The notes below the pieces were generated by a model. The model ran no database searches and had not been told where the DNA came from. It was given only the letters and a program-made list of their open reading frames with translations. Below are positions 1 to 57,991 of a stretch of DNA of 57,991 nucleotides, one piece after another. This DNA comes from Myxococcales bacterium. Lineage in GTDB: Bacteria; Myxococcota_A; Polyangia; Polyangiales; JAFGIB01. The DNA lies in the NCBI GenBank assembly GCA_028817905.1, contig JAPPOR010000676.1, positions 1-57,991 on the forward strand, written 5' to 3'. The first letter of the stretch is position 1; every line of letters begins with the position of its first letter. The translations under genes were made by a program, and so were the position numbers.

Positions 1-57
1 CTTCCGTTGCCCAAGAAGGCCTGATGCGCCCGGCCAACGGCTAGCTAAGCTAGCTAG

Positions 58-2303
<2,246 letters not shown>

Positions 2304-2350
2304 ATGACGGCTGGATGGGCGTGCAACTCGACGGTCGTCGCGATCTTGAG

Positions 2351-4177
2351 CTAGACGAGCTGTTCCACGTCGACTGGGCTTGGAGCCCCAGTCATCTGGT
2401 CGCTGCCCCTTTGGGTTTTTGGAAACGCGATGACGTCGCGAATATTTTCGGACTCGGTCAGAAGCATAGCGAGACGATCCATTCCCATCGCGATGCCGCC
2501 GTGCGGTGGCGCGCCGTACCGCAGAGCTTCCAAGAGGAATCCGAACTTCTCTTTGGCCTCCTGGTCGGAAATACCCAGTGCTGTGAACACGCGCGCTTGG
2601 ACGTCCGGGTCGTGTAGGCGGATCGACCCACCGGCGATCTCGAAGCCGTTTAGCACCAGGTCGTAGCGGTGACACAGCACCTTGCCGGGATCGGCTTCGA
2701 GCAGGGGCAGGCACGCGTCGTGAGGTCGGGTGAAGGGATGGTGTGCGGCAACCCAGCTGTCGTCGTCTTCTCCGCGTTCAAACAAGGGCGGATCGACGAT
2801 CCACAGGAGCTCCCATTTGTCGCCGCTGCCGTGCTCGGGGATCAAGCCGAGCTTCTTCGCGATGTGGACGCGTAGGTTGGCCATGACCGTGTGGACCTTG
2901 TGGGCTTCGCCGGACTGGAAGCAGATCACGTCCCCTGGCTGTGCGCCGGTAGCCTCGTTGACCGCCTGCCGGAAGGCGTCGTCGACGCTCTTGGCGAGCG
3001 GGCTCTGGGTCCACGCGCCCCCTTCGCCTAGCTTGGCCCTCGCCAGACCGCCCGCGCCCATACCCCGTACGTACTTCTCCAGTTTCTCCCCGTCCGCGCG
3101 TGATAGGTTGGCGCTGGCGGGAATCACCAAGGCCTTGACGATCTCTTCCGGCAAGTCGCGGCGATAGGAACCCGTGGCGAATTTGTCCGCGATCGGTTTG
3201 AAGAAGGGGATGCCCCCACCCCCATGTTCGATCACAAGACCCGTCAGATCGGTGTGCTCGAGCCCAAAGCGGATGTCCGGCTTGTCGTTGCCGAAGCGGC
3301 GCATGGACTCCTCGAAGGTCATGCGCGGAAAGGCGCCGGCGGGGTACTTCTGCTTCAAGTCGATCTCTAGGACATCCGCGAACAATCTTGTGAGGAGGCC
3401 CTCGATTGTTCCGAAGATGTCGTCTTCGTTGACGAAGCTCATCTCGACGTCGATCTGGGTGAACTCGGGTTGGCGGTCGATCCGCAAGTCCTCGTCCCGG
3501 AAGCATTTGACGATCTGGTAATAGCGATCGTATCCCGCGACCATCAATAGCTGCTTGAACAGCTGTGGACTCTCCGCCAATGCGTAGAAGCTGCCGGGTT
3601 GGTGTCGTGAGGGCACTAGGAAGTTTCGCGCGCCGCCCGGCGTATACTTCAATAGATACGGCGTTTCGACCTCGACGAACTGCTCGCGCCGGAAGTGCTC
3701 GCGGGTGGTGGCCATGAGGTTGTGGCGCGCCAGGATCGCGCGTTGCAGAGCCGGTCTCCGCAGGTCGAGGTACCGATGCTCGAGGCGCTTGTCCTCGTGC
3801 GTGTCGATGTCATCCTCGATCAGGAAAGGGGGGGTCTCGCTGCGATTGAAGACCACCGCCTCGCGGACGACGACCTCGATCGCGCCCGTCGCGAGCCTTG
3901 GGTTGCGCTGCTCACCGCGGTCCCTGACGGCACCGCGTATTCCGACCACCCACTCGCTTCGGGAGCTGTCCGCTAGGCTGAACGCCTCGCCGTTTATGGA
4001 CGGGTCGAAAACGAGCTGTACGATGCCCGTACGGTCCCTGAGATCGATGAAGATGCATCCGCCGTGGTCCCTTCGATTCTGGACCCAGCCGAACAGCACA
4101 ACTTCATCCGAGATGTGTTGCTCCCGCATGTCACCACACATGTGGGTGCGTTTGAGTTCATCGATGAATCGGGCCAC
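2351..4177 (-). CDS. aspS: Aspartyl-tRNA synthetase (bacterial type)
   Basis: Charges tRNA-Asp, and probably tRNA-Asn, with aspartate in the cytosol. About 608 residues, the normal length for bacterial AspRS with an inserted GAD domain. Order: N-terminal OB-fold anticodon-binding domain (to about 110), class II catalytic core with FRDEDLRIDRQPEFTQID (motif 2), GAD insertion (about 290-410), and a C-terminal motif 3 segment GGIAMGMDRLAMLL. The start chosen is GTG at 4177 because GGAGCGGAGAA lies just upstream; an open frame to 4249 reads unlike protein. His38 in RRDHGG occupies the position that is Leu in E. coli AspRS, a change associated with non-discriminating enzymes. The stop lies about 45 bp from the damaged icd start on the same strand. 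Confidence 0.97.
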   Translation of the reverse strand: MARFIDELKRTHMCGDMREQHISDEVVLFGWVQNRRDHGGCIFIDLRDRTGIVQLVFDPSINGEAFSLADSSRSEWVVGIRGAVRDRGEQRNPRLATGAIEVVVREAVVFNRSETPPFLIEDDIDTHEDKRLEHRYLDLRRPALQRAILARHNLMATTREHFRREQFVEVETPYLLKYTPGGARNFLVPSRHQPGSFYALAESPQLFKQLLMVAGYDRYYQIVKCFRDEDLRIDRQPEFTQIDVEMSFVNEDDIFGTIEGLLTRLFADVLEIDLKQKYPAGAFPRMTFEESMRRFGNDKPDIRFGLEHTDLTGLVIEHGGGGIPFFKPIADKFATGSYRRDLPEEIVKALVIPASANLSRADGEKLEKYVRGMGAGGLARAKLGEGGAWTQSPLAKSVDDAFRQAVNEATGAQPGDVICFQSGEAHKVHTVMANLRVHIAKKLGLIPEHGSGDKWELLWIVDPPLFERGEDDDSWVAAHHPFTRPHDACLPLLEADPGKVLCHRYDLVLNGFEIAGGSIRLHDPDVQARVFTALGISDQEAKEKFGFLLEALRYGAPPHGGIAMGMDRLAMLLTESENIRDVIAFPKTQRGSDQMTGAPSPVDVEQLV

Positions 4178-4363
4178 TTCTCCGCTCCGGGTTGATCGCC
4201 GCCGTGGGCGGATCGGGCCGCAGGCTAGGTCCCCGCGCCCGAAAGTCAAGCTGCCCGCAGCCGACTGGCGCTATTGAAGCTGCCCTAGTTTTTCAGGAGA
4301 ATGTAGACTCGCAGTTGAAGTCAATCCACGGGGGGCTCACCAGCTCCTACGGAGGCTCATCCG

Positions 4364-4879
4364 ATGGCGGAGCAAGACATCACCTGTCCGGTCTGTGGCT
4401 TCAACAATCCGGCCAGCACGGCGCGCTGCCGTTCCTGTGGTGCCAAGGTTGAGGCCCTGGTTGCCAACTACACGGCCGAGGAGGAGCAGGCGAGGCGTTA
4501 CCAGCAGGACAGCTTCGAGTGGAAGTGGGCATTGCTGGCCTCGGGTATCTATCTGGTCTTGCAGGCGCTCATCCTGGTCTTGGGACCATTGGCGATCGGT
4601 ACGTTTGACCCGCAGGGTTTGCCCGGGCTGATGATCTCGGCGGTGGTGTGGTTCTTCGGCGGCATCGCCGTCGGGATCATTTCTCCCGGAAAGACGTTCG
4701 TCGAGCCAGCGGCGGGGGCGATGCTGGCGGTTCCCCCCACGATCGCCTACTTGGCGCTTACGACCCCGGACGGCTTCCAGCCATCTATGATGGCGTACAT
4801 CATCTTCTCGCTGCTGGGCGTCATGGTGGCCCTGTTTGGGGCCTTCTTGGGAGAACGCATCCAGATGGCGTCGGCCTAG
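4364..4879 (+). CDS. Zinc-ribbon membrane protein of unknown function
   Basis: 171 residues. The N-terminus holds a zinc ribbon, CPVC then CRSC (residues 8-11 and 23-26), followed by a short charged linker and about four hydrophobic segments (near 54-75, 87-105, 113-131 and 141-162). It is probably an inner-membrane protein with the zinc ribbon in the cytosol. The start is well supported by GGAGG 9 bases before ATG. It is transcribed divergently from aspS. The stop codon TAG (4877-4879) lies within the CTAG end of palindromic element copy A. No specific family recognised. Confidence 0.85.
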   Translation: MAEQDITCPVCGFNNPASTARCRSCGAKVEALVANYTAEEEQARRYQQDSFEWKWALLASGIYLVLQALILVLGPLAIGTFDPQGLPGLMISAVVWFFGGIAVGIISPGKTFVEPAAGAMLAVPPTIAYLALTTPDGFQPSMMAYIIFSLLGVMVALFGAFLGERIQMASA

Positions 4880-5042
4880 CCCGGATCATTGACGACTTCG
4901 GCGTTGGATCGCGCAGGGATTCGGCTTCACAGGGGTTTCGACGACCGACGGGAATACTCCCCGTATTTTCTAGGGCGACGAAAGTCCTGTGGAGCCGAAG
5001 GACAAGCGAGGCGGCGTCGAAGTCGTCAATGATCCGGGCTAG
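4876..5042 (+). repeat. Palindromic dispersed element, copy A (167 bp)
   Basis: Imperfect palindrome with near-identical ends: AGCCCGGATCATTGACGAC at the left and its reverse complement at the right, the inverted match extending over about 25 bp and, with interruptions, across most of the element. Both ends are bounded by CTAG, and a further CTAG follows on the right. The right arm carries the GGAGCCGAAGGACAAGCGAG core shared by all copies. No open reading frame of note. It sits between the zinc-ribbon gene and the convergent ferredoxin gene, so it could also act as a hairpin at transcript ends. Confidence 0.85.
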
Positions 5043-5068
5043 CTAGGCCCACGGCTGTCCAAGCTGCT

Positions 5069-5377
5069 TCAGTCCACGCGGAAACGCGACGGATAGTCGT
5101 TTTTCTCTGCGCGGGTCTGCAATTCCTTGTCGTCGGCGTGCAGCTCCAGCGCGCGCTTGATCAGTGTTTCTTCGGTCTCGACGATGTCTGGATTCGGCAA
5201 GCAGCACTCCACCGGACACACGGCCTGACAGGCCTCGTGGTCATAGAAGCCCACACACTCGGTGCACCGCTTGGGATCGATGACGTAGTATTCATCGCCT
5301 TCGCTAATCGCCTGGTTGGGGCACTCTGGCTCGCAGGCTCCGCAGTTGATGCAGTCGTCGGTAATGTGGGTCGCCAT
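5069..5377 (-). CDS. 2[4Fe-4S] ferredoxin, Alvin/YfhL type
   Basis: 102-residue soluble electron carrier. Two cluster motifs: CINCGACEPECP (residues 9-20) and CTECVGFYDHEACQAVCPVEC (about 38-58). The extra residues between the second and third cysteines of the second motif, and the C-terminal tail, are typical of the Alvin (Allochromatium vinosum) ferredoxin type, which carries two low-potential clusters. GAGG stands 8 bases before the ATG. The electron partner cannot be deduced from the neighbours. Confidence 0.95.
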   Translation of the reverse strand: MATHITDDCINCGACEPECPNQAISEGDEYYVIDPKRCTECVGFYDHEACQAVCPVECCLPNPDIVETEETLIKRALELHADDKELQTRAEKNDYPSRFRVD

Positions 5378-5521
5378 CGATATCCTCAGTCGCGCCCACG
5401 CTTCCCGGTTCGCCGACCTGGGGAAGCGCGGCTGCTGGAGGTATAGTGCTGCGGTTGCAGAGCGTCAACCGACTGGCTTCGCCCCGCGCGCAAGCGGGTC
5501 GGGTGCGCTGGTGATGCCGTC

Positions 5522-6205
5522 GTGAACGTCGATGTCGTGATACCCGCGCTCAACGAGGCCAGCTCCCTGCCGCTGGTGCTGGGTGAAGTCCCATCCTCAG
5601 TGCGCCGGGTCGTGGTGGCCGACAATGGCTCCTCCGATGGTACCGGCTCCGTGGCTCGCGGCGCCGGGGCCGAGGTGGTGTGGGAGCCGCGGCGCGGCTA
5701 CGGCTCCGCTTGCCTGGCCGCGCTTTCGCACCTGGCGAGCGACCCCCCCGAGGCGGTGGTGTTCCTGGATGGGGACCATAGCGATCACCCGGGAGAGCTG
5801 CCACGTCTAGTGTCCCCAATCGCGGCCGGGCACGCGGAGCTAGTGATCGGCAGTCGCACGCGTGGTCGACACGCGCCCGGAGCGCTGACGCCCCAGCAGA
5901 TCGTGGGGAACTGGTTGGCGTGCGAGCTGATCTACCGGCGCTACGGGGTCCGCTTCACCGATCTCGGGCCCTTTCGAGCGATTACCTGGCGCGCTCTTTC
6001 GGAACTTCGCATGGTCGATCGTGACTACGGCTGGACCGTGGAGATGCAGCTCAAGGCAGCGCGCGATGGGTTGCGCTGCACCGAGGTGCCCGTGTCGTAT
6101 CGACAGAGGGTAGGGCAGTCGAAGGTGAGCGGTACCGTTCGTGGTACGATCGGCGCGTCCTTCAAGATCCTTTCCTGGCTGGCACGCCACTATAGGGTAT
6201 CCTGA
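5522..6205 (+). CDS. Family 2 glycosyltransferase, dolichyl/polyprenyl-phosphate sugar synthase-like
   Basis: 227 residues with a GT-A fold: nucleotide-binding start VVIPALNEASSLP, ADNGSSDGT, and the metal-binding FLDGDHSDHP (around residue 80). It has no long C-terminal membrane segment, so it is a soluble or peripheral transferase on the cytosolic face. It probably uses a nucleotide-sugar donor and a lipid phosphate acceptor, but the substrate is not known. Start is a GTG. The stop TGA is directly followed by the ATG of the next gene, indicating an operon. Confidence 0.9.
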   Translation: MNVDVVIPALNEASSLPLVLGEVPSSVRRVVVADNGSSDGTGSVARGAGAEVVWEPRRGYGSACLAALSHLASDPPEAVVFLDGDHSDHPGELPRLVSPIAAGHAELVIGSRTRGRHAPGALTPQQIVGNWLACELIYRRYGVRFTDLGPFRAITWRALSELRMVDRDYGWTVEMQLKAARDGLRCTEVPVSYRQRVGQSKVSGTVRGTIGASFKILSWLARHYRVS

Positions 6206-6901
6206 ATGATTCCGTGTCACGTGTGCGTGTTTCTGCGCCCCGTCGTGCCTGGAGAGGTCAAGACACGCCTGTCGGCCTCCCTTGGAAGCCAAGTTGGCGC
6301 TTCACTGTACGCTGCGTTCGCACGAGATTGCATCCGGTGCGCGGTAGCGTCCGGCTATCCGGGGAGCCTGTGGATAGCGGGGCAAGTCGATCATCCTAGC
6401 ATCGCGGTCCTGCAACAGGGCACGGGCGCCGAGGCCTGGCCGCGCCTTTCCCAACCCCGAGGTGATCTGGGGTTCCGTCAGCGGGCCGCGCTGTCCTGGG
6501 CGCTCGAACAGGCTTCTACTGCGCTTGCGATCGGCACCGACGCGCCCACGCTCTCCCCGGTGTTGCTCACACAGGCTCACCGCGAGCTCGGGCGGAGCGA
6601 ACTGGTGCTGGGTCCCGCCGCCGATGGAGGATACTACCTCATCGGTCTTCGAGCCCCACTCGCCGACGGATTCCTACGGGGAGTGCGTTGGTCCAGTCGC
6701 CACACGCTGGCCGACACACTGGCCTCGGCCGGGCAAGTCGGGTATCGCACTCGCTTGCTGCCGCCCTTCTACGATGTCGACCGACCCCGAGATTTGGCGC
6801 TGCTGCGGATGCACGTGGCGTTGGACCCGGCGGTCGCCCCTGATAGCGCTCGGGCGCTGGCTGCGATGGGTGCACCCACCTATCGCAATACTAGTCGTTG
6901 A
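6206..6901 (+). CDS. DUF2064 / TIGR04282-type transferase
   Basis: 231 residues. Features of the DUF2064 family, a GT-A-like nucleotidyl/glycosyltransferase fold: VCVFLRPVVPGEVKTRLS at the start, IGTDAPTLSP and LGPAADGGYYLIGL in the core, and PFYDVDRPRDLALL near the end. Family members often neighbour a GT2 enzyme, as here, where ATG follows immediately on the GT2 stop. This suggests that the two act on one glycan or glycolipid. The reaction is not established. Confidence 0.87.
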   Translation: MIPCHVCVFLRPVVPGEVKTRLSASLGSQVGASLYAAFARDCIRCAVASGYPGSLWIAGQVDHPSIAVLQQGTGAEAWPRLSQPRGDLGFRQRAALSWALEQASTALAIGTDAPTLSPVLLTQAHRELGRSELVLGPAADGGYYLIGLRAPLADGFLRGVRWSSRHTLADTLASAGQVGYRTRLLPPFYDVDRPRDLALLRMHVALDPAVAPDSARALAAMGAPTYRNTSR

Positions 6902-6933
6902 ATGAGCTCTGGGTGAGGAAAAAGGTACATTCC

Positions 6934-8607
6934 ATGACGTCCTGCGCAACGATCGGGTTTGCGCTGGCCGCCTGGGCCTGTACTCCTCTCCCCGAGGCAG
7001 GGCATGGGAGCGAGGAGCCGGATGGTGACGCTCGGCCAGTCCGGTTGCGGGCCCTGCCCGACCGCACCGCGGCCTATCGCATCCTCGTCGAGGTGACGGG
7101 TACCAAGCGTTGGGACGTGTGGACCCGCTTGGCCGTGACAACTGAGGAAGAGGAGATCGAAACACCCCAGTCCACTGCCCACGCCGGACTGTCTGGCAAA
7201 CGGCCGACCGACGGCTCGGCGAACGAGCGAGCGCTGCAGGTGCGCACGATCGCCACGATCCAGGCCCTGCGCAGCCTGTTGACCGAAGACAAGCCCGATC
7301 TACCTGCAATGCTACTCGGGCTACAGCTGGTGGACGTGCGGAGTCCCCGCTTCCGACGCCTGCGAGCTACGGCGGTCCAGCCCGGTGAGCCGGACTACCT
7401 TACGCGTCCGGGCAGTGACATGGGGGCCCGGATCAAGGCGTTTGCAGCGGCGCGCCAGCTGGCGACCGCCCTCGACCTCGCCCACCAGCTCGAGTACCCC
7501 CGCGGTCCCTTGGGCGCAGGGCGGGGCTGGACGTCCGCCCGTACCCAGCTGGTCCCGGTTCCGGGACTCGGGACCCTACGCGTTCGGCCCTCCTATGTGT
7601 TTCGAGGAAAGGCCAGGCGGGGCCCGCTGCAGCTCGCCCTCATCGATGGGGAGCTGGACATCCGCGCGTCCCAGCGCCGACCGTTTCGCTCCTTGCTTCT
7701 GACAGGTACCGGTAGCGGTTCGGTCCGTTTCGAGGTGAACCTCGAGGACGGTTCCCTCCACAGCACCGACGCCGAGCTGTCGTTTCTGCAGGAACTCACC
7801 GGTTCGAGCGGGGCCATCGTGGCCCAGCGAGAGGCGTTCCTGCGCATTCGCGGCGGCCCCGCCTGGGTTGGGGTGGCGCCCCATGAGATCACACTGCCTC
7901 CGGTTCCCGACGAGGCCGAGCCATCGCCCGCGTGTGAAGGCGAGCTGGCAGCGCTCGAGGAATACCTCTCGCGTCTACCCCCGATCCAGACCCGTGACTT
8001 GGAGGCACAGATCGGTCGTCTGCGACTGCCCGCTGGTGTCGGTGGTCCCCCTGCAGAGGAAGGCGTCGTGCTCGCGCTTGAGCGAGATGGCGGCGCGTAC
8101 ACACTGGACCGACCCATTGGCCGCGCCGAACTCCCCAAGACCTTGGCCGCCCTGTCGCCCATGCGCGCCTACATCTTCGCTGACCGGGAGTTGCCACAGA
8201 CGGAGCTGGCCGCCTGGCTGGCCGCCCTACCGCGGCGCTTTTCAGCCTTTCTCGTGGTGCGCTCCGGGGACCCGCAGGGGCGCGCCCCCGCCTGGTATCG
8301 CAGGGCGCTGGCGCAAGCCCAGGGCAGCTCGTCCCTATCACAGCGTCGGACCAACACCCGTCGTCTCCTGTCGGCTCAACTCCAGCTGTGTCCCGCGGCC
8401 CAAGAGGTGGTGCGCCGGGCCACGGCGAAGCGCGCCCGCCCCGCTCCCGAGCTCGTCGACGCTCTCCGTCATTGCGGGTGCCGGCGGGTGGACATCGCGG
8501 CGCTGCGCGCCAACCTGGAGGCCCGCTTCGGTGGGCCCTACTGGCGGGTGGTCCCCGTTCCACCCCTGAAACCCCAGCCCGGTGCCCGGGTCGCGGATCT
8601 GTTCTGA
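6934..8607 (+). CDS. Large hypothetical lipoprotein
   Basis: 557 residues from ATG 6934, chosen because AAGG precedes it and it gives a compact lipoprotein signal (MTSCATIGFALAAWAC, Cys at about 16). A TTG at 6898 would add 12 residues and overlap the upstream stop. The mature protein is Arg-, Leu- and Pro-rich and has several Cys in the C-terminal third (CEGELAALE, LCPAAQ, HCGCRR). No recognised catalytic motif. It follows the two transferases on the same strand and may be their operon partner at the envelope. Convergent with the FG-GAP gene downstream. Confidence 0.75.
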   Translation: MTSCATIGFALAAWACTPLPEAGHGSEEPDGDARPVRLRALPDRTAAYRILVEVTGTKRWDVWTRLAVTTEEEEIETPQSTAHAGLSGKRPTDGSANERALQVRTIATIQALRSLLTEDKPDLPAMLLGLQLVDVRSPRFRRLRATAVQPGEPDYLTRPGSDMGARIKAFAAARQLATALDLAHQLEYPRGPLGAGRGWTSARTQLVPVPGLGTLRVRPSYVFRGKARRGPLQLALIDGELDIRASQRRPFRSLLLTGTGSGSVRFEVNLEDGSLHSTDAELSFLQELTGSSGAIVAQREAFLRIRGGPAWVGVAPHEITLPPVPDEAEPSPACEGELAALEEYLSRLPPIQTRDLEAQIGRLRLPAGVGGPPAEEGVVLALERDGGAYTLDRPIGRAELPKTLAALSPMRAYIFADRELPQTELAAWLAALPRRFSAFLVVRSGDPQGRAPAWYRRALAQAQGSSSLSQRRTNTRRLLSAQLQLCPAAQEVVRRATAKRARPAPELVDALRHCGCRRVDIAALRANLEARFGGPYWRVVPVPPLKPQPGARVADLF

Positions 8608-8735
8608 GGGGGATCGCCTCGGAGACCTCGCGACGTGTCCGGGTGAGGCGAGTTTCAGCCGCCCATCAACAACAACATACACAGGCGAGCTCTCCGAACA
8701 TGCTCACCGTGCAAAGGAGGTTGCGGGTCCAGGCT

Positions 8736-10220
8736 TCAAAAGCGGTACACATAGGCGGCTCCGGCACGCTCCACACCATCCGGCGCCGCGTCGGTAGCCG
8801 AGCCCCGTTTGCCCGGGGCGCCGATTGCTACCCGGTCGTCACTTGCGCTGAGCCACGTTCCGAAGAGGTCCCCCGCACGGACGTTGCGCGGAACGACTGT
8901 TCGGTGCCATTGCCAGTCTCCCCGCCCACGGTGATGGACGTGGGCGGCCCCCGAGCGGACATTGTTGTACACCTCACCGGGCGCGCCCACCCAGAGGGCC
9001 GCCCCGTCTAGGGCCACCGACGCGCCAAAGAGCGCAGTCGGGTCTTTAGCTCGAATGATACGTTCAGGGATCCACCCCAGAGCCGCATCGTTTCGGTAGG
9101 TCATCACCACCCCGCCGCTCTCGGCCGTGGCGGCCTCGGTATCGGTCGCGCGTCCCTCGGCCCACCCGCCTGCGGCGATGGCGTCGCTTGACAGCGCGAC
9201 TGACATCCCGAGACCGTCGTAAGCGCGCGGGTCATCGGCCTTCAGGTACTTCGAAAGCCGCCAGCCTCGATCGTCACCTAGCCGAAACAGGTACACCGCG
9301 CCCGACCGGTCGATGCTGTTGTCCATCGGATGTCTCGGGCCCTTCGAGCTTTCGTACATGGCGCCGACCACCAGCAGATCGTCCTGGAGCGCGACGCTCG
9401 AGCCGAAGCGATCCCCCGGGTCCGCGTTGGGGGCCTTGACCATCGAGCTGTACTGCCAGCCGCTCTCGACCCGCAGGAACATGAAGACCGCCCCGCTGTC
9501 CTCGCGGCTATTGTCGAGCAGCCCACCCGTTGGGGAGCTGTCTTCGGAGGGCGCAGTCACCGCGAGCCAGGGTCCCGACACGGCGGCTCGGTAGCCAAAA
9601 TGATCCTCCCGTTCTGGCACCGGAGCCTTGAGCGTCTGCTGGAACGTGTAGCTGTCGCCCTCCTGGAGATATACCTGGACCGCCCCGCTGTCCTGCACGG
9701 GCGCCGAATCCGCTTCGGCACCGCGATCGTCCATCGCGGTGCCGATGATCAACTCCGGGCCTGTGAACGCGATCGAATATGCGTACAACGGCGCACCCGC
9801 TTCCCCGTCCAACCACCCGAGCAGCCCGTCGCCGCTCGCGGGACCTTCGCGCGGCACGTGCTGGCGTGCTTGCCACCCCTCGGCCGTCCGCTCGAAGGCA
9901 TGCGCGGCCCCAGCTTCGCGCTTCGCACCGTCGGCATCGAGGATGTCCTCGGAGGCAGCCACCACCACGAGCTGGTCGCGTGCGATCGCCACAGCTGCCC
10001 CGAAGGCCTCGCCTTCCTGCAGGCGCGGTGGTCCGAAGAACTGCTCGAGCTCGGCCCGGGGGCGGGGGGTCCCTCCAGCCAGCTCGACCGGCTCCAAGGA
10101 CGCGTCCGGGTCCGCCTTCCGGGGGGTGCTGTGGCAAGCCGCCGCCAACAGGGCCGCCAACAGGGCCGCCAGCAGAGCCGCCGGCAGGGTCGTCAGCAGG
10201 GCCGTCCGCAGCCCAAGCAT
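8736..10220 (-). CDS. FG-GAP / integrin-alpha-like beta-propeller lipoprotein
   Basis: 494 residues from ATG 10220, which has AGGGG 9 bases upstream; an open frame to 10334 is not needed. Signal peptide with an h-region of LLAA repeats and lipobox AAAC (Cys29). The mature part is a run of about seven FG-GAP blades with the pattern FGxxVAxxxxxLxVGAP, for example FGSSVALQDDLLVVGA, LGMSVALSSDAIAAG and FGASVALDGAALWVGAPG. It ends with AGAAYVYRF, typical of the family. Probably surface- or periplasm-exposed; ligand unknown. The h-region is encoded by a 12-bp tandem repeat (10141-10188). Confidence 0.88.
   Translation of the reverse strand: MLGLRTALLTTLPAALLAALLAALLAAACHSTPRKADPDASLEPVELAGGTPRPRAELEQFFGPPRLQEGEAFGAAVAIARDQLVVVAASEDILDADGAKREAGAAHAFERTAEGWQARQHVPREGPASGDGLLGWLDGEAGAPLYAYSIAFTGPELIIGTAMDDRGAEADSAPVQDSGAVQVYLQEGDSYTFQQTLKAPVPEREDHFGYRAAVSGPWLAVTAPSEDSSPTGGLLDNSREDSGAVFMFLRVESGWQYSSMVKAPNADPGDRFGSSVALQDDLLVVGAMYESSKGPRHPMDNSIDRSGAVYLFRLGDDRGWRLSKYLKADDPRAYDGLGMSVALSSDAIAAGGWAEGRATDTEAATAESGGVVMTYRNDAALGWIPERIIRAKDPTALFGASVALDGAALWVGAPGEVYNNVRSGAAHVHHRGRGDWQWHRTVVPRNVRAGDLFGTWLSASDDRVAIGAPGKRGSATDAAPDGVERAGAAYVYRF
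10141..10188. repeat. 12-bp tandem repeat x4 encoding the signal peptide core
   Basis: Units of GCCGCCAACAGG at 10141-10152 and 10153-10164, then GCCGCCAGCAGA and GCCGCCGGCAGG. On the minus strand they encode LLAA-type quartets in the FG-GAP lipoprotein h-region. Copy-number change would stay in frame. Confidence 0.8.
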
Positions 10221-10288
10221 CGAAGTCCACCCCTTGCCAGCGGCCTCGCACGCCAGAGCCCGTTGGACGCCCCGCATAGATGCAGAGC

Positions 10289-10460
10289 CTAACCCGGATC
10301 GCTCGTTCACTCGCGTGTGGATCGCGCGGCGCACGGGTCAAGGGCTCCGGACGGCGACCAAACACTTGCTGGAGCCTCCAGCTGGAGCCTCCAGCTGGAG
10401 CCTCCTGGGCGGGAGCGAGCCCGGTGGAGTCGAAGGACAAGCGAGCCGGCGTTGAGGTCA
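10289..10460 (+). repeat. Palindromic dispersed element, copy D (degenerate, about 172 bp)
   Basis: Left end CTAACCCGGATC with a following GTGTGGATCGCGC, both matching the left arm of copy A. The right part GTGGAGTCGAAGGACAAGCG followed by AGCCGGCGTTGAGGTCA matches the conserved right arm of copies A and C. The terminal GATCCGGGCTAG is lost on the right. The middle is replaced by tandem GGAGCCTCCAGCT units. An old, decayed copy. Confidence 0.65.
10371..10405. repeat. 13-bp tandem repeat inside element copy D
   Basis: GGAGCCTCCAGCT at 10371-10383 and 10384-10396, plus a partial third unit GGAGCCTCC (10397-10405). Each unit contains the small palindrome GGAGCCTCC. Confidence 0.8.
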
Positions 10461-10604
10461 CTGTATCGCCAATGCTACATGGACGCCCTGGGACGACCCG
10501 AGGCATCCATTTTCTGCTAGACATGACAAGCTCAGCTGCCACCAGCAGTGCATCCGGGTGGGCCTCGCTGGACGCGCGAGGTGGGTCTCTGGGCTGGCTG
10601 TAAA

Positions 10605-10895
10605 ATGACCAACGTAGACCTCGATCTGTACGTGGAAAGGCCTCCGCAAGCGCCCTCTGTGCGCGCCGCACATCGGGACTCGCGGACCCGGGTGGTGCCC
10701 GTGCAAGGCGGCACACTCAAGGTCGTGCAGACAGCACCTCCTCCCCAGGGTGCGTCGAATAGGGTCCCGATCGCTTGCTTGCCTCACCTTAAGGCGCGTC
10801 CGAAGCTTGCCGTGGTCGAAAGCCCGGGGGAGCACCGGTCCCGCCTCAGGCGTGTCCGCGTACCAGGCCTGTGCGCCGGGCGGGAGGGGCGCTGA
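10605..10895 (+). CDS. Small hypothetical protein (96 residues), tentative
   Basis: Possible gene from ATG 10605 (MTNVDLDLYVERPPQAP) with an Arg- and Pro-rich sequence and no recognised domain. The main support is position: its TGA (10893-10895) is followed one base later by the ATG of the next frame at 10897, and a GGAGG lies just before that ATG, which suggests translational coupling. No convincing ribosome-binding site of its own, so it may be a chance frame. Confidence 0.35.
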   Translation: MTNVDLDLYVERPPQAPSVRAAHRDSRTRVVPVQGGTLKVVQTAPPPQGASNRVPIACLPHLKARPKLAVVESPGEHRSRLRRVRVPGLCAGREGR

Positions 10896-10896
10896 G

Positions 10897-11469
10897 ATGC
10901 CGCGCCGGCTTCCTCAAGCGAATGCCCAACAGGCCGGGCTTGGTCAGCGAACGATCATGAATAGGACGCTGGCCGGACAATATGGTGTCGATTATGTACA
11001 TTTGGCGGCATTCGCGATCGACGTTGACCGAGTCTATGAGCGCGCGCCTGCCGAGGGCCAGCTCCCCTTCGGCTGGGAGGTATTCGCGTGCGCCCGCTAC
11101 GTGGCGGCGCGCGTGCACTCCGCAACCGAACGGGGGGGTGGTCTACTCGAAGACGTGGTGTTGCAGATCCTGGCCGAACCGCCCGGCGAGCCGCAGTTAG
11201 GAGCCGTGCTGGCTTTCGCGATCCATGCGGGTGTCGAGCGTGGCACCCTACCGGAAGCGCTCAGGCATGCGTTCGCTTCTTGGCGCGCCTCGCCACGACA
11301 ACTCAGCCGGGCACTCGACGCGTGCTTCGGCGATCCCGGCTTGTTGGCGCGGGTGGCGCTCCATTGCTTGGGCACTCCGATGGACCCGCCCCTATCGCCT
11401 CCCACCCTTGAAGCCCTTCAACAAATGGCTGCAAACCAATGGGCTAGCTTCAGCGCCGCACGTGGGTGA
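10897..11469 (+). CDS. Hypothetical protein, possibly helical
   Basis: 190 residues from ATG 10897 (GGAGG 9 bases upstream); a shorter start at ATG 10957 (MNRTLAGQYGVDYVHLAAFAI) is also reasonable. The sequence is rich in Ala and Leu with several predicted helices, no signal peptide and no motif I can assign. Its end overlaps the start of the TauE/SafE gene by 8 bases, so the two are probably co-translated. Function unknown. Confidence 0.6.
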   Translation: MPRRLPQANAQQAGLGQRTIMNRTLAGQYGVDYVHLAAFAIDVDRVYERAPAEGQLPFGWEVFACARYVAARVHSATERGGGLLEDVVLQILAEPPGEPQLGAVLAFAIHAGVERGTLPEALRHAFASWRASPRQLSRALDACFGDPGLLARVALHCLGTPMDPPLSPPTLEALQQMAANQWASFSAARG

Positions 11470-12184
11470 TTTGACGTTGCTCGAGGCCACCGCCGTGACC
11501 TGCGCAATCGGTGCAGGTGCCCTTGTCCAGGGCTCGGTGGGTTTCGGCTCGGCGCTGATCGCCGCGCCGCTCCTTGCGTTGATCGATCCACGCTTCGTCC
11601 CAGCGCCCGTGATCATGGCTAGCTTCACGGTCACCGTGCTGATTGCGTTGCGTGAACATCGGCGGCTAAATCTGCGTGACGTGGGCTGGGTTGTAGTCGG
11701 CCGGATACCAGGAACCATTCTGGGTGTGGGAGCTTTGCTCTTTTTGGCACCGCGTCCGCTCGGGCTCCTCTTCGCCCTGTTGGTGATCGTGGCGGTCGTG
11801 CTGCTCGCATTCGGTCGCGCGCCGCCTCGCAATCGGCTGACCCTCCTTGCCGCAGGGCTCGTTTCGGGCGTGATGGGCACGGTGACCTCCGTCGGTGGTC
11901 CGCCCGTGGCGCTGATGTTTCATGACGCAGCAGGCCCCACCCTGAGGGGAACGTTGAGTGGTTACTTCCTCCTATCTGCCTTGATCAGTCTCGGCGGCCT
12001 GCTGTTGGCCGGACTCATGGGCGTAGATGACGTCGTGGCGTATCTGGTCCTTGTACCGGGTGTGGTGGTGGGCTTTGCGCTATCGCACCGCACACGAGCC
12101 TACCTGGATCGCGGCTACACCCGCGTGGCGGTCCTCGCCCTTTCCGCCGTCGCGGCCGTCGGGGTCGTCTTCAAGAACCTTTGA
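11462..12184 (+). CDS. TauE/SafE family membrane transporter
   Basis: 240 residues from GTG 11462. Seven to eight hydrophobic segments, and the family's repeated small-residue motif early on (GALVQGSVGFGSALIAAPLLALIDPRF) and again in the second half (GLVSGVMGTVTSVGGPPVAL). TauE/SafE proteins export sulfite, sulfoacetate or other small anions across the inner membrane; the substrate here cannot be told. The start is uncertain because no strong ribosome site is visible; overlap with the upstream gene suggests coupling. Its stop TGA lies about 100 bases before lgt. Confidence 0.9.
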   Translation: MGDLTLLEATAVTCAIGAGALVQGSVGFGSALIAAPLLALIDPRFVPAPVIMASFTVTVLIALREHRRLNLRDVGWVVVGRIPGTILGVGALLFLAPRPLGLLFALLVIVAVVLLAFGRAPPRNRLTLLAAGLVSGVMGTVTSVGGPPVALMFHDAAGPTLRGTLSGYFLLSALISLGGLLLAGLMGVDDVVAYLVLVPGVVVGFALSHRTRAYLDRGYTRVAVLALSAVAAVGVVFKNL

Positions 12185-12288
12185 GCGAAACACGCCGCCG
12201 CCCGGAAGGGAAACGGCGGGCCAGGGCGACGTGTTTGCTGCATCATCGCTTGACCTGTCGCCGTGGCTCGGGCGAAGAACAGGCCCCG

Positions 12289-13140
12289 ATGTTGCCCGTC
12301 CTATTTCACCTTCCGGGTGGCCACCCGGTCTACGCCTATGGGGTCATGTTGGGCCTGTCCTTGGTGGTTGGCTTTCAAGTGACCGTCCGACTCGCCCAGC
12401 GTGATGCGGGCGTCGACCGTGATCTCTGCGGCAACGCGTGTCTTGCCGCAGTCCTAGCGGGTGTCGTCGGCGCGCGGCTCTCCTATGTGGCTATCAATCG
12501 TGAGCTCGTCGAGGATGTGCTTGGGCGGTGGTGGAACATACAGTCCGGTGGCCTGATGGGCATCGGCGGCCTCGTGGCTGGGTTCGCGGCGGCCTCCGCC
12601 TATCTGCGCGCGAAACGCGCCCCAGTGCTGGCGGTGGCCGACGCGGCGACTCCGGCCATCGCGATCGGTATCGTGTTCACCCGGATCGGCTCGTATCTCT
12701 ACGGCAGTGACTTCGGCGTGCGTCTCGACGATGGGGCCCCCGAGTTGCTCAGGACCCTGGGAACCTTCCCCCGTTGGCAGGACAGCGCCCTGTTCGGCGC
12801 TCCGGCATTCGCCTATCACGTGGATCGCTTCGGGCTTGCTCGGGACGCCCTGGCTGCCTACCCGGTACACCCCGTACAGCTGTACGCCGCCTTGTTTGGC
12901 GCCCTGCTTCTCGGTCTTTCGGTGGTCTTCCGCAGGAGCAGCGGCTTTTCGGGCCAAGCCTTTCTCCGGTTTGCGGTTGTCTACGGCGTCGGCACGTTCC
13001 TGCTAGCCTACCTGCGGGCGGATCCGGACCGAGGCATGGCGTTTGGCTTCACCGCATCCCAACTCGCGTCCCTTGTTATCATCCCGGTCGCAGTGATCGC
13101 GCACAGTCAGCTGAAACGCGCGAATTCGGGGTCGAGCTAG
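12289..13140 (+). CDS. lgt: Prolipoprotein diacylglyceryl transferase
   Basis: 283 residues, multi-pass inner-membrane enzyme that moves diacylglycerol from phosphatidylglycerol to the lipobox cysteine of prolipoproteins. Visible family features: PVYAYGVMLGLSLVVGF in the first membrane segment, GGLMGIGGLVAGF, the TRIGSYLYGSDFG segment in the place of the Lgt signature, and HPVQLYAALFGALLL near the C-terminus. Start at ATG 12289; the preceding Arg-rich in-frame stretch is probably not translated. This is the enzyme needed by the many lipoproteins in the window. The gene ends in CTAGCTAG. Confidence 0.93.
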   Translation: MLPVLFHLPGGHPVYAYGVMLGLSLVVGFQVTVRLAQRDAGVDRDLCGNACLAAVLAGVVGARLSYVAINRELVEDVLGRWWNIQSGGLMGIGGLVAGFAAASAYLRAKRAPVLAVADAATPAIAIGIVFTRIGSYLYGSDFGVRLDDGAPELLRTLGTFPRWQDSALFGAPAFAYHVDRFGLARDALAAYPVHPVQLYAALFGALLLGLSVVFRRSSGFSGQAFLRFAVVYGVGTFLLAYLRADPDRGMAFGFTASQLASLVIIPVAVIAHSQLKRANSGSS

Positions 13141-13204
13141 CTAGCCTCTTGCACCGGCTGCGTTGACACATGACGATGGGTCCTACCCAACCTAGGAATG
13201 GAGC

Positions 13205-13885
13205 ATGGACGAGAAGATTTCGGATGCGATTGGGGCTCACTTCAACGACTATCGCCAGCGCCTGCAGAACGGGGCGACTCGCCTCGGCTTCAAGGTCGCC
13301 TTCAACCCGCCCGCCGTACAGCAGAAACTGGGACTTCCTCACTCGCTAGTGGCGGGTTTGACGACGGCGACGCGCGAGATGCAACGGGAGCATGCCCTTG
13401 AAGGTTCCGCGGCACCGGCGCTTGAGGCCGAGGTTTGCGTACGCCTAGGCGGCCCGATAGCTCCGTCCGATGCGCCATCGACCGTCCTTGCGTCGGTCGC
13501 GGCGGTTGCGCCCGCCATCGAAGTGGTCGACTACGACCGGCCCCTCGACCAGTTGACCGACGTCATTCGCGAGGGCGTCTACCACCGTGCCGTCGCGTTC
13601 GGGCCGGAGCGCGAGCCCGACGGGGAGCCGAGTCTGGCTGGCATGCGCGCCCGTATTACGCACAATAGGGAGTGCGTGGCCGACGTCGATGCTGAGGAGG
13701 CCACCGGCCATCTGCCGGATCTGCTGCTACACATCGCTCGAGTGCTGGAACCCTTCGACCTGCGGCTCGAGGCGGGGGATCGCCTGATCCTCGGTTCGAT
13801 GCACTCACCGGCATTGGTGGCACCGGGAGATCGCTTCGCACTCGAGCTGTCTGGCGTTGGCAACCTTGAACTCGCCTTTCGATAG
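13205..13885 (+). CDS. 2-keto-4-pentenoate hydratase / FAH-fold protein (MhpD-like)
   Basis: 226 residues, the size of MhpD-type hydratases and 4-oxalocrotonate decarboxylases. Family features: GFKVAFNPPAVQQKLGL (substrate-loop region), AEVCVRLGG, the metal-ligand-like IEVVDYDRP, and the C-terminal DRLILGSMHSPALVAPGD. These enzymes hydrate or decarboxylate 2-oxo-enoates in meta-cleavage pathways. No other aromatic-degradation gene lies nearby, so the substrate is open. ATG is preceded by AGGAATGGAG. Confidence 0.85.
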   Translation: MDEKISDAIGAHFNDYRQRLQNGATRLGFKVAFNPPAVQQKLGLPHSLVAGLTTATREMQREHALEGSAAPALEAEVCVRLGGPIAPSDAPSTVLASVAAVAPAIEVVDYDRPLDQLTDVIREGVYHRAVAFGPEREPDGEPSLAGMRARITHNRECVADVDAEEATGHLPDLLLHIARVLEPFDLRLEAGDRLILGSMHSPALVAPGDRFALELSGVGNLELAFR

Positions 13886-13909
13886 CGACTCGCGAGCTCA
13901 GCACGTCCA

Positions 13910-13945
13910 AAATTGAAAAAACGGGCCCGGAAGTTCCGGGCCCGT
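13910..13945 (-). terminator. Intrinsic terminator, best read on the minus strand
   Basis: Stem ACGGGCCCGGAA (13921-13932) and TTCCGGGCCCGT (13934-13945). On the minus strand the stem is followed by TTTTTCAATTTT, a good U-tract; on the plus strand it is followed by TCCCTTTC, so plus-strand termination for the hydratase gene would be weaker. It would end transcripts from ychF or a small RNA in the gap. Confidence 0.8.
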
Positions 13946-13964
13946 CCCTTTCATGATGTCGGGT

Positions 13965-14033
13965 GGCCTCTCACGGGACCACGAGGACAAAGGAGGTGCA
14001 CTCCTAGCTCCTCATACCCTCCTGTGAGAAGCC
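13965..14033 (-). ncRNA. Candidate structured RNA element (strand tentative)
   Basis: A 14-base stem joins 13965-13978 (GGCCTCTCACGGGA) to 14020-14033 (TCCTGTGAGAAGCC) with 13 of 14 positions paired when G-U is allowed. Inside it are GAGGA/TCCTC and AGGAG/CTCCT stems around TGCA. It ends 20 bases from a strong minus-strand terminator. It does not show the conserved boxes of SRP RNA, RNase P or tmRNA. It could be an sRNA or only a 3'UTR structure of ychF. Confidence 0.4.
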
Positions 14034-14380
14034 TCTGGTACTGTGCATATGCTTTTCCTCCTCCGGCATCAGCCGGCGCCCCCGGGTTTGGTTGAGATAT
14101 ATAGGGGCGTTCCTAGGTGGGGGAACCTCGTCTCACCCGAGTTCACCCTGGTTCACCTGAGCTTTCCCCGGCGTACCAAGGCTCCCACTTCCGGAGCCGG
14201 CGGATCCCCAGGGGGTTTCGGACCAATCCGGGGCACAGGGCCCATCCGCAAGCCTGTCTACACTGTAGCGCCTGGACCGGGCCAAGCAAAGTCGATGCGC
14301 AAAATGACTTCGTTTGGCATCAGAACTCCCGAGAAAGCGCGCCCAGGGGTTTACTCGGGCGTCGGGGGCGGGCCGGGTGT

Positions 14381-15484
14381 TCAGACGTTGAAGCGGAAGT
14401 GAACCACGTCGCCATCTCGGACCACATAGTCCTTGCCTTCGGTGCTGAGTTTGCCGGCGCTCCGGCAGGCCGCCTCGCTGCCGAGCTCGATCAGATCCTC
14501 CCACCAGATGACTTCGGCGCGGATGAAACCTCGCTCGAAGTCGGTGTGGATCTTCCCGGCCGCCCTGGGTGCCCGGTCGCCCCGCTGGATCGTCCAGGCG
14601 CGGACTTCCTTCTTCCCGGCTGTGAAGAAGGTGATCAGATTGAGCAAGGCGTAGCCCGTGCGGATCACGTGGTTGAGACTGGGTTCAGTCAGTCCAACCG
14701 ACTCCAGGAAATCCGAGCGCTCTTCGTCGGCTAGCTGCATGATTTCGGCCTCGATGGCTGCGCAGATGACGTTGAGTTCGCTGCCCTCGGCCTCCGCGAC
14801 CGAGCGTACTTTGGCAACTAGCGGGTCGCCGTCCACGCCGTCGAGTTGGCCTTCACCAACGTTGGCGATATAGAACATCGGCTTGGTCGTGATGAGTTGC
14901 AGCTCACGCAGGGCTTCCCCTTCGCGATCGACGTCGATGTCGACCAGGCGCGCGCGCTGGCCTTCATTCAGGGCTGCTTCGAGGCGTTCGCACAGCCCAA
15001 CCATCAGCTTGGCGTCCTTGTCGTTGCCCTTTGCGGCGCGGCGGGCGCGGTCCAGGCGCTTTTGCACCTGTTCGAGATCCCGCAGGATCAACTCGGTGTT
15101 AATGGTTTCGATATCGGCGACGGGATCAACACGCCCATCGACATGCATGATGTTGTCGTCCTCGAAGCACCGCACCACGTGCGCGATGGCGTCGCAGTCT
15201 CGCACGTTGGCGAGGAACGCGTTGCCACGACCTTCTCCCTTGGATGCGCCCTTGACGAGGCCCGCGATGTCCACGAAGTCCACGCTCGCCGGGACCACGC
15301 TGTCGGGTTTGTAGAGTTCGACCAGTTTGTCGAAGCGAGGATCCGGAACCGGCACCACGCCGACATTCGGGTCGATCGTGCAAAACGCATAGTTGGCCGC
15401 CTCCGCTTGCTTGGAGGAAAGGGCGTTGAAGAGCGTAGACTTGCCCACATTGGGCAACCCGACGATACCGACCGAAAGGCTCAT
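14381..15484 (-). CDS. ychF: Redox-regulated ATPase YchF (Obg-like GTPase superfamily)
   Basis: 367 residues, normal length. G1 motif GLPNVGKST begins six residues in; NVGE replaces the usual NKxD, the reason YchF binds ATP rather than GTP. A coiled-coil insert (around 130-200) and a C-terminal TGS domain ([17 protein letters not shown] to [11 protein letters not shown]) follow. YchF is a conserved ribosome-associated ATPase. Start at ATG 15484 ([12 protein letters not shown]); upstream in-frame residues to 15586 are not conserved in type. Divergent from the YCF48-like lipoprotein with about 100 bp between. Confidence 0.96.
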
Positions 15485-15588
15485 GGCGGCGGTATAGCAT
15501 ATCCCCTGGAGCCTTCGCGTGTAGGGTTGTCCCCCGTGCCTGGCGTCCGCGGCGTCGCTACCATGGAGCTTTGTAGGAGGCCGCAAGG

Positions 15589-16962
15589 ATGCGATGTGTC
15601 AGGGTTTTGCTGATCGCGGTAGCGCTCGTTGGGGGGGCCTGTGGGGCGCCAGAGGATCAACCCGAAGGCGGACGAAGCGTGTGGCCCGAAACGGCCGCTC
15701 CCGTTCTCCCGCAAACCTCCGCGGACACGGAGGACGGTGAGCGGGCTGGGTCCTCGGTGGGCCGCGCCGAGGACGGCGCATCGCCCACGGGTCTGCCCAT
15801 GCCGGTCGGCTCGGGACCGGAGGGCAGCGCGCCCGAATCGATCGGCCAGCCAGGTCCCGGGGAAGGATCGGAGGCAATGCCAAGCACCGACATGGGTCGC
15901 GAGGAACCCGACACGCAAGACGCGCCCTTGGCAGGTGCAGGTGGCGGTCCGATGGCGTCGGATCCCGAGGCGCACGGCGAAGGTACCGCGGGGGAGCAGG
16001 CCGACGCGGGCGACCCGGCTGAGCAGACCGACCAGACCGACGCCGGGGATACTGGCGATGCTGGTGAGGGCGACGTTTCGGGTGTGGGCTCTGTAGAGGG
16101 CCAGGTTCGCTTTGTTGGCGTCGGGGGTTGGGGACTGCGCGCCTGGACCGACGATGGGGTCACGTGGACCGACACGATCAACAAGATCACGCGTGACGAT
16201 CACACGCCCGATTTGCTGCGCGACGTAGCCTTCGGCGGGGGTCGCTTTGTGGCTGTGGGAGGCGACGCCAATTCGATGATCATGGTCTCCGACGACGGGC
16301 GCACCTGGGATGAGGACAAGCACCCTCGGGGGGGGGTCTGGCTCGGAGGCGTCGCCTATCTGGACGGTGTGTGGGTGGCCGGCGGTGGCAACGGATACAT
16401 CGTGCGTTCTACCGACGATGGGCAGACCTGGTCTGCTGTGGACACTCTCGACTTCCATGTGCGCGACATGGCTGCGGGGCAAGGCGCGTTCATCGCGATC
16501 GGCGATGGGGGCTTCGTGGCGCGCTCGACCGATGGGGGCCAGACCTTTTCAGTGGACAAGGTCGCTGGGGTGTCCTTGAGCAGCGTCGAGTTCGGCTTTG
16601 GCGTGTTTGTCGCCGTCGGAAGTGAGTGGGCGGGCAATGGTTTTGACGCCGGGTGCATCGGGTCGCCGGATGCCGGGGCGACATGGCAAGCGTGTTCGCT
16701 GACCAGCGGTCGCTTCGACGACGTGACGGTCGGACCCGATGGGCTGGTCGTGGCGATGGAGGGCGGCCATGCCGTCACCATGGATGGCCACTCGTTCACA
16801 ACCGCGGCTGCGGGACTGCCCGCGCAGATCGCCTACGGTGACGGCCTTTGGGTCGGCAGCACAGACGACCACCGCTGGTCCGGAACGGCAGCCGCTTCCC
16901 TGAACAAGACCTCCGGTGGTGGTTTCCGCGCGCTGACCGCGGGCCGCGTTTCAATGCCCTGA
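15589..16962 (+). CDS. YCF48-like / BNR-repeat propeller lipoprotein with acidic linker
   Basis: 457 residues. Lipoprotein signal MRCVRVLLIAVALVGGAC with Cys18, then about 140 residues of low-complexity Glu/Asp/Gly/Pro/Ala linker, then a beta-propeller from about residue 165 to the end. Blades show Asp-box signatures SDDGRTW, STDDGQTW, STDGGQTF and SPDAGATW, and the repeated GxFVAVG motif. Such proteins are envelope-bound and may bind ligands or scaffold assembly; no enzyme activity can be claimed. TAGGAGGCCGCAAGG precedes the ATG. The gene stops just before element copy B. Confidence 0.88.
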   Translation: MRCVRVLLIAVALVGGACGAPEDQPEGGRSVWPETAAPVLPQTSADTEDGERAGSSVGRAEDGASPTGLPMPVGSGPEGSAPESIGQPGPGEGSEAMPSTDMGREEPDTQDAPLAGAGGGPMASDPEAHGEGTAGEQADAGDPAEQTDQTDAGDTGDAGEGDVSGVGSVEGQVRFVGVGGWGLRAWTDDGVTWTDTINKITRDDHTPDLLRDVAFGGGRFVAVGGDANSMIMVSDDGRTWDEDKHPRGGVWLGGVAYLDGVWVAGGGNGYIVRSTDDGQTWSAVDTLDFHVRDMAAGQGAFIAIGDGGFVARSTDGGQTFSVDKVAGVSLSSVEFGFGVFVAVGSEWAGNGFDAGCIGSPDAGATWQACSLTSGRFDDVTVGPDGLVVAMEGGHAVTMDGHSFTTAAAGLPAQIAYGDGLWVGSTDDHRWSGTAAASLNKTSGGGFRALTAGRVSMP

Positions 16963-16968
16963 ACGGCG

Positions 16969-17140
16969 GGCCCCGGATCATTGACGACCTCGACGCCGCC
17001 TCGCTTGTCCTTCGACTCCACGGGACTTCGTCGCCCTAGGAATATACGCAGTAACACGCAGCATTCCTGTCGGTCGTCGAAAGCCCTGTGAAGCTGAACC
17101 CCGGCGCGATCCGACGCCGAAGTCGTGAATGATCCGGGCT
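16969..17140 (-). repeat. Palindromic dispersed element, copy B (about 172 bp, reversed)
   Basis: Starts CCCCGGATCATTGACGAC and ends GTCGTGAATGATCCGGGCT. Its left arm (CGCCGCCTCGCTTGTCCTTC) is the reverse complement of the right arm of copies A and C, so this copy is inverted. Unlike A and C, it is not bounded by CTAG on both sides. It lies between the YCF48-like lipoprotein gene and the TonB-receptor fusion gene. Confidence 0.85.
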
Positions 17141-17282
17141 GGCTTCCCGCTTGGCTTCGGGGGCCCAATTGTCCTATGAATCGCCCCGCATGGACTCGGG
17201 CATCGGGGCGACTCCGGCGGCGCCACGGCGGGACGTCCTCGACGGGCGCCCATGGCCGATCTTGGACTGTCTCGTGTCCCTC

Positions 17283-19931
17283 ATGTTGGGCCGGCGGCTG
17301 CTACCCTGGTGGGCCCGGGCGTTGCTCCTGTCGCTCGCGATGGACTCAGGGGTGTTGGCGCAAGCCGGAGTATTGCAGGGCCCGCCCCAGGGCAATCCCT
17401 ACGATGAAGAGGACGACGGGACGGCCAGGACACCAGTGCTTTCGCCACCTCGGCTGCTCCAGCCGGTAGCGCCTGAGTACCCGGACAAGGCGCTGTCGCA
17501 GGGGTTGACCGGGCGCGTCGAGCTGGAGTTGGTGATCGACGAGCAGGGCCAGGTTGCCCAGGCAACCGTGGTGGTGCCGGTCGGGCACGGCTTCGATGAA
17601 GCGGCTCTCGCTGCGGCTCGCAAGCTTCGCTTTCAACCTGCGACTCGTGATGGCGACCCGATCCGTGCGCGCGTGCGCTATCCGTTTGTGTTTGAGCTCC
17701 GGAACGAAACGCCGTCGCCGGACGCGTTGGGCGACGTCCCGACCCCCGAGGACGCTCCCGCGCGCTTCGAAGGCATGCTCCGGTCGGACGACGACGTCCC
17801 GCTGGGGGGCGCGATCATCACGATCTCCGGGGATGCGGTTAGCGACGCGGCGGTCCGAACAGGGGGCGACGGGAGGTTCTCATTTCAAGGGCTACCCCCC
17901 GGGCGCTACACCGTCCGTGTGACCGCGCCAGGACACGTCGAGCGCGTCGAGCAGGAGCAGCTGCATCCGAACGAGGTGACTGAGGTTACCTATCGCATGG
18001 CTGAGGCGCCAGACGAGGCCGCCTATGGTGCGGTGGCTCGGATTCCGCCGCCGCCGCGCGAGGTGACCCGTCGCAGGATCAATCGCACCCAGTTGACACG
18101 CATTCCCGGGACGCGCGGGGATGCTTTGCGTACGGTTGAGTTGCAGCCGGGGGTGGCGCGACCCCCGCTCGGTGCCGGGGCGCTCATTATCCGCGGAAGC
18201 TCACCCCAGGACTCGCAGGTGCAGCTCGAAGGCTTGCCTGTGCCGCTGCTCTATCACTTCGGCGGGCTGACCAGCTTCTTCCATTCACTGCTTCTGGAGA
18301 GTGTCGATTTCTTTCCAGGGAATTTCGGCGTGCGCTACGGCCGTCGACGAGGGGGTATCGTTGAGGCAAACGTGCGCGACCCAGCGCGCGACGGGTTCCA
18401 TGGGGTCGCTGACATCAACGTGTTGGACGCCTCCGCGATCCTCGAGGGACCGATCACCGATGATTGGGAGTTCGCGATTGCAGGTAGGCGTAGCTATATC
18501 GACTTCGTGTTCGAGAGCATCCTGCCCGAAGAAGACTTCGCGGTTCTTGCGGCGCCCGTGTACTACGACTACCAGCTGGTCACGACCTATCGGCCGGATG
18601 ACGACAATCGCCTGCGCCTGATGCTGTATGGTTCCAGCGACGAGTTCGCGCTGCTCTTCGCCGAGCCTGCCGACAATAGCGCCGCGGTCGACTCGCTCCA
18701 GCTGAGCACGGCGTTTCATCGCGCCCACGGCTCCTGGTACAGCAAACTGTCGGAACGTACCCGCCAGGATGTGGAAGTGGCGGTAGAGTCGCTTCGGTTG
18801 AGGTTCGGGGCTGGAGAGCGCGTGAACTTTCGGCTCACGGGTACGTCTATCTTCGGGCGCAGCGAGTGGCGTACCCGTGTGAACGACGCTGTGCAGCTCG
18901 TCGGTGGCCTCGACTTGTATGTCCTTCCGGGGAAAGTGGCCTATCAAGGCCCAGTCGTTGAACAGGGAGAGGGCAACCCGGGCTCGATGGGCGGTCCGCT
19001 GTCGAATCAAGATACGATCGCCACCGAGTCCGAGTTCACGGTGTTTCAGCCTGCGGTCTACCTGGAAGCTCAGCTCAGCCTCTATCCGGCTCGCCTGGTC
19101 CTGGGTTCCCGCCTTGACTACTACGGCACCCTGGGGCGCTTCACCCATGATCCGCGCGCCACGTTTATCTACACCCTGGCCGAGACCACGCGCCTCAAGG
19201 CCGGCATCGGGCTGTTCTCGCAACCGCCCCAGCCTCAGGAGACCGATGTCGTGCTCGGAAACCCCGAGCTCAAGCCGACCCAGACGTTACATCTAAGTGG
19301 CGGTGTGGATCACGATCTGGACGAAGCGGTCAGCGTGGGCATTGAGACGTTCTATAAGCACTTGTGGGATCGCGTCGTGTCGACCCAGAGGGGTGCCCCA
19401 CCATTCTTCACCAATGGCGGTCTCGGGCGCGTATACGGGTTGGAGTTGCTCGCGAAGGTCGAGCCCCGTGGCCGGTTCTTCGGCTACCTTTCCTACACCT
19501 TGTCACGCTCCGAGCGCCGAGACTTGGACGGCCGCTGGCGGCTGTTCGACTTCGATCAGTCCCACATCCTCACGGCGGCCGCCGTCTATCGTCTCGGATC
19601 TGGCTGGGAACTGGGCGCGACCTTCCGGCTCGTGACGGGAAACCCGAACACGCCCATCGTTGGAGGACTGTTGAACGTGGACACGGGGGACTATTCACCG
19701 CTGTACGGTCCCGTCAACAGTGCCCGGGCCGCAGCCTTCCACCGGCTCGACGTACTCGTCCGCAAGACGTGGGTTTGGGACGCCTTTCGGCTGGCGCTCT
19801 ACCTGGACGTCCAGAACGTCTACAATCGCGCCAACCCAGAGGGAGTCTTGTACGACGCACGCTACCAACAAAGGGCCACCCTGCAGGGTCTGCCGATCAT
19901 TCCCAACCTGGGCGTCAGGGGGCAGTTCTAG
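17283..19931 (+). CDS. TonB-dependent outer-membrane receptor with fused TonB C-terminal domain
   Basis: About 882 residues from ATG 17283, chosen for its signal peptide (MLGRRLLPWWARALLLSLAM...VLAQA); the frame is open to 17151, so the start is uncertain. Order: acidic spacer, TonB C-terminal domain (about 58-140: YPDKALSQGLTGRVELELVI, FDEAALAAARKLRFQPA), carboxypeptidase-regulatory-like domain (about 160-240, GRFSFQGLPPGRYTVRV), plug (about 270-380, IRGSSPQDSQVQLEGLPVP) and a 22-strand-type barrel ending LGVRGQF. Imports an unknown substrate across the outer membrane. The fused TonB domain is the odd feature. The next gene overlaps its TAG stop by one base. Confidence 0.9.
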   Translation: MLGRRLLPWWARALLLSLAMDSGVLAQAGVLQGPPQGNPYDEEDDGTARTPVLSPPRLLQPVAPEYPDKALSQGLTGRVELELVIDEQGQVAQATVVVPVGHGFDEAALAAARKLRFQPATRDGDPIRARVRYPFVFELRNETPSPDALGDVPTPEDAPARFEGMLRSDDDVPLGGAIITISGDAVSDAAVRTGGDGRFSFQGLPPGRYTVRVTAPGHVERVEQEQLHPNEVTEVTYRMAEAPDEAAYGAVARIPPPPREVTRRRINRTQLTRIPGTRGDALRTVELQPGVARPPLGAGALIIRGSSPQDSQVQLEGLPVPLLYHFGGLTSFFHSLLLESVDFFPGNFGVRYGRRRGGIVEANVRDPARDGFHGVADINVLDASAILEGPITDDWEFAIAGRRSYIDFVFESILPEEDFAVLAAPVYYDYQLVTTYRPDDDNRLRLMLYGSSDEFALLFAEPADNSAAVDSLQLSTAFHRAHGSWYSKLSERTRQDVEVAVESLRLRFGAGERVNFRLTGTSIFGRSEWRTRVNDAVQLVGGLDLYVLPGKVAYQGPVVEQGEGNPGSMGGPLSNQDTIATESEFTVFQPAVYLEAQLSLYPARLVLGSRLDYYGTLGRFTHDPRATFIYTLAETTRLKAGIGLFSQPPQPQETDVVLGNPELKPTQTLHLSGGVDHDLDEAVSVGIETFYKHLWDRVVSTQRGAPPFFTNGGLGRVYGLELLAKVEPRGRFFGYLSYTLSRSERRDLDGRWRLFDFDQSHILTAAAVYRLGSGWELGATFRLVTGNPNTPIVGGLLNVDTGDYSPLYGPVNSARAAAFHRLDVLVRKTWVWDAFRLALYLDVQNVYNRANPEGVLYDARYQQRATLQGLPIIPNLGVRGQF

Positions 19932-21010
19932 TGCGCCGGCGGCTGGCTGCGGTGCTGCTGCTACTGCTGCCGTTCCTGCTGGGCGCTTGCCAGGATGACC
20001 TGCGCAAGATCACCCTGATCGATCAGATGTCGGTGCTTGGCGCGCGCGTGGGGGTGGTGGGCGAGCCCGAGCGCAGTAGCGCAGTGCCCGGTGAAGAGGT
20101 CGACTACGAGCTCGCGCTGGTCTTCCCACAGCTCGATCGCGATCGCTCCACGGTGACCACCTTGGCGATCGATTGCACGGCGCCCACCCGTTTCACGGGC
20201 ATACCGCTGTGTCAGGAAATTCAGGACTTGGCTGCCAGTGACCGGCGGGACTCGGGGGGCGTTGACCTCATGGCCTTCGGTGAGGAACGCCAGGTGCGTT
20301 GCGAGGGGCAGGCGTTTGCGTTTCGTTCCGGCCCAGTGGGTCTGGCGTGTCACCTCGGCGAGCCGCGCTTGCGGTTCGCGATACCAGCCGACGTGCGCGG
20401 GGATGAGCGCCTGGTGCGCGGCATCGTCTGCAGTGACGGAGCGGCCGTCCTGGATCCGGATGAGCCGGCGCTGTTTCGTTGCGAGGCGAACGATGGCGGC
20501 CCCGCACCAGAGGCGCAGCCGTTTTATGGGACGATTCAATTGGTGACCGACGGGGTGAGTCACAACCAGCATCCCGACCCTGCTGGGCTGTCGATCCAGT
20601 TCGCCGGAGCGGTGTGGGAGCCCTGGGATCGGCCGCAACCTCCGGCCGGTTCGGATTGCGACGGGCGGGACGTTGCAGCCCTACCGGTGGCTGCCCCCGG
20701 ACAAGACGCTCGTATCGACCTGCGCTATCGCGCGCAAGCGCGCGAGGACGTGGATGGAGTCCCTGAAATACTTGAGATTTCAACCTATGCGACCGCGGGC
20801 GAGCTGGAGCGGCGCTTCACTGTCTGGAAGCCGGACTCGCCGGTCGTCGGAGGCCGGCTTGCCGGCGATTTTGAGTGGATCGCCCCGTCAAAGGCTGACC
20901 TCGCCGGTCAAACTTGGCGATCCCCAGAAGACCCCGTGCACTTCTTCTTTACTATCATTGACCGGCGCGGCGGCTTTGCGATGGCTGAGCGCTATCTGTG
21001 CGTGAAATGA
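19931..21010 (+). CDS. Lipoprotein coupled to the TonB-receptor gene
   Basis: 359 residues. GTG 19931 shares its G with the receptor's TAG stop, a strong sign of coupling. Signal MRRRLAAVLLLLLPFLLGAC with Cys20. The mature part looks beta-rich, with several Cys (DCTAP, PLCQEI, RCEGQ, LACHL, VCSDG, FRCEAND) that may form disulfides, suggesting a periplasmic or surface protein. No named domain is recognised. By position it is probably a ligand-binding partner of the receptor, as SusD-like or other surface lipoproteins are elsewhere, but no SusD similarity is seen. Confidence 0.8.
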   Translation: MRRRLAAVLLLLLPFLLGACQDDLRKITLIDQMSVLGARVGVVGEPERSSAVPGEEVDYELALVFPQLDRDRSTVTTLAIDCTAPTRFTGIPLCQEIQDLAASDRRDSGGVDLMAFGEERQVRCEGQAFAFRSGPVGLACHLGEPRLRFAIPADVRGDERLVRGIVCSDGAAVLDPDEPALFRCEANDGGPAPEAQPFYGTIQLVTDGVSHNQHPDPAGLSIQFAGAVWEPWDRPQPPAGSDCDGRDVAALPVAAPGQDARIDLRYRAQAREDVDGVPEILEISTYATAGELERRFTVWKPDSPVVGGRLAGDFEWIAPSKADLAGQTWRSPEDPVHFFFTIIDRRGGFAMAERYLCVK

Positions 21011-21035
21011 CAGATTTCGGGACGCTCGTACCTGC

Positions 21036-21049
21036 CCCACCCGGGTGGG
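21036..21049. other. Perfect 14-bp palindrome upstream of a kinase gene
   Basis: CCCACCCGGGTGGG, followed by a GGGCC/GGGGGCCC segment. It lies between the lipoprotein stop and the kinase start; without a T-run it is not a clear intrinsic terminator and may be an operator or part of a factor-dependent terminator. Confidence 0.4.
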
Positions 21050-21161
21050 CCGGGGGCCCGAAAATGACCCTGACCTCATTTGTCAACTAGCTGGATTTAC
21101 AGCGAGTTTTCACTGAGGGTAGATCCTTTTCGGGGTCCCTTGTGATAGCTTGCAAGCCACC

Positions 21162-22571
21162 ATGCAGGACCGAATTGGCAACTGCCGGATTCTCGGCGAG
21201 ATCGGTAGCGGCGGCATGGCCGTCATCTACAAGGCGGTGCAGGAGCCGCTTGAGCGCGTTGTCGCCATCAAAGCGCTCAAGCCGTCCATCGCGGTCGATA
21301 GCCAATTCGCGATGCGCTTCGAACGTGAGGCGCTGTTCATGGCCTCCTTGCAGCACGAGAACATCCTGCACGTTTACGACTTCATCAAAGACGGCGACAC
21401 GATGTACATCATCATGGAGTACGTCCAGGGAATCGACCTGTACGACCTGCTCCAGCTCACGCCTCAGTTGCCCGTAGAGGTTGCCGCGATCATCGCGTTG
21501 CAGGTGGCGCGCGCGCTTGATTATGCGCATTTCCGCGGGCTCATCCATCGCGACATCAAGCCCGCGAACATCATGATTTCACATAATGGCGAAGTGAAGC
21601 TGATGGATTTCGGCATCGCTCGCGATCACACGCTATCGGATCTCACCGAGACGGGTACCGGTGTGGGCACACCTAGCTACATGAGCCCGGAGCAGATCCT
21701 GGGCGACAAGCTGGACTTTCGCAGTGATATTTTTTCGCTAGGAATCGTTCTGTACCAAAGCATTACAGGGCGTAAGCCTTTCGTGGAGGACGAAGCCCGA
21801 AGTGTGATGCAGAAGATTCGCCTGGACCGATACACGAACCCGCGCCGGCTGGTTGCCAGTGTCCCAAGTGGGATTGAGCGCATCTTGGCGCGCTGCATGG
21901 AGAAGCTACCTGCCAATCGCTACCCCACCACGCAGGTGCTGATCGATGACCTGGTGGAGTTCCTGTCCGCTCGCGTTGGGATCAACCACAACGGTCGTCT
22001 TGTGATGTATCTGCGCGACGTGGGTGTGATCAGTGAGTCGGAAGCCAACGAACTGTTGCAGGCGGGTAGCACCCGCAACCTTCGCGGTGCCCAGCGCGAT
22101 GGGCAACTGGTGCGTAGCGCCCTGTTCGTATTCAGTGTGCTCGCACTGGCCGTGGTGGTGACCGGTGGTGCCATTCAGGCCGCGGATGGGCGTTTCCGCC
22201 GGGACGAGGACGAGTACGCTCAGCACGAGGATGGTTGGTTGCCCAATCGCGTGGGGTACCTTCAGACGGTGGTCGATCCGTGGGCCGAGGTATTCGTGGA
22301 TGGCGAGTCGGTGATGACAACGCCGCACGCTTTGCCGCTGCCGCTGTCTCCGGGAAAGCACTACTTGAGGCTCGAGAATCCATACTACCGCCAGGAAACC
22401 CGCGAGGTCATCATCCGGTCGGGGCAGATCGTCGAACTCAAGGTGGAGATGACGCCGAAGCATCAGCCCACTGCCCCTGTGATCAAACCCAAGGTGACAC
22501 CTAGGAAAGCCAAGGATCGGCGTGGCGATGACAAGGCGCGCGCCAAGGCGTCACAGAGGAAGTCGAAGTGA
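21162..22571 (+). CDS. Membrane Ser/Thr protein kinase with PEGA domain
   Basis: 469 residues. Kinase domain about 5-275 with all key residues: glycine loop GEIGSGGMAVIYKA, Lys37 (VAIK), catalytic Asp131 (HRDIKPANIM), DFG Asp149, and GTPSYMSPEQ. One membrane segment follows (about 320-345, ALFVFSVLALAVVVTGG), then a periplasmic PEGA domain (about 365-432, VDPWAEVFVDGESVMTTPHA) and a Lys/Arg-rich tail. PEGA domains are thought to bind envelope components, so this is probably an envelope sensor kinase. ATG 21162 chosen; a TTG at 21150 is less likely. Its stop overlaps the start of a LysM protein. Confidence 0.95.
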   Translation: MQDRIGNCRILGEIGSGGMAVIYKAVQEPLERVVAIKALKPSIAVDSQFAMRFEREALFMASLQHENILHVYDFIKDGDTMYIIMEYVQGIDLYDLLQLTPQLPVEVAAIIALQVARALDYAHFRGLIHRDIKPANIMISHNGEVKLMDFGIARDHTLSDLTETGTGVGTPSYMSPEQILGDKLDFRSDIFSLGIVLYQSITGRKPFVEDEARSVMQKIRLDRYTNPRRLVASVPSGIERILARCMEKLPANRYPTTQVLIDDLVEFLSARVGINHNGRLVMYLRDVGVISESEANELLQAGSTRNLRGAQRDGQLVRSALFVFSVLALAVVVTGGAIQAADGRFRRDEDEYAQHEDGWLPNRVGYLQTVVDPWAEVFVDGESVMTTPHALPLPLSPGKHYLRLENPYYRQETREVIIRSGQIVELKVEMTPKHQPTAPVIKPKVTPRKAKDRRGDDKARAKASQRKSK

Positions 22572-23560
22572 CACGTTCGTTTGCCCCTCTGCTGTTGGTC
22601 CTTGTCGCACCGTTATTCCCGCTCTTGGTGGCATCGCCCGCTCGCGCGGAATCGACGTTGGTCCACGTCGTGCGCCCCGGGGAAACGTTGGCTTCGATCG
22701 CCGACCGCTACTATGGCAATCCGAAGCGGGAAAACGTGCTGGTTTCGGAAAACGGCCTGACCAGTGAGGGCGGATCGGCAATCGTTGTCGGCCTCCGCCT
22801 CTCGATTCCCACCGTGAGTTACTACCGCGTGCAGGCCGGTGATACCTGGGCTGAACTGGCCCAGCGCTTCTATGGCGACCCGAAACGGGCGTTTGTTCTG
22901 ATCGAGGCCAACCAAGGGGGTCCGCAGCCGGATACCGCTGCGGAGGTCTTGGTGCCCTACCCCCTGCGTCATGTGGTCTCCCAGAGTGAAAGTCTGCGGG
23001 CGGTGGCCAAGACGTACTATGAAGACAAGAAGGGGTTGCGCGTGTTGCGTCGCTTCAACCTGCTCAAGACCTTCCGCGTTCAGCGTGGAGACATCTTGCT
23101 GGTGCCCCTTCCGGACTTGGTGCTGTCGCAAGAGGGCAGGCGGATCGCCAAGCTCGAGGGCGGCTTGGCCACGCCTCGCGGGGATGTCCGTGCCAAGCAG
23201 GCGCTGATCACCGAGCAACTGCCGGAGCTACGGGAGAGGGTGCGAAATGGTCGCTTCACCGAAGCCGTGGCGCTGGCGAATCGGTTGATCGGGATGGGCG
23301 ACCTAACGGGCAACCAGGTCGTGACGATTCAGCGGGAGCTCGGCACAGCGCTGGTTGCTCTCGATCGCAATGAAGCAGCCCAAGCGGCCTTTGCCGAGGC
23401 CCTCAAGCAGCAGCCTGACATGGAGCTCGACCTGGCCCGCACCTCGCCCAAGGTACGGGCTGTGTTCGAGATGGCCCGGTCCCGCGCGAGCCAGGAGGGT
23501 GACGCGCGGCGGGCGGCTCCCGGCGAGTTGGAGGGCCGGAAGCGAAAACGGGGTAGTTGA
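22568..23560 (+). CDS. Secreted or periplasmic protein with three LysM domains
   Basis: 330 residues. Signal peptide ending near SPARA (about residue 27). Three LysM modules follow: about 32-80 (HVVRPGETLASIADRYYGNP), 85-132 (YRVQAGDTWAELAQRFYGDP) and 137-183 (HVVSQSESLRAVAKTYYEDK). A helical C-terminal part (about 195-320) resembles TPR-like repeats and ends in a basic tail. LysM binds peptidoglycan. GTG 22568 overlaps the kinase stop as GTGA, so the two are translated together; the LysM protein may present a cell-wall signal to the PEGA kinase. Confidence 0.9.
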   Translation: MTRSFAPLLLVLVAPLFPLLVASPARAESTLVHVVRPGETLASIADRYYGNPKRENVLVSENGLTSEGGSAIVVGLRLSIPTVSYYRVQAGDTWAELAQRFYGDPKRAFVLIEANQGGPQPDTAAEVLVPYPLRHVVSQSESLRAVAKTYYEDKKGLRVLRRFNLLKTFRVQRGDILLVPLPDLVLSQEGRRIAKLEGGLATPRGDVRAKQALITEQLPELRERVRNGRFTEAVALANRLIGMGDLTGNQVVTIQRELGTALVALDRNEAAQAAFAEALKQQPDMELDLARTSPKVRAVFEMARSRASQEGDARRAAPGELEGRKRKRGS

Positions 23561-23990
23561 GAAGCGCTGCCCGGGCGCCACAGGCGCGTGCTGAGCCAAG
23601 TCCAGGATGCCAAGGGCCAGCACAGGATGACCGGCGCGGGGCCTCGCTGGCAGGCGATTCAGCGGCTTTTTGAGGTGCAAGCCGGCGGGCTAGGCTTCAA
23701 CACCGGTCCAAGGGACCTGGAAGCCAACACCTTCGTGCGCCCGAAACCACAGCTTCTCACTGTTCTGAACGAGCGGGTGTCCCATGCCGACCTACAGGAG
23801 TGTGGGCATTGGGGGCAAGGTACGCGGCTATCTCACACACGCATATGCGCCCGCCCGAGATGCCGGCCTCCAAAAGAGCACCTGCACGCAGAGACGCATC
23901 CGGTTGTGTGCCAGCACTCTTGAGCGGAGGCTTGGATTAGTTAGAGTGATCCCTCGGGACAAGAGGCGGGCCGCAGGAACGGGGGTTCGT
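23561..23990. other. 430-bp region without a clear gene
   Basis: Frames are open here on the plus strand, but their composition is not protein-like and no ribosome-binding site supports them. The PilZ frame extends up to 23784 without a supported start. No repeat or convincing promoter seen. Confidence 0.5.
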
Positions 23991-24704
23991 ATGATTGCGC
24001 TGGCTAAAGAACGACGACGGTCTTTTCGTGTGCCGGTACCGGCGACAGCTTTTCTTTGGCGACATGGGCGCTTTGCGGGCGGATACCCCGTCAGCGACAT
24101 TTCGATCGGGGGCTGCAGCATCAAGCAGGGTCCATTTTGCGTGCTCGGGCAGCGCTACGAGATCACGCTCCGGGTCGACACCGGGAGTCAGTCGGCAAAC
24201 CTGCAGTGTCCGGCTCAGGTGGTACGCCGCAGCGGAGACACACTCGGCCTGCGATTCGTCGACACCAATGCGGGCGACGAGGACCGTATTCACGACATCG
24301 TCCTGGGATGCCTGGAGCAGCGGCCGGGTCAGTCGGGTCATATGCTGCTCGTGCATGCACGACCCGAGATGGTCACTTCGATGATTCGCGTGCTGGAATC
24401 CTCTGGCTTGCAGGTTCATCTTGCTTGCACGCCACTGCAGGCAGTATGGATCCTCGAGAACCGTCCGGACGACATCCACACGGCGATCGTAGCGCGGCGC
24501 CTCGGGCGTGCTGACGGCCGCGACATCGTGCGGTTCCTTTCGGAGCGCCATCCGCGCATTCGGCGAATTCTGCTCTCCGATGCGGAGTCGGTCGAGGAGC
24601 AGGAGTCTCCCGGGCGCGCGCATGAAGTGCTAAGCGGTCCGTTCGATCCCGACGGCCTCAAGCGCGTGTTGCCGAGCTCGTGGCAGCAGCCCCTGACGGC
24701 CTAG
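23991..24704 (+). CDS. PilZ domain protein with degenerate receiver-like domain
   Basis: 237 residues from ATG 23991, preceded by a GGGGG tract. The N-terminal PilZ domain (about 5-110) carries both c-di-GMP binding motifs: RRRSFR (8-13) and DISIGG (36-41). From about 120 the chain has the alternation of a CheY-like fold (HMLLVHARPEMVTSMIRVLE, QAVWILENRP, RRILLSDAE, EVLSGPFDPDGLKRVL), but the expected phospho-acceptor Asp is replaced (IVARRLGRADG). Probably a c-di-GMP effector controlling motility or envelope output. Its TAG stop lies in the CTAG end of element copy C. Confidence 0.85.
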   Translation: MIALAKERRRSFRVPVPATAFLWRHGRFAGGYPVSDISIGGCSIKQGPFCVLGQRYEITLRVDTGSQSANLQCPAQVVRRSGDTLGLRFVDTNAGDEDRIHDIVLGCLEQRPGQSGHMLLVHARPEMVTSMIRVLESSGLQVHLACTPLQAVWILENRPDDIHTAIVARRLGRADGRDIVRFLSERHPRIRRILLSDAESVEEQESPGRAHEVLSGPFDPDGLKRVLPSSWQQPLTA

Positions 24705-24798
24705 CCCGGAATATTCCCTGTATTGCCTAGGGTGGCGAAAGTCCTGTGGAGTCGAAGGACAAGCGAGGCGGCGTCGATGTCGTGAATGATCCGGGCTA
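24701..24798 (+). repeat. Palindromic dispersed element, copy C (98 bp, internally deleted)
   Basis: Begins CTAGCCCGGA and ends GTGAATGATCCGGGCTAG; CTAG at both ends. Keeps the right arm GTGGAGTCGAAGGACAAGCG followed by AGGCGGCGTCG, but about 70 bp of the left arm is missing compared with copy A. As with copy A, its CTAG end supplies the stop codon of the gene upstream. Confidence 0.85.
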
Positions 24799-24855
24799 GT
24801 GTCCATCTAGCGGTTTCACGGGGTGACGCCCGACGGGAATCCCCGCAACACCCGG

Positions 24856-25818
24856 TCACATACCGGCGTCCGCGTCTCCCAGGCGAATCTTCCACGTGCG
24901 CTCAAATATCTGACCGGCGTTGTCGCGGACCTCGAGTGGAAGCCTGAGCTCGTCGCCGTCCTCGCATTTGCCATCGACGCGGACTTCTACGGACCCCTTC
25001 ATCGAGCCGACCGTTTCCCGCGCCTCGATGTCACCGAACTCCAGCGGGTCGTTCCCGGGTAGACTGGCTTCAGCAACGCACTTCCTGGTCTCTTGTGCAC
25101 CCAGGTCGAGCTCGACCTCTCGTAGTAGTGAGTCACCCGCGTTGCGCAGGTCGATATCGAGTGAGGCTTCCTCGCCCGCATTGAGTGCACGGTTGTCGTT
25201 TCCGCTCCTGTCGTCGACGTCCACGTCGTCTATCTCGACGTTGCCATCTCGCTCCTCGATGCTTACCGCAAACGGGACAGTGAACGTCCCCTCGACCTCC
25301 AGGGCCTCGAACATCAGCGTAAACCGCAGGGGCGTGTCTGGATCGCAGCCTGCCCTTCCGAGCTCGATCGAAAACGGTCCGGCTGCGATGCTTCCCGTTT
25401 CCAGGCCGGTGGTGGTAGGTAGCGTGATCTCTGAAGGCACAGCGGGTTGGGCGACTGCTTGCACGCATTCGCTGTCGTCTTCATTCACGATGATGGCTCG
25501 AACCGTTACCCCCCCCGGGGAGCGGCGCACCTCCATGGGTACGGTCAGTTCGACCTGCTCCTCGGCCTCCAATACACCGTTGTCGTTGTTTTTGCTGCCG
25601 AGTGAGGTTGCGTCGTTCAGGATCAGGGGCGCGTCACCGCGCCGGATCTCCGGCCCGAGCTCTGCCTTAGGATCGTTGGGGTTGACCCGCTCGAACCGAT
25701 CGCACGCTAGGACCAGCAACACGGCGCCTACGAGCGTTCGGTGAGCGCTGGCGCACGGCCTCCTGGCCGCCCTACTGGAAGTGCATCCGGTTGTGGTGTG
25801 TCGCGTCGCTGTAGGCAT
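24856..25818 (-). CDS. Hypothetical beta-rich lipoprotein
   Basis: About 320 residues with a candidate start at ATG 25818, overlapping the upstream gene by 47 bases; no better start sits after the AGGAGG near 25765. The hydrophobic core RTLVGAVLLVLAC gives a plausible lipobox. The mature part is acidic and beta-rich (SIEERDGNVEIDDVDVDD, LDIDLRNAGDSLLREVEL), like CARDB-type extracellular domains found in tandem. Probably anchored in the outer membrane. Co-transcribed with the gene upstream on the minus strand. Start and function uncertain. Confidence 0.7.
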   Translation of the reverse strand: MPTATRHTTTGCTSSRAARRPCASAHRTLVGAVLLVLACDRFERVNPNDPKAELGPEIRRGDAPLILNDATSLGSKNNDNGVLEAEEQVELTVPMEVRRSPGGVTVRAIIVNEDDSECVQAVAQPAVPSEITLPTTTGLETGSIAAGPFSIELGRAGCDPDTPLRFTLMFEALEVEGTFTVPFAVSIEERDGNVEIDDVDVDDRSGNDNRALNAGEEASLDIDLRNAGDSLLREVELDLGAQETRKCVAEASLPGNDPLEFGDIEARETVGSMKGSVEVRVDGKCEDGDELRLPLEVRDNAGQIFERTWKIRLGDADAGM

Positions 25819-27211
25819 CGATGATGTTCCATATGTGGAGCACAACCGCAGTTCCGATCAGTGCATAGGCGCCGGCTTCCCTTGGCCAAATCCCGTCATA
25901 GAGTTCCACCGCGCGTTCGGGATCCGTGGCACCGAGATACTCGTCATAGCGCTCCTCAGCGCTCGCGTTCAGCAGGACGCCGCCTACCGCAGAGGCGCCC
26001 GTGGCCAGCAGGAATGCGCTGCCCGCAAGCAGTCGGTTGTGGGTGAGCTGCGACAGTCCCGGTACAATGCCCGACAGTGCCATTTCGAGGCCTGGACTGC
26101 GCTTCTGCGATACGAGCCGATCGATCGCTTGCTGGGTATCCATGCCCGCCCGTTGCGCCTCCCGGTAGTGGAACAACGCCAAGCGCAGCTGGTTTCGCGC
26201 CTCGGCCCGCTTGGCCTTGGAGAGCGTCTTGCCAACCTCGTGCGCCACCAACATCCGGTCCACCTCCGCCACTCGGCGCTTCGCGAGTTCGGCCTCAGGA
26301 CTGTCGGAACGTACCAGCAGCGCCAACATCGTGCGCGCGCGGTCCGCGTGCGCGATCGCGGCATCGTACTTTCCTGCCAGGGCCGCCTTCTCGGACAGGC
26401 CGACGGCGGCGTCCACGTATTTCGCTTGCGCCTGTGCGATGGCACCAACGACGTTGCCCGGCGCTCCCTCGCCGCGCATGCCGTAGGCATTGGTCGCCGC
26501 GATAATGCGCATCCTTCCGGCCGTCGTTTGGCCGGCCGCTAGCGCGGTCACGGCCTCGCCACAAAGTAGCAGGACCAGCCGGTCTCGTAGCGGGGCGTTC
26601 AGCTCTCGCTTGCTGACCGGGTCGAGGATGGCCGAGCCTGTGATTTCAGAGACCAGTCTTTCGATCGCCGGCCTGTCGTTCGAGCCTGCGAGGCTCTGGA
26701 CCTGGGGTAGGAGGCGACGGTACTCGGCGGTCCGCTGTTGCTGTGCTAGGCGCTCTTGCGCTTTACGCCATCGGTTGAACTCCGCGTCCGCTTGCGCTTG
26801 CCGGGGGCCGGATTGGGTCGGTTGCTTGCGGGACTGCACCCGGCTACCCGTTGGACGCGTCTCGGTTGGCTCCGCCTTCCTTGGTGCTGGAGCTTGGTTG
26901 GCGCTGTCCCGCGCCCCACTCGGAACCGTGTCTCGGGGTTGCGACGGTGCAGGCCGGGAATCGGTTGCTGCCGGCGGTGCCTTTGGCGAGGATGCAGGTC
27001 CCACAGGTTCGCTTCCGCCTGGGGGGGGCGCGGGCATCAGAGGGCGCTCACCTTCCTGGGCGTGGGCCACTTGGCCCAGGGTTGCTTGGGCCAGGGAGAG
27101 TCCAAGCAGGAGGCCAATGATCCCCCATGGCCCAACGGACCCAGGCCTGCGGCCGCGCCGGTCCACACGGGCGATGGGCAAGGGGTTGGTGTGCGCCACG
27201 GCGCGCAGCAT
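25772..27211 (-). CDS. Secreted or membrane protein with Pro-rich linker and helical repeats
   Basis: About 479 residues. Signal peptide or membrane anchor near the start (WGIIGLLLGLSLAQATLGQVAHAQ), then a Pro/Ala/Ser-rich linker (to about 150), a long helical region rich in Ala, Arg and Gln that looks TPR-like (to about 370), and a C-terminal part with hydrophobic segments (MALSGIVPGLSQLTHNRLLAGSAFLL, then GAYALIGTAVVLHIWNIIDAY) resembling DUF5683-type ends. ATG 27211 is the start used, but it lies 15 bp from the divergent gene's likely start, so the true start may be one of the internal GTGs. Function unknown. Confidence 0.7.
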   Translation of the reverse strand: MLRAVAHTNPLPIARVDRRGRRPGSVGPWGIIGLLLGLSLAQATLGQVAHAQEGERPLMPAPPPGGSEPVGPASSPKAPPAATDSRPAPSQPRDTVPSGARDSANQAPAPRKAEPTETRPTGSRVQSRKQPTQSGPRQAQADAEFNRWRKAQERLAQQQRTAEYRRLLPQVQSLAGSNDRPAIERLVSEITGSAILDPVSKRELNAPLRDRLVLLLCGEAVTALAAGQTTAGRMRIIAATNAYGMRGEGAPGNVVGAIAQAQAKYVDAAVGLSEKAALAGKYDAAIAHADRARTMLALLVRSDSPEAELAKRRVAEVDRMLVAHEVGKTLSKAKRAEARNQLRLALFHYREAQRAGMDTQQAIDRLVSQKRSPGLEMALSGIVPGLSQLTHNRLLAGSAFLLATGASAVGGVLLNASAEERYDEYLGATDPERAVELYDGIWPREAGAYALIGTAVVLHIWNIIDAYSDATHHNRMHFQ

Positions 27212-27226
27212 ACCAGAAAGGCGCGA

Positions 27227-28207
27227 GTGCATCCCATAAACGCTGGCATACTCGTCGTTCCAATGGGGTACGCGCTCTTCCAAGCCAGCCTGGCTGTTTG
27301 GGACCCGCAGACGGTGGGCGAAGCGCTCGCCGGTCTTCCGGAGCCCCTGGTCTCCGATCTCCGCAGGTTGGTGGTAGACGCCCACGGAGTCGTCGCAGAT
27401 GGCCTGTCTCGCGAGCGGGCCGAGGCAGTCGCTGACTGCCTAGGGAAGGCTGGCCTCCATGTCTGCGTTGGCTCTGACCGCTGGTTGCACCTGCCTGCAC
27501 CGATTCGATGCCGGGGACTCTCGGTCAAGGGCAGTGCCATCGAGTGGCTGGACGTCACGGGTCGCACGCACGAACTAGCGGCAGGCGACCTGGTGCTGCT
27601 TGCCAGCGGCGAGGTTTCGTCGCGGGCCGAACAGCCCATCGGGGAACCGCATGGGACAGTCGCGCCTACAGCTTCGTGGGAGTCTGCCAGCAGCCGACAG
27701 GCTGCGGTATCGATCCTAAATGTCCTAGCCGCCAATCCAAGTCGCAGGTTCGTCGTGCGAGCGGACCAGTTCAACTATCGCGGCCTGCAAGATGACTTGG
27801 CGATCGGCACCGGGCGAAACTTCGAGCGACTCATTCAGCTCCTGTCGACCCTTGCACCTACAGCCCGTCACAATCGGGGCACCGCCTCGATCCTGAGTGG
27901 AGCACCCAATGTGCAGTATCCAGGGCAGGCGGCGTTCGACCGCGAGAGCAGCTATCAGCTGTTCCATGTACATCGTGGCGACGAAGCGGCCTACCCGCTC
28001 CCGGACGCGACCGTATCCCCCGCGGATGGCATCCCGGACGAGCTTCGTGCCGCTTTGCTTGCCCTCGAGCCTTCCCCCACGGGGGCTCACCGTCGCCGCC
28101 CGCGTCGCAGATGGGCCTGGCTTGCGGTGCAGCTGTTGATTCTGTTCGCGCTCCTGTTCTGGCTTTCCAGTGTGGTTTCCCGGCTTCGGCCGCCCGTTTT
28201 TGAGTAG
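27227..28207 (+). CDS. Hypothetical protein with C-terminal membrane anchor
   Basis: About 326 residues from GTG 27227 (AAGG 6 bases before); ATG 27263 (MGYALFQASLAVW) is an alternative. The soluble N-terminal part has alternating alpha/beta character (PEPLVSDLRRLVVDAHGVVADG), and a basic stretch RRRPRRRW precedes one membrane segment (AVQLLILFALLFWLSSVV). Tail-anchored topology suggests a cytosolic domain held at the membrane. Not a recognised family. Divergent from the previous gene with almost no space between the starts. Confidence 0.7.
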   Translation: MHPINAGILVVPMGYALFQASLAVWDPQTVGEALAGLPEPLVSDLRRLVVDAHGVVADGLSRERAEAVADCLGKAGLHVCVGSDRWLHLPAPIRCRGLSVKGSAIEWLDVTGRTHELAAGDLVLLASGEVSSRAEQPIGEPHGTVAPTASWESASSRQAAVSILNVLAANPSRRFVVRADQFNYRGLQDDLAIGTGRNFERLIQLLSTLAPTARHNRGTASILSGAPNVQYPGQAAFDRESSYQLFHVHRGDEAAYPLPDATVSPADGIPDELRAALLALEPSPTGAHRRRPRRRWAWLAVQLLILFALLFWLSSVVSRLRPPVFE

Positions 28208-28230
28208 CGCCCCAGGCACGCGTGTCGACT

Positions 28231-28314
28231 CGTAGGCTGGACTACGTGGAGCCCGTCCAGCGGTCGCGTCTACTCCTGCCGTAACGGTCTCCATCCTTGA
28301 CCGTAGGCTGGACT
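28231..28314. repeat. 13-bp direct repeat before the SDR gene
   Basis: CGTAGGCTGGACT at 28231-28243 and 28302-28314, spaced 71 bp start to start (about seven helical turns). Located in the 173-bp gap upstream of the SDR gene; possible paired regulator sites. Confidence 0.5.
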
Positions 28315-28380
28315 GCAGAGAAATCACAAGGTTGGCCGGTCCCAGTGGTCCGAAGCATGATCCCAGCTAGACTTCCTACC

Positions 28381-29334
28381 ATGGGCGGCGGCGAGACAGT
28401 TCTGGTTACCGGAGCGAGCACCGGCTTGGGGCTCGCCATTGTGCGCGAGCTGGTTGCAGCGCGCTATCAGGTGATCGCCACGGCTCGCCAGACGTCCCTA
28501 CCTCGCTTTGCCGATGCGGGCGTCTTCGAGGGCCAACGCCTCTGGATCCGGGCTCTCGACGTGCTGGACGCAGATCAACGCTCTGCCGTGGTAGAGGAGG
28601 TGCAACGGCGCCTGGGTGGAGTGGATATCCTCATCAACAATGCAGGCGTCGCCTATCGCTCGGTGGTCGAGCACGTGCGCGAGGAGGATCGGCTTGCTCA
28701 GATGCACATCAACTACCGAGCGCCGATGGAGCTTGCCCGGCTGGTGCTGCCGGGCATGCGCAACCGCGGGCACGGTCGCATCATCAACGTTTCGTCCGTG
28801 GGAGGGATGATGGCGATGCCCACGATGGCCGTGTACAGCGCTTCGAAGTTCGCACTCGAGGGGGCGAGTGAGGCCCTGTACTACGAGGTGCGCCCATGGA
28901 ACATCCATGTCTCGCTCATTCAGCCAGGATTCATCAACTCCGATGGCTTCGCCAAAGTCCGCTTCACTCCCCTGTCCAGGGCCGGGGTGGATGCGGCGAC
29001 TGACCCCTACTATGCCCACTACCGTCACATGAGCGGGTTCATCGAGCGCGTCATGCGCATGGTTCCCGCCACGCCGCAGAAGGTTGCCCGGACGGTGATG
29101 CGCACGCTCAAGAGCCGGCGCCCCCCGCTGCGAGTTCCAGCGACCTTCGATGCGCGCCTGTTCGCGTGGCTGCGGCGGTTTCTACCTCGCAGGCTTTACC
29201 ACGCGTTACTGTACCGAAGCTTGCCGACGATCAAGCGGTGGGGACCCGCCGCGTCACTGGCGCCACCTCAAGGCATCGCATCTACACACGATGTGCCCGG
29301 CAATCGGGGACCGATGGCGCTGGACGACCAGTAG
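28381..29334 (+). CDS. Short-chain dehydrogenase/reductase
   Basis: 317 residues from ATG 28381 (an ATG at 28357 adds 8). Classical SDR: cofactor loop TGASTGLG (about 10-17), NNAGVA, catalytic Ser in INVSSVGG, and YSASK (Tyr and Lys), followed by IQPGFINSD. The extra C-terminal tail with a hydrophobic, basic stretch (FAWLRRFLPRRLYHALLYR) suggests membrane association, as in several lipid-modifying SDRs. NAD(P)H-dependent; substrate unknown. Convergent with the following membrane protein. Confidence 0.93.
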   Translation: MGGGETVLVTGASTGLGLAIVRELVAARYQVIATARQTSLPRFADAGVFEGQRLWIRALDVLDADQRSAVVEEVQRRLGGVDILINNAGVAYRSVVEHVREEDRLAQMHINYRAPMELARLVLPGMRNRGHGRIINVSSVGGMMAMPTMAVYSASKFALEGASEALYYEVRPWNIHVSLIQPGFINSDGFAKVRFTPLSRAGVDAATDPYYAHYRHMSGFIERVMRMVPATPQKVARTVMRTLKSRRPPLRVPATFDARLFAWLRRFLPRRLYHALLYRSLPTIKRWGPAASLAPPQGIASTHDVPGNRGPMALDDQ

Positions 29335-29470
29335 TTTCGTCTCGGCGCGCTTCTCGTGAGGCACAACAGGCTACCCGCAACCGTCCGGAGCACCGGAGGC
29401 CCTGGCCCAGCAGACGATAGCGGGTCCCTCCAAACTTGACTTGTTTGTAGACAAGCTTGCTGATCAAGGA

Positions 29471-31471
29471 TCAAGGGGGACCGGGCGCGCTTCTCGCCGG
29501 ACCATCGATCTCGTAATCGAGGAAGTCGGGCGCCATCCGATAGGTGAGAAAATCGGGAACGGGGGCGATTCTTCGGTACCAAGCGCCGCGATGCGCGCCA
29601 TACCAGGTGGGCGTAGCGGGCCGCGCCAGACGAATCCAGTCGCCCACTGGGGGGATCTCCAGCGGTACCATCCCGGCTGGCTTCGACACGAGGAATACAT
29701 AGCTCGGGTCATCGAGGGACTGCGTGAACGTATAGCGAAGTTCAAGCGGACGACCGTTCCGTGTTCGGACGACTTCCACCGTCATTTCCGGGAGCACGAA
29801 CCGGGTACCCCGTTTGGGCATCCTGTCGGTTCTCCGGAAAAAGATCTCACCATCGGTTTCCATAAACGTGCCGTTTCCGACAGGGCGCAGCAGAAACGAG
29901 TTGTCGCCATCCCGCAGCAGGTCGAGTGGATGGCGACAGAACGCGAGCGGATAGCTCGAGCGTGGCATTTGTAGGCCTGAATAGGATCGGACGTAGGGAA
30001 AGAAGAACGTGCTTGCGAAGTCCGTTCCATTCACGATGAAGACGTGCTGGTCAGGCAACCGTTCATCGTCAACGTCCGCTAGACGCACCCATGCGGATGC
30101 GCTCTCGAAGTGTATCACTGAGCTCAGCACCGGTGCTGTCAGGGGTGACCAGACCAGGTTGTATACCAGCGCGCCTGCGACCCCAGTGGCTAGGAGAAGT
30201 AGCTTGCGGTTGCCCGTTTTGAACTGCGCGATCCGTCGGGTCACACCCAGCAGCAGCGCTGCAAAACACGCTGAACCCCCGAGCCAAGCTGGTAACGATA
30301 GCCGAGAGGATGGGAAGGACGCGGCCACCGGCAACATGGACAGCGCCGCTCCCAGTGCGAGGAACCGCAGGGCAGGCCGCCACCTAGCCTCTGTCAGGCG
30401 AAGCCCAAAGTGGACTGCCAGCAGCGCACCCGCGACCGCAGCGTAGCCGAGCACTACGTGCCACGTGCGCCAACCGGGAAGATCAATCCATATGTCAGGA
30501 GGGATCCACCCGAGCCTCAGAATCGTATCTCGCCACGGGCTCCCGACGTCCCAGTAGTGGGCCGGAATGTCGAGTACCATGTCGGCTACCAGGATCGGCA
30601 GGCGAGTCGCAAGGGAACGCACGAATCCGAGTGGCTCCCCGAGCGGATCAACATAGACGCCGCTCGCGTGGGCGCCGTAGCCGAGCATGGCTCGGGCACC
30701 TAGAACGGATGCCGCCGGGACCAGGAGTGGCCAGAGCGTGAGTAGCCGCTTGTGCCAGTCACCTCGCCCGCTCAACAGCACATGCGCAACCCCATAGCCG
30801 AGCAGCGAGAAACCCCACTCGCCCGCGAGAAGAGAGGCAGAATAAAACAACGTTGGCAGAGCCGTGCGGTGCCAGCGTGGCCGTGCTCGGGGGGAAATGC
30901 ATAGGCAGAGTGCAAGCACGCCGAGGGCTAGGGACATGATTCCCCCACGGTTCGCTAGCCACAGCACCGGATAGTGGTGAGCGTCGCTCACCGCGAAGAG
31001 CACTGTGGCGGCGAGGGCCAAACCCCTTGGCAGAAACGTGCGCAGGAACCAGGCGACGCTACAAACCAGAATGACCCACCAGACAAGTGAGTGGGCATGG
31101 TAGCCAGCCAAGTCGCGTCCAAACAGCCAGCGGTCGAGGTGCACGGTGGCACTTGCCAATGGCCGCATGAAGGCCAACCGGAAGTCGGGGTCGACCCAGA
31201 AAGGCATCGACCCCAAACGCTGAAGTGCGGCGATGTCGGCTGGTTCCCCAGTGGTGAATACAAATAGATCCAGCGGCGCTCTGGGAGCGGCGAAGGTCCC
31301 GTCGATCATCGCTGCCACAATGAAGTCGTCCGTGACGAAGCCCGCCCGCAGCACCGGCCAGAGCACCCAGCACCCGACTCCTACAACGGTCGCCACGCCG
31401 GCCAGAAATCCCAGGCGTTGGTGTCGGTGTCCACTATGGCGACTTCGGCTTGCGGCGGCCTGAGCGGCCAT
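29471..31471 (-). CDS. GT-C-like polytopic membrane protein
   Basis: 666 residues. A first membrane segment (about 21-42) is followed by FVTDDF, an acidic pair in the first external loop as in GT-C fold, lipid-linked sugar transferases. About ten more hydrophobic segments run to about residue 440, then a soluble, beta-rich C-terminal domain (about 450-666). Probably a sugar transferase at the inner membrane facing the periplasm; no specific family confirmed. Divergent from the CBS-histidine kinase gene with about 235 bp between. Confidence 0.72.
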   Translation of the reverse strand: MAAQAAASRSRHSGHRHQRLGFLAGVATVVGVGCWVLWPVLRAGFVTDDFIVAAMIDGTFAAPRAPLDLFVFTTGEPADIAALQRLGSMPFWVDPDFRLAFMRPLASATVHLDRWLFGRDLAGYHAHSLVWWVILVCSVAWFLRTFLPRGLALAATVLFAVSDAHHYPVLWLANRGGIMSLALGVLALCLCISPRARPRWHRTALPTLFYSASLLAGEWGFSLLGYGVAHVLLSGRGDWHKRLLTLWPLLVPAASVLGARAMLGYGAHASGVYVDPLGEPLGFVRSLATRLPILVADMVLDIPAHYWDVGSPWRDTILRLGWIPPDIWIDLPGWRTWHVVLGYAAVAGALLAVHFGLRLTEARWRPALRFLALGAALSMLPVAASFPSSRLSLPAWLGGSACFAALLLGVTRRIAQFKTGNRKLLLLATGVAGALVYNLVWSPLTAPVLSSVIHFESASAWVRLADVDDERLPDQHVFIVNGTDFASTFFFPYVRSYSGLQMPRSSYPLAFCRHPLDLLRDGDNSFLLRPVGNGTFMETDGEIFFRRTDRMPKRGTRFVLPEMTVEVVRTRNGRPLELRYTFTQSLDDPSYVFLVSKPAGMVPLEIPPVGDWIRLARPATPTWYGAHRGAWYRRIAPVPDFLTYRMAPDFLDYEIDGPARSAPGPP

Positions 31472-31708
31472 CTGGCCGGTCTACCCCATCCCTGCCTGGC
31501 TCGGCAAGCGCCGCTCCAGCTCGCCGACTGTGAGCCTCCCAGCCTTCTCCTTTGGGCCAACGGCGACCCGAGCGGTGGTTTCCAAGAAAACCGCCCGCCG
31601 CATGCCAAACTTTGTCGCCCCAGAGCCGTCAGTAGATTCTCGTCGGGACCGTCGGCCCTTGCGCGGGAGAGGATGTCGGTCCGGGTGGGAGCCGGCTAGG
31701 GACACGTG

Positions 31709-34387
31709 ATGCACAAGCTTCAGCTGTCGCAGTTCATGACGCGCGACATCGAGACTCTGCCACCGGAGGCCAGTCTCAGGCAACTCGTCCAGCAGATGCG
31801 CGGCCAGCGGCTGTCATGCATCGTCATCGTTGAGGAGCGACGGCCGGTGGGAATTGTGAGCGAGCGCGATTGCGTGCGGGTGCTCGCACAGGCTCTTGAA
31901 GGTGGTGACGTCGACCGGCTGTTTGCGGGCGATGTGATGACCTCTCCTGTGATCAGCGTCCGCGCCGAACTGTCATGGCACGAGGCGCTCGAGCTTGTGC
32001 GTCGCCGTCGTATCCGCCGCCTCCCCGTGGTGGATGAGACCGGTGAACTCGTTGGACTAGTGACGCAGAGCGATCTTCTGGAGGCGCAGAAAGCCGCTCT
32101 GCAGTGCCATCGGGAAGAACTGGAGGTCGCGATCGCAGAGCGTACCCGCGACCTAACGCGTGCGCGAGATGAGGCGGAGACTGCGCTTCATGGGAACATG
32201 GAGTTCCTCGCCACCATGACCCATGAGATCCGGACTCCGCTCAGCGGTGTGATCAGTGTGGCGGAGTTGCTCCAGGAGACCCCGCTGACCCGCCAGCAAG
32301 AGGAATGGGCAAGGACCATCACGAACTCGGGTCGCGCCCTGTCCAGTCTGGTCACCGACATCCTCGACTACGCAAAGATGGAAGCAAGCCAGGTCGAGGT
32401 GGAGCAGATCTCGTTCGGACTGCTCGAAATCCTGGAAGAGATCGCTGACCTGTCTGCACTTAAGGCACAGAGCAAGGGCGTAGAGTTTAGGCTCGTCTAC
32501 GATCCCACGGCTCCTACCAACGTCGTCTCCGACCCGGCCCGCATCCGTCAGCTGGTCACCAATCTGTGCGGCAACGCGGTCAAGTTTACGGAAAAGGGAG
32601 AGATTTCCTTGCACGTCCACATCGGCGACCGCGGTGACAACGCAGCACGGCTCCGGGTGGAGGTCCGGGACACTGGCATCGGAATTCCCGCGGACCGCCA
32701 GGCACGTTTGTTTCAAGCATACTCGCAGGCAGATGCATCGATCTCGCGGCGCTTTGGCGGAACCGGACTCGGACTCGCGATCAGTCGTAAGCTGGTAGAG
32801 GCCCTGGGCGGCGAAATTGGCGTTACCAGCACACCTGGGGTGGGATCGACATTCTGGTTTGAGCTCGACATCGGCTTGCCGGATGTCCAAATCGCAAGTC
32901 TCGCGCCGGCCTCCGCGGGCGACCAAGTTGTCGCGGTCATCGATCCGAAGCCGTCCACGGCGACGGACCTGCGGCGCATGTTGGGTGCGCTGGGCGTTCA
33001 CGTCCCGATTTTTCCGACAGCGGCCGAGGCGCTCGCCACCGTGCAGGATGGAGCGGTTTTTGCCGCGGTATTGGTGCGTTTTCCTCTTGCTAGCAGGAAT
33101 GACAAGCGCGCCCTCGACGAGCTGCGGGCGAGCATCCCTTCCATGGCGGCCTATCTCGTCACCAACATTGCTGACCACGCACTCGCTGCTGGTATGGCGC
33201 ACCATGGCTACGCCGGGGCTCTGACCCGCCCGGTCAAGCGGCGGCCACTCCGCGACGCGCTCGCGAGCGTGCTCGACCTTCCCGAGCTAGTGGAGGTACC
33301 GACTCGAGCCCTAAGGGTACAGAGCCGCTTGGCCCGCGGAAACTACCGCTTGCTTCTCGCTGAAGACAACAAGGTCAACCAGATGGTTGTTCAGCAGCAG
33401 CTGCGGAAGCTCGGCTTTGAATGCACGGTCGTCAGTGACGGGCAAGAGGCCGTGAGCGCATTCCGCGAGCGCAACTGGGACCTCATCTTGATGGACAATC
33501 GGATGCCGTTGATGGATGGCCCGGCGGCCACGCGCGAGATCCGCCGGATCGAGCGGGAGAGAGCGGTGCCACCGATCAAGATCATCGCCTTGACCGCAAG
33601 CGGCACCTCAGAGGAGCGAGACGCGTGCTCGGCTGCGGGTATGGACGCCCTGGTGACCAAGCCGATTCAGCTCGAGGAACTCGACGCGGTTCTGGATGCC
33701 AATCTTAACCTCAGCCGCGGTCGGACCCTATCCCCGATGCAGGCCGACGCCCTGGGTGAGCTCATCAACATTGGCGTGGGTCGCGGCGCCGCTGAGCTGA
33801 GCACGATGCTTGACATGGTTGTGGAGCTCTCGGTCCCGAAGATCGAGACCCTGGTGGATCACCAGCTCGCAGCCGTCGCTCTAGGGCTCGAAGGAGGCGC
33901 ATGGTCGTGCGTTCAGCTCGGCTTCGACGGGCCACTTGAGGGCAGCGCCGCTCTTCTGTTTTCCGAGCGAGGCGCCAAGGGGCTGGTGGGGGTTCTGGAC
34001 ACGGACGCAGCGCAGGGAGACAGTCTCGACCAGGGTGGCCAGCAGACGCTGACCGAAGTAGGCAACATCGTCCTCAATGCCTTGGTTGGCTCGTTCGCCA
34101 ACATCCTCGAGCAGTCGGTGCGCTTCGAGGTACCGCGCTATGTACGCGGAAGCATTTCTCGCATGATGGCATCGGATCTCTACTTTGGCGCCCACACCTT
34201 GTTGATGGCCCGCATGCACTTCGTCGTGCGCGAGCTAGCCGTCGAGGGTATTGTGCTCGTCGTGTTGGGGCTTCAGGCGTTCGAGCGACTCCTCGGGTTG
34301 ATCGAGGATCAGGTCAGTGCCCAGTCATCCGATGTGAAGATGGTCGGGCCCACGGCGGCCGGCGCTGGCGGGGGTCCTCAGGACTAG
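31709..34387 (+). CDS. CBS pair - hybrid histidine kinase - receiver - CheC-like phosphatase fusion
   Basis: 892 residues from ATG 31709. Order: two CBS motifs (about 1-125; [31 protein letters not shown]); coiled linker; HisKA with His172 ([11 protein letters not shown]); HATPase with GNAVKF, DTGIGIP and [11 protein letters not shown] (to about 395); a receiver-like domain without acceptor Asp (about 405-530); a true receiver with Asp596 ([13 protein letters not shown], about 545-665); and a CheC-like domain (about 672-880) with two ExxN sites, E684/N687 and E783/N786. It is soluble. CBS suggests adenylate or other nucleotide sensing. Having kinase, receiver and probable phosphatase in one chain is uncommon. 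The stop shares CTAG with the convergent gene. Confidence 0.92.
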
Positions 34388-36771
34388 CGCCTGCGCTGGA
34401 TTCCCAGGCGCTTCATCTTAGAGCGCAGTGTACTCGGGGCCAGCCCCAGGTACTTGGCAGCGCCTTCTGGGCCTTCGACGACCCAGCTGGATTGTTCGAG
34501 GACGGCCTCGATATGTGCGCGCTGGGCATCTTTCAGTAGCACCGGAGCAGGGGACGTTTCCGCTTTCGGCGTCATGGAAGACAAGGGTCGGACGGGGTTG
34601 TCGCTGTGTAGTTCGACGTCAGGTGGCAGTTCCAGCACGGGGCCCGCGGATGTGATCATAAGACGCTGGATGAAGCTATCGAGTTCCCGCACGTTGCCAG
34701 GCCAGGGTTGCACCTTGAGGTACTCAAGCAGGCGTACTGTGACCGCTTCGATCGGGCGCTTCATGTTCTTGCCGTGGCGGCGGGCGAAGAACTTCGCGAG
34801 GAGTGGAATGTCATCAGGTCGTTCTCGCAGCGGTGGGAGTCGGATCGGGAAAGCGTTTACGCGGTAGTAGAGGTCTTCGCGGAACTCACCGGCGCGAATC
34901 GCTGCTTCAAGGTCGCGGTGGGTGGCGGCGATGATCCGCACGTTCACCCTGCGGACCTTCTCACCACCCAGACGCTGAATCTCACCTTCTTGCAGGGCCC
35001 GCAGTAGCTTCGCCTGCGCCTCCAATGGAAGCTCCCCGATCTCGTCGAGGAACAATGCGCCCCCATCCGCGAGCTCGAACTTGCCACGCTTGAGGGCGAT
35101 CGCGCCCGTAAAGGCTCCCTTCTCATGGCCAAAGAGCTCGCTTTCTACGAGATCGCGGGGCAGCGCCGAGCAGTTGAGGGATACCATGGGCTTGTCGCGA
35201 CGGGCGCTCAACTTGTGGAGGGTTCGCGCCATCAGTTCCTTGCCGGTACCTGTCTCGCCCAAGAGTAGGACGGCGGCGTCAGTGGGCGCGACCTGCTCTA
35301 GTCGCTTCAGGCAGCTCCGAAGAGCTTGGCTATCTCCGATGACTTCATCGAAGCCGCGAGCCTGGCGTACCTCCTCGCGCAAGTACACATTCTCAGCTTC
35401 GACCCGTTCCTTGAGTTCTCGCACCTCGTCGAGCGCCTGCGTCAGCTCTGCTTCGCGCGCGCGCAGATCCACGATCACCCGGTGGCGTTGTTCTGATGTT
35501 GCGACGATATTCATCGCCAGTTGAAGTTGTTCCACTTCCTCTGCGCGCCAGGGCTTGGGAGTGTCATAGTTGGCGGCAACACCGATCCCGACGCGTCTGC
35601 CGCCGGCGAACAAGGGCAGGCACACCATGGCTCGGCTGCCGCTCGCTTCCATCATAGCCCGGGTACCGGCTGCTCGTGGTGGTAGCAAGTGAGCGTCCTC
35701 GATGGTCACGGTCTCGCCGGCGTAGATGCGGTCGAGTAGCCAAGGGAGCGCCTCCCGGGTGAAGGTGGCCGGTCCGGGATCACGGGGCTTCGGAAGGCCC
35801 AGACCAGCCCGGGTGGCCTCGGATCCATGCTCATCGAACCACCAGAGCTCCGTGAGCCCGATGTGCAGAAAGCTCGCAAGGTCGCGCAGCGCCTCGTCTA
35901 CGGCCTCTCGCCATGCGACGCTTTCCGACAACAACCGGTTCGACATCCCGACCAGCAGTGCGTGAAACCGCAGCCTATGTTCGAGCTGCTGCTCGACCAA
36001 CTTCAGCTCTGTGATCACCCGTCCTGTCGACTGGCACTCTACCAGGCGTCCGGCGTGGTCGAAGATTGCTCTATCCGTCCATTGTTGCCAGCCGGTCGAC
36101 CCATCGGGCGTTTCGACCCGGTGCTCACCCGTGGAAACAGGCGCTTCGGGTGTGAGTGCTGCCAGCCGCGCCCGCACTGCCTCCCGCTCCTCCGGTGCGA
36201 TCAGAGGAAAGAAACTTGTGCCGATCATTGCATCCCGGTCCTGGCCAAAATACCTCGCGTAGGCATCGTTGACGAACGTCCGAGTGCCGTCCGGACGCCA
36301 GCGGACCACGAACTCCTCCTGGTCCTCCACCACAGCCCGATACCGCGCTTCGCTTTCGCGCAGTTCCTGCTCTCTGGCGCGCATCTCGGTGACGTCGCTT
36401 ATGGAGGCGAGAAAGAGATCACGATCTCCCAGGTGCAGTGAGTGGCCCTCGATGTGTACGTCGAAGCGCGTGCCATCCGCCCGCAGCTGGACAGCAACGC
36501 CGGCGAACGTGCGGCCGGCTCGGCCCGCCTGCAGGAAGGCTTCGAAGACGTGATGGCACTCCGGGGCAACCAGGTCCTTGGGGTCGCGCCCAAGCAAATC
36601 CTTTCGCTCGATCCCGTGCATGCGGCAAACAGCCGGGTTGGCGTCGATCAAGTCTCCTGAGGTGTTGAAGACGAAGATGCCGTTGGCGCTCCCCTCAAAG
36701 TAGGCCCGGTACAGCTCGAGTTCGGCCGCAGGAACGCTTGCTGCTCGCTCCGGACTCCGCTCCTGGTCCAC
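34384..36771 (-). CDS. Sigma-54-dependent transcriptional activator (PAS-PAS-GAF-AAA+-HTH)
   Basis: 795 residues. Two PAS domains (about 20-130 and 140-255), a GAF domain (about 270-430), short coiled coil, AAA+ domain (about 475-710) with Walker A GETGTGKE (505-512), sigma-54 contact loop GAFTGA (552-557) and Walker [14 protein letters not shown], then a Fis-type HTH (about 755-795, [20 protein letters not shown]). It contacts sigma-54 RNA polymerase and melts promoters after binding an upstream site; the PAS and GAF domains are probable signal inputs. Divergent from a histidine-kinase pair that has a near-consensus sigma-54 promoter, so it is the obvious candidate activator. Confidence 0.97.
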
Positions 36772-37102
36772 TGTTCCCCCTGACGTGGCGCCGCAGTTTA
36801 TCCCGCGACATGCCGCGGATCCACACCCGGGCGTGGTGGGTGTCTGTCGCGGTGACGTGGCCGCGCTGCGACGTGGGTGTTTTATAATCTCGTGAATCTA
36901 AGCACTTACGAAGTTTTCGAGATAGCCGCGGGGATTGGCACGGCGGGTGCTTTTGAGATTCCCCGGCGATCGCGGCTGGCGCCTGGAGCCAGACTTCGTG
37001 GGGCGGCGGGACGCGCCGCTACATGGGTCGTGTAAGCCCCCTGCCGTTGCACATCGAAACCTATCGGCCGCGGCATGCGCCACCACGTTCCACGAGGCAG
37101 TC
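36772..37102 (+). promoter_or_regulatory. Regulatory gap: possible activator sites and 5' leader
   Basis: Between the sigma-54 activator and the HATPase gene. GACGTGG occurs at 36782, 36854 and 36870; CCGCGACA (36803-36810) and TGTCGCGG (36845-36852) form an inverted pair. These lie 60-155 bp upstream of the sigma-54 promoter at 36935, the usual range for enhancer-type sites. A TATAAT at 36883 may be an unrelated -10 box. The leader from the promoter to ATG 37103 would be about 150 nt. Confidence 0.5.
36935..36951 (+). promoter_or_regulatory. Sigma-54 (-24/-12) promoter
   Basis: TTGGCACGGCGGGTGCT: a full -24 box TTGGCACG, correct spacing, and GTGC for the -12 box (consensus TTGC). The invariant GG and GC are present at the correct 10-base interval. 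Predicted start of transcription near 36960, reading into the two histidine-kinase-type genes. Confidence 0.75.
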
Positions 37103-37639
37103 ATGAACGAGTTCTGGAGACGTTCCCATCGCAGCAAGAGAGTCGGACTCAACGCGTGCATCAGCCGCGCGCACGCGGCCGTTGCCGCATCTGCGCCCCG
37201 CGGTCTGCGAGTGAGGCTGAAGCTCGCTGAACCCGCGTCCTGGGTAGACGCGGACGCGCTCGTTGTGGAGCCGGTGGTCGACCTATTGATCGCCAACGCA
37301 TCCGAAGCCATGCGAGGTGCTGGCACCCTTACCCTGTCGACGCGTGTGGAACAGCTCGAGGGGCTATCCGGGTCGACGATAGCCTGCGGAGTGATCGAGG
37401 TTCGCGACACCGGGCCAGGCGCCGTTCCGCCCGATATTGAGCTGATGCTGCGCAGGGCGCGAGCCAAGAAGGTGTGTAGCGACCGCCTGGCCACCGCCAA
37501 CGCACTCGTGTCGCAGGCGGGCGGACGCTTGCGGGTACACAGTGAGGCTGGCAAGGGGGCCTGCGTGAGCGTGTACCTGCCATGCAGCTTCTCGACCAGC
37601 CCTGGCAGGCAGCAGTCGGACGGAGGTGAGAGTGCTTGA
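37103..37639 (+). CDS. Stand-alone GHKL (HATPase_c) protein
   Basis: 178 residues from ATG 37103 (GAGG 5 bases before). It holds only an ATP-binding module like that of histidine kinases: N box LLIANASEAM and G1 box DTGPG; the later lid region (CSDRLATANALVSQAGGRL) is recognisable but has lost the usual GxGxG. No HisKA, no sensor and no membrane segment. It may partner with or regulate the full kinase, whose start overlaps its end. Predicted to be expressed from the sigma-54 promoter at 36935. Confidence 0.82.
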   Translation: MNEFWRRSHRSKRVGLNACISRAHAAVAASAPRGLRVRLKLAEPASWVDADALVVEPVVDLLIANASEAMRGAGTLTLSTRVEQLEGLSGSTIACGVIEVRDTGPGAVPPDIELMLRRARAKKVCSDRLATANALVSQAGGRLRVHSEAGKGACVSVYLPCSFSTSPGRQQSDGGESA

Positions 37640-38816
37640 AGGGACGATTGCGACGGAAGAGGCAGAACGCTGGTCGGCCGCTGTGCTCGATCGCCTTCCC
37701 CTGGCGGTGTGCGTGTTCGGCCCCGATGGTCGCGCACGCTATGTCAACCGGCACGCTGAGGCACTGCTCTGCAGGGGCAGCTCGTCCGATGGAACGGTCG
37801 ACGACCTGACGGCGGCTTGTTCGGCGGTGGTGGCGGGGACGAACGAGCGCTATCCCAAAGATCGAGTCCCGGTCGCGGCTGCACTTGCAGGCAAGGAAGG
37901 TTCGGTGGACGACATGGAGCTCGTTCGGGAGGGCCGCAGAATCCCGGTTCAGGTGAGCGCATCGCCCCTGGTCGTTCGTGGGGACCAACGAACACACGCG
38001 ATGGCCGTGTTCGAAGACCTCAGCCAGACCCGGCACCTGCAATCCAAGCTTGGACACACCCAGCGGCTCGAAGCCATTGGCGTCCTGGCCGCCGGTGTTG
38101 CCCACGATTTCAACAATCTGCTGACCGCGATCATAGGGTTCTCCGGGCTGGTGAAGCATCAGCTCGAGGCGGTCGAGGCTTCCCTAGGCAACATCGACGA
38201 GGTTATGGGTGCTGCCCTGCGTGCGCGTGAGCTTGCCAAGCAGCTCCTAGCGTTCTCCAGCCCTGAGCCATTCGTCCGTCGTGTTCTCGCTCCCAATGAT
38301 GTAATTCGTAGGCTTGCACGCATGCTCGAACACCTGACGGGTCCAGCGGTTCGGCTCGATTTCATGTTGGATGATACGGTTGGCCACGTTCGCATCAATT
38401 TGAGTGGCCTCGAACAGGTGCTGACGAACCTAGCCGTCAATGCCCGCGATGCCATGCCAAGTGGTGGCCGGCTGGTGATCGAGACCAGCAGCGCATCGTT
38501 TTCCGTCAGGACACGGCTTTCGGGTGTCGACCTGGACCCCGGCGAGTACGTGGTGGTGCGAGTCGCCGATCAAGGCGAGGGCATGGACTCTGCGACCATG
38601 GCGCGAATCTTCGAGCCATTCTTCTCGACCAAGGCACCTGGTGAGGGCACCGGGCTCGGGCTGTCTACCATCGCAGGCATCGTGCAGCAGGCGGGCGGGT
38701 GCATCTCGGTGCGCAGCCAGATGCGCGTGGGTACAACCTTCGAAGTCTACCTGCCGTGCGCCCGCATTTCGAGTGCTCCGGAGTGCACGGGGACCACCCG
38801 AATCGGAGATGAGTGA
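37632..38816 (+). CDS. PAS-domain histidine kinase
   Basis: 394 residues from GTG 37632, preceded by GGAGG at 37622-37626; a GTG at 37626 is also in frame. PAS domain (about 15-130), HisKA with the H box AAGVAHDFNNLLTAI (about 155-169), and HATPase with N box LAVNARDAMPSGG, DQGEGM, and FFSTKAPGEGTGLGLS. It is soluble, with the NtrB-type HDFNN motif, in keeping with sigma-54 signalling. No receiver partner lies adjacent; the sigma-54 activator nearby has no receiver, so the phosphotransfer target is unknown. Overlaps the HATPase gene by 8 bases. Confidence 0.93.
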   Translation: MLEGTIATEEAERWSAAVLDRLPLAVCVFGPDGRARYVNRHAEALLCRGSSSDGTVDDLTAACSAVVAGTNERYPKDRVPVAAALAGKEGSVDDMELVREGRRIPVQVSASPLVVRGDQRTHAMAVFEDLSQTRHLQSKLGHTQRLEAIGVLAAGVAHDFNNLLTAIIGFSGLVKHQLEAVEASLGNIDEVMGAALRARELAKQLLAFSSPEPFVRRVLAPNDVIRRLARMLEHLTGPAVRLDFMLDDTVGHVRINLSGLEQVLTNLAVNARDAMPSGGRLVIETSSASFSVRTRLSGVDLDPGEYVVVRVADQGEGMDSATMARIFEPFFSTKAPGEGTGLGLSTIAGIVQQAGGCISVRSQMRVGTTFEVYLPCARISSAPECTGTTRIGDE

Positions 38817-38847
38817 CCTCCCAGTGGCAACGTTCGTACCGGAGTCG

Positions 38848-39477
38848 CTATTGTGCAAGCCCCTCAGGTCTCAGCAGCCAATGGAGGCTGCCGGTCGCCC
38901 AAAGGTTGTTGACGAAGTGAAACCCCACCGCAGGCCAAACGCTGCCGGTCAAGGCGCGTCCTGCTCCGAAGGCAACCCCGGCCAGTACCACCAGAGCGAA
39001 CTGCACCAACCGTGCTGGCGCGAACCCGCCGGGAACGACCCATCCAGGCACATGAAGCAAGGCGAATGCGAGTGAGCAAAAGAACCAGGTCCTTGGCAGC
39101 GTCAGCTTCGCCGCGCAGCGAGTCCACATGATCCCGCGGAAGAGCAGCTCCTCGAAAAGCGGCGCGACCACGAGCGCATTAAGTGCCTGCCAGGCCGTTC
39201 CCGAGAACGGCGCGGGGAAGGGCTTCACGGACAGGCTGCAAAGCGCTGCATCACCTGCAATCCAGAGCCCCGCCAGTACCGCGACCCAAGCGAGGTTTTT
39301 CCGGTATCGCCCTGTCCATTCGCGCATGCTCCAGGCGCCGAGGGCGAGCCCCGCCAGACCCAGCCACAGCACGCACTTGGCGCACAACCAGTACAACGCG
39401 CGTCCCACCGGCGATGAGGGGCCCCATGCCTGGAACACAATCCATGCGGTCGTCCACAGCGTGTAGAGGCTTAGCAA
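38848..39477 (-). CDS. CPBP-family intramembrane metalloprotease
   Basis: 209 residues, several membrane segments. CPBP (Abi) motifs: FEELLFRG with Glu109, Glu110 and Arg114, FALLHVPGW (His142) and GFHFVNN. Members include type II CAAX proteases and MrtX/Abi proteins. A TTG at 39477 is the nearest usual start, but the best ribosome site (AGGAGG near 39500) points to a start 5-8 bases after it, where only ACG or ATC lie in frame (giving IPITPWLLSLYTLW). Substrate unknown. Convergent with the histidine kinase. Confidence 0.85.
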   Translation of the reverse strand: MLSLYTLWTTAWIVFQAWGPSSPVGRALYWLCAKCVLWLGLAGLALGAWSMREWTGRYRKNLAWVAVLAGLWIAGDAALCSLSVKPFPAPFSGTAWQALNALVVAPLFEELLFRGIMWTRCAAKLTLPRTWFFCSLAFALLHVPGWVVPGGFAPARLVQFALVVLAGVAFGAGRALTGSVWPAVGFHFVNNLWATGSLHWLLRPEGLAQ

Positions 39478-39553
39478 CCAAGGTGTGATGGGGATCGTGG
39501 CTGCCTCCTGTCTTGCTGCAGATAGCTAGTGCTGCGGCCCGATGCGGCTGTCG

Positions 39554-40660
39554 CTACCTGGGCTCGCAATCAGCGCCATGGGTCGTCGGTCCGTCCTCCA
39601 GGAGTTCTAGCAGCATCCCATCGGGTCCGCGAATGAAGAAGCTGCGGAAGCCGTGAGCTTCCTCGATGTCATGCACCAGTTCCAGGCCTTGCTCGTCCGC
39701 GCGTGTCCGCCAGGCTGCAAGGTCCGTCACCGCCAATCCCAGGTGGGCGAGCACATGGGACTCGGTGTCTGCGTGGTCGCTAGCATCGCCGAGTTGCTCG
39801 AAGAAGAACAGGATGTCGTCAAGGAAGAAAGAGCTGCTGTTCGGCAGGGTAGCTGGTACCGCCTTGATTCCCAAGAGCCTCTCGTAGAAGGGCATGGTGG
39901 CCGAGAGGTCGGACGTCGTGAAGTGAAGGTGATTGATGTGCGCGTCGGCTCCGCTCCAGAGCTCCACGCGCTCTTCATCCGGCCCGATCAGATACATATA
40001 GGCAACCAGGTCCGGCAGTGTGAAGCATGCTGGGATGGATATGCGAAGGGCGGCAGCAAAACCCCCGGGATTGCCTGTAACAGTCGGCGTGCTTGCTGTT
40101 TGGAGCAAGGTCTCTCCTCGCGTGTCGGGCTCGATTCCTAGTGCGCTGGCGTGTTCAAACCAGGCGATAGGGTCGGACGAGCCGAAGCCCACATGCTGCA
40201 GCGCACTTCGCAGGCTGTACGATGGCGGGGCGGCCACCTCATCGAAGAGCAGGAGGTATGGGCCGGCCTGTAGCGCTGTGCTTCCAGCGAGGTCGGTCGG
40301 CTGCGCTTCGAAGAACTCCTGGTAGAAGCTGGTTGACCGCTCACGGTTGGTCACATTCATGTGGACGTGATGCAACCGTATTGCCGTGGACTCGGTGCCC
40401 TCGGCCTCGTCTGTCTGTGCGCTCTCCGGCGGTTCTTCCGAAGGTTGCCCTGGCTTGTCCATTCCAGGGGGTTCGGGCCGCTGCGACTCGGCGAAGTTTC
40501 GTGCCCTCGCGTCCGCGTCGTCGCAACCGCTGCACGCGCCTGCGGCAGCTTGTTGCTGCGCTTGGGAGCCGGATCCCGTGGTTTGGTCGGAGTCCTGCTT
40601 GCAGCCGGGCAGTGCGTACGCGACAAGCCACAATCCCCACAACACACCGAGTGGTCTCAT
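39554..40660 (-). CDS. Lipoprotein with two VOC (glyoxalase-fold) modules
   Basis: 368 residues from ATG 40660, with GGAGGAAGGC directly upstream. Lipoprotein signal MRPLGVLWGLWLVAYALPGC (Cys20), a Gln/Ala/Glu/Pro-rich linker to about 95, then two VOC modules: about 97-215 (RLHHVHMNVTNRERSTSFY) and 235-355 (INHLHFTTSDLSATMPFYERL). The His in LHHVHMNV and HLHF and Glu in MLLELLED suit metal ligands. An exported VOC protein is unusual, as most are cytosolic. It lies 20 bases after the cytochrome P460 gene on the same strand; the two probably act together in the envelope. Confidence 0.88.
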   Translation of the reverse strand: MRPLGVLWGLWLVAYALPGCKQDSDQTTGSGSQAQQQAAAGACSGCDDADARARNFAESQRPEPPGMDKPGQPSEEPPESAQTDEAEGTESTAIRLHHVHMNVTNRERSTSFYQEFFEAQPTDLAGSTALQAGPYLLLFDEVAAPPSYSLRSALQHVGFGSSDPIAWFEHASALGIEPDTRGETLLQTASTPTVTGNPGGFAAALRISIPACFTLPDLVAYMYLIGPDEERVELWSGADAHINHLHFTTSDLSATMPFYERLLGIKAVPATLPNSSSFFLDDILFFFEQLGDASDHADTESHVLAHLGLAVTDLAAWRTRADEQGLELVHDIEEAHGFRSFFIRGPDGMLLELLEDGPTTHGADCEPR

Positions 40661-40680
40661 GCCTTCCTCCGAGGCGCCGG

Positions 40681-41460
40681 TCAGGGCAGCGCGGTATAGA
40701 ACTGCGTAAAGACGAGGTCCGTCTCCGCATGGTCGGCATGACATTGCTGGCATGCCTGGGCCGGGTTCGGGTCGGCCAGGTTCGTCCTTCCAGGGAAGGT
40801 GTAGTAGCCCCATACCTCATCGGGTAATCGGTCGGAGTCCTTGACGGACATTTCGAAGCCCAGCGGCTCATCGGCGAACAGGCCAGACTTCAGCGGCGCT
40901 GCGCTTTCGCCTGCTGCGTAGATCGCCAGGGCTGTCATCGTACCTTCCCGGAACTCCCCGTGGTCCATGTAGTGGGCGTAGGCGCTCGGCTCCATATAGA
41001 CCGTGCTGAACACGTCGGTTTCCGGTTCGAATGCACCCGCATAGTTCATGTTGAGGCCGGCGCCCAGGAAGACCCATCGTCGCCATTCGGTCTCGGGCAC
41101 ACGTACCAAGGCGCCGTCTTCGTAGCGTGGCGCCTCGTAGGGCCCGGGCTCGATCGCGTCGGGTGCGGTGCCACTGTCACTGGCCAAGCGGTCACCGATG
41201 CCCGCCTCCGCCGTCCGGGTCTCGGCCTGCTCCGTGCAGCCGGTCGAGCTGGCGTGCACTGCCAACGCCATGGTGATGAAAGCAGCGCAGCGGGGGCTGC
41301 GCCGTACTGCTCGCGCAAGCCCCCTCGCTGCAACGGTCCGGGGGCGGACCGTTTCCGGAGCCTGACGAAATGTCCGGGCTGGGGGGCCTTGCGGGTCTGG
41401 GTGAGCATCCACATCGCTGATGCGGCATCCCGTCTGGTGAGAAGAGCTGCAATGGGGCAT
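40681..41460 (-). CDS. Cytochrome P460-like c-type haem protein
   Basis: 259 residues from ATG 41460 (GGAG 8 bases before). The core matches cytochrome P460: WRRWVFLGAGLNMNY, STVYMEPSAYAHYMDHGEF, REGTMTALAIY, and the C-terminal haem site CQQCH. P460 proteins oxidise hydroxylamine or handle NO, using a haem c crosslinked to Lys. The export signal is unclear: RRSPRCAAFITMALAVHASSTGC looks like a lipoprotein signal, but it lies some 50 residues in, so a later non-standard start or a sequence fault is possible (internal ATG 41271 is too late). Operon with the VOC lipoprotein. Confidence 0.82.
   Translation of the reverse strand: MPHCSSSHQTGCRISDVDAHPDPQGPPARTFRQAPETVRPRTVAARGLARAVRRSPRCAAFITMALAVHASSTGCTEQAETRTAEAGIGDRLASDSGTAPDAIEPGPYEAPRYEDGALVRVPETEWRRWVFLGAGLNMNYAGAFEPETDVFSTVYMEPSAYAHYMDHGEFREGTMTALAIYAAGESAAPLKSGLFADEPLGFEMSVKDSDRLPDEVWGYYTFPGRTNLADPNPAQACQQCHADHAETDLVFTQFYTALP
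41332..41353. other. Perfect 9-bp inverted repeat near the P460 gene start
   Basis: AACGGTCCG (41332-41340), GGGG loop, CGGACCGTT (41345-41353). A hairpin or operator within the first part of the P460 reading frame; could regulate the gene if the real start is downstream. Confidence 0.5.
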
Positions 41461-41787
41461 CCAGGAATCTCCAAGGGTGGCACGCGGCCGGCTATCGGTC
41501 GCCTGATTCGGGACTGGAGCTGAGCGAGGTCGGTGTCGTGTGCGATCACCACGCTCGGCGGCGCTGCAGGACAGTGATCAGACCGGACGCCATCCGCGCA
41601 ACCGGCCCAACACGACGAGACACGTCACGCGCGCTTTCTGGCAGATACTGCGCGTTGCGGGGCATGGCAGTGGTGACCCGCCTGGACATGTCGGGCTGGA
41701 GTGATGCCCGGAACGGGCACGCGGCGGAACGCCCTACGTACGACCCGTGAAACAAAGGGCGCGTGCCCTTTCCTGGATGGATACTAG
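41461..41787. other. 327-bp region without a recognised gene
   Basis: Between the P460 and GlxA-type genes. Short frames only. It ends with ACTAGCTAGT, part of which is the stop of the downstream minus-strand gene. Confidence 0.5.
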
Positions 41788-42771
41788 CTAGTTTGGGGAG
41801 CCGCTGGTTTGAAACCTGGCCCGGTACTCCCTCGGGCTCACACCCAGGTCGCTACGGAACACGCGCCGCAAGGTACTGGGATTGTCGAAACCGCATCGAT
41901 GGGCTATCTGCTTGACCGACTCCGAGCTGCGTTCGAGCATCTGGCGTGCGCGCTCGAGGCGCAGTTGTTGCACGTAGCGGGCGGGGCTAGCGTTCGTTTG
42001 ATCGCGGAAGGCGCGCGCAAAGGCCCGCTCGCTCATGCCGCTTCGCTTCGCCAGCCGAGCGACGCTGAGGTCCTCATCCAGGTGGTCCGACACCCACTCG
42101 ATCACCTCGGCGATGGGACCCCGCTCTGCGATTTGTAGGCTGAGGGCGCGGCTGAACTGCGTCTGACCGCCGGGGCGCTTGAGGAACATGACCAGGTAGC
42201 GCGCAACGTCCAGGGCCAACCCTGCCCCGAGGTCCTCTTCTATCATCGCAAGGGCCATGTCCACTCCCGCTGTGATGCCGGCGGATGTCCAAACCTGGCC
42301 GTCGCGCACGAACAGACGGTCGGGGCAGACGTCCACTTGCTCGTATTGTTTGAGCATGTCGGCGCTGCCCCAATGGGTGGTTGCCCGCTTGCCGCGCAAG
42401 AGGCCGGCTTCGGCCAACAGAAACGCTCCGGTACAAACTGAGGCAAGCCTACGCGCTCTGGTGGCACAGGTGCGCAGCGCCTTCAAGGTTGCCGGGTCCT
42501 TCATGAGCGGCTCGACCCCGCGTCCGCCCACAACCATTAGCGTGTCCAGTGGGCCCCTGTGTTCGCTCAGCGTTCCTTGCACGATGACCTCAAGGCCGGA
42601 GACCAACCGGACTGGTCCCGGCCGCGGCCCCAAGAGCTCGATGGTATAGGCGGGTTGCTCGGAGAGCCCGTTTCTCACCGCCATCTGGGCCGCGATGTAG
42701 AAGGCTTCCATCGGTCCGATCAGATCCAAGCCAACGCAGTCCGGATAGGCAAAGAGGGCGATTGTTCGCAT
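41788..42771 (-). CDS. GlxA-type transcriptional regulator (DJ-1/PfpI + AraC HTH)
   Basis: 327 residues. N-terminal class I amidotransferase-like (DJ-1/PfpI) domain (about 1-190) with the nucleophile-elbow-like VCTGAFLLAEAGLL and ATTHW, then an AraC-type double HTH (about 220-320, MSERAFARAFRDQTNASPARYV, IAHRCGFDNPSTLRRVFR). The first domain is probably a ligand sensor, not an active amidase. Target genes unknown; neighbours on the same strand include a small unknown protein and a metallo-beta-lactamase fold gene. Confidence 0.95.
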   Translation of the reverse strand: MRTIALFAYPDCVGLDLIGPMEAFYIAAQMAVRNGLSEQPAYTIELLGPRPGPVRLVSGLEVIVQGTLSEHRGPLDTLMVVGGRGVEPLMKDPATLKALRTCATRARRLASVCTGAFLLAEAGLLRGKRATTHWGSADMLKQYEQVDVCPDRLFVRDGQVWTSAGITAGVDMALAMIEEDLGAGLALDVARYLVMFLKRPGGQTQFSRALSLQIAERGPIAEVIEWVSDHLDEDLSVARLAKRSGMSERAFARAFRDQTNASPARYVQQLRLERARQMLERSSESVKQIAHRCGFDNPSTLRRVFRSDLGVSPREYRARFQTSGSPN

Positions 42772-42955
42772 GCCTGCATTGTAGGGGCTGGTGGTGGCGG
42801 GGAAAGGCCGATACCAGATATCGCCCGACGACGGATGGTCCGGCTTTTGGGCTCAGCTACTTGGCAAGGCGGCTCGGGTCTTGGCCTTCGCTGCCGGTGC
42901 CCAGCAAGGCGACCTGGCCGGAACCGCCCGGTGGCATGGCCACCTGGGGCTTCCG

Positions 42956-43447
42956 CTAGAGTTCCGCCATCAGCTGGTCGAGCAACGCAACGAGTTCGTT
43001 CGGCGATACGGCGACGCCCGTGTGTTCTCGGTGCCGCTCGGGTAACCAGCGGGCAGCTTGCTCCGTACGGTCGAACACCTGCATCGCGAATGCGGCCTCT
43101 ACCTGTACCCGGACCCCCGTAATCGCTGCCCGCTGGGCGCTCGCCCCGAACCCGTCGCCTTGCACGATGATGGCTAGGCAGGCGCGCTGGCCACTGAAGC
43201 GCGCCATCATCTCCTGAACGCCCGCTCGCGCCTCTGCGGTGGGAAGCCCAGCATCCTTGCCAATCAGGTAGATGATGGAAACGCCTTCGGGGTGTCGGGA
43301 GTGCATGCCCTTTCGCATGAGGGCGACTCGCTCCACGGCTGGGCCGGTCGCCGCCCTAGACCAGCAAGCGATCATGATGTTGCCCCATGCGTATACCGCG
43401 TAGTGGTCAGGCTCCGAGTACAGACAGACACGTTCAGGCGCGAACAA
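42956..43447 (-). CDS. Hypothetical protein (163 residues)
   Basis: Start taken as TTG 43447, 8 bases after GGAGG; a GTG at 43456 lies too close to the same GGAGG. Soluble alpha/beta protein without signal peptide (YAVYAWGNIMIACW, GVSIIYLIGKDAGLPTAEARAGVQEMMARF, CLAIIVQGDGFGASAQRAAI). The arrangement is reminiscent of small SpoIIAA/STAS-like proteins seen in myxobacteria, but this is a weak impression. Neighbours give no functional hint. Confidence 0.65.
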   Translation of the reverse strand: MFAPERVCLYSEPDHYAVYAWGNIMIACWSRAATGPAVERVALMRKGMHSRHPEGVSIIYLIGKDAGLPTAEARAGVQEMMARFSGQRACLAIIVQGDGFGASAQRAAITGVRVQVEAAFAMQVFDRTEQAARWLPERHREHTGVAVSPNELVALLDQLMAEL

Positions 43448-43582
43448 GCCACTCACCTCCCTGTTGCGTCACCAGGATCGCACGACTGTCGAGCGCTGCG
43501 CCACGGCCTGGTGCGTAGGTGTTTTCCCCCCCCAGGCGTGCCAAGCGAGTCGTGCTACCGTCCCCTTCCAGTTGCTCTCGGG

Positions 43583-44488
43583 CTACTGATACGGAATCGT
43601 GGTGGCGGGCAACTGCCGGACTGGTTGTAGTACCGAGCGTACAAAGCAGGCATGTGACCACTCGCCCTCCGACGCGACGGCCTCATCTTCGCTGGGGCCA
43701 AGCACCAGATCGGCGATGCGCCAGTAGTCTGGGCCGGTTGGGGCGGTTCCCAGGCCCTCCGCGGCGGCCACGCGTTCGATCTCCTCGCACAGTGGCGCGA
43801 CCTTGCAGGCAAGGCGACCGAGAGCTTGGCGACCGTCGGCGCGCACGCGGCCGTGGGTGGGCAGCATTGTTAGTTGCGAGGCGATGCCCGAAAGCCGACG
43901 GCACGACTGCAGCAGGCACGGCGCCGATGATTCGTACCAGGCGATCGTCGGCGACGACGTGTACAAGTCACCGGTCAGCGCGAAGCTCTGGCGCCCGTCG
44001 TTGACGATGAACGCCACGTGTCCGGGCGTGTGTCCCGGGCTTTCGATCGTGCCCACGCGCACGCCGTCCACCTCGAAGACGTCGCCCGCATCGTAGGCGA
44101 TGGCGTCACCGATCGGTTCTGGGTTGCCCCAATACGCGGCTCGATAGCCGGGCACCCGGTCGAATGTGGTGAGTAGGGAGACGTGGGGCCGCGGTACGTA
44201 TGCGGGAATATGACCGTAGGCCCTTCGCAGCGGCCCCACACCACCAACGTGGTCCTCATGTTGGTGGGTACACAGGACGCGCCTTGGTGGCCGATCGGCG
44301 ATCGCCCTTACGAGGGCGTCTGCTGTGAGCGAACTACCCGTGTCAAACAGGGTGTCACCTACGCGGTAAACAGCGAGCTGGGGCGCGCGGGGAAAGTTCG
44401 TTCCAGGCCGGCTCAATGAGATGCGCTCGAAGGGTCCGATTGCCTCGCGCGCAACGTGGACCTCCGAGTCGGCGGCAAACGTCGGCAT
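43583..44488 (-). CDS. Metallo-beta-lactamase fold hydrolase
   Basis: 301 residues. Metal ligands visible: THQHEDH (His75, His77, Asp79, His80), HTPGHV, TGDLY (Asp) and LPTHG (His). The HxHxDH pattern indicates a binuclear zinc or iron centre. Family roles include thioesterases, lactonases, glyoxalase II and nucleases; nothing here decides between them. It has no signal peptide. Seven bases separate its ATG from the stop of the AlkB gene upstream on the same strand, so the two may be co-transcribed. Confidence 0.92.
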   Translation of the reverse strand: MPTFAADSEVHVAREAIGPFERISLSRPGTNFPRAPQLAVYRVGDTLFDTGSSLTADALVRAIADRPPRRVLCTHQHEDHVGGVGPLRRAYGHIPAYVPRPHVSLLTTFDRVPGYRAAYWGNPEPIGDAIAYDAGDVFEVDGVRVGTIESPGHTPGHVAFIVNDGRQSFALTGDLYTSSPTIAWYESSAPCLLQSCRRLSGIASQLTMLPTHGRVRADGRQALGRLACKVAPLCEEIERVAAAEGLGTAPTGPDYWRIADLVLGPSEDEAVASEGEWSHACFVRSVLQPVRQLPATTIPYQ

Positions 44489-44495
44489 GTGGGTC

Positions 44496-45182
44496 CTATG
44501 GTTGGGCGGCGGACGGTGTTACCGGTTCTCGGAACATGATTGCCAAGCGTGGGCCTGCGTGCTTCTGTTTGGGCACGGCGTGCTCCCAGGTCTCCTGGCA
44601 GTTACCGCCCATGACCAGCAAGTCGCCCTCGCCGGGGCGAAACGCGCGCCCGCGCGCCCTTCTTCGATCGACCGGTCGCAACAGAAAGCGCCTGCGGGCT
44701 CCCAGCGAAAGGACTGCGACCACCGTATCACTTCGCAGAGTGCCAAGCTTGTCGCCATGGAAGGCGACGCTGTCGCGACCATCGCGATAGAGGGCGAGCC
44801 GGATCCGGTCCAGGCGCCGGCGGTAGCGCTGGCTGAGCAGTGTGGACATGCGGTCCAGGAGTCCGCGGACGCGGTCGATCTCGGTCTGCCCCGCCCTGTG
44901 CGGGTGTTTTTCCAGCACGGTCTCGCCGCTTAGCGGCAGCTGCCCCGAGCCGCCGGGACACCCGGCGACGAGGCGCGGCACCTCGACCTCTCGCTCGTAC
45001 ATGATCCGGGCGTGTCTTTCCCAGTCCGCCGCGGCGAGCAACTGGTCCATGAGACGCAGGTGCCCGCAGCACCATTCCGGCACGACCTCAATCCAGGCAC
45101 CGCTCCCCAGCTCCATGCGCCGGGCGGTGGCGAAACCGGCGTCTGCGGCGGGCGCTACCTGGTCGAGCAAGGACAGCTGCAT
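44496..45182 (-). CDS. AlkB-like 2-oxoglutarate/Fe(II) dioxygenase
   Basis: 228 residues. Jelly-roll dioxygenase signature: HxD at His142/Asp144 (VAFHGDK), distal His201 (TWEHAVPK) and Arg212 (GPRLAIMFR) for 2-oxoglutarate. The spacing and the VAVLSLGARRRFLLRP stretch are those of AlkB, which removes alkyl groups such as 1-methyladenine from DNA or RNA. It resembles the shorter ALKBH2/3-type bacterial group rather than E. coli AlkB. No Ada or AlkA gene lies nearby. Start ATG 45182. Confidence 0.92.
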   Translation of the reverse strand: MQLSLLDQVAPAADAGFATARRMELGSGAWIEVVPEWCCGHLRLMDQLLAAADWERHARIMYEREVEVPRLVAGCPGGSGQLPLSGETVLEKHPHRAGQTEIDRVRGLLDRMSTLLSQRYRRRLDRIRLALYRDGRDSVAFHGDKLGTLRSDTVVAVLSLGARRRFLLRPVDRRRARGRAFRPGEGDLLVMGGNCQETWEHAVPKQKHAGPRLAIMFREPVTPSAAQP

Positions 45183-45239
45183 GGTGCGAGCACTCTATAC
45201 TGAACAAAAAGTCAGGTCAATGCGAACACGTCGACACAT

Positions 45240-47228
45240 TCAGGGGGCTGCTGGTTTGCCATCAAACTGGGAGGTGTGCGCAGATACGATCTGCCGCAGT
45301 GCGGCAGCGGCTTGGCGCTCGTCCTTACTGAGAAGCTGGGGTGAGGCGAGTGCGAGCTGTAGCGGCTTGGCGATGGCCTGTGGCGGCTCCTCCTGCTCAA
45401 AGGCAAGCTCAGCTCGATACAGCGACGTCCTCGGCGTTGAGGGTAGTCGCGCTAGAACCGCCCGTGCGTCGTCAAGCATTCCGGCATCCAGGAGCATCCG
45501 TGCGTGGACACGCTGTGCTCGTTGTTGACGAGGGCCGGGGCCTTGAGCGGTGATGGCATCGATCAACTGGCGCTGCTGTTGCCTCCAGGGATGCTGTAGG
45601 AACGCCTGTGCGCCGACCGCTGTCGCGGCGCGCGAAAGCTCAGCCTCGATCGCATCGCCGGACACGTTCGCACCGGCTTGTCGTAGGTAGCGACGGGTTG
45701 CTGCGAAGTTGTCTTCTGCGTGAGGCCCCTTCTTGTGCTGGTAGACCTCACTGCGTCCCGCGCGGAACAACAGTTGCCATTCCGGGCCCAGTGGGTGGAC
45801 GCGCACGAGCGGTGCACGGAGCAGCGCCAGCTCGAGGCCGTACTGATGGTAGCCACGGGTGACGGCGGCAGCCTGGCCCCGTGTGTCCTCGAGCGCTCGG
45901 ACCAGTCGCCACTGGTCGGGGGTGAAGTTGTGCCGTGAATCTGCAAGCACCCTCAGTTCCGGGTAGCCGTAGAAAATGAGGGGCCCTCCATCTGCGCGCC
46001 GGTTCATGACGGTTCCGCGCAACCCGGCGCGCGCCATGAACGAGATCGCTTCTTCGGGAAACGCATTCGGTTCCAGGTCGAAGGCCGCAGCCATCCGGTA
46101 CGCGTTGGCAAGCGTGTGGCGTGGTGCCAAGACGGCGTAGTGGGTCGTGCACGCAAGCATGGAAGCGGCCAGCAAGAGCATGGCTCCGCGCTGTCGTCGT
46201 GTGCCTAGGCCTCTTGCTCCCGTGGGATCGGGATCGGCTTGTCGCGGCTGCAGGACCAACCATAACGGCACAAGCGACAGGAACGCCAAGCGAAGCACGG
46301 CGGCCGCCAGGGCCAAGGAGATGATCGAGACCAGTACCTGACCCATGTCGATGCTGGAGCGGCCGTCGGTTCGCAGGCGGTTTCGGACGGATTCTGCGTA
46401 GCTCGCGCCGACCAGGTAGGGAGCGACTGCGACGAGCGCCGTGAGGGGATGGGGCCGTTCCGCGAACACCGTCCAGCTTGGGGACCACTCGGGACTTCCC
46501 GCCGACATTTGCCCGTATATCGACAGGAAGAAGCGCAACCCCGGCAGGGTCGTCGGACTGATTGCAGCGCCGAGCACGCACCCTGCCAGCAGGCGGCGGG
46601 ACGCTTTCCGATGCGCGGCCGTCGCGCGTTGTGCGCCCAATCGATGCCCAAGATGGTCCCCCAGGAACAGGGCCGTGGCCGCCGCGATCGGAAACAGCAC
46701 GCCGCCGCCGTGCAGGCTGGCCCAGAGGAAGCAATGCGCGAAAGCTAGGCGTCCAGCCTTGCCGTGACGATAGCCACCGGCGAGCGTCGGGAGCAGTGGA
46801 ACGAGTAGCACGAGGTTCGCCGCGTCGGGCCGTAGACGAAACCTGTCGACGAAGACAACGACCGCAGCGGATAGCATGAGCCAGGCGGCTGCGATGCCGA
46901 GCCCCCGTCGCCGAGCCAGCAGGTACAGACCGGCGTAGCCGCCTACCAGCATCACCGCCTGCGTGGCGCGCAAGCCAGTCAGCCCTAGCTTGTCGACGAC
47001 CGCGAACGCGAGAAGCTCCCAGAGCCATTGAAACTGGACCCAGGGAGCGTCGGGCCGGATCGCCGAAAAGAGATCGGCTTGTGGGATCGAGCCCGTTTCC
47101 ACGATTTCACGGCCGAGGGCGAGCAGCCAGAAGAGGTCGACGGCAAAGATCGGCCGAAACGCGACTAGGCCGATGAGCGCCATCGTGACACCGACGGCCA
47201 ATCCCTCGGACGCGCGGCCTAGCCCCAT
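45240..47228 (-). CDS. GT-C-like polytopic membrane protein with TPR-like tail
   Basis: About 662 residues from ATG 47228. Twelve or so membrane segments to about residue 390. The first outer loop has the motif DLFWLLALGREIVETGSIP followed by DLFS and WLWELL, typical of polyprenyl-linked sugar transferases of the GT-C type. A soluble C-terminal part follows (about 395-662) with helical repeats (RARMLLDAGMLDDARAVLARL). Probably modifies a surface glycan or protein. Divergent from the SNF2 gene with about 180 bp between. Confidence 0.78.
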   Translation of the reverse strand: MGLGRASEGLAVGVTMALIGLVAFRPIFAVDLFWLLALGREIVETGSIPQADLFSAIRPDAPWVQFQWLWELLAFAVVDKLGLTGLRATQAVMLVGGYAGLYLLARRRGLGIAAAWLMLSAAVVVFVDRFRLRPDAANLVLLVPLLPTLAGGYRHGKAGRLAFAHCFLWASLHGGGVLFPIAAATALFLGDHLGHRLGAQRATAAHRKASRRLLAGCVLGAAISPTTLPGLRFFLSIYGQMSAGSPEWSPSWTVFAERPHPLTALVAVAPYLVGASYAESVRNRLRTDGRSSIDMGQVLVSIISLALAAAVLRLAFLSLVPLWLVLQPRQADPDPTGARGLGTRRQRGAMLLLAASMLACTTHYAVLAPRHTLANAYRMAAAFDLEPNAFPEEAISFMARAGLRGTVMNRRADGGPLIFYGYPELRVLADSRHNFTPDQWRLVRALEDTRGQAAAVTRGYHQYGLELALLRAPLVRVHPLGPEWQLLFRAGRSEVYQHKKGPHAEDNFAATRRYLRQAGANVSGDAIEAELSRAATAVGAQAFLQHPWRQQQRQLIDAITAQGPGPRQQRAQRVHARMLLDAGMLDDARAVLARLPSTPRTSLYRAELAFEQEEPPQAIAKPLQLALASPQLLSKDERQAAAALRQIVSAHTSQFDGKPAAP

Positions 47229-47412
47229 ACGCCGAGATGGTAGCAAAGCCGGCGCGGATACGGGTCGGCACGTTCGCTGGAAATTCACCGAGCCCCCCGG
47301 CGGAGCCCTCGAGTTGCGCAACATTTAGTGCTCACCGGCCCCCTGTGCCACAAGCTGGTGGCGCCGCGCTCGACGCCAGCCGTCTGTTCGTGATCTAACG
47401 ACGGGTTCCACG

Positions 47413-49881
47413 ATGTCCGGACCACAAGACCACATCGACGTAGACGCCGCCCTTGCGGCTGCCGACGCGGCCCTGCGTCGTGCTGGCCTGGAACCCGGCT
47501 GCGGGCCCGATTTCCGACCCGAAGGACAGGAAGATTCCCTCCCGACTGGGGCGGCCATTTCCGCGGAAGTACAAGAGGGTGCAGAGCAGACCGCCCACTT
47601 GCTTCGTCCTCGTCTTCGTCTGTTTATGGAGAATCTCTGGATCGATCGAGGCGAGCGTGGCTGCGAAGACTTTCATGAGGTTCGTGTTGCCGTGCTCAGT
47701 ATGGAGTTCGAGTACGAAGGCTTCTGCGTGCATTCGTCGGATCCGCGTGCGCAAGTCGACTGCCGCGTCGGCGGGCGAGCGTGCGTCCTTGCACGTGACC
47801 TGGCACAAGAGCGTCAAGCCGGCTACACGCTGGAGAGCTTTGGGGCCATCCAGATCGACTTGCTCGAGGACTACGGCACTGCGCCCGGCTCCCAGGCGGA
47901 GTACCTGATCGACCTACGCGACGACGCGCACGCGCTTTGCGCCTTTACTGCCTATGCCCTGCCGCAGCTTCAGGCTTTGGGCTTCCATGTGCAGATCGAC
48001 CCGTCGTATCCGTACCAGGTATTGGATACGGACCCCCCTTGGTACGCGGTGATCGGTGATCCAGACGGAGGAGAGTGGTTCGATCTGGAGCTTGGCGTCG
48101 AGGTGGATGGTCACCGGGTCAATCTCTTGCCTACCCTGTTGGCGATGCTGGATCAGGGTGCGGGCCAGCTTGAGCTGGGTCGCATCCACGAACGGGCGCC
48201 GCGCTTTGTTCCGATACCCGATGGCACCAGGCATCTACCGGTCCCGCCAGATCAGTTCGCCACCCTTGCCCGCGTGTTGTCGGAACTCTACCAGGGCGAA
48301 GCTAGTGACAGCCCGCGCTTTCCAGCGGCCCGCACGGTCTTTTTCGGCGAGCTGGAAGGGGCGCTGGGCCAGGGTAGCAGGCCGTTTTCGGTGACTGCCC
48401 CCGAGCGGGTAGGCACGCGTATGCGGGCGCTCTCGGCACCGGCAGCCACCTTGCCGCCTGGGCACGGGGGGCTTCGTGCGACCCTCCGACCGTACCAAGA
48501 GGAGGGCGTGCGCTTCTTGCAGCGTCTTCGTGCGCAGGAGCTTGGCGGAGTGCTTGCCGATGACATGGGGTTGGGCAAGACGTTGCAGACGATCGCTCAC
48601 CTCTGCATCGAGGTGAGCAGCGGCCGTGCCCATCAGCCGTCCCTGATCGTCGCGCCGACCAGCCTGGTGGGCAACTGGCGCCGAGAGCTTTCGCGCTTTG
48701 CCCCCCACCTCCGTGTCTGCGTCTTGCACGGTCCACAGCGGGGACGGCGACGTGCCGAAGCTGGCGCATCCGACGTCATCGTCACGACCTATCCTGTATT
48801 GATGCGCGATCGAGAATACTTCGAGAGTTTCCCGTACCACTTGTTGGTGCTCGACGAAGCCCAGACGGTAAAGAACCCGAAGAGTCACTCCCATCGCGCC
48901 GTCAAGGCCCTCGATGCGGCCTATCGCGTGTGTCTAACTGGAACTCCGATCGAGAACAGTCTCGATGAGCTCTGGTCGTTGTTTGACTTCCTGATGCCCG
49001 ACTTGTTGGGTAGTGAGATGCAGTTTCGTCACTTCTTCCGCCACCCGATCGAGCAGCACGCCGACGAGCAGCGCCTTGAATTGCTGCGCGAGGCTGTGGG
49101 TCCATTCATCTTGCGGCGCATGAAGGACGAGGTTGCCCGGGAGTTGCCCCGCAAGACAGAGGTGGTGCGTCCGGTTGAGTTGCACGGCAAGCAACGCGAG
49201 CTCTATGAGAGCATCCGGGTTGCCGCTCATGCCCAGGTGCGCAGTGCGATTCAGAAGCGGGGCTTTTCCGCCTCGACGGTTACAATTCTGGATGCATTGA
49301 TGAAGCTCCGTCAGCTCTGTTGCGATCCTCGGCTGGTGCGCGGTGATGCCGCCCGTTTCGTGCGCGAGTCGGCCAAGTATGAGCTGCTCTTTCGGCTTCT
49401 ACCGAGTCAGTTGGCAGAGGGTCGGCGTGTTTTGCTGTTCTCCCAGTTTACCAGCATGCTGTCGTTGATCGCTGAGGGGTTGACCGAACGTGGCATGGGC
49501 TACGCACTGCTCACCGGGTCCACGCAGCAGCGCGAGCGCCCGATCGCGGCGTTCGAGCGCGGGGACGTGGACGTCTTTCTCATCAGCCTCAAGGCGGGGG
49601 GGACAGGCCTCAACCTCGTCAGCGCTGATACGGTCATACACTACGATCCGTGGTGGAACCCAGCCGCCCAGGATCAGGCTACCGATCGGGCCTACCGCAT
49701 CGGCCAGACCCGCCCCGTCTTCGTCTACAACTTGATTGCTGCGGGAAGCGTTGAGGAGCGCATGCTCGCGTTGCAGGAGCGCAAGCGCCGTCTGGCGGCG
49801 GGCGTGATCGGCGCCCGCGAGGCGGGTCCTGGGCGCCTGGACGAAGCGGAGCTCGAGCACCTCCTGTCGCCGCTCGAGTAG
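47413..49881 (+). CDS. SNF2-family ATPase/helicase
   Basis: 822 residues. C-terminal part (about 355-822) is a complete SNF2 motor: Walker A DDMGLGKT (Lys389), APTSLVGNWRREL, DEAQ box (about 480), TGTPIENSLDELW, then the second RecA lobe LLFSQFTSML, SLKAGGTGLNLV and DQATDRAYRIGQ. It probably translocates on DNA and remodels protein-DNA complexes. The N-terminal 350 residues are not recognised; they include acidic beta-strand stretches (GGEWFDLELGVEVDGHRVNLLP) like the SNF2-associated region of other bacterial members. Start at ATG 47413 without a strong ribosome site. No restriction or defence genes adjoin it. Confidence 0.93.
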   Translation: MSGPQDHIDVDAALAAADAALRRAGLEPGCGPDFRPEGQEDSLPTGAAISAEVQEGAEQTAHLLRPRLRLFMENLWIDRGERGCEDFHEVRVAVLSMEFEYEGFCVHSSDPRAQVDCRVGGRACVLARDLAQERQAGYTLESFGAIQIDLLEDYGTAPGSQAEYLIDLRDDAHALCAFTAYALPQLQALGFHVQIDPSYPYQVLDTDPPWYAVIGDPDGGEWFDLELGVEVDGHRVNLLPTLLAMLDQGAGQLELGRIHERAPRFVPIPDGTRHLPVPPDQFATLARVLSELYQGEASDSPRFPAARTVFFGELEGALGQGSRPFSVTAPERVGTRMRALSAPAATLPPGHGGLRATLRPYQEEGVRFLQRLRAQELGGVLADDMGLGKTLQTIAHLCIEVSSGRAHQPSLIVAPTSLVGNWRRELSRFAPHLRVCVLHGPQRGRRRAEAGASDVIVTTYPVLMRDREYFESFPYHLLVLDEAQTVKNPKSHSHRAVKALDAAYRVCLTGTPIENSLDELWSLFDFLMPDLLGSEMQFRHFFRHPIEQHADEQRLELLREAVGPFILRRMKDEVARELPRKTEVVRPVELHGKQRELYESIRVAAHAQVRSAIQKRGFSASTVTILDALMKLRQLCCDPRLVRGDAARFVRESAKYELLFRLLPSQLAEGRRVLLFSQFTSMLSLIAEGLTERGMGYALLTGSTQQRERPIAAFERGDVDVFLISLKAGGTGLNLVSADTVIHYDPWWNPAAQDQATDRAYRIGQTRPVFVYNLIAAGSVEERMLALQERKRRLAAGVIGAREAGPGRLDEAELEHLLSPLE

Positions 49882-50027
49882 TGGCGATCGCAGGCCAACG
49901 GCACGGGGGGCTTGACGAGCGCCGCCCGCGAGTCTTCTCATTTCATCACTGCAATCGATCGGTGTGGCTCATTCCAGATCTGTGCATTCGTGCAGGATTC
50001 TGCGAACGGAAATATTGCACTTTTTCC

Positions 50028-50044
50028 CTGGCATTGTTGTTGCA
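50028..50044 (+). promoter_or_regulatory. Sigma-54-like (-24/-12) promoter before the FHA gene
   Basis: CTGGCATTGTTGTTGCA: TGGCA for -24 and TTGCA for -12, with GG and GC at the correct 10-base interval; only the C of TGGCAC is altered. Predicted transcription start near 50056, 33 bases before ATG 50089. The region upstream is notably less GC-rich than the genes around it. Confidence 0.6.
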
Positions 50045-50088
50045 GCTCAGGGAAACTGCATCAACACGGATCCGAGAGGCTGTTCGAA

Positions 50089-50733
50089 ATGGAGTTGTCA
50101 AAGTGGCTACCAACAGATTTTCTGCAACATTCTGCGCAGTTGCCTGGCCACGCGTTCAATCGTAGCTACGGCGATACTGCGTTTCTAGTGGTCAAACTGG
50201 AACATGCCAGGCCCCGTCTGGTGACAGGTCTCGCGGCGACTTCCACCTTGGACCCGCTGCCGCTCAAGCTCGACTCGGACGAGATGGGTACCGACGTAGC
50301 GTCTACCTTTTTGGACGAGGACCGCGTGACGGCGGTCGAAGGCGCCGATGACCCGGTGCTCACCGCTGAGCGCATCCTTGAGCGCCTGGGGCGCAAGCGC
50401 TGTTTCGTCGTCGCGATTCGCCCCCGTCCTGGCCATGGCACCGACGATGCCATGTCGGTGGGACGGAGCCCCTCCAACGATATCGTCCTACGTGACCCAA
50501 GCATCTCCAAGCACCATGCCTGGTTGGTGCGCGGTGACAACGGCAGACTGCGGGTCTGTGACCTCGGAAGCAAGAACGGGACCCAGCTGAACGGTCAAGC
50601 AATCACCAATCGGGATGTGCCGATCCGTTCTGGCGACACAATCGTCTTTGGGCACGTCGAGGCTACCTTTTGTGAGGCCGCCGTGCTCCACCGCGTCCTA
50701 CGTAGCACACTGCCGCCCGCCGCGAACGTGTAG
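50089..50733 (+). CDS. FHA-domain protein
   Basis: 214 residues from ATG 50089 (GAGAGG 9 bases before); the frame is open upstream to 49912 but without support. The C-terminal half is a forkhead-associated domain (about 120-190) with the phosphothreonine-binding residues in GRSPSND (Arg126), SISKHHAW (Ser140, His143) and LGSKNGTQLNG (Asn163). The N-terminal 110 residues are not recognised. FHA domains bind phosphothreonine, so a partner kinase is likely, and a very large kinase gene follows 61 bases downstream. Confidence 0.92.
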   Translation: MELSKWLPTDFLQHSAQLPGHAFNRSYGDTAFLVVKLEHARPRLVTGLAATSTLDPLPLKLDSDEMGTDVASTFLDEDRVTAVEGADDPVLTAERILERLGRKRCFVVAIRPRPGHGTDDAMSVGRSPSNDIVLRDPSISKHHAWLVRGDNGRLRVCDLGSKNGTQLNGQAITNRDVPIRSGDTIVFGHVEATFCEAAVLHRVLRSTLPPAANV

Positions 50734-50794
50734 CTCTGTGCACGACATCGGTCGTAGCGGACGCACAGTGGAGATGCCCTAGACTCTTCCTCAC

Positions 50795-53700
50795 GTGAGG
50801 GAAAGCGCCGACGACGAAGCTGAATCGACCGGTGTCCATCCCCCCGTGAGGCCGGCGGGCGAAAAACTCGTCGCTGGCCGATATCGTGTCGAAAGGCTCC
50901 TTGGACGAGGCGGCATGGGGGCCGTGTACTGCGTCCACGACGTTGCCACAGAACGCCGGATGGCCATCAAACGCCTTCGTACCGGTGAGCAGAAGCATCG
51001 CGACGAGCCCGCCACAGCGCATTTCGAGCGCGAATACCACACGCTCGTCGACCTCGCCCACCCGAGCATCATCGAGGTGTACGACTACGGCATCGACCAC
51101 GAGGGGCCGTACTACACAATGGAGCTGCTCGAGGGTGAAGACCTACGGTCGCTTGCTCCGCTTCCGTGGCAACGCGTGTGCTCGATCCTTCGGGATATCG
51201 CATCATCCCTCGCGATGCTCCATTCGCGCCGCCTGGTGCATCGGGACGTCACCACTCGCAACGTGCGCTTGACCGCAGACGGAAGGGCCAAGCTCATCGA
51301 CTTCGGAAGCATGGTGCCAATGGCTGTTGCTAAGGGGGTGGTAGGGACGCCGCCATTCATGCCTCCCGAAACCGTTCAGCAGCAGTCGCTCGATGGTCGG
51401 GCAGACCTGTACTCGCTCGGTGCACTTGCCTATTTCATGCTGACCGGACGGCAAGCCTATCCCGCGCGTCGTATCGACCAGCTCCGGGACTTCTGGAGAA
51501 CCACACCGGCTGCGCCGCACCGCGTCACCGAGGACGTTCCTCCAGCTCTGGGCGAACTCGTCATGGGCCTGCTTTCAATGGACCGCACCCTGCGGCCGGG
51601 CACTGCTGCGGTCGTCATGGAGCGGGTGACGGCGCTTGCGGATCTGTCCCTCGACGAGCACGCGGAGGTGCCGCGTGCGTACCTCACTACGCCTACCTTG
51701 GTGGGGCGCAGCGATCGGTTGGTCGATGTCCGTTGCGCGGTGATCGAGGCGCTGCGGGGCGCGGGGGCGTCGTTCATGATCGAAGGTGAGCCGGGAGTGG
51801 GACGTTCTCGGTTCCTGGATGCATGCGTCCTGGAAGGCAAGTTGGTGGGTGCTACCGTGCTGCGAGCGGATGGAAGCGATAGTGCTCGCGGTCGCTACGG
51901 CGCGATTGGTGCGCTCGTCTCGCAGCTATCGCAGGCGATGCCCGAAGCGGAGGCCAGACTGGGTGACGCGCGTGCGGCACTGCGTTCCATCCTGCCACCT
52001 GCAGGCAACCCCTTGCAGACCCTGGCCGGCGACGCGACCTCAGAAGCTGGCGAGACGCTGTCCTCTATTCAACTCCGAGAGCTGATCGGGGCTGTCGCAG
52101 ACTGGCTCCGTGGTCTTTGTCGGGATCGGCTACTGATGATCGCGGTGGACGATTTGCAGCAGCTCGACGAACCATCTGCCGCTCTCATCGCAGCGCTCGC
52201 GACCGAACTCCGCAATCGCCGCATGGTGCTGGTTACGACTGCGACCGACGCTCCCGGTCCCGGCCGCGGCGCTGCTGACCTCATGAGGGATCTCGCGCGG
52301 CGTGTGACCCTGGGGCCGCTATCAGGCCCAGAGGTCCACTCGCTTCTTCGCTCGGTCTTTGGCGATGCGCCCAATCTATCGCTCGTCACAGAGCGCATTC
52401 ATGTGTTGTGCGGCGGCAATCCGCGCGCCTGTATGCGCATGGCGCAGTACATCCTCGACAAGGGGCTCGCGCGGTATCAGGCGGGAAACTGGCAGCTGCC
52501 AAGGACCCTGCGGGCGTCCGACCTACCCGCAAGCTTGGCGGATGCGCTCGCCGCTCCGATCGCCCTGCTCGATTCCGATGCGCTTCGGCTGGCGGAGGCC
52601 TTCGCTTTGCTCGAAGGGGAACCGGTCCATGTCGCGCGTGTACCCATGTTGGTTCCTGTGCCCGACCGCGCCAGTGTGTTTCGTTCTCTGGACGAACTGG
52701 TCGCTGCCCAGATCCTGGCCGGCGCGGATGAGAGCTACTGCCTACGGGGCCAGGACTTGGCCCATGCCCTAGTCGCGCAGATCGATCCGGCGCTTAAGCC
52801 CGATATGCACCGTCGCCTCGCTTGTTTGCTCCGGGAGCAAGGAGACGACGGTCTGCGCGTGGCGGAGCACCGCTTTCTCGCTGGCGACGAGGTCGAGGGG
52901 GTCGAGACCCTGCTTTCGTGGCTAGACCGTAGGATCGCGTGGGGCGGTGGCCAGGCTGAACGATACCGCTGGCTGCTCACGACTGCCCTCACCGTGTGCG
53001 AGTCACATGGGTGTTCCGAGCGTGACCGCACCCGGCTCGAAATGGCGTTGGTTCGCTTCAGTATGTCCCTCCAGGTGCCCAACGTCTCCGTACACGCACG
53101 CGGCTTGCTGGCACGCCTTTCGCGCGCTTCCGGTCTCGAAGACTGGCGCGAGCTTGGTCACATAGCGAATGCGGGTGAGCGTCTGACGCAGGCCTTCGAG
53201 CAGGCACGCCTGCGCTACGAACGTTGCGAAACCCCCGAAACCGAGGTGGCGCCCCTCGAGGCGATCGTCTGGCTGTCGGATGTGGCCCGCCAACTCGGGG
53301 TGACCGCCTCGGCAACGTTCGACGTCGAGTTGATGCAACTCATCCCTTCCTTGGAGGCCTTCGAGCCCCTGTCCCCCGCGGTTGCGCTGCTGGAGCACGT
53401 TGCGGCCGCCGGCGAGTACGTCTTCGCAGGGCGGCTCGAACCGGCCCTGGCCGCGGTACAACGAGTCCTTGCCCGCATTGACGAACCAGACCATGCGGGC
53501 CTAGCGGACGATATGCTCGCCGACGTTCGCGACAACGTGGTGTTTGCCCTGGGCGTGCTTGAGGGCACGCTGGGCATGGAGGAAGCGTTCGAGCGTGCAG
53601 ATCAGCTGGAGGCGTCCCCCCTGCACGAGGTCAACGCCTGGCTGGTGCGCATGAACACCTATTTGCGGATCGGTGATGAGGGTGCAGCCCAGGCTTGTCG

Positions 53701-54886
53701 CCGCAAGGCCGAACTGCTCAGCCTGCAGGAACGGCCCGTCCAGTCGCTAGAGGGATCGTTGGTGCTCTCCGAGCTCGAGCACTATGCACGGGGATGGGAC
53801 GTGTTGGGCGTCAAGGGAACGCTTGATCGGGTGCGTTCCATCGCGGAGCTGCATCCCGGATGGCTGCCCTTTCTCGAGTACGCACAGGCCAGCTACGACC
53901 GAGTACGCGGCAAACCCAGGCTCGCCGAGTCCAGGCTGGCGAAGTTGTTGTTGGTGGTCTCGCCCGGACGTCATCCTGTCTGGTCGATGGCTGCTTGGGC
54001 CCACGTGGCAGCCTTGCTTGACCTCCACCAAGATTCGGCCGCGCTCGAATGCGCGGTGGCTTATAGCGAGCAGGCCAAGGCGCTCGGGCTGAGTGCTCGC
54101 GATACGCAGCTCGGCTTTGTCCACGCCACGGCGCTCGCCCGACTCTCGCAACCCGGCGCGCTCGAGCTCACGGAGCGCTCGATCGAGGACCTGGAGGCCA
54201 GTCACGTGTGTGGACTTGCGCGGCTGACGGGATACCTCTGTGCCGTCGACATCGCGTGTGAGCTCGAGGACCGGGTGGCCTTCGAGCGCTTCGCTTCCAA
54301 GGCCATCAGAATCCTGCGGACAACGAACACGTCGAGCAGTGGGGCCCTTTACCAGCGGATGCGAGAGTCCGCCCGACGCGCGCACTTTGACTTGGACCGG
54401 CGCTTTACGTTGGCTGACGAAGCCCAACTCACTTTGGAGAGTCAGGTTGCCGAGACGCTCAAGGCGTTGCTGGCGGACGTGACCGACCCAGACGAGCGAG
54501 CCGCCAACGCGCTACCGCTGCTGGTGAGCGCTTGCCGGGCTTCGGGTGGCGCCCTCTTTCGCGTTCAGGATGCGGCTCCGCTGGTGTGGACGAGCCACCG
54601 GGTCAGCGATCGTGAGCTCGCGGAGGCGTTGCCCATCGCGATGGAATACCTCGACTCGCTGCGGCGCGAAGGTGACCTCACGGCCTCCACGGCCGAAACG
54701 GGGGAGGGGCAGGCCGGCGTACCGTCCACCATCACGGGCTCGTCGTATCACGTCCTGGCGATGCATGGCCCTGGAGGTCCCAGCCAAACGCCTGCGGGCA
54801 TCGTGGTGCTGAAGGCAGAGCGTGATGGCCAACTCGCCGTGGACTGGCAAACCCTGTGGGCGATCGGCCAGGCGCTCTTCAGATAG
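50795..54886 (+). CDS. Giant Ser/Thr kinase with ATPase module, repeats and GAF-like end
   Basis: 1363 residues, soluble. Kinase domain about 25-285: GRGGMGAVY, Lys59 (MAIK), catalytic loop HRDVTTRN with Asp151, DFG Asp169, and GTPPFMPPE. The usual Lys of HRDxKxxN is Thr. An AAA/STAND-type ATPase follows (about 305-620) with GEPGVGRSR (331-339, Arg in place of the usual Walker A Lys) and MIAVDDLQQLDEP. Helical repeats fill about 640-1210 and a GAF-like domain lies at about 1225-1355. The layout recalls PknK-type kinases of Myxococcus. Probably co-transcribed with the FHA gene. The stop lies one base from the convergent transporter stop. Confidence 0.92.
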   Translation: MRESADDEAESTGVHPPVRPAGEKLVAGRYRVERLLGRGGMGAVYCVHDVATERRMAIKRLRTGEQKHRDEPATAHFEREYHTLVDLAHPSIIEVYDYGIDHEGPYYTMELLEGEDLRSLAPLPWQRVCSILRDIASSLAMLHSRRLVHRDVTTRNVRLTADGRAKLIDFGSMVPMAVAKGVVGTPPFMPPETVQQQSLDGRADLYSLGALAYFMLTGRQAYPARRIDQLRDFWRTTPAAPHRVTEDVPPALGELVMGLLSMDRTLRPGTAAVVMERVTALADLSLDEHAEVPRAYLTTPTLVGRSDRLVDVRCAVIEALRGAGASFMIEGEPGVGRSRFLDACVLEGKLVGATVLRADGSDSARGRYGAIGALVSQLSQAMPEAEARLGDARAALRSILPPAGNPLQTLAGDATSEAGETLSSIQLRELIGAVADWLRGLCRDRLLMIAVDDLQQLDEPSAALIAALATELRNRRMVLVTTATDAPGPGRGAADLMRDLARRVTLGPLSGPEVHSLLRSVFGDAPNLSLVTERIHVLCGGNPRACMRMAQYILDKGLARYQAGNWQLPRTLRASDLPASLADALAAPIALLDSDALRLAEAFALLEGEPVHVARVPMLVPVPDRASVFRSLDELVAAQILAGADESYCLRGQDLAHALVAQIDPALKPDMHRRLACLLREQGDDGLRVAEHRFLAGDEVEGVETLLSWLDRRIAWGGGQAERYRWLLTTALTVCESHGCSERDRTRLEMALVRFSMSLQVPNVSVHARGLLARLSRASGLEDWRELGHIANAGERLTQAFEQARLRYERCETPETEVAPLEAIVWLSDVARQLGVTASATFDVELMQLIPSLEAFEPLSPAVALLEHVAAAGEYVFAGRLEPALAAVQRVLARIDEPDHAGLADDMLADVRDNVVFALGVLEGTLGMEEAFERADQLEASPLHEVNAWLVRMNTYLRIGDEGAAQACRRKAELLSLQERPVQSLEGSLVLSELEHYARGWDVLGVKGTLDRVRSIAELHPGWLPFLEYAQASYDRVRGKPRLAESRLAKLLLVVSPGRHPVWSMAAWAHVAALLDLHQDSAALECAVAYSEQAKALGLSARDTQLGFVHATALARLSQPGALELTERSIEDLEASHVCGLARLTGYLCAVDIACELEDRVAFERFASKAIRILRTTNTSSSGALYQRMRESARRAHFDLDRRFTLADEAQLTLESQVAETLKALLADVTDPDERAANALPLLVSACRASGGALFRVQDAAPLVWTSHRVSDRELAEALPIAMEYLDSLRREGDLTASTAETGEGQAGVPSTITGSSYHVLAMHGPGGPSQTPAGIVVLKAERDGQLAVDWQTLWAIGQALFR

Positions 54887-54887
54887 G

Positions 54888-56402
54888 TCACCTCCCAGGT
54901 CGCACCAGGCGCCGTTCAACGAGGTCGAAGGACCACTGCACAGCCAGTGCGAGAGCAGCGGCCGGTAGCGCGCCCTGCATGATCAGTCCGGTATCGTCTA
55001 GGCGGATGCCGGTCAGGATCGGCTGACCGAATCCCCCGGCCCCCACCAGGGCGCCGAGGGTCGCCGTGCCGACATTGATCACTGCCGCAGTTTTGATCCC
55101 CGCCAGGATGCTGGGTGTCGCCAGAGGCAGCTCGATCAACCGCAGGCGCGCGTTGCGATGGAGCCCCAGGGCTTCAGCGGACTCGAGCAGCGGGGCCTCG
55201 ATGTTCACCAGCCCGGTGTAGGTGTTTCGTACAATCGGCAGCAAGCTGTAGAGGAACAGCGCCGCGATTGCTGGTGGTGCACCGATGCCCAGCAGCGGTA
55301 TCATGATGACTAGCAGCGCCAGGGAGGGAATTGTTTGTAGGATGCTACAGGCAGCGAGCACCACCTGCGCGAGTCGCAGCCGGCGCGCGGCCAGGATTCC
55401 CAACGGTACCGCCACAACGATCCCCGCTGACAGGGAAACGGCTACGAGAAGCAGGTGATCGCGCGCATGTTGCAGCAAGGTGGCCTGCCACGTGCTCGCC
55501 GCCACGGCTGTCCCCGCAGCGATGCCTCGCTGTTCGAGAAACGTTCGCGCAACCGACTGCTCGCTGTGACCTGCCAGCTTGACCGCGGCATTGAGCTTGC
55601 GCATCGTCTCTGCGTCGATCCTTCCAGCGATACGCGCTAGCTGATGCTTCGCGGATGTTGGCAGGTCTTTCCGGTATAGGAACACGGCTTCATAGGACGG
55701 GAAGTAGTGCTGATCGTCGTGCAGGACCGACAGCCCGTAGTATGAGATTTCCGCGTCGGTGCTGTACAGGTCGATCAGGTCCAGGGTGCCTGCCATCAGG
55801 CCTCGGTACGCCAGGTCGTGATCGAGACCGCGCACGTCCTGCTGCGGCAGCCGGTAGTGCCTGCGTAGCCCCGGCCAGCCGTCCGCCCGCTCCATGAACT
55901 CGGCTGTGAATCCGAACCTTAGACTGGCGTGGTCTCGCAACTGGGAAACGCGCTCCAAGCCCAAGGCATTTGCCCGCTCCTTTTGTAGCCCGAGCGCATA
56001 GGTGTTGTTGAAGCCAAGGGGCGCTCCCATGCCCACACCCATCTGAGCAAGCTTGTCGCGGATCGCCATGATCCCCAGCCCGGGCTCTCGCAGTACCTCG
56101 ACGGCTATGGTGCCGGTGTACTCCGGGTATACATCCACATCGCCGCGCTTGAGCGCCTTCCATAGCACCTGCGTGCCGCCCAGTTCGCGGCGGTGGGTAG
56201 GCTCTGCTGCGGTGACCGCGCCCACGCTTGCACGTGCGATCTCCCCTAGGATTACTGACTCCGTAAACTTCTTTGATCCGATCTGTAGCGGCTTGTTGGC
56301 GGTTGCTGTGCTGCTTGGTGCCAGCGCGGACAGCCCGCTCGCCAGAATCCAGACCCTGGCCCCAGGGAATCTCCCTGCTCGATGCCGAAGCGCGATCCTC
56401 AA
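54888..56402 (-). CDS. Osmoprotectant-type ABC transporter: fused substrate-binding protein and permease
   Basis: 504 residues. N-terminal part (about 38-305) is an OpuAC-type binding domain, opening with IGSKKFTESVILGEI and containing DVYPEYTGTIAVEVL and TDAEISYYGLSVLHDD. C-terminal part (about 315-500) is a BPD-type permease with about six membrane segments and the EAL-type loop SAEALGLHRNARLRLIELPLA. Imports glycine betaine, choline or carnitine-like solutes. Fusion of the binding protein with the permease is known for the OpuA/OpuB group. TTG 56402 overlaps the ATPase stop as TTGA; an alternative start is possible. Confidence 0.92.
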   Translation of the reverse strand: MRIALRHRAGRFPGARVWILASGLSALAPSSTATANKPLQIGSKKFTESVILGEIARASVGAVTAAEPTHRRELGGTQVLWKALKRGDVDVYPEYTGTIAVEVLREPGLGIMAIRDKLAQMGVGMGAPLGFNNTYALGLQKERANALGLERVSQLRDHASLRFGFTAEFMERADGWPGLRRHYRLPQQDVRGLDHDLAYRGLMAGTLDLIDLYSTDAEISYYGLSVLHDDQHYFPSYEAVFLYRKDLPTSAKHQLARIAGRIDAETMRKLNAAVKLAGHSEQSVARTFLEQRGIAAGTAVAASTWQATLLQHARDHLLLVAVSLSAGIVVAVPLGILAARRLRLAQVVLAACSILQTIPSLALLVIMIPLLGIGAPPAIAALFLYSLLPIVRNTYTGLVNIEAPLLESAEALGLHRNARLRLIELPLATPSILAGIKTAAVINVGTATLGALVGAGGFGQPILTGIRLDDTGLIMQGALPAAALALAVQWSFDLVERRLVRPGR

Positions 56403-57148
56403 TGTGCACCCTCCAGGTGTCTCAGCATGCCGCGCTGGGCCTCGACGAAACGCCGCACCATCTCGCTTTGTGGCGACTCAACCAGTGCGCGCATTGGCCC
56501 CTGTTGCAGCACCTCGCCTTCGTGAAAGAGCGCAACGTGATCCCCTAGCAGGGCGGCTTCTGCTAGGTCGTGCGTTACCAGGGCGACCGTGGTCCCTAGT
56601 TCGGAGAAGATCCGCTTGAGGTCCAGCTGGAGCTCAGCTCGGACCAAGGGGTCCAGGGCACCCAGCGGCTCATCCAAGAGCAAGACCTCAGGTTTCAGCA
56701 TGAGCGCCCGCATCAGAGCGATGCGCTGTTGCTGCCCACCCGAGAGCTGCTGTGGGTAGCGGTCGAGCACGTCCATGGGCAGGTGCGTCATCGCGATGAG
56801 CGCCTCGAGCCGCGCGTTTGCCGCGTCCGCTGAATGCCCGAGATGACGAGCGAGCAGGCAGACGTTGTCGCGCGCGCTCAGATGAGGGAACAGGCCGCCG
56901 CCCTGGATCACGTAGCCCATCCGCCTTCGCACGGCATGAACATCGACGTTTGCCAGCTGCTGCCCTTCGAACAGCACCCGGCCTTCGTCTGGCCTGACCA
57001 GTGCGTTGAGCATCTTAAGGGCCGTGGACTTGCCCGAACCACTGGAGCCGATCAACACGGTCGTACAACCTCGTTCGAACTCCACTGTCACATCCGTGAG
57101 CGCGCGCACGGTGTTGAAGCGTTTGCTGACTCGGTCAAGCTTCAGCAT
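56399..57148 (-). CDS. ABC transporter ATPase for osmoprotectant-type uptake
   Basis: 249 residues from ATG 57148 (MLKLDRVSKRFNTV); the frame is open to 57538, but that part is Pro/Arg-rich and not protein-like. Walker A GSSGSGKST, Q-loop YVIQGGGLFPHL, signature LSGGQQQR, Walker B LLLDEPLGALD, and H-loop VTHD. The YVIQGGGLFPHL segment is typical of the OpuBA/ProV-like group. It lacks the C-terminal CBS pair found in OpuAA/OpuCA. It powers the fused binding protein/permease immediately downstream. Confidence 0.94.
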   Translation of the reverse strand: MLKLDRVSKRFNTVRALTDVTVEFERGCTTVLIGSSGSGKSTALKMLNALVRPDEGRVLFEGQQLANVDVHAVRRRMGYVIQGGGLFPHLSARDNVCLLARHLGHSADAANARLEALIAMTHLPMDVLDRYPQQLSGGQQQRIALMRALMLKPEVLLLDEPLGALDPLVRAELQLDLKRIFSELGTTVALVTHDLAEAALLGDHVALFHEGEVLQQGPMRALVESPQSEMVRRFVEAQRGMLRHLEGAH

Positions 57149-57297
57149 TGGGGCAGCATGGTGGAGGCATGTGCGATGTGCAAGCACAGGTGGTTCGGCG
57201 CCGCCCCAGGGCGCCGATGTCTGCCCCGGCGGGCTGTACGAAAAGCGCGGTACAGAGCTTCTCCCCCGAAGACTGACCCGGTAACCTTGAGACTGCA

Positions 57298-57991
57298 TTG
57301 TCGCAGCCATCCAAAACGTTTGGGCAGCACGAGGTCGGGCCGTTCGAGGAAGCCCTGGTGGCCCTTGCTCGCCAGCTTTCCGAGGCTCGGGCCGAGTCGC
57401 AGGCTCGGGTCGAGCGCATGCGTGGCGAGCTCGAGATGACCCAGGGACAGCTTGCTGACGTTCGCAAGCAGTTGGTCGTCGTCGAGGAGGCGGGGCTGCG
57501 CGCCCGTCAGGAGCTCGAGGAGAGGCTTGCGAAGGCACAGCAGCGCAACGCCGAGCCGGTTGCCAACTGGCTGCAGCAGCTAGGTCCAGAGCTCAGGTGC
57601 GCTGCAGAGTACCGAGTGCGCGCCGAGGCCGCCGAGCTCGAGGTGGCCGAGCAACGCAGGGCAGCGGTCGATGCTGCGGCTGAGCTCGCCCGGATGCAGG
57701 AGCAGGCCGAGGCCTGGGAGCCCCGTCTGAAAGAGTTGGAAGAGGCCCTGGTGGAAGCGACAGCAGCCGCCAAGCGCGAGCACGCCCGGAGTGCGGAAGC
57801 GGAATCCAAGCTCGCTGTCGTACGGGGAGAGCTGGAATCCCAAGAGGGCGACTTTCAGCAGCGGCTATCTACACTCGAGGCCAAACACGGTGAAGAAGTG
57901 GGGCGGGCCGCAGCCGAGCTGCAGCAGGCCGAAGCGCGGGAAGCGGAGCTGAAGGCTGCCGCGGAGGCACGGGAAGCGGAGCTGAAGGCTG
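57298..57991 (+). CDS. Coiled-coil protein, incomplete at the window edge
   Basis: At least 231 residues from TTG 57298 (MSQPSKTFGQHEVGPFEEAL), the only usual start after an in-frame TGA at 57274. It is almost entirely heptad and hendecad coiled coil rich in Ala, Glu, Arg, Gln and Leu, with no Cys-rich or membrane segment before the edge. Near the end an 11-residue unit (EAREAELKAAA) repeats, encoded by a 33-bp tandem repeat at 57937 onward. Such proteins are often structural or scaffold proteins. Divergent from the ABC transporter. The C-terminus is outside the window. Confidence 0.75.
   Translation, partial: MSQPSKTFGQHEVGPFEEALVALARQLSEARAESQARVERMRGELEMTQGQLADVRKQLVVVEEAGLRARQELEERLAKAQQRNAEPVANWLQQLGPELRCAAEYRVRAEAAELEVAEQRRAAVDAAAELARMQEQAEAWEPRLKELEEALVEATAAAKREHARSAEAESKLAVVRGELESQEGDFQQRLSTLEAKHGEEVGRAAAELQQAEAREAELKAAAEAREAELKA

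Follow-up and report, generated by a model that had tools for sequence, protein, structure and literature searches.

The window analysed here, a 57,991-nucleotide stretch of DNA from a Myxococcales bacterium, contains three copies of a palindromic, MITE-like element (family F1), two of which directly adjoin the end of a gene. The first of these genes (4364–4879, + strand) encodes a zinc-ribbon membrane protein of 171 aa, for which no Pfam match was found. Its reading frame ends GCC TAG, and the stop codon (4877–4879) together with the preceding C forms the left-hand CTAG (4876–4879) of the target duplication around copy A, with CCCGGATCATTGACGAC next. The body of copy A (159 bp, 4880–5038, + strand) is full length and is closed by the right CTAG (5039–5042), next to which stands a second CTAG (5043–5046). 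A 4Fe-4S ferredoxin gene (5069–5377, - strand) is convergent with the zinc-ribbon gene, and this neighbour recurs in three relatives.

The second gene (23784–24704, + strand) encodes a PilZ and response-regulator-receiver protein of 306 aa and also ends GCC TAG. Its stop codon (24702–24704) lies inside the left CTAG of copy C (24701–24704), followed by CCCGGA. The stop-side arm of copy C is internally deleted, leaving a body of 91 bp (24705–24795, + strand), and the right CTAG is found at 24796–24799. Copies A and C each sit between convergent genes. An earlier note on this DNA had reported that both genes end GCC TAG, with the TAG inside the CTAG that abuts the element and CCCGGA next, and these coordinates were confirmed.

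Copy B (16972–17138, - strand) starts 9 bp past a TGA stop codon and lies between GGGC on one side and CTGG on the other; it is not linked with a stop, and neither side carries CTAG. In addition, a fragment of a single F1 arm is present at 10404–10459 (+ strand), and short tandem repeats of the TGGAGCCTCCAGC type (10371–10410) lie directly before it. Repeats of CTAGCTAG also adjoin elements, for example at 5039–5046 of the window, and a 1.6-Mb sample of the genome contains 26 instances of CTAG with CTAGCTAG after it, both strands taken together. These CTAGCTAG repeats are possibly remnants of earlier insertion and excision.

The 159-bp F1 body has arms that are 86% complementary over 37 bp, and over its full length the element shows a 73% match to its reverse complement. 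It is short, has terminal inverted repeats, occurs as dispersed copies and is associated with a target site duplication, all of which are features of MITEs, and is too short to encode a transposase. Matches to the F1 ends with two or fewer mismatches numbered 377 (191 + 186) in the 11.1-Mb genome, and the best 40 copies showed 90–100% alignment identity. No Rfam family matched within the window. RNA folding of copy A (4876–5042) gave -115 kcal/mol (z -13.7), while copy C gave -40.8 kcal/mol (z -3.5). Further CTAG-bounded families were found in the genome: F2 (CCCGCATCCATCACCAA, about 158 bp), F3 (CGACCTTG, about 80 bp) and F4 (CCCGGAT[GT]ATTCATGAAC).

Nature of the CTAG flanks

CTAG stands on both sides of most copies and is near-invariant at the ends, far beyond chance genome-wide. 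It could be either target sequence or part of the element. Where elements of any family abut each other, exactly one 4-bp spacer is shared in 19 of 20 cases. A CTAG carried at both ends would leave 8 bp between abutting elements, and the single spacer therefore favours a target. Taken alone, this test fits a 4-bp duplication as well as a duplication of TA only, the G and C then being constant bases of the element ends.

The distinction was addressed with the flanks that deviate from CTAG, the permutation test being restricted to copies in which neither flank is CTAG. Direct-repeat flanks were found in 5 of 13 such copies in the same genome (p=0.0013; one inverted match) and in 7 of 20 from other phyla (p=0.0021; two inverted matches). 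The matching pairs were CTAC/CTAC (three times), CTAA/CTAA and TTAG/TTAG in the former, and CTAA/CTAA (four times), TTAG/TTAG (twice) and TTAA/TTAA in the latter. When TA was intact on both sides, the left and right flanks co-varied at position 1 (p=0.003) and at position 4 (p=1e-6). The pattern YTAR accounted for 254 of 330 end tetramers.

The direct-repeat flanks and the co-variation favour a 4-bp over a TA-only duplication. Deviations are more frequent at the outer bases (40) than at the inner ones (22), and given these more variable outer bases a duplication of just the 2-bp TA inside a favoured CTAG keeps a residual chance; the stop codon would still predate the insertion in that case. 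Overall, there is strong support for CTAG being a duplicated 4-bp target (CTAG/YTAR) and not part of the element. The CTAG-like target preference proposed in the earlier note is thus borne out by flank, spacer and co-variation data. If CTAG is the target, a C-TAG in frame would have served as the stop codon even before the element arrived.

Stop codons among the insertion sites

The relation between insertions and gene ends was analysed in 140 stretches (1.616 Mb) that were picked largely around known copies, and the gene calls, made with a simple hexamer gene finder, are approximate. C-TAG was the commonest stop context in this sample, occurring in 278 of 1,212 predicted genes. Outside the elements there were 1651 CTAG sites, namely 1,042 in genes, 423 intergenic and 186 on stop codons, so that stops make up 30.5% of the non-coding sites (186/609).

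The insertion set consisted of 96 paired intact copies away from the edges of the stretches. A gene stop lay within the flanking tetramer in 37 of them, 57 were elsewhere in intergenic DNA and in two a gene reads into the element (run-ins). None was located inside a gene, though 1042 of the 1651 CTAG sites are genic. Compared with all CTAG sites the stop rate was in large excess (p=3e-11), whereas the comparison with non-coding sites was not significant (37/94 with the run-ins left out vs 186/609, p=0.10). For F1 alone there was no excess (18/54, run-ins again left out, p=0.65), and neither arm was preferred at stops (14/64 vs 12/53). The ratio of in-frame stops to run-ins was 37:2, compared with the 1:2 expected for a carried CTAG in random frame (p=7.5e-16).

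The link with stop codons is therefore accounted for by CTAG targeting combined with the loss of coding insertions. That two of the window's three copies sit on a stop is not unusual at the rate of 31–39% found elsewhere in the genome. Selection for insertion at gene ends, which had been put forward on the basis of these two copies, is superfluous for F1, although F3 does show an excess. Across the genome most copies have no link with a stop, but the link with CTAG holds. A search with joined flanks for empty sites within the genome returned no clean empty site and mainly element clusters.

In the F3 family (80 bp), unlike F1 and F2, 12 of 17 intact insertions were on a gene stop (p=0.001), and the end facing the stop was F3b in 13 cases and F3a in three. 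Examples are found at L162:1865-1944 and L195:8868-8948. F3 copies also frequently form direct repeats separated by about 100 bp of spacer. It is conceivable, though doubtful, that many genes have recruited F3 as a regular part of their 3' ends, where it would serve as a terminator or 3' untranslated module that has spread via its stop-overlapping target.

Whether the host genes had been shortened was examined by alignment with orthologues, a comparison suggested in the earlier note. The copy-A gene had a match in 32 of 38 searched genomes (its own included), with alignments reaching residues 166–171 of 171. Ten orthologues, whose DNA has no F1 end directly past the stop, share a conserved motif near the C-terminus, which reads GE-x-x-Q-M in the window protein and is followed by variable tails. 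The tail past the motif comprises 3 residues in the window protein and 10 in the two nearest relatives, within a natural range of 2–11, and the shortest (2 residues) belongs to a same-family genome without the element. As far as can be judged from the alignments, the copy-A protein is complete through the conserved region. A truncation was thus not apparent in the conserved core, while the tail leaves room for one: a few residues may have been lost, though nothing demands such a loss. In the copy-C protein, the receiver domain spans residues 188–293 of 306 and is essentially complete; matches from relatives extend to residue 300.

Distribution and search for a transposase

Matches to F1 were present in only three of the 57 genomes searched (the own genome and relatives), i.e. 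in the own genome and in two of the same family, where they were few and partial. The F4-type end has a much wider distribution. Exact matches to this 19-bp sequence (TAGCCCGGATTATTCATGA) were found in at least 116 stretches (L211–L326) from many phyla, according to record titles; among the matches listed were Nitrospirae, Planctomycetota, Acidobacteriota, Myxococcota, Gammaproteobacteria, Armatimonadota and others. The paired copies among these matches are short, mostly flanked by CTAG/YTAR and without a recognised transposase. No autonomous partner with the same ends was detected among the 116 loci listed from other genomes. A plasmid search yielded only weak hits in Persicobacter, a virus search gave no match, and a literature search for the end sequence found no report.

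With the profiles PF13701, PF01609, PF13358 (DDE_3), PF01797 and PF13546, no intact transposase was found in the assembly, which is fragmented at these repeats. PF01609 (DDE_Tnp_1), PF13701 and PF13358 were absent altogether; for DDE_Tnp_1, 9 of 14 genomes served as positive controls. A sub-threshold Y1 (RAYT-like) fragment is located at L070:1345-1662 (contig C60), with an F2-type end immediately after it. There is also a broken DDE_5 (PF13546) relic in L327 (contig C811:3547-3894), with no F1-type ends nearby.

Candidates for an autonomous partner in other genomes were rejected. Facing ends 1.2–2.1 kb apart enclosed host genes between two copies (L275 and L328) or, in a Nitrospira genome (L320:834-2180), an ORF inside an element copy that by its sequence resembles a transposase of the IS110 type. 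Contigs C19, C125, C128, C135 and others end about 20–260 bp from an element end. The assembly was probably interrupted by the repeats, and as a result it may lack some copies or an autonomous one.

Origin of the boundary stop codons

The earlier note proposed that the end of the element supplies the stop codon of the upstream gene. Our data indicate that cause and effect are most likely the other way round, CTAG being the target and the stop pre-existing. It is very probable that CTAG-targeting, MITE-like elements entered existing C-TAG stops and that each gene kept its own stop codon. The elements would be non-autonomous and depend on a cut-and-paste transposase whose recognition site is CTAG, or more loosely YTAR, and which duplicates these 4 bp. 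Insertions into coding sequence would be lost, leaving those at non-coding CTAG sites, about a third of which are formed by a gene's final C and its TAG stop. C-TAG stops would thus have been the insertion sites of copies A and C, and the duplication would have rebuilt CTAG on both sides, so that the stop was retained and a long hairpin gained at the 3' end. The transcript would then enter this hairpin, which may affect its termination or stability.

The opposite arrangement, in which CTAG belongs to the terminal repeat and the element truncated both genes by creating new stops, is very unlikely. It would agree with the near-invariance of CTAG at the ends and with the tail of the copy-A protein, which falls short of that in the two nearest relatives by about 7 residues and is a point against a retained stop. 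However, abutting elements have one CTAG in common rather than two, variant flanks are direct and not inverted repeats, in-frame stops prevail over run-ins (37:2), and the copy-A protein has its complete conserved core, as the copy-C protein has its complete receiver domain. It also appears unlikely that gene ends are favoured as such, at insertion or through retention, for instance by way of a hairpin that protects or terminates the transcript. The F3 insertions (12/17 on stops, p=0.001, 13 by F3b and 3 by F3a), the highly stable copy-A hairpin and the slight excess for all families pooled (p=0.10) point in this direction, but F1 shows neither an excess (p=0.65) nor an arm preference, and the outer and inner ends of F3 composites could create the end bias.

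Palindromic, intergenic elements in high copy number also recall REP/REPIN-like elements, which would depend on a RAYT (Y1) transposase recognising CTAG without target duplication, and a weak Y1_Tnp remnant (E=1e-3, below the cut-off) adjoins an F2 end. Y1 elements of the REP/RAYT kind are not known to produce a target duplication, whereas a 4-bp direct duplication was observed here, and the profile search found no intact RAYT in the assembly; this origin is highly improbable. Chance, i.e. two unrelated palindromes abutting TAG stops, might be considered with just two examples in the window, but both belong to a single family with hundreds of copies and the same arrangement recurs in 37 of 96 insertions, making coincidence barely credible.

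Insertion into pre-existing C-TAG stops, the preferred explanation, has a partial parallel in IS870 of Agrobacterium vitis, which according to the entry for Fournier et al. (1993; reference 93 in PMC6471742) needs CTAG to generate the stop codon of ORF1. As described there, both systems have a CTAG target and a boundary TAG stop composed of target sequence, but the target completes the large ORF of IS870 itself, whereas here the stop is that of the flanking host gene. The present element is, moreover, too short for a transposase. On this description IS870 is the nearest precedent for the boundary stop.

YTAR is also reported as the duplication motif of IS5 (PMC10359306) and as the target of IS711, in which TA is duplicated (PMC2266754). 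The elements resemble the IS5 type in their short YTAR/CTAG target with duplication, but differ in that a DDE_Tnp_1 transposase was not detected in this assembly. With bacterial MITEs at large and with IS630/Tc1-mariner elements they share the short length, terminal inverted repeats, many copies and intergenic location; the differences are the 4-bp CTAG/YTAR duplication, with co-variation beyond TA, and the absence of DDE_3 from the assembly.

In this high-GC genome C-TAG is the commonest stop context, and therefore non-coding CTAG sites are often stops, which the duplication restores. A transposase target that overlaps the stop codon would thus let inserts fill the genome with the proteins left intact. 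The occurrence of the TAGCCCGGATTATTCATGA end type across many phyla makes the identity of the mobilising enzyme a testable question.

Follow-up and report, generated by a model that had tools for sequence, protein, structure and literature searches.

The stretch of DNA analysed here (the window; 57,991 nucleotides, from a genome of 11.1 Mb in 1110 contigs) carries a cytochrome P460-family gene and a gene for a protein with VOC domains, both on the minus strand, flanked by a regulator gene and a protease gene. In order of transcription along the minus strand (regulator, P460, VOC, CPBP protease) the genes are:

42771-41788, minus strand: DJ-1/PfpI-AraC transcriptional regulator (PF01965 and PF12833), upstream of the P460 gene on the same strand
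41460-40681, minus strand: cytochrome P460-family c-type haem protein, 259 aa (PF16694, E 7e-19; P460 matches in the PDB, E ~1e-23)
40660-39554, minus strand: two-VOC-domain lipoprotein-type protein, 368 aa (PF00903, E 3e-17)
39477-38848, minus strand: CPBP (Rce1-like) membrane protease (PF02517, E 1.3e-17)

The first-pass annotation had described a cytochrome P460 encoded 20 bp from an exported VOC lipoprotein. Both open reading frames were recovered where it had placed them, the families and the spacing were confirmed, and the P460-family protein is of the c-type (PF16694 match together with a CxxCH motif). Although the list of open frames gives 40813 as the beginning of the VOC frame, translation of the lipoprotein starts with the ATG at 40660. 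The protein read from this codon begins MRPLGVLWGLWLVAYALPGC and is preceded by the ribosome site GGAGGAAG; with this start, the gap from the P460 stop to the VOC ATG is 20 bp (40661-40680), and the ribosome site lies inside it. Because of this short spacing, the two genes are probably co-transcribed. Between the regulator gene and the P460 ATG lie 327 bp, and 76 bp separate the VOC gene from the CPBP protease gene downstream of it; no homologue of the protease was found in the other loci compared (phmmer, E<=1e-3). Further along the window, a 2OG-Fe(II) oxygenase-family gene (44496-45182; PF13532, which we take to be the AlkB-like family) adjoins a gene of the metallo-beta-lactamase fold (43583-44488).

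The haem protein and its clade

The PF16694 match covers residues 125-252 of the P460 protein. The residues that bear on its function are encoded as follows:

40738..40752, minus strand: CQQCH haem c attachment motif, C237/C240/H241 (from the sequence)
40927..40929, minus strand: Leu178 codon, equivalent to the cross-link lysine, Lys70 of NeP460 and Lys106 of NsP460 (from alignments)
40852..40854, minus strand: Glu203 codon, equivalent to the distal proton-accepting Glu96 of NeP460 (from alignments)
41041..41043, minus strand: Tyr140 codon, invariant in the aligned sequences with Leu or Met at the lysine site (39/39; from the alignment)

The start codon of the P460 gene is uncertain. The ATG at 41460 has GGAG upstream, and read from there a long N-terminus precedes the hydrophobic stretch AAFITMALAVHASSTGC, so that the signal, judged by eye, is less clear than in two relatives. 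A P460 paralogue in the same genome starts with MKRWVLITALALLAC and a homologue in locus L205 has the translated start VRATVWIGAVLAVLAASC, both of which look by eye like clear lipoprotein-type signals. In the VOC protein the lipobox LPGC is convincing, again by eye. Both proteins are apparently exported.

The best solved relatives of the haem protein are cytochromes P460 (E ~1e-23). Among the cytochromes c'-beta McCP-beta, NeCP-beta and TtCP-beta, a single chain, 7ead, matched the window domain at E<=0.01, with an E of ~1e-5. Cytochrome P460 and cytochrome c'-beta are separated by the cross-link lysine, which c'-beta proteins lack (PMC11928373, as far as the consulted text goes). By this feature the window protein is not a strict cytochrome P460, as both it and its paralogue have Leu at the Lys70 site. 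The aligned distal carboxylate, Glu203, would on the other hand be that of a P460, and the paralogue shares the Glu as well. The residue at the lysine site predicts a haem without the lysine cross-link, as in the three c'-beta proteins, whereas at the carboxylate site these carry Gly or Ala (PMC11928373, Table 2, within the part consulted) and the window protein appears by alignment to have kept its Glu. At the site of the capping Phe (Phe32 of McCP-beta) the window protein has Thr, in a loop where the alignment is uncertain and where NeCP-beta itself has Arg. A structure model made from the single sequence had a mean pLDDT of 32, and the pocket is described here from sequence alone.

Compared with NeP460 and NsP460, the window protein shares the PF16694 domain, the CxxCH haem site, the distal Glu (Ala in wild-type NsP460) and further motifs, but differs in the Leu that replaces the cross-link lysine, in apparently lacking the capping Phe and in an extra invariant Tyr of the distal loop. 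Its Leu and Glu are the same pair as in the engineered variant NsP460 K106L/A131E, reported to be cross-link deficient with a Soret band at 402 nm (PMC11928373, consulted part). That variant is engineered and keeps its Phe cap, whereas the window protein is natural and a member of a clade; by its aligned residues it is a natural counterpart of the engineered Leu/Glu protein. The solved chain 6w6n carries Leu and Glu at the cross-link and carboxylate sites and is presumably this variant. The first-pass annotation had also considered hydroxylamine chemistry. With Leu in place of the cross-link lysine, and with the same pair of residues as NsP460 K106L/A131E, oxidation of hydroxylamine by the window protein appears unlikely and this part of the proposal is not supported: every cross-link-deficient cytochrome P460 so far characterised is described as inactive with hydroxylamine, and NeP460 K70A as gaining guaiacol peroxidase activity (PMC11928373, same part).

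The absence of the lysine is a property of a clade and not a single loss. Among the loci gathered, 20 aligned sequences have Leu/Glu at positions 70/96, the window protein included, and 12 have Met/Glu. A maximum-likelihood tree was made from the 64 sequences with a profile score of at least 90 bits, two of them reference fragments. In this tree the 39 Leu/Met sequences form one clade with support of 100/99, and both the window protein and its paralogue fall inside it. A quick tree made without the columns around both sites returned the same clade (SH-aLRT 92). At least two changes between Lys and another residue are needed to explain the tree; the paralogue and L125 sit on long branches, and 21 of the 61 inner branches are open. 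The statement on the clade covers the 39 Leu/Met sequences kept and not every Leu/Met sequence seen, as those falling below 90 bits include Met sequences (L068, L071 and L120, the last from a gene broken by a stop) together with the Phe sequences L065 and L067. Two Phe/Gly sequences, which resemble c'-beta, lie on a branch apart from the Leu/Met clade.

Within the 39 sequences the Tyr and the Asp of the KD motif are invariant (39/39 each), Glu96 is present in 34/39 and the capping Phe in 0/39. The capping Phe is found in 15/16 Lys-type sequences, chosen for a Lys at position 70 together with Ala, Asp or Glu at position 96; the 16 include two reference fragments. By group searched or by record title, 32/39 clade members are from Acidobacteriota, a group towards which the sampling is biased. 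The closest sampled relatives outside the own genome are eight Acidobacteriota proteins, 44-47% identical to the window protein. Matches to it were found in 33/199 Acidobacteriota genomes, in 7/398 genomes of a Pseudomonadota sample and in 9/289 genomes of the window's class (own included), and 7/72,556 plasmid records matched the P460 domain at 29-34% identity (tblastn).

That the lysine can be lost is already known, since Leu and Met are among the replacements noted for c'-beta proteins in PMC11928373. A phylogeny from 2019 removed sequences without the cross-link lysine from its list of cytochromes P460, and such a clade would thus not have been counted there as P460 (PMC6427953). A clade bearing both Glu and Tyr is not described in the consulted parts of these two papers; it may still be published. 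In a different part of the family, L194 and L195 are single open frames of ~570 aa with two tandem P460 domains of the Lys/Glu type and a weak third match.

The VOC lipoprotein

The VOC protein consists of two VOC domains, four beta-alpha-beta-beta-beta modules in all, and PF00903 matches it in two stretches (E 3e-17). Two sets of residues, one His/His/Glu in each half, were identified from invariant positions and the alignment:

within 39554-40660, minus strand: first half, H97/H98/H100, H156 and E233; second half, H244/H246, H306 and E352

H100, H156, E233, H244, H246 and H306 are invariant among 21 sequences from several phyla, the window protein included, and H97, H98 and E352 are kept in at least 90% of the same sequences. 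These conserved residues fit one putative His/His/Glu metal site in each half, a reading that presumes a pairing of the modules which we take as given. An AlphaFold model had a mean pLDDT of 73.6; ten-residue blocks average 76 to 97 in residues 91-180 and 221-360, and the model is poor in the leader and in residues 181-220. In a fold search with this model, the best solved match was maize glyoxalase I (Z 22.8), followed by PcpA (4huz; Z 21.9), GLOD4 (21.2) and the Bacillus subtilis protein 3oaj (20.3), at 12-15% identity. All four share the overall four-module fold with the window protein, with Z of 20 to 23 over 227-243 residues, whereas identity to it is 12-18%, and the window protein is of lipoprotein type with a His/His/Glu set in both halves.

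With the VOC fold and the putative His/His/Glu ligands both present, the protein resembles the metalloenzymes of the VOC superfamily. An exported VOC metal protein had been proposed at the outset: of this, export is backed by the lipoprotein-like signal, and the metal part extends as far as the retention of candidate ligand residues. No NCBIfam cut-off was reached by the protein, its score against the lactoylglutathione lyase (glyoxalase I) equivalog TIGR00068 being 27.5 bits against a cut-off of 120, and consequently a lyase and a dioxygenase are both possible.

The genes around the 21 distant VOC loci look heterogeneous by eye (protein ends only); the exception is a tandem of VOC genes seen in some Acidobacteriota. 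In loci L052, L053, L055 and L057 of this phylum, two genes of the window VOC family stand in tandem, and near them is a gene start that by eye resembles an RND transporter.

Genomic neighbours

The proposal that the P460 and VOC proteins work as a pair was followed by a survey of gene neighbourhoods, and no recurrence was found in the sampled genomes. The window is the only adjacency of the two genes in 377 genomes of the phylum, own included. PF16694 matched in 43/377 (E<=1e-8) and the VOC query in 32/377 (E<=1e-3), the own genome being in both sets. Four genomes had both matches (G000, the own genome, with G075, G174 and G251), on the same contig only in the window. Most other VOC matches in this sample span the second VOC domain only, and are thus weak relatives. 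Among 56 close relatives (own included; E<=1e-3), the VOC query matched 3 and PF16694 matched 15; G001 and G004, from the window's family, have the VOC gene and no P460 match.

Searches from either side of the pair agreed. Around 21 VOC loci taken from several phyla, no P460 gene was found within up to 5 kb on each side. When 93 P460 loci, some of them overlapping, were scanned with a VOC profile, the window's own two copies were the only matches, and in a second set of 32 loci the window was the only match; as this profile was built from the window VOC family, other kinds of VOC gene could be missed. These counts refer to samples of genomes with fragmented assemblies, and to P460 loci mostly with 1.5 kb flanks, many of them overlapping. 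In 12/19 genomes with distant VOC relatives a P460-family gene is present elsewhere, a count with no same-query baseline for those phyla. The own genome holds paralogues of the P460 and VOC genes, at 48% and 53% identity respectively, and these are apart, on contigs C1065 and C249, among other neighbours (e.g. a trypsin-like protease). With one adjacency in 377 genomes and the surveyed loci, and the paralogues apart, the P460-VOC pair as a conserved two-protein system is not supported, and was rejected. No literature linking cytochrome P460 to glyoxalase or to myxobacteria was found in the library searched. Contig C1065 also carries a gene of the MauG/di-haem cytochrome c peroxidase family (L033:8625-9830), some 2.5 kb away from the P460 paralogue.

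The DJ-1/PfpI-AraC regulator adjoins a P460 gene at three places: in the window, at the paralogue locus, where the regulator is 40% identical and divergently oriented, and in G1174, a genome of the same taxonomic order. In G1174 (L205:3001-4559) the stop of the regulator gene and the start of the P460 lipoprotein gene overlap as GTGA, which suggests translational coupling. Four Leu-type P460 genes were found in the order (window, paralogue, G1174 and G1159), and the regulator is beside three of them; in G1159 (L206) there is a weak AraC-type match alone (34.9 bits), ~1.3 kb from the P460 gene. No regulator was found near the Lys-type P460 gene of G1160 (L207). All cases of this link come from a single order. 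In the own genome the regulator has 42 matches, seven of which were counted as near full length, and the chance of finding a regulator beside both of its P460 genes was put at ~2e-6, a rough and after-the-fact figure that assumes 8,000-11,000 genes. A search for literature linking cytochrome P460 to AraC regulators gave nothing relevant by title.

A different neighbour recurs in Acidobacteriota. All members of the main Met/Glu subclade (11/11) adjoin a gene with a domain match to a molybdopterin-binding large subunit, and a [2Fe-2S] subunit gene comes next in 6/6 of the wider Acidobacteriota regions read. The Met/Glu P460 and molybdenum genes are found together at L172-L177, L117-L119, L124 and L142-L149; in L172 alone, the start that was read resembles a twin-arginine signal. 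By substrate class, we place the neighbour with the aldehyde and xanthine oxidases among the molybdenum hydroxylases. The position beside the molybdenum subunit genes suggests that the P460-like protein may serve there as haem partner of an exported molybdenum hydroxylase, and the P460, molybdopterin and [2Fe-2S] genes together likely encode a three-gene exported oxidoreductase. No literature linking P460 to isoquinoline 1-oxidoreductase was found in the library searched.

Possible roles of the two proteins

From the gene layout, the residues, the clade membership and the neighbours, all observed directly, we infer haem state, pocket geometry, activity, metal binding, regulation and co-transcription. 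On balance, it seems rather probable that the locus encodes a cross-link-free exported redox or ligand protein of the P460 kind and an independent exported VOC metalloprotein, with no conserved two-protein system. The P460 gene product would be an exported single-haem c-type protein from the cross-link-free branch of the superfamily. Its haem is predicted to be a normal c-haem, with a ferric Soret band near 402 nm and not ~440, and its distal site would be open and lined by the invariant Tyr and the conserved Glu. Given such an uncross-linked haem and an open Tyr/Glu site, it would most likely be a redox protein that is peroxidase-like or binds ligands such as NO or peroxide, rather than a hydroxylamine oxidase. 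The adjacent DJ-1/PfpI-AraC regulator probably controls the P460 gene. The VOC gene product would be a separate exported lipoprotein that carries two metal sites of His/His/Glu type, and its most likely role is that of a metal-dependent lyase or dioxygenase in the periplasm.

Alternatively, the VOC and haem proteins could form a lineage-specific periplasmic detoxification unit, in which the two share a substrate (e.g. a reactive aldehyde or peroxide) and the regulator induces both together. The 20 bp spacing with its ribosome site is consistent with such a unit, the duplication of both genes in the own genome is a possible hint of a shared role, and the nearest sampled P460 relatives, those of Acidobacteriota, sit with a molybdenum hydroxylase. 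We nevertheless regard it as unlikely, as the duplicates lie on different contigs with other neighbours, the VOC relatives in G001 and G004 come from the same family and are without a P460 match, and no second adjacency was found in the samples. It is rather more doubtful that the haem protein belongs to the cytochromes c'-beta, gas-binding proteins that arose from P460 when the cross-link was lost. The cross-link lysine is indeed absent, which is the class-separating feature in PMC11928373, and Leu and Met are both among the replacements noted in the consulted part of that paper, but the distal carboxylate appears to be kept, the Phe cap appears to be missing and the c'-beta-like Phe/Gly sequences belong to a separate branch of the tree. 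A classical hydroxylamine-oxidising cytochrome P460, with the VOC protein in an assisting role, is highly improbable. Membership of PF16694 and the conserved distal Glu would agree with it, but the lysine is absent from the window protein, from its paralogue and from the 39-member clade, and the reported cross-link-deficient cytochromes P460 are all inactive (PMC11928373, as far as consulted).

In the reading that we favour, of two independent exported proteins, the haem protein is of more interest than the P460-VOC pair, belonging as it does to a cross-link-free clade with an invariant Tyr, a conserved Glu and two kinds of recurrent neighbours. The annotation 'cytochrome P460' in myxobacteria or Acidobacteriota should not be taken as a sign of ammonia or hydroxylamine oxidation. 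We tentatively raise the possibility, less than probable at present, that the clade with Leu/Met, Glu and Tyr makes up a third class of the P460 superfamily by function, beside the hydroxylamine oxidases and the gas-binding c'-beta proteins. Its members would then be haem modules with a peroxidase-like or electron-accepting role, which different bacteria have joined to different exported enzymes: in Acidobacteriota a molybdenum hydroxylase, and in the window a regulator-controlled unit with an acquired double-site VOC protein, perhaps for defence against reactive carbonyls or peroxide. If the clade were such a distinct class, it would be a natural test set for the role of the cross-link, since its members are of the same family and have kept the Glu, and the lysine is absent.
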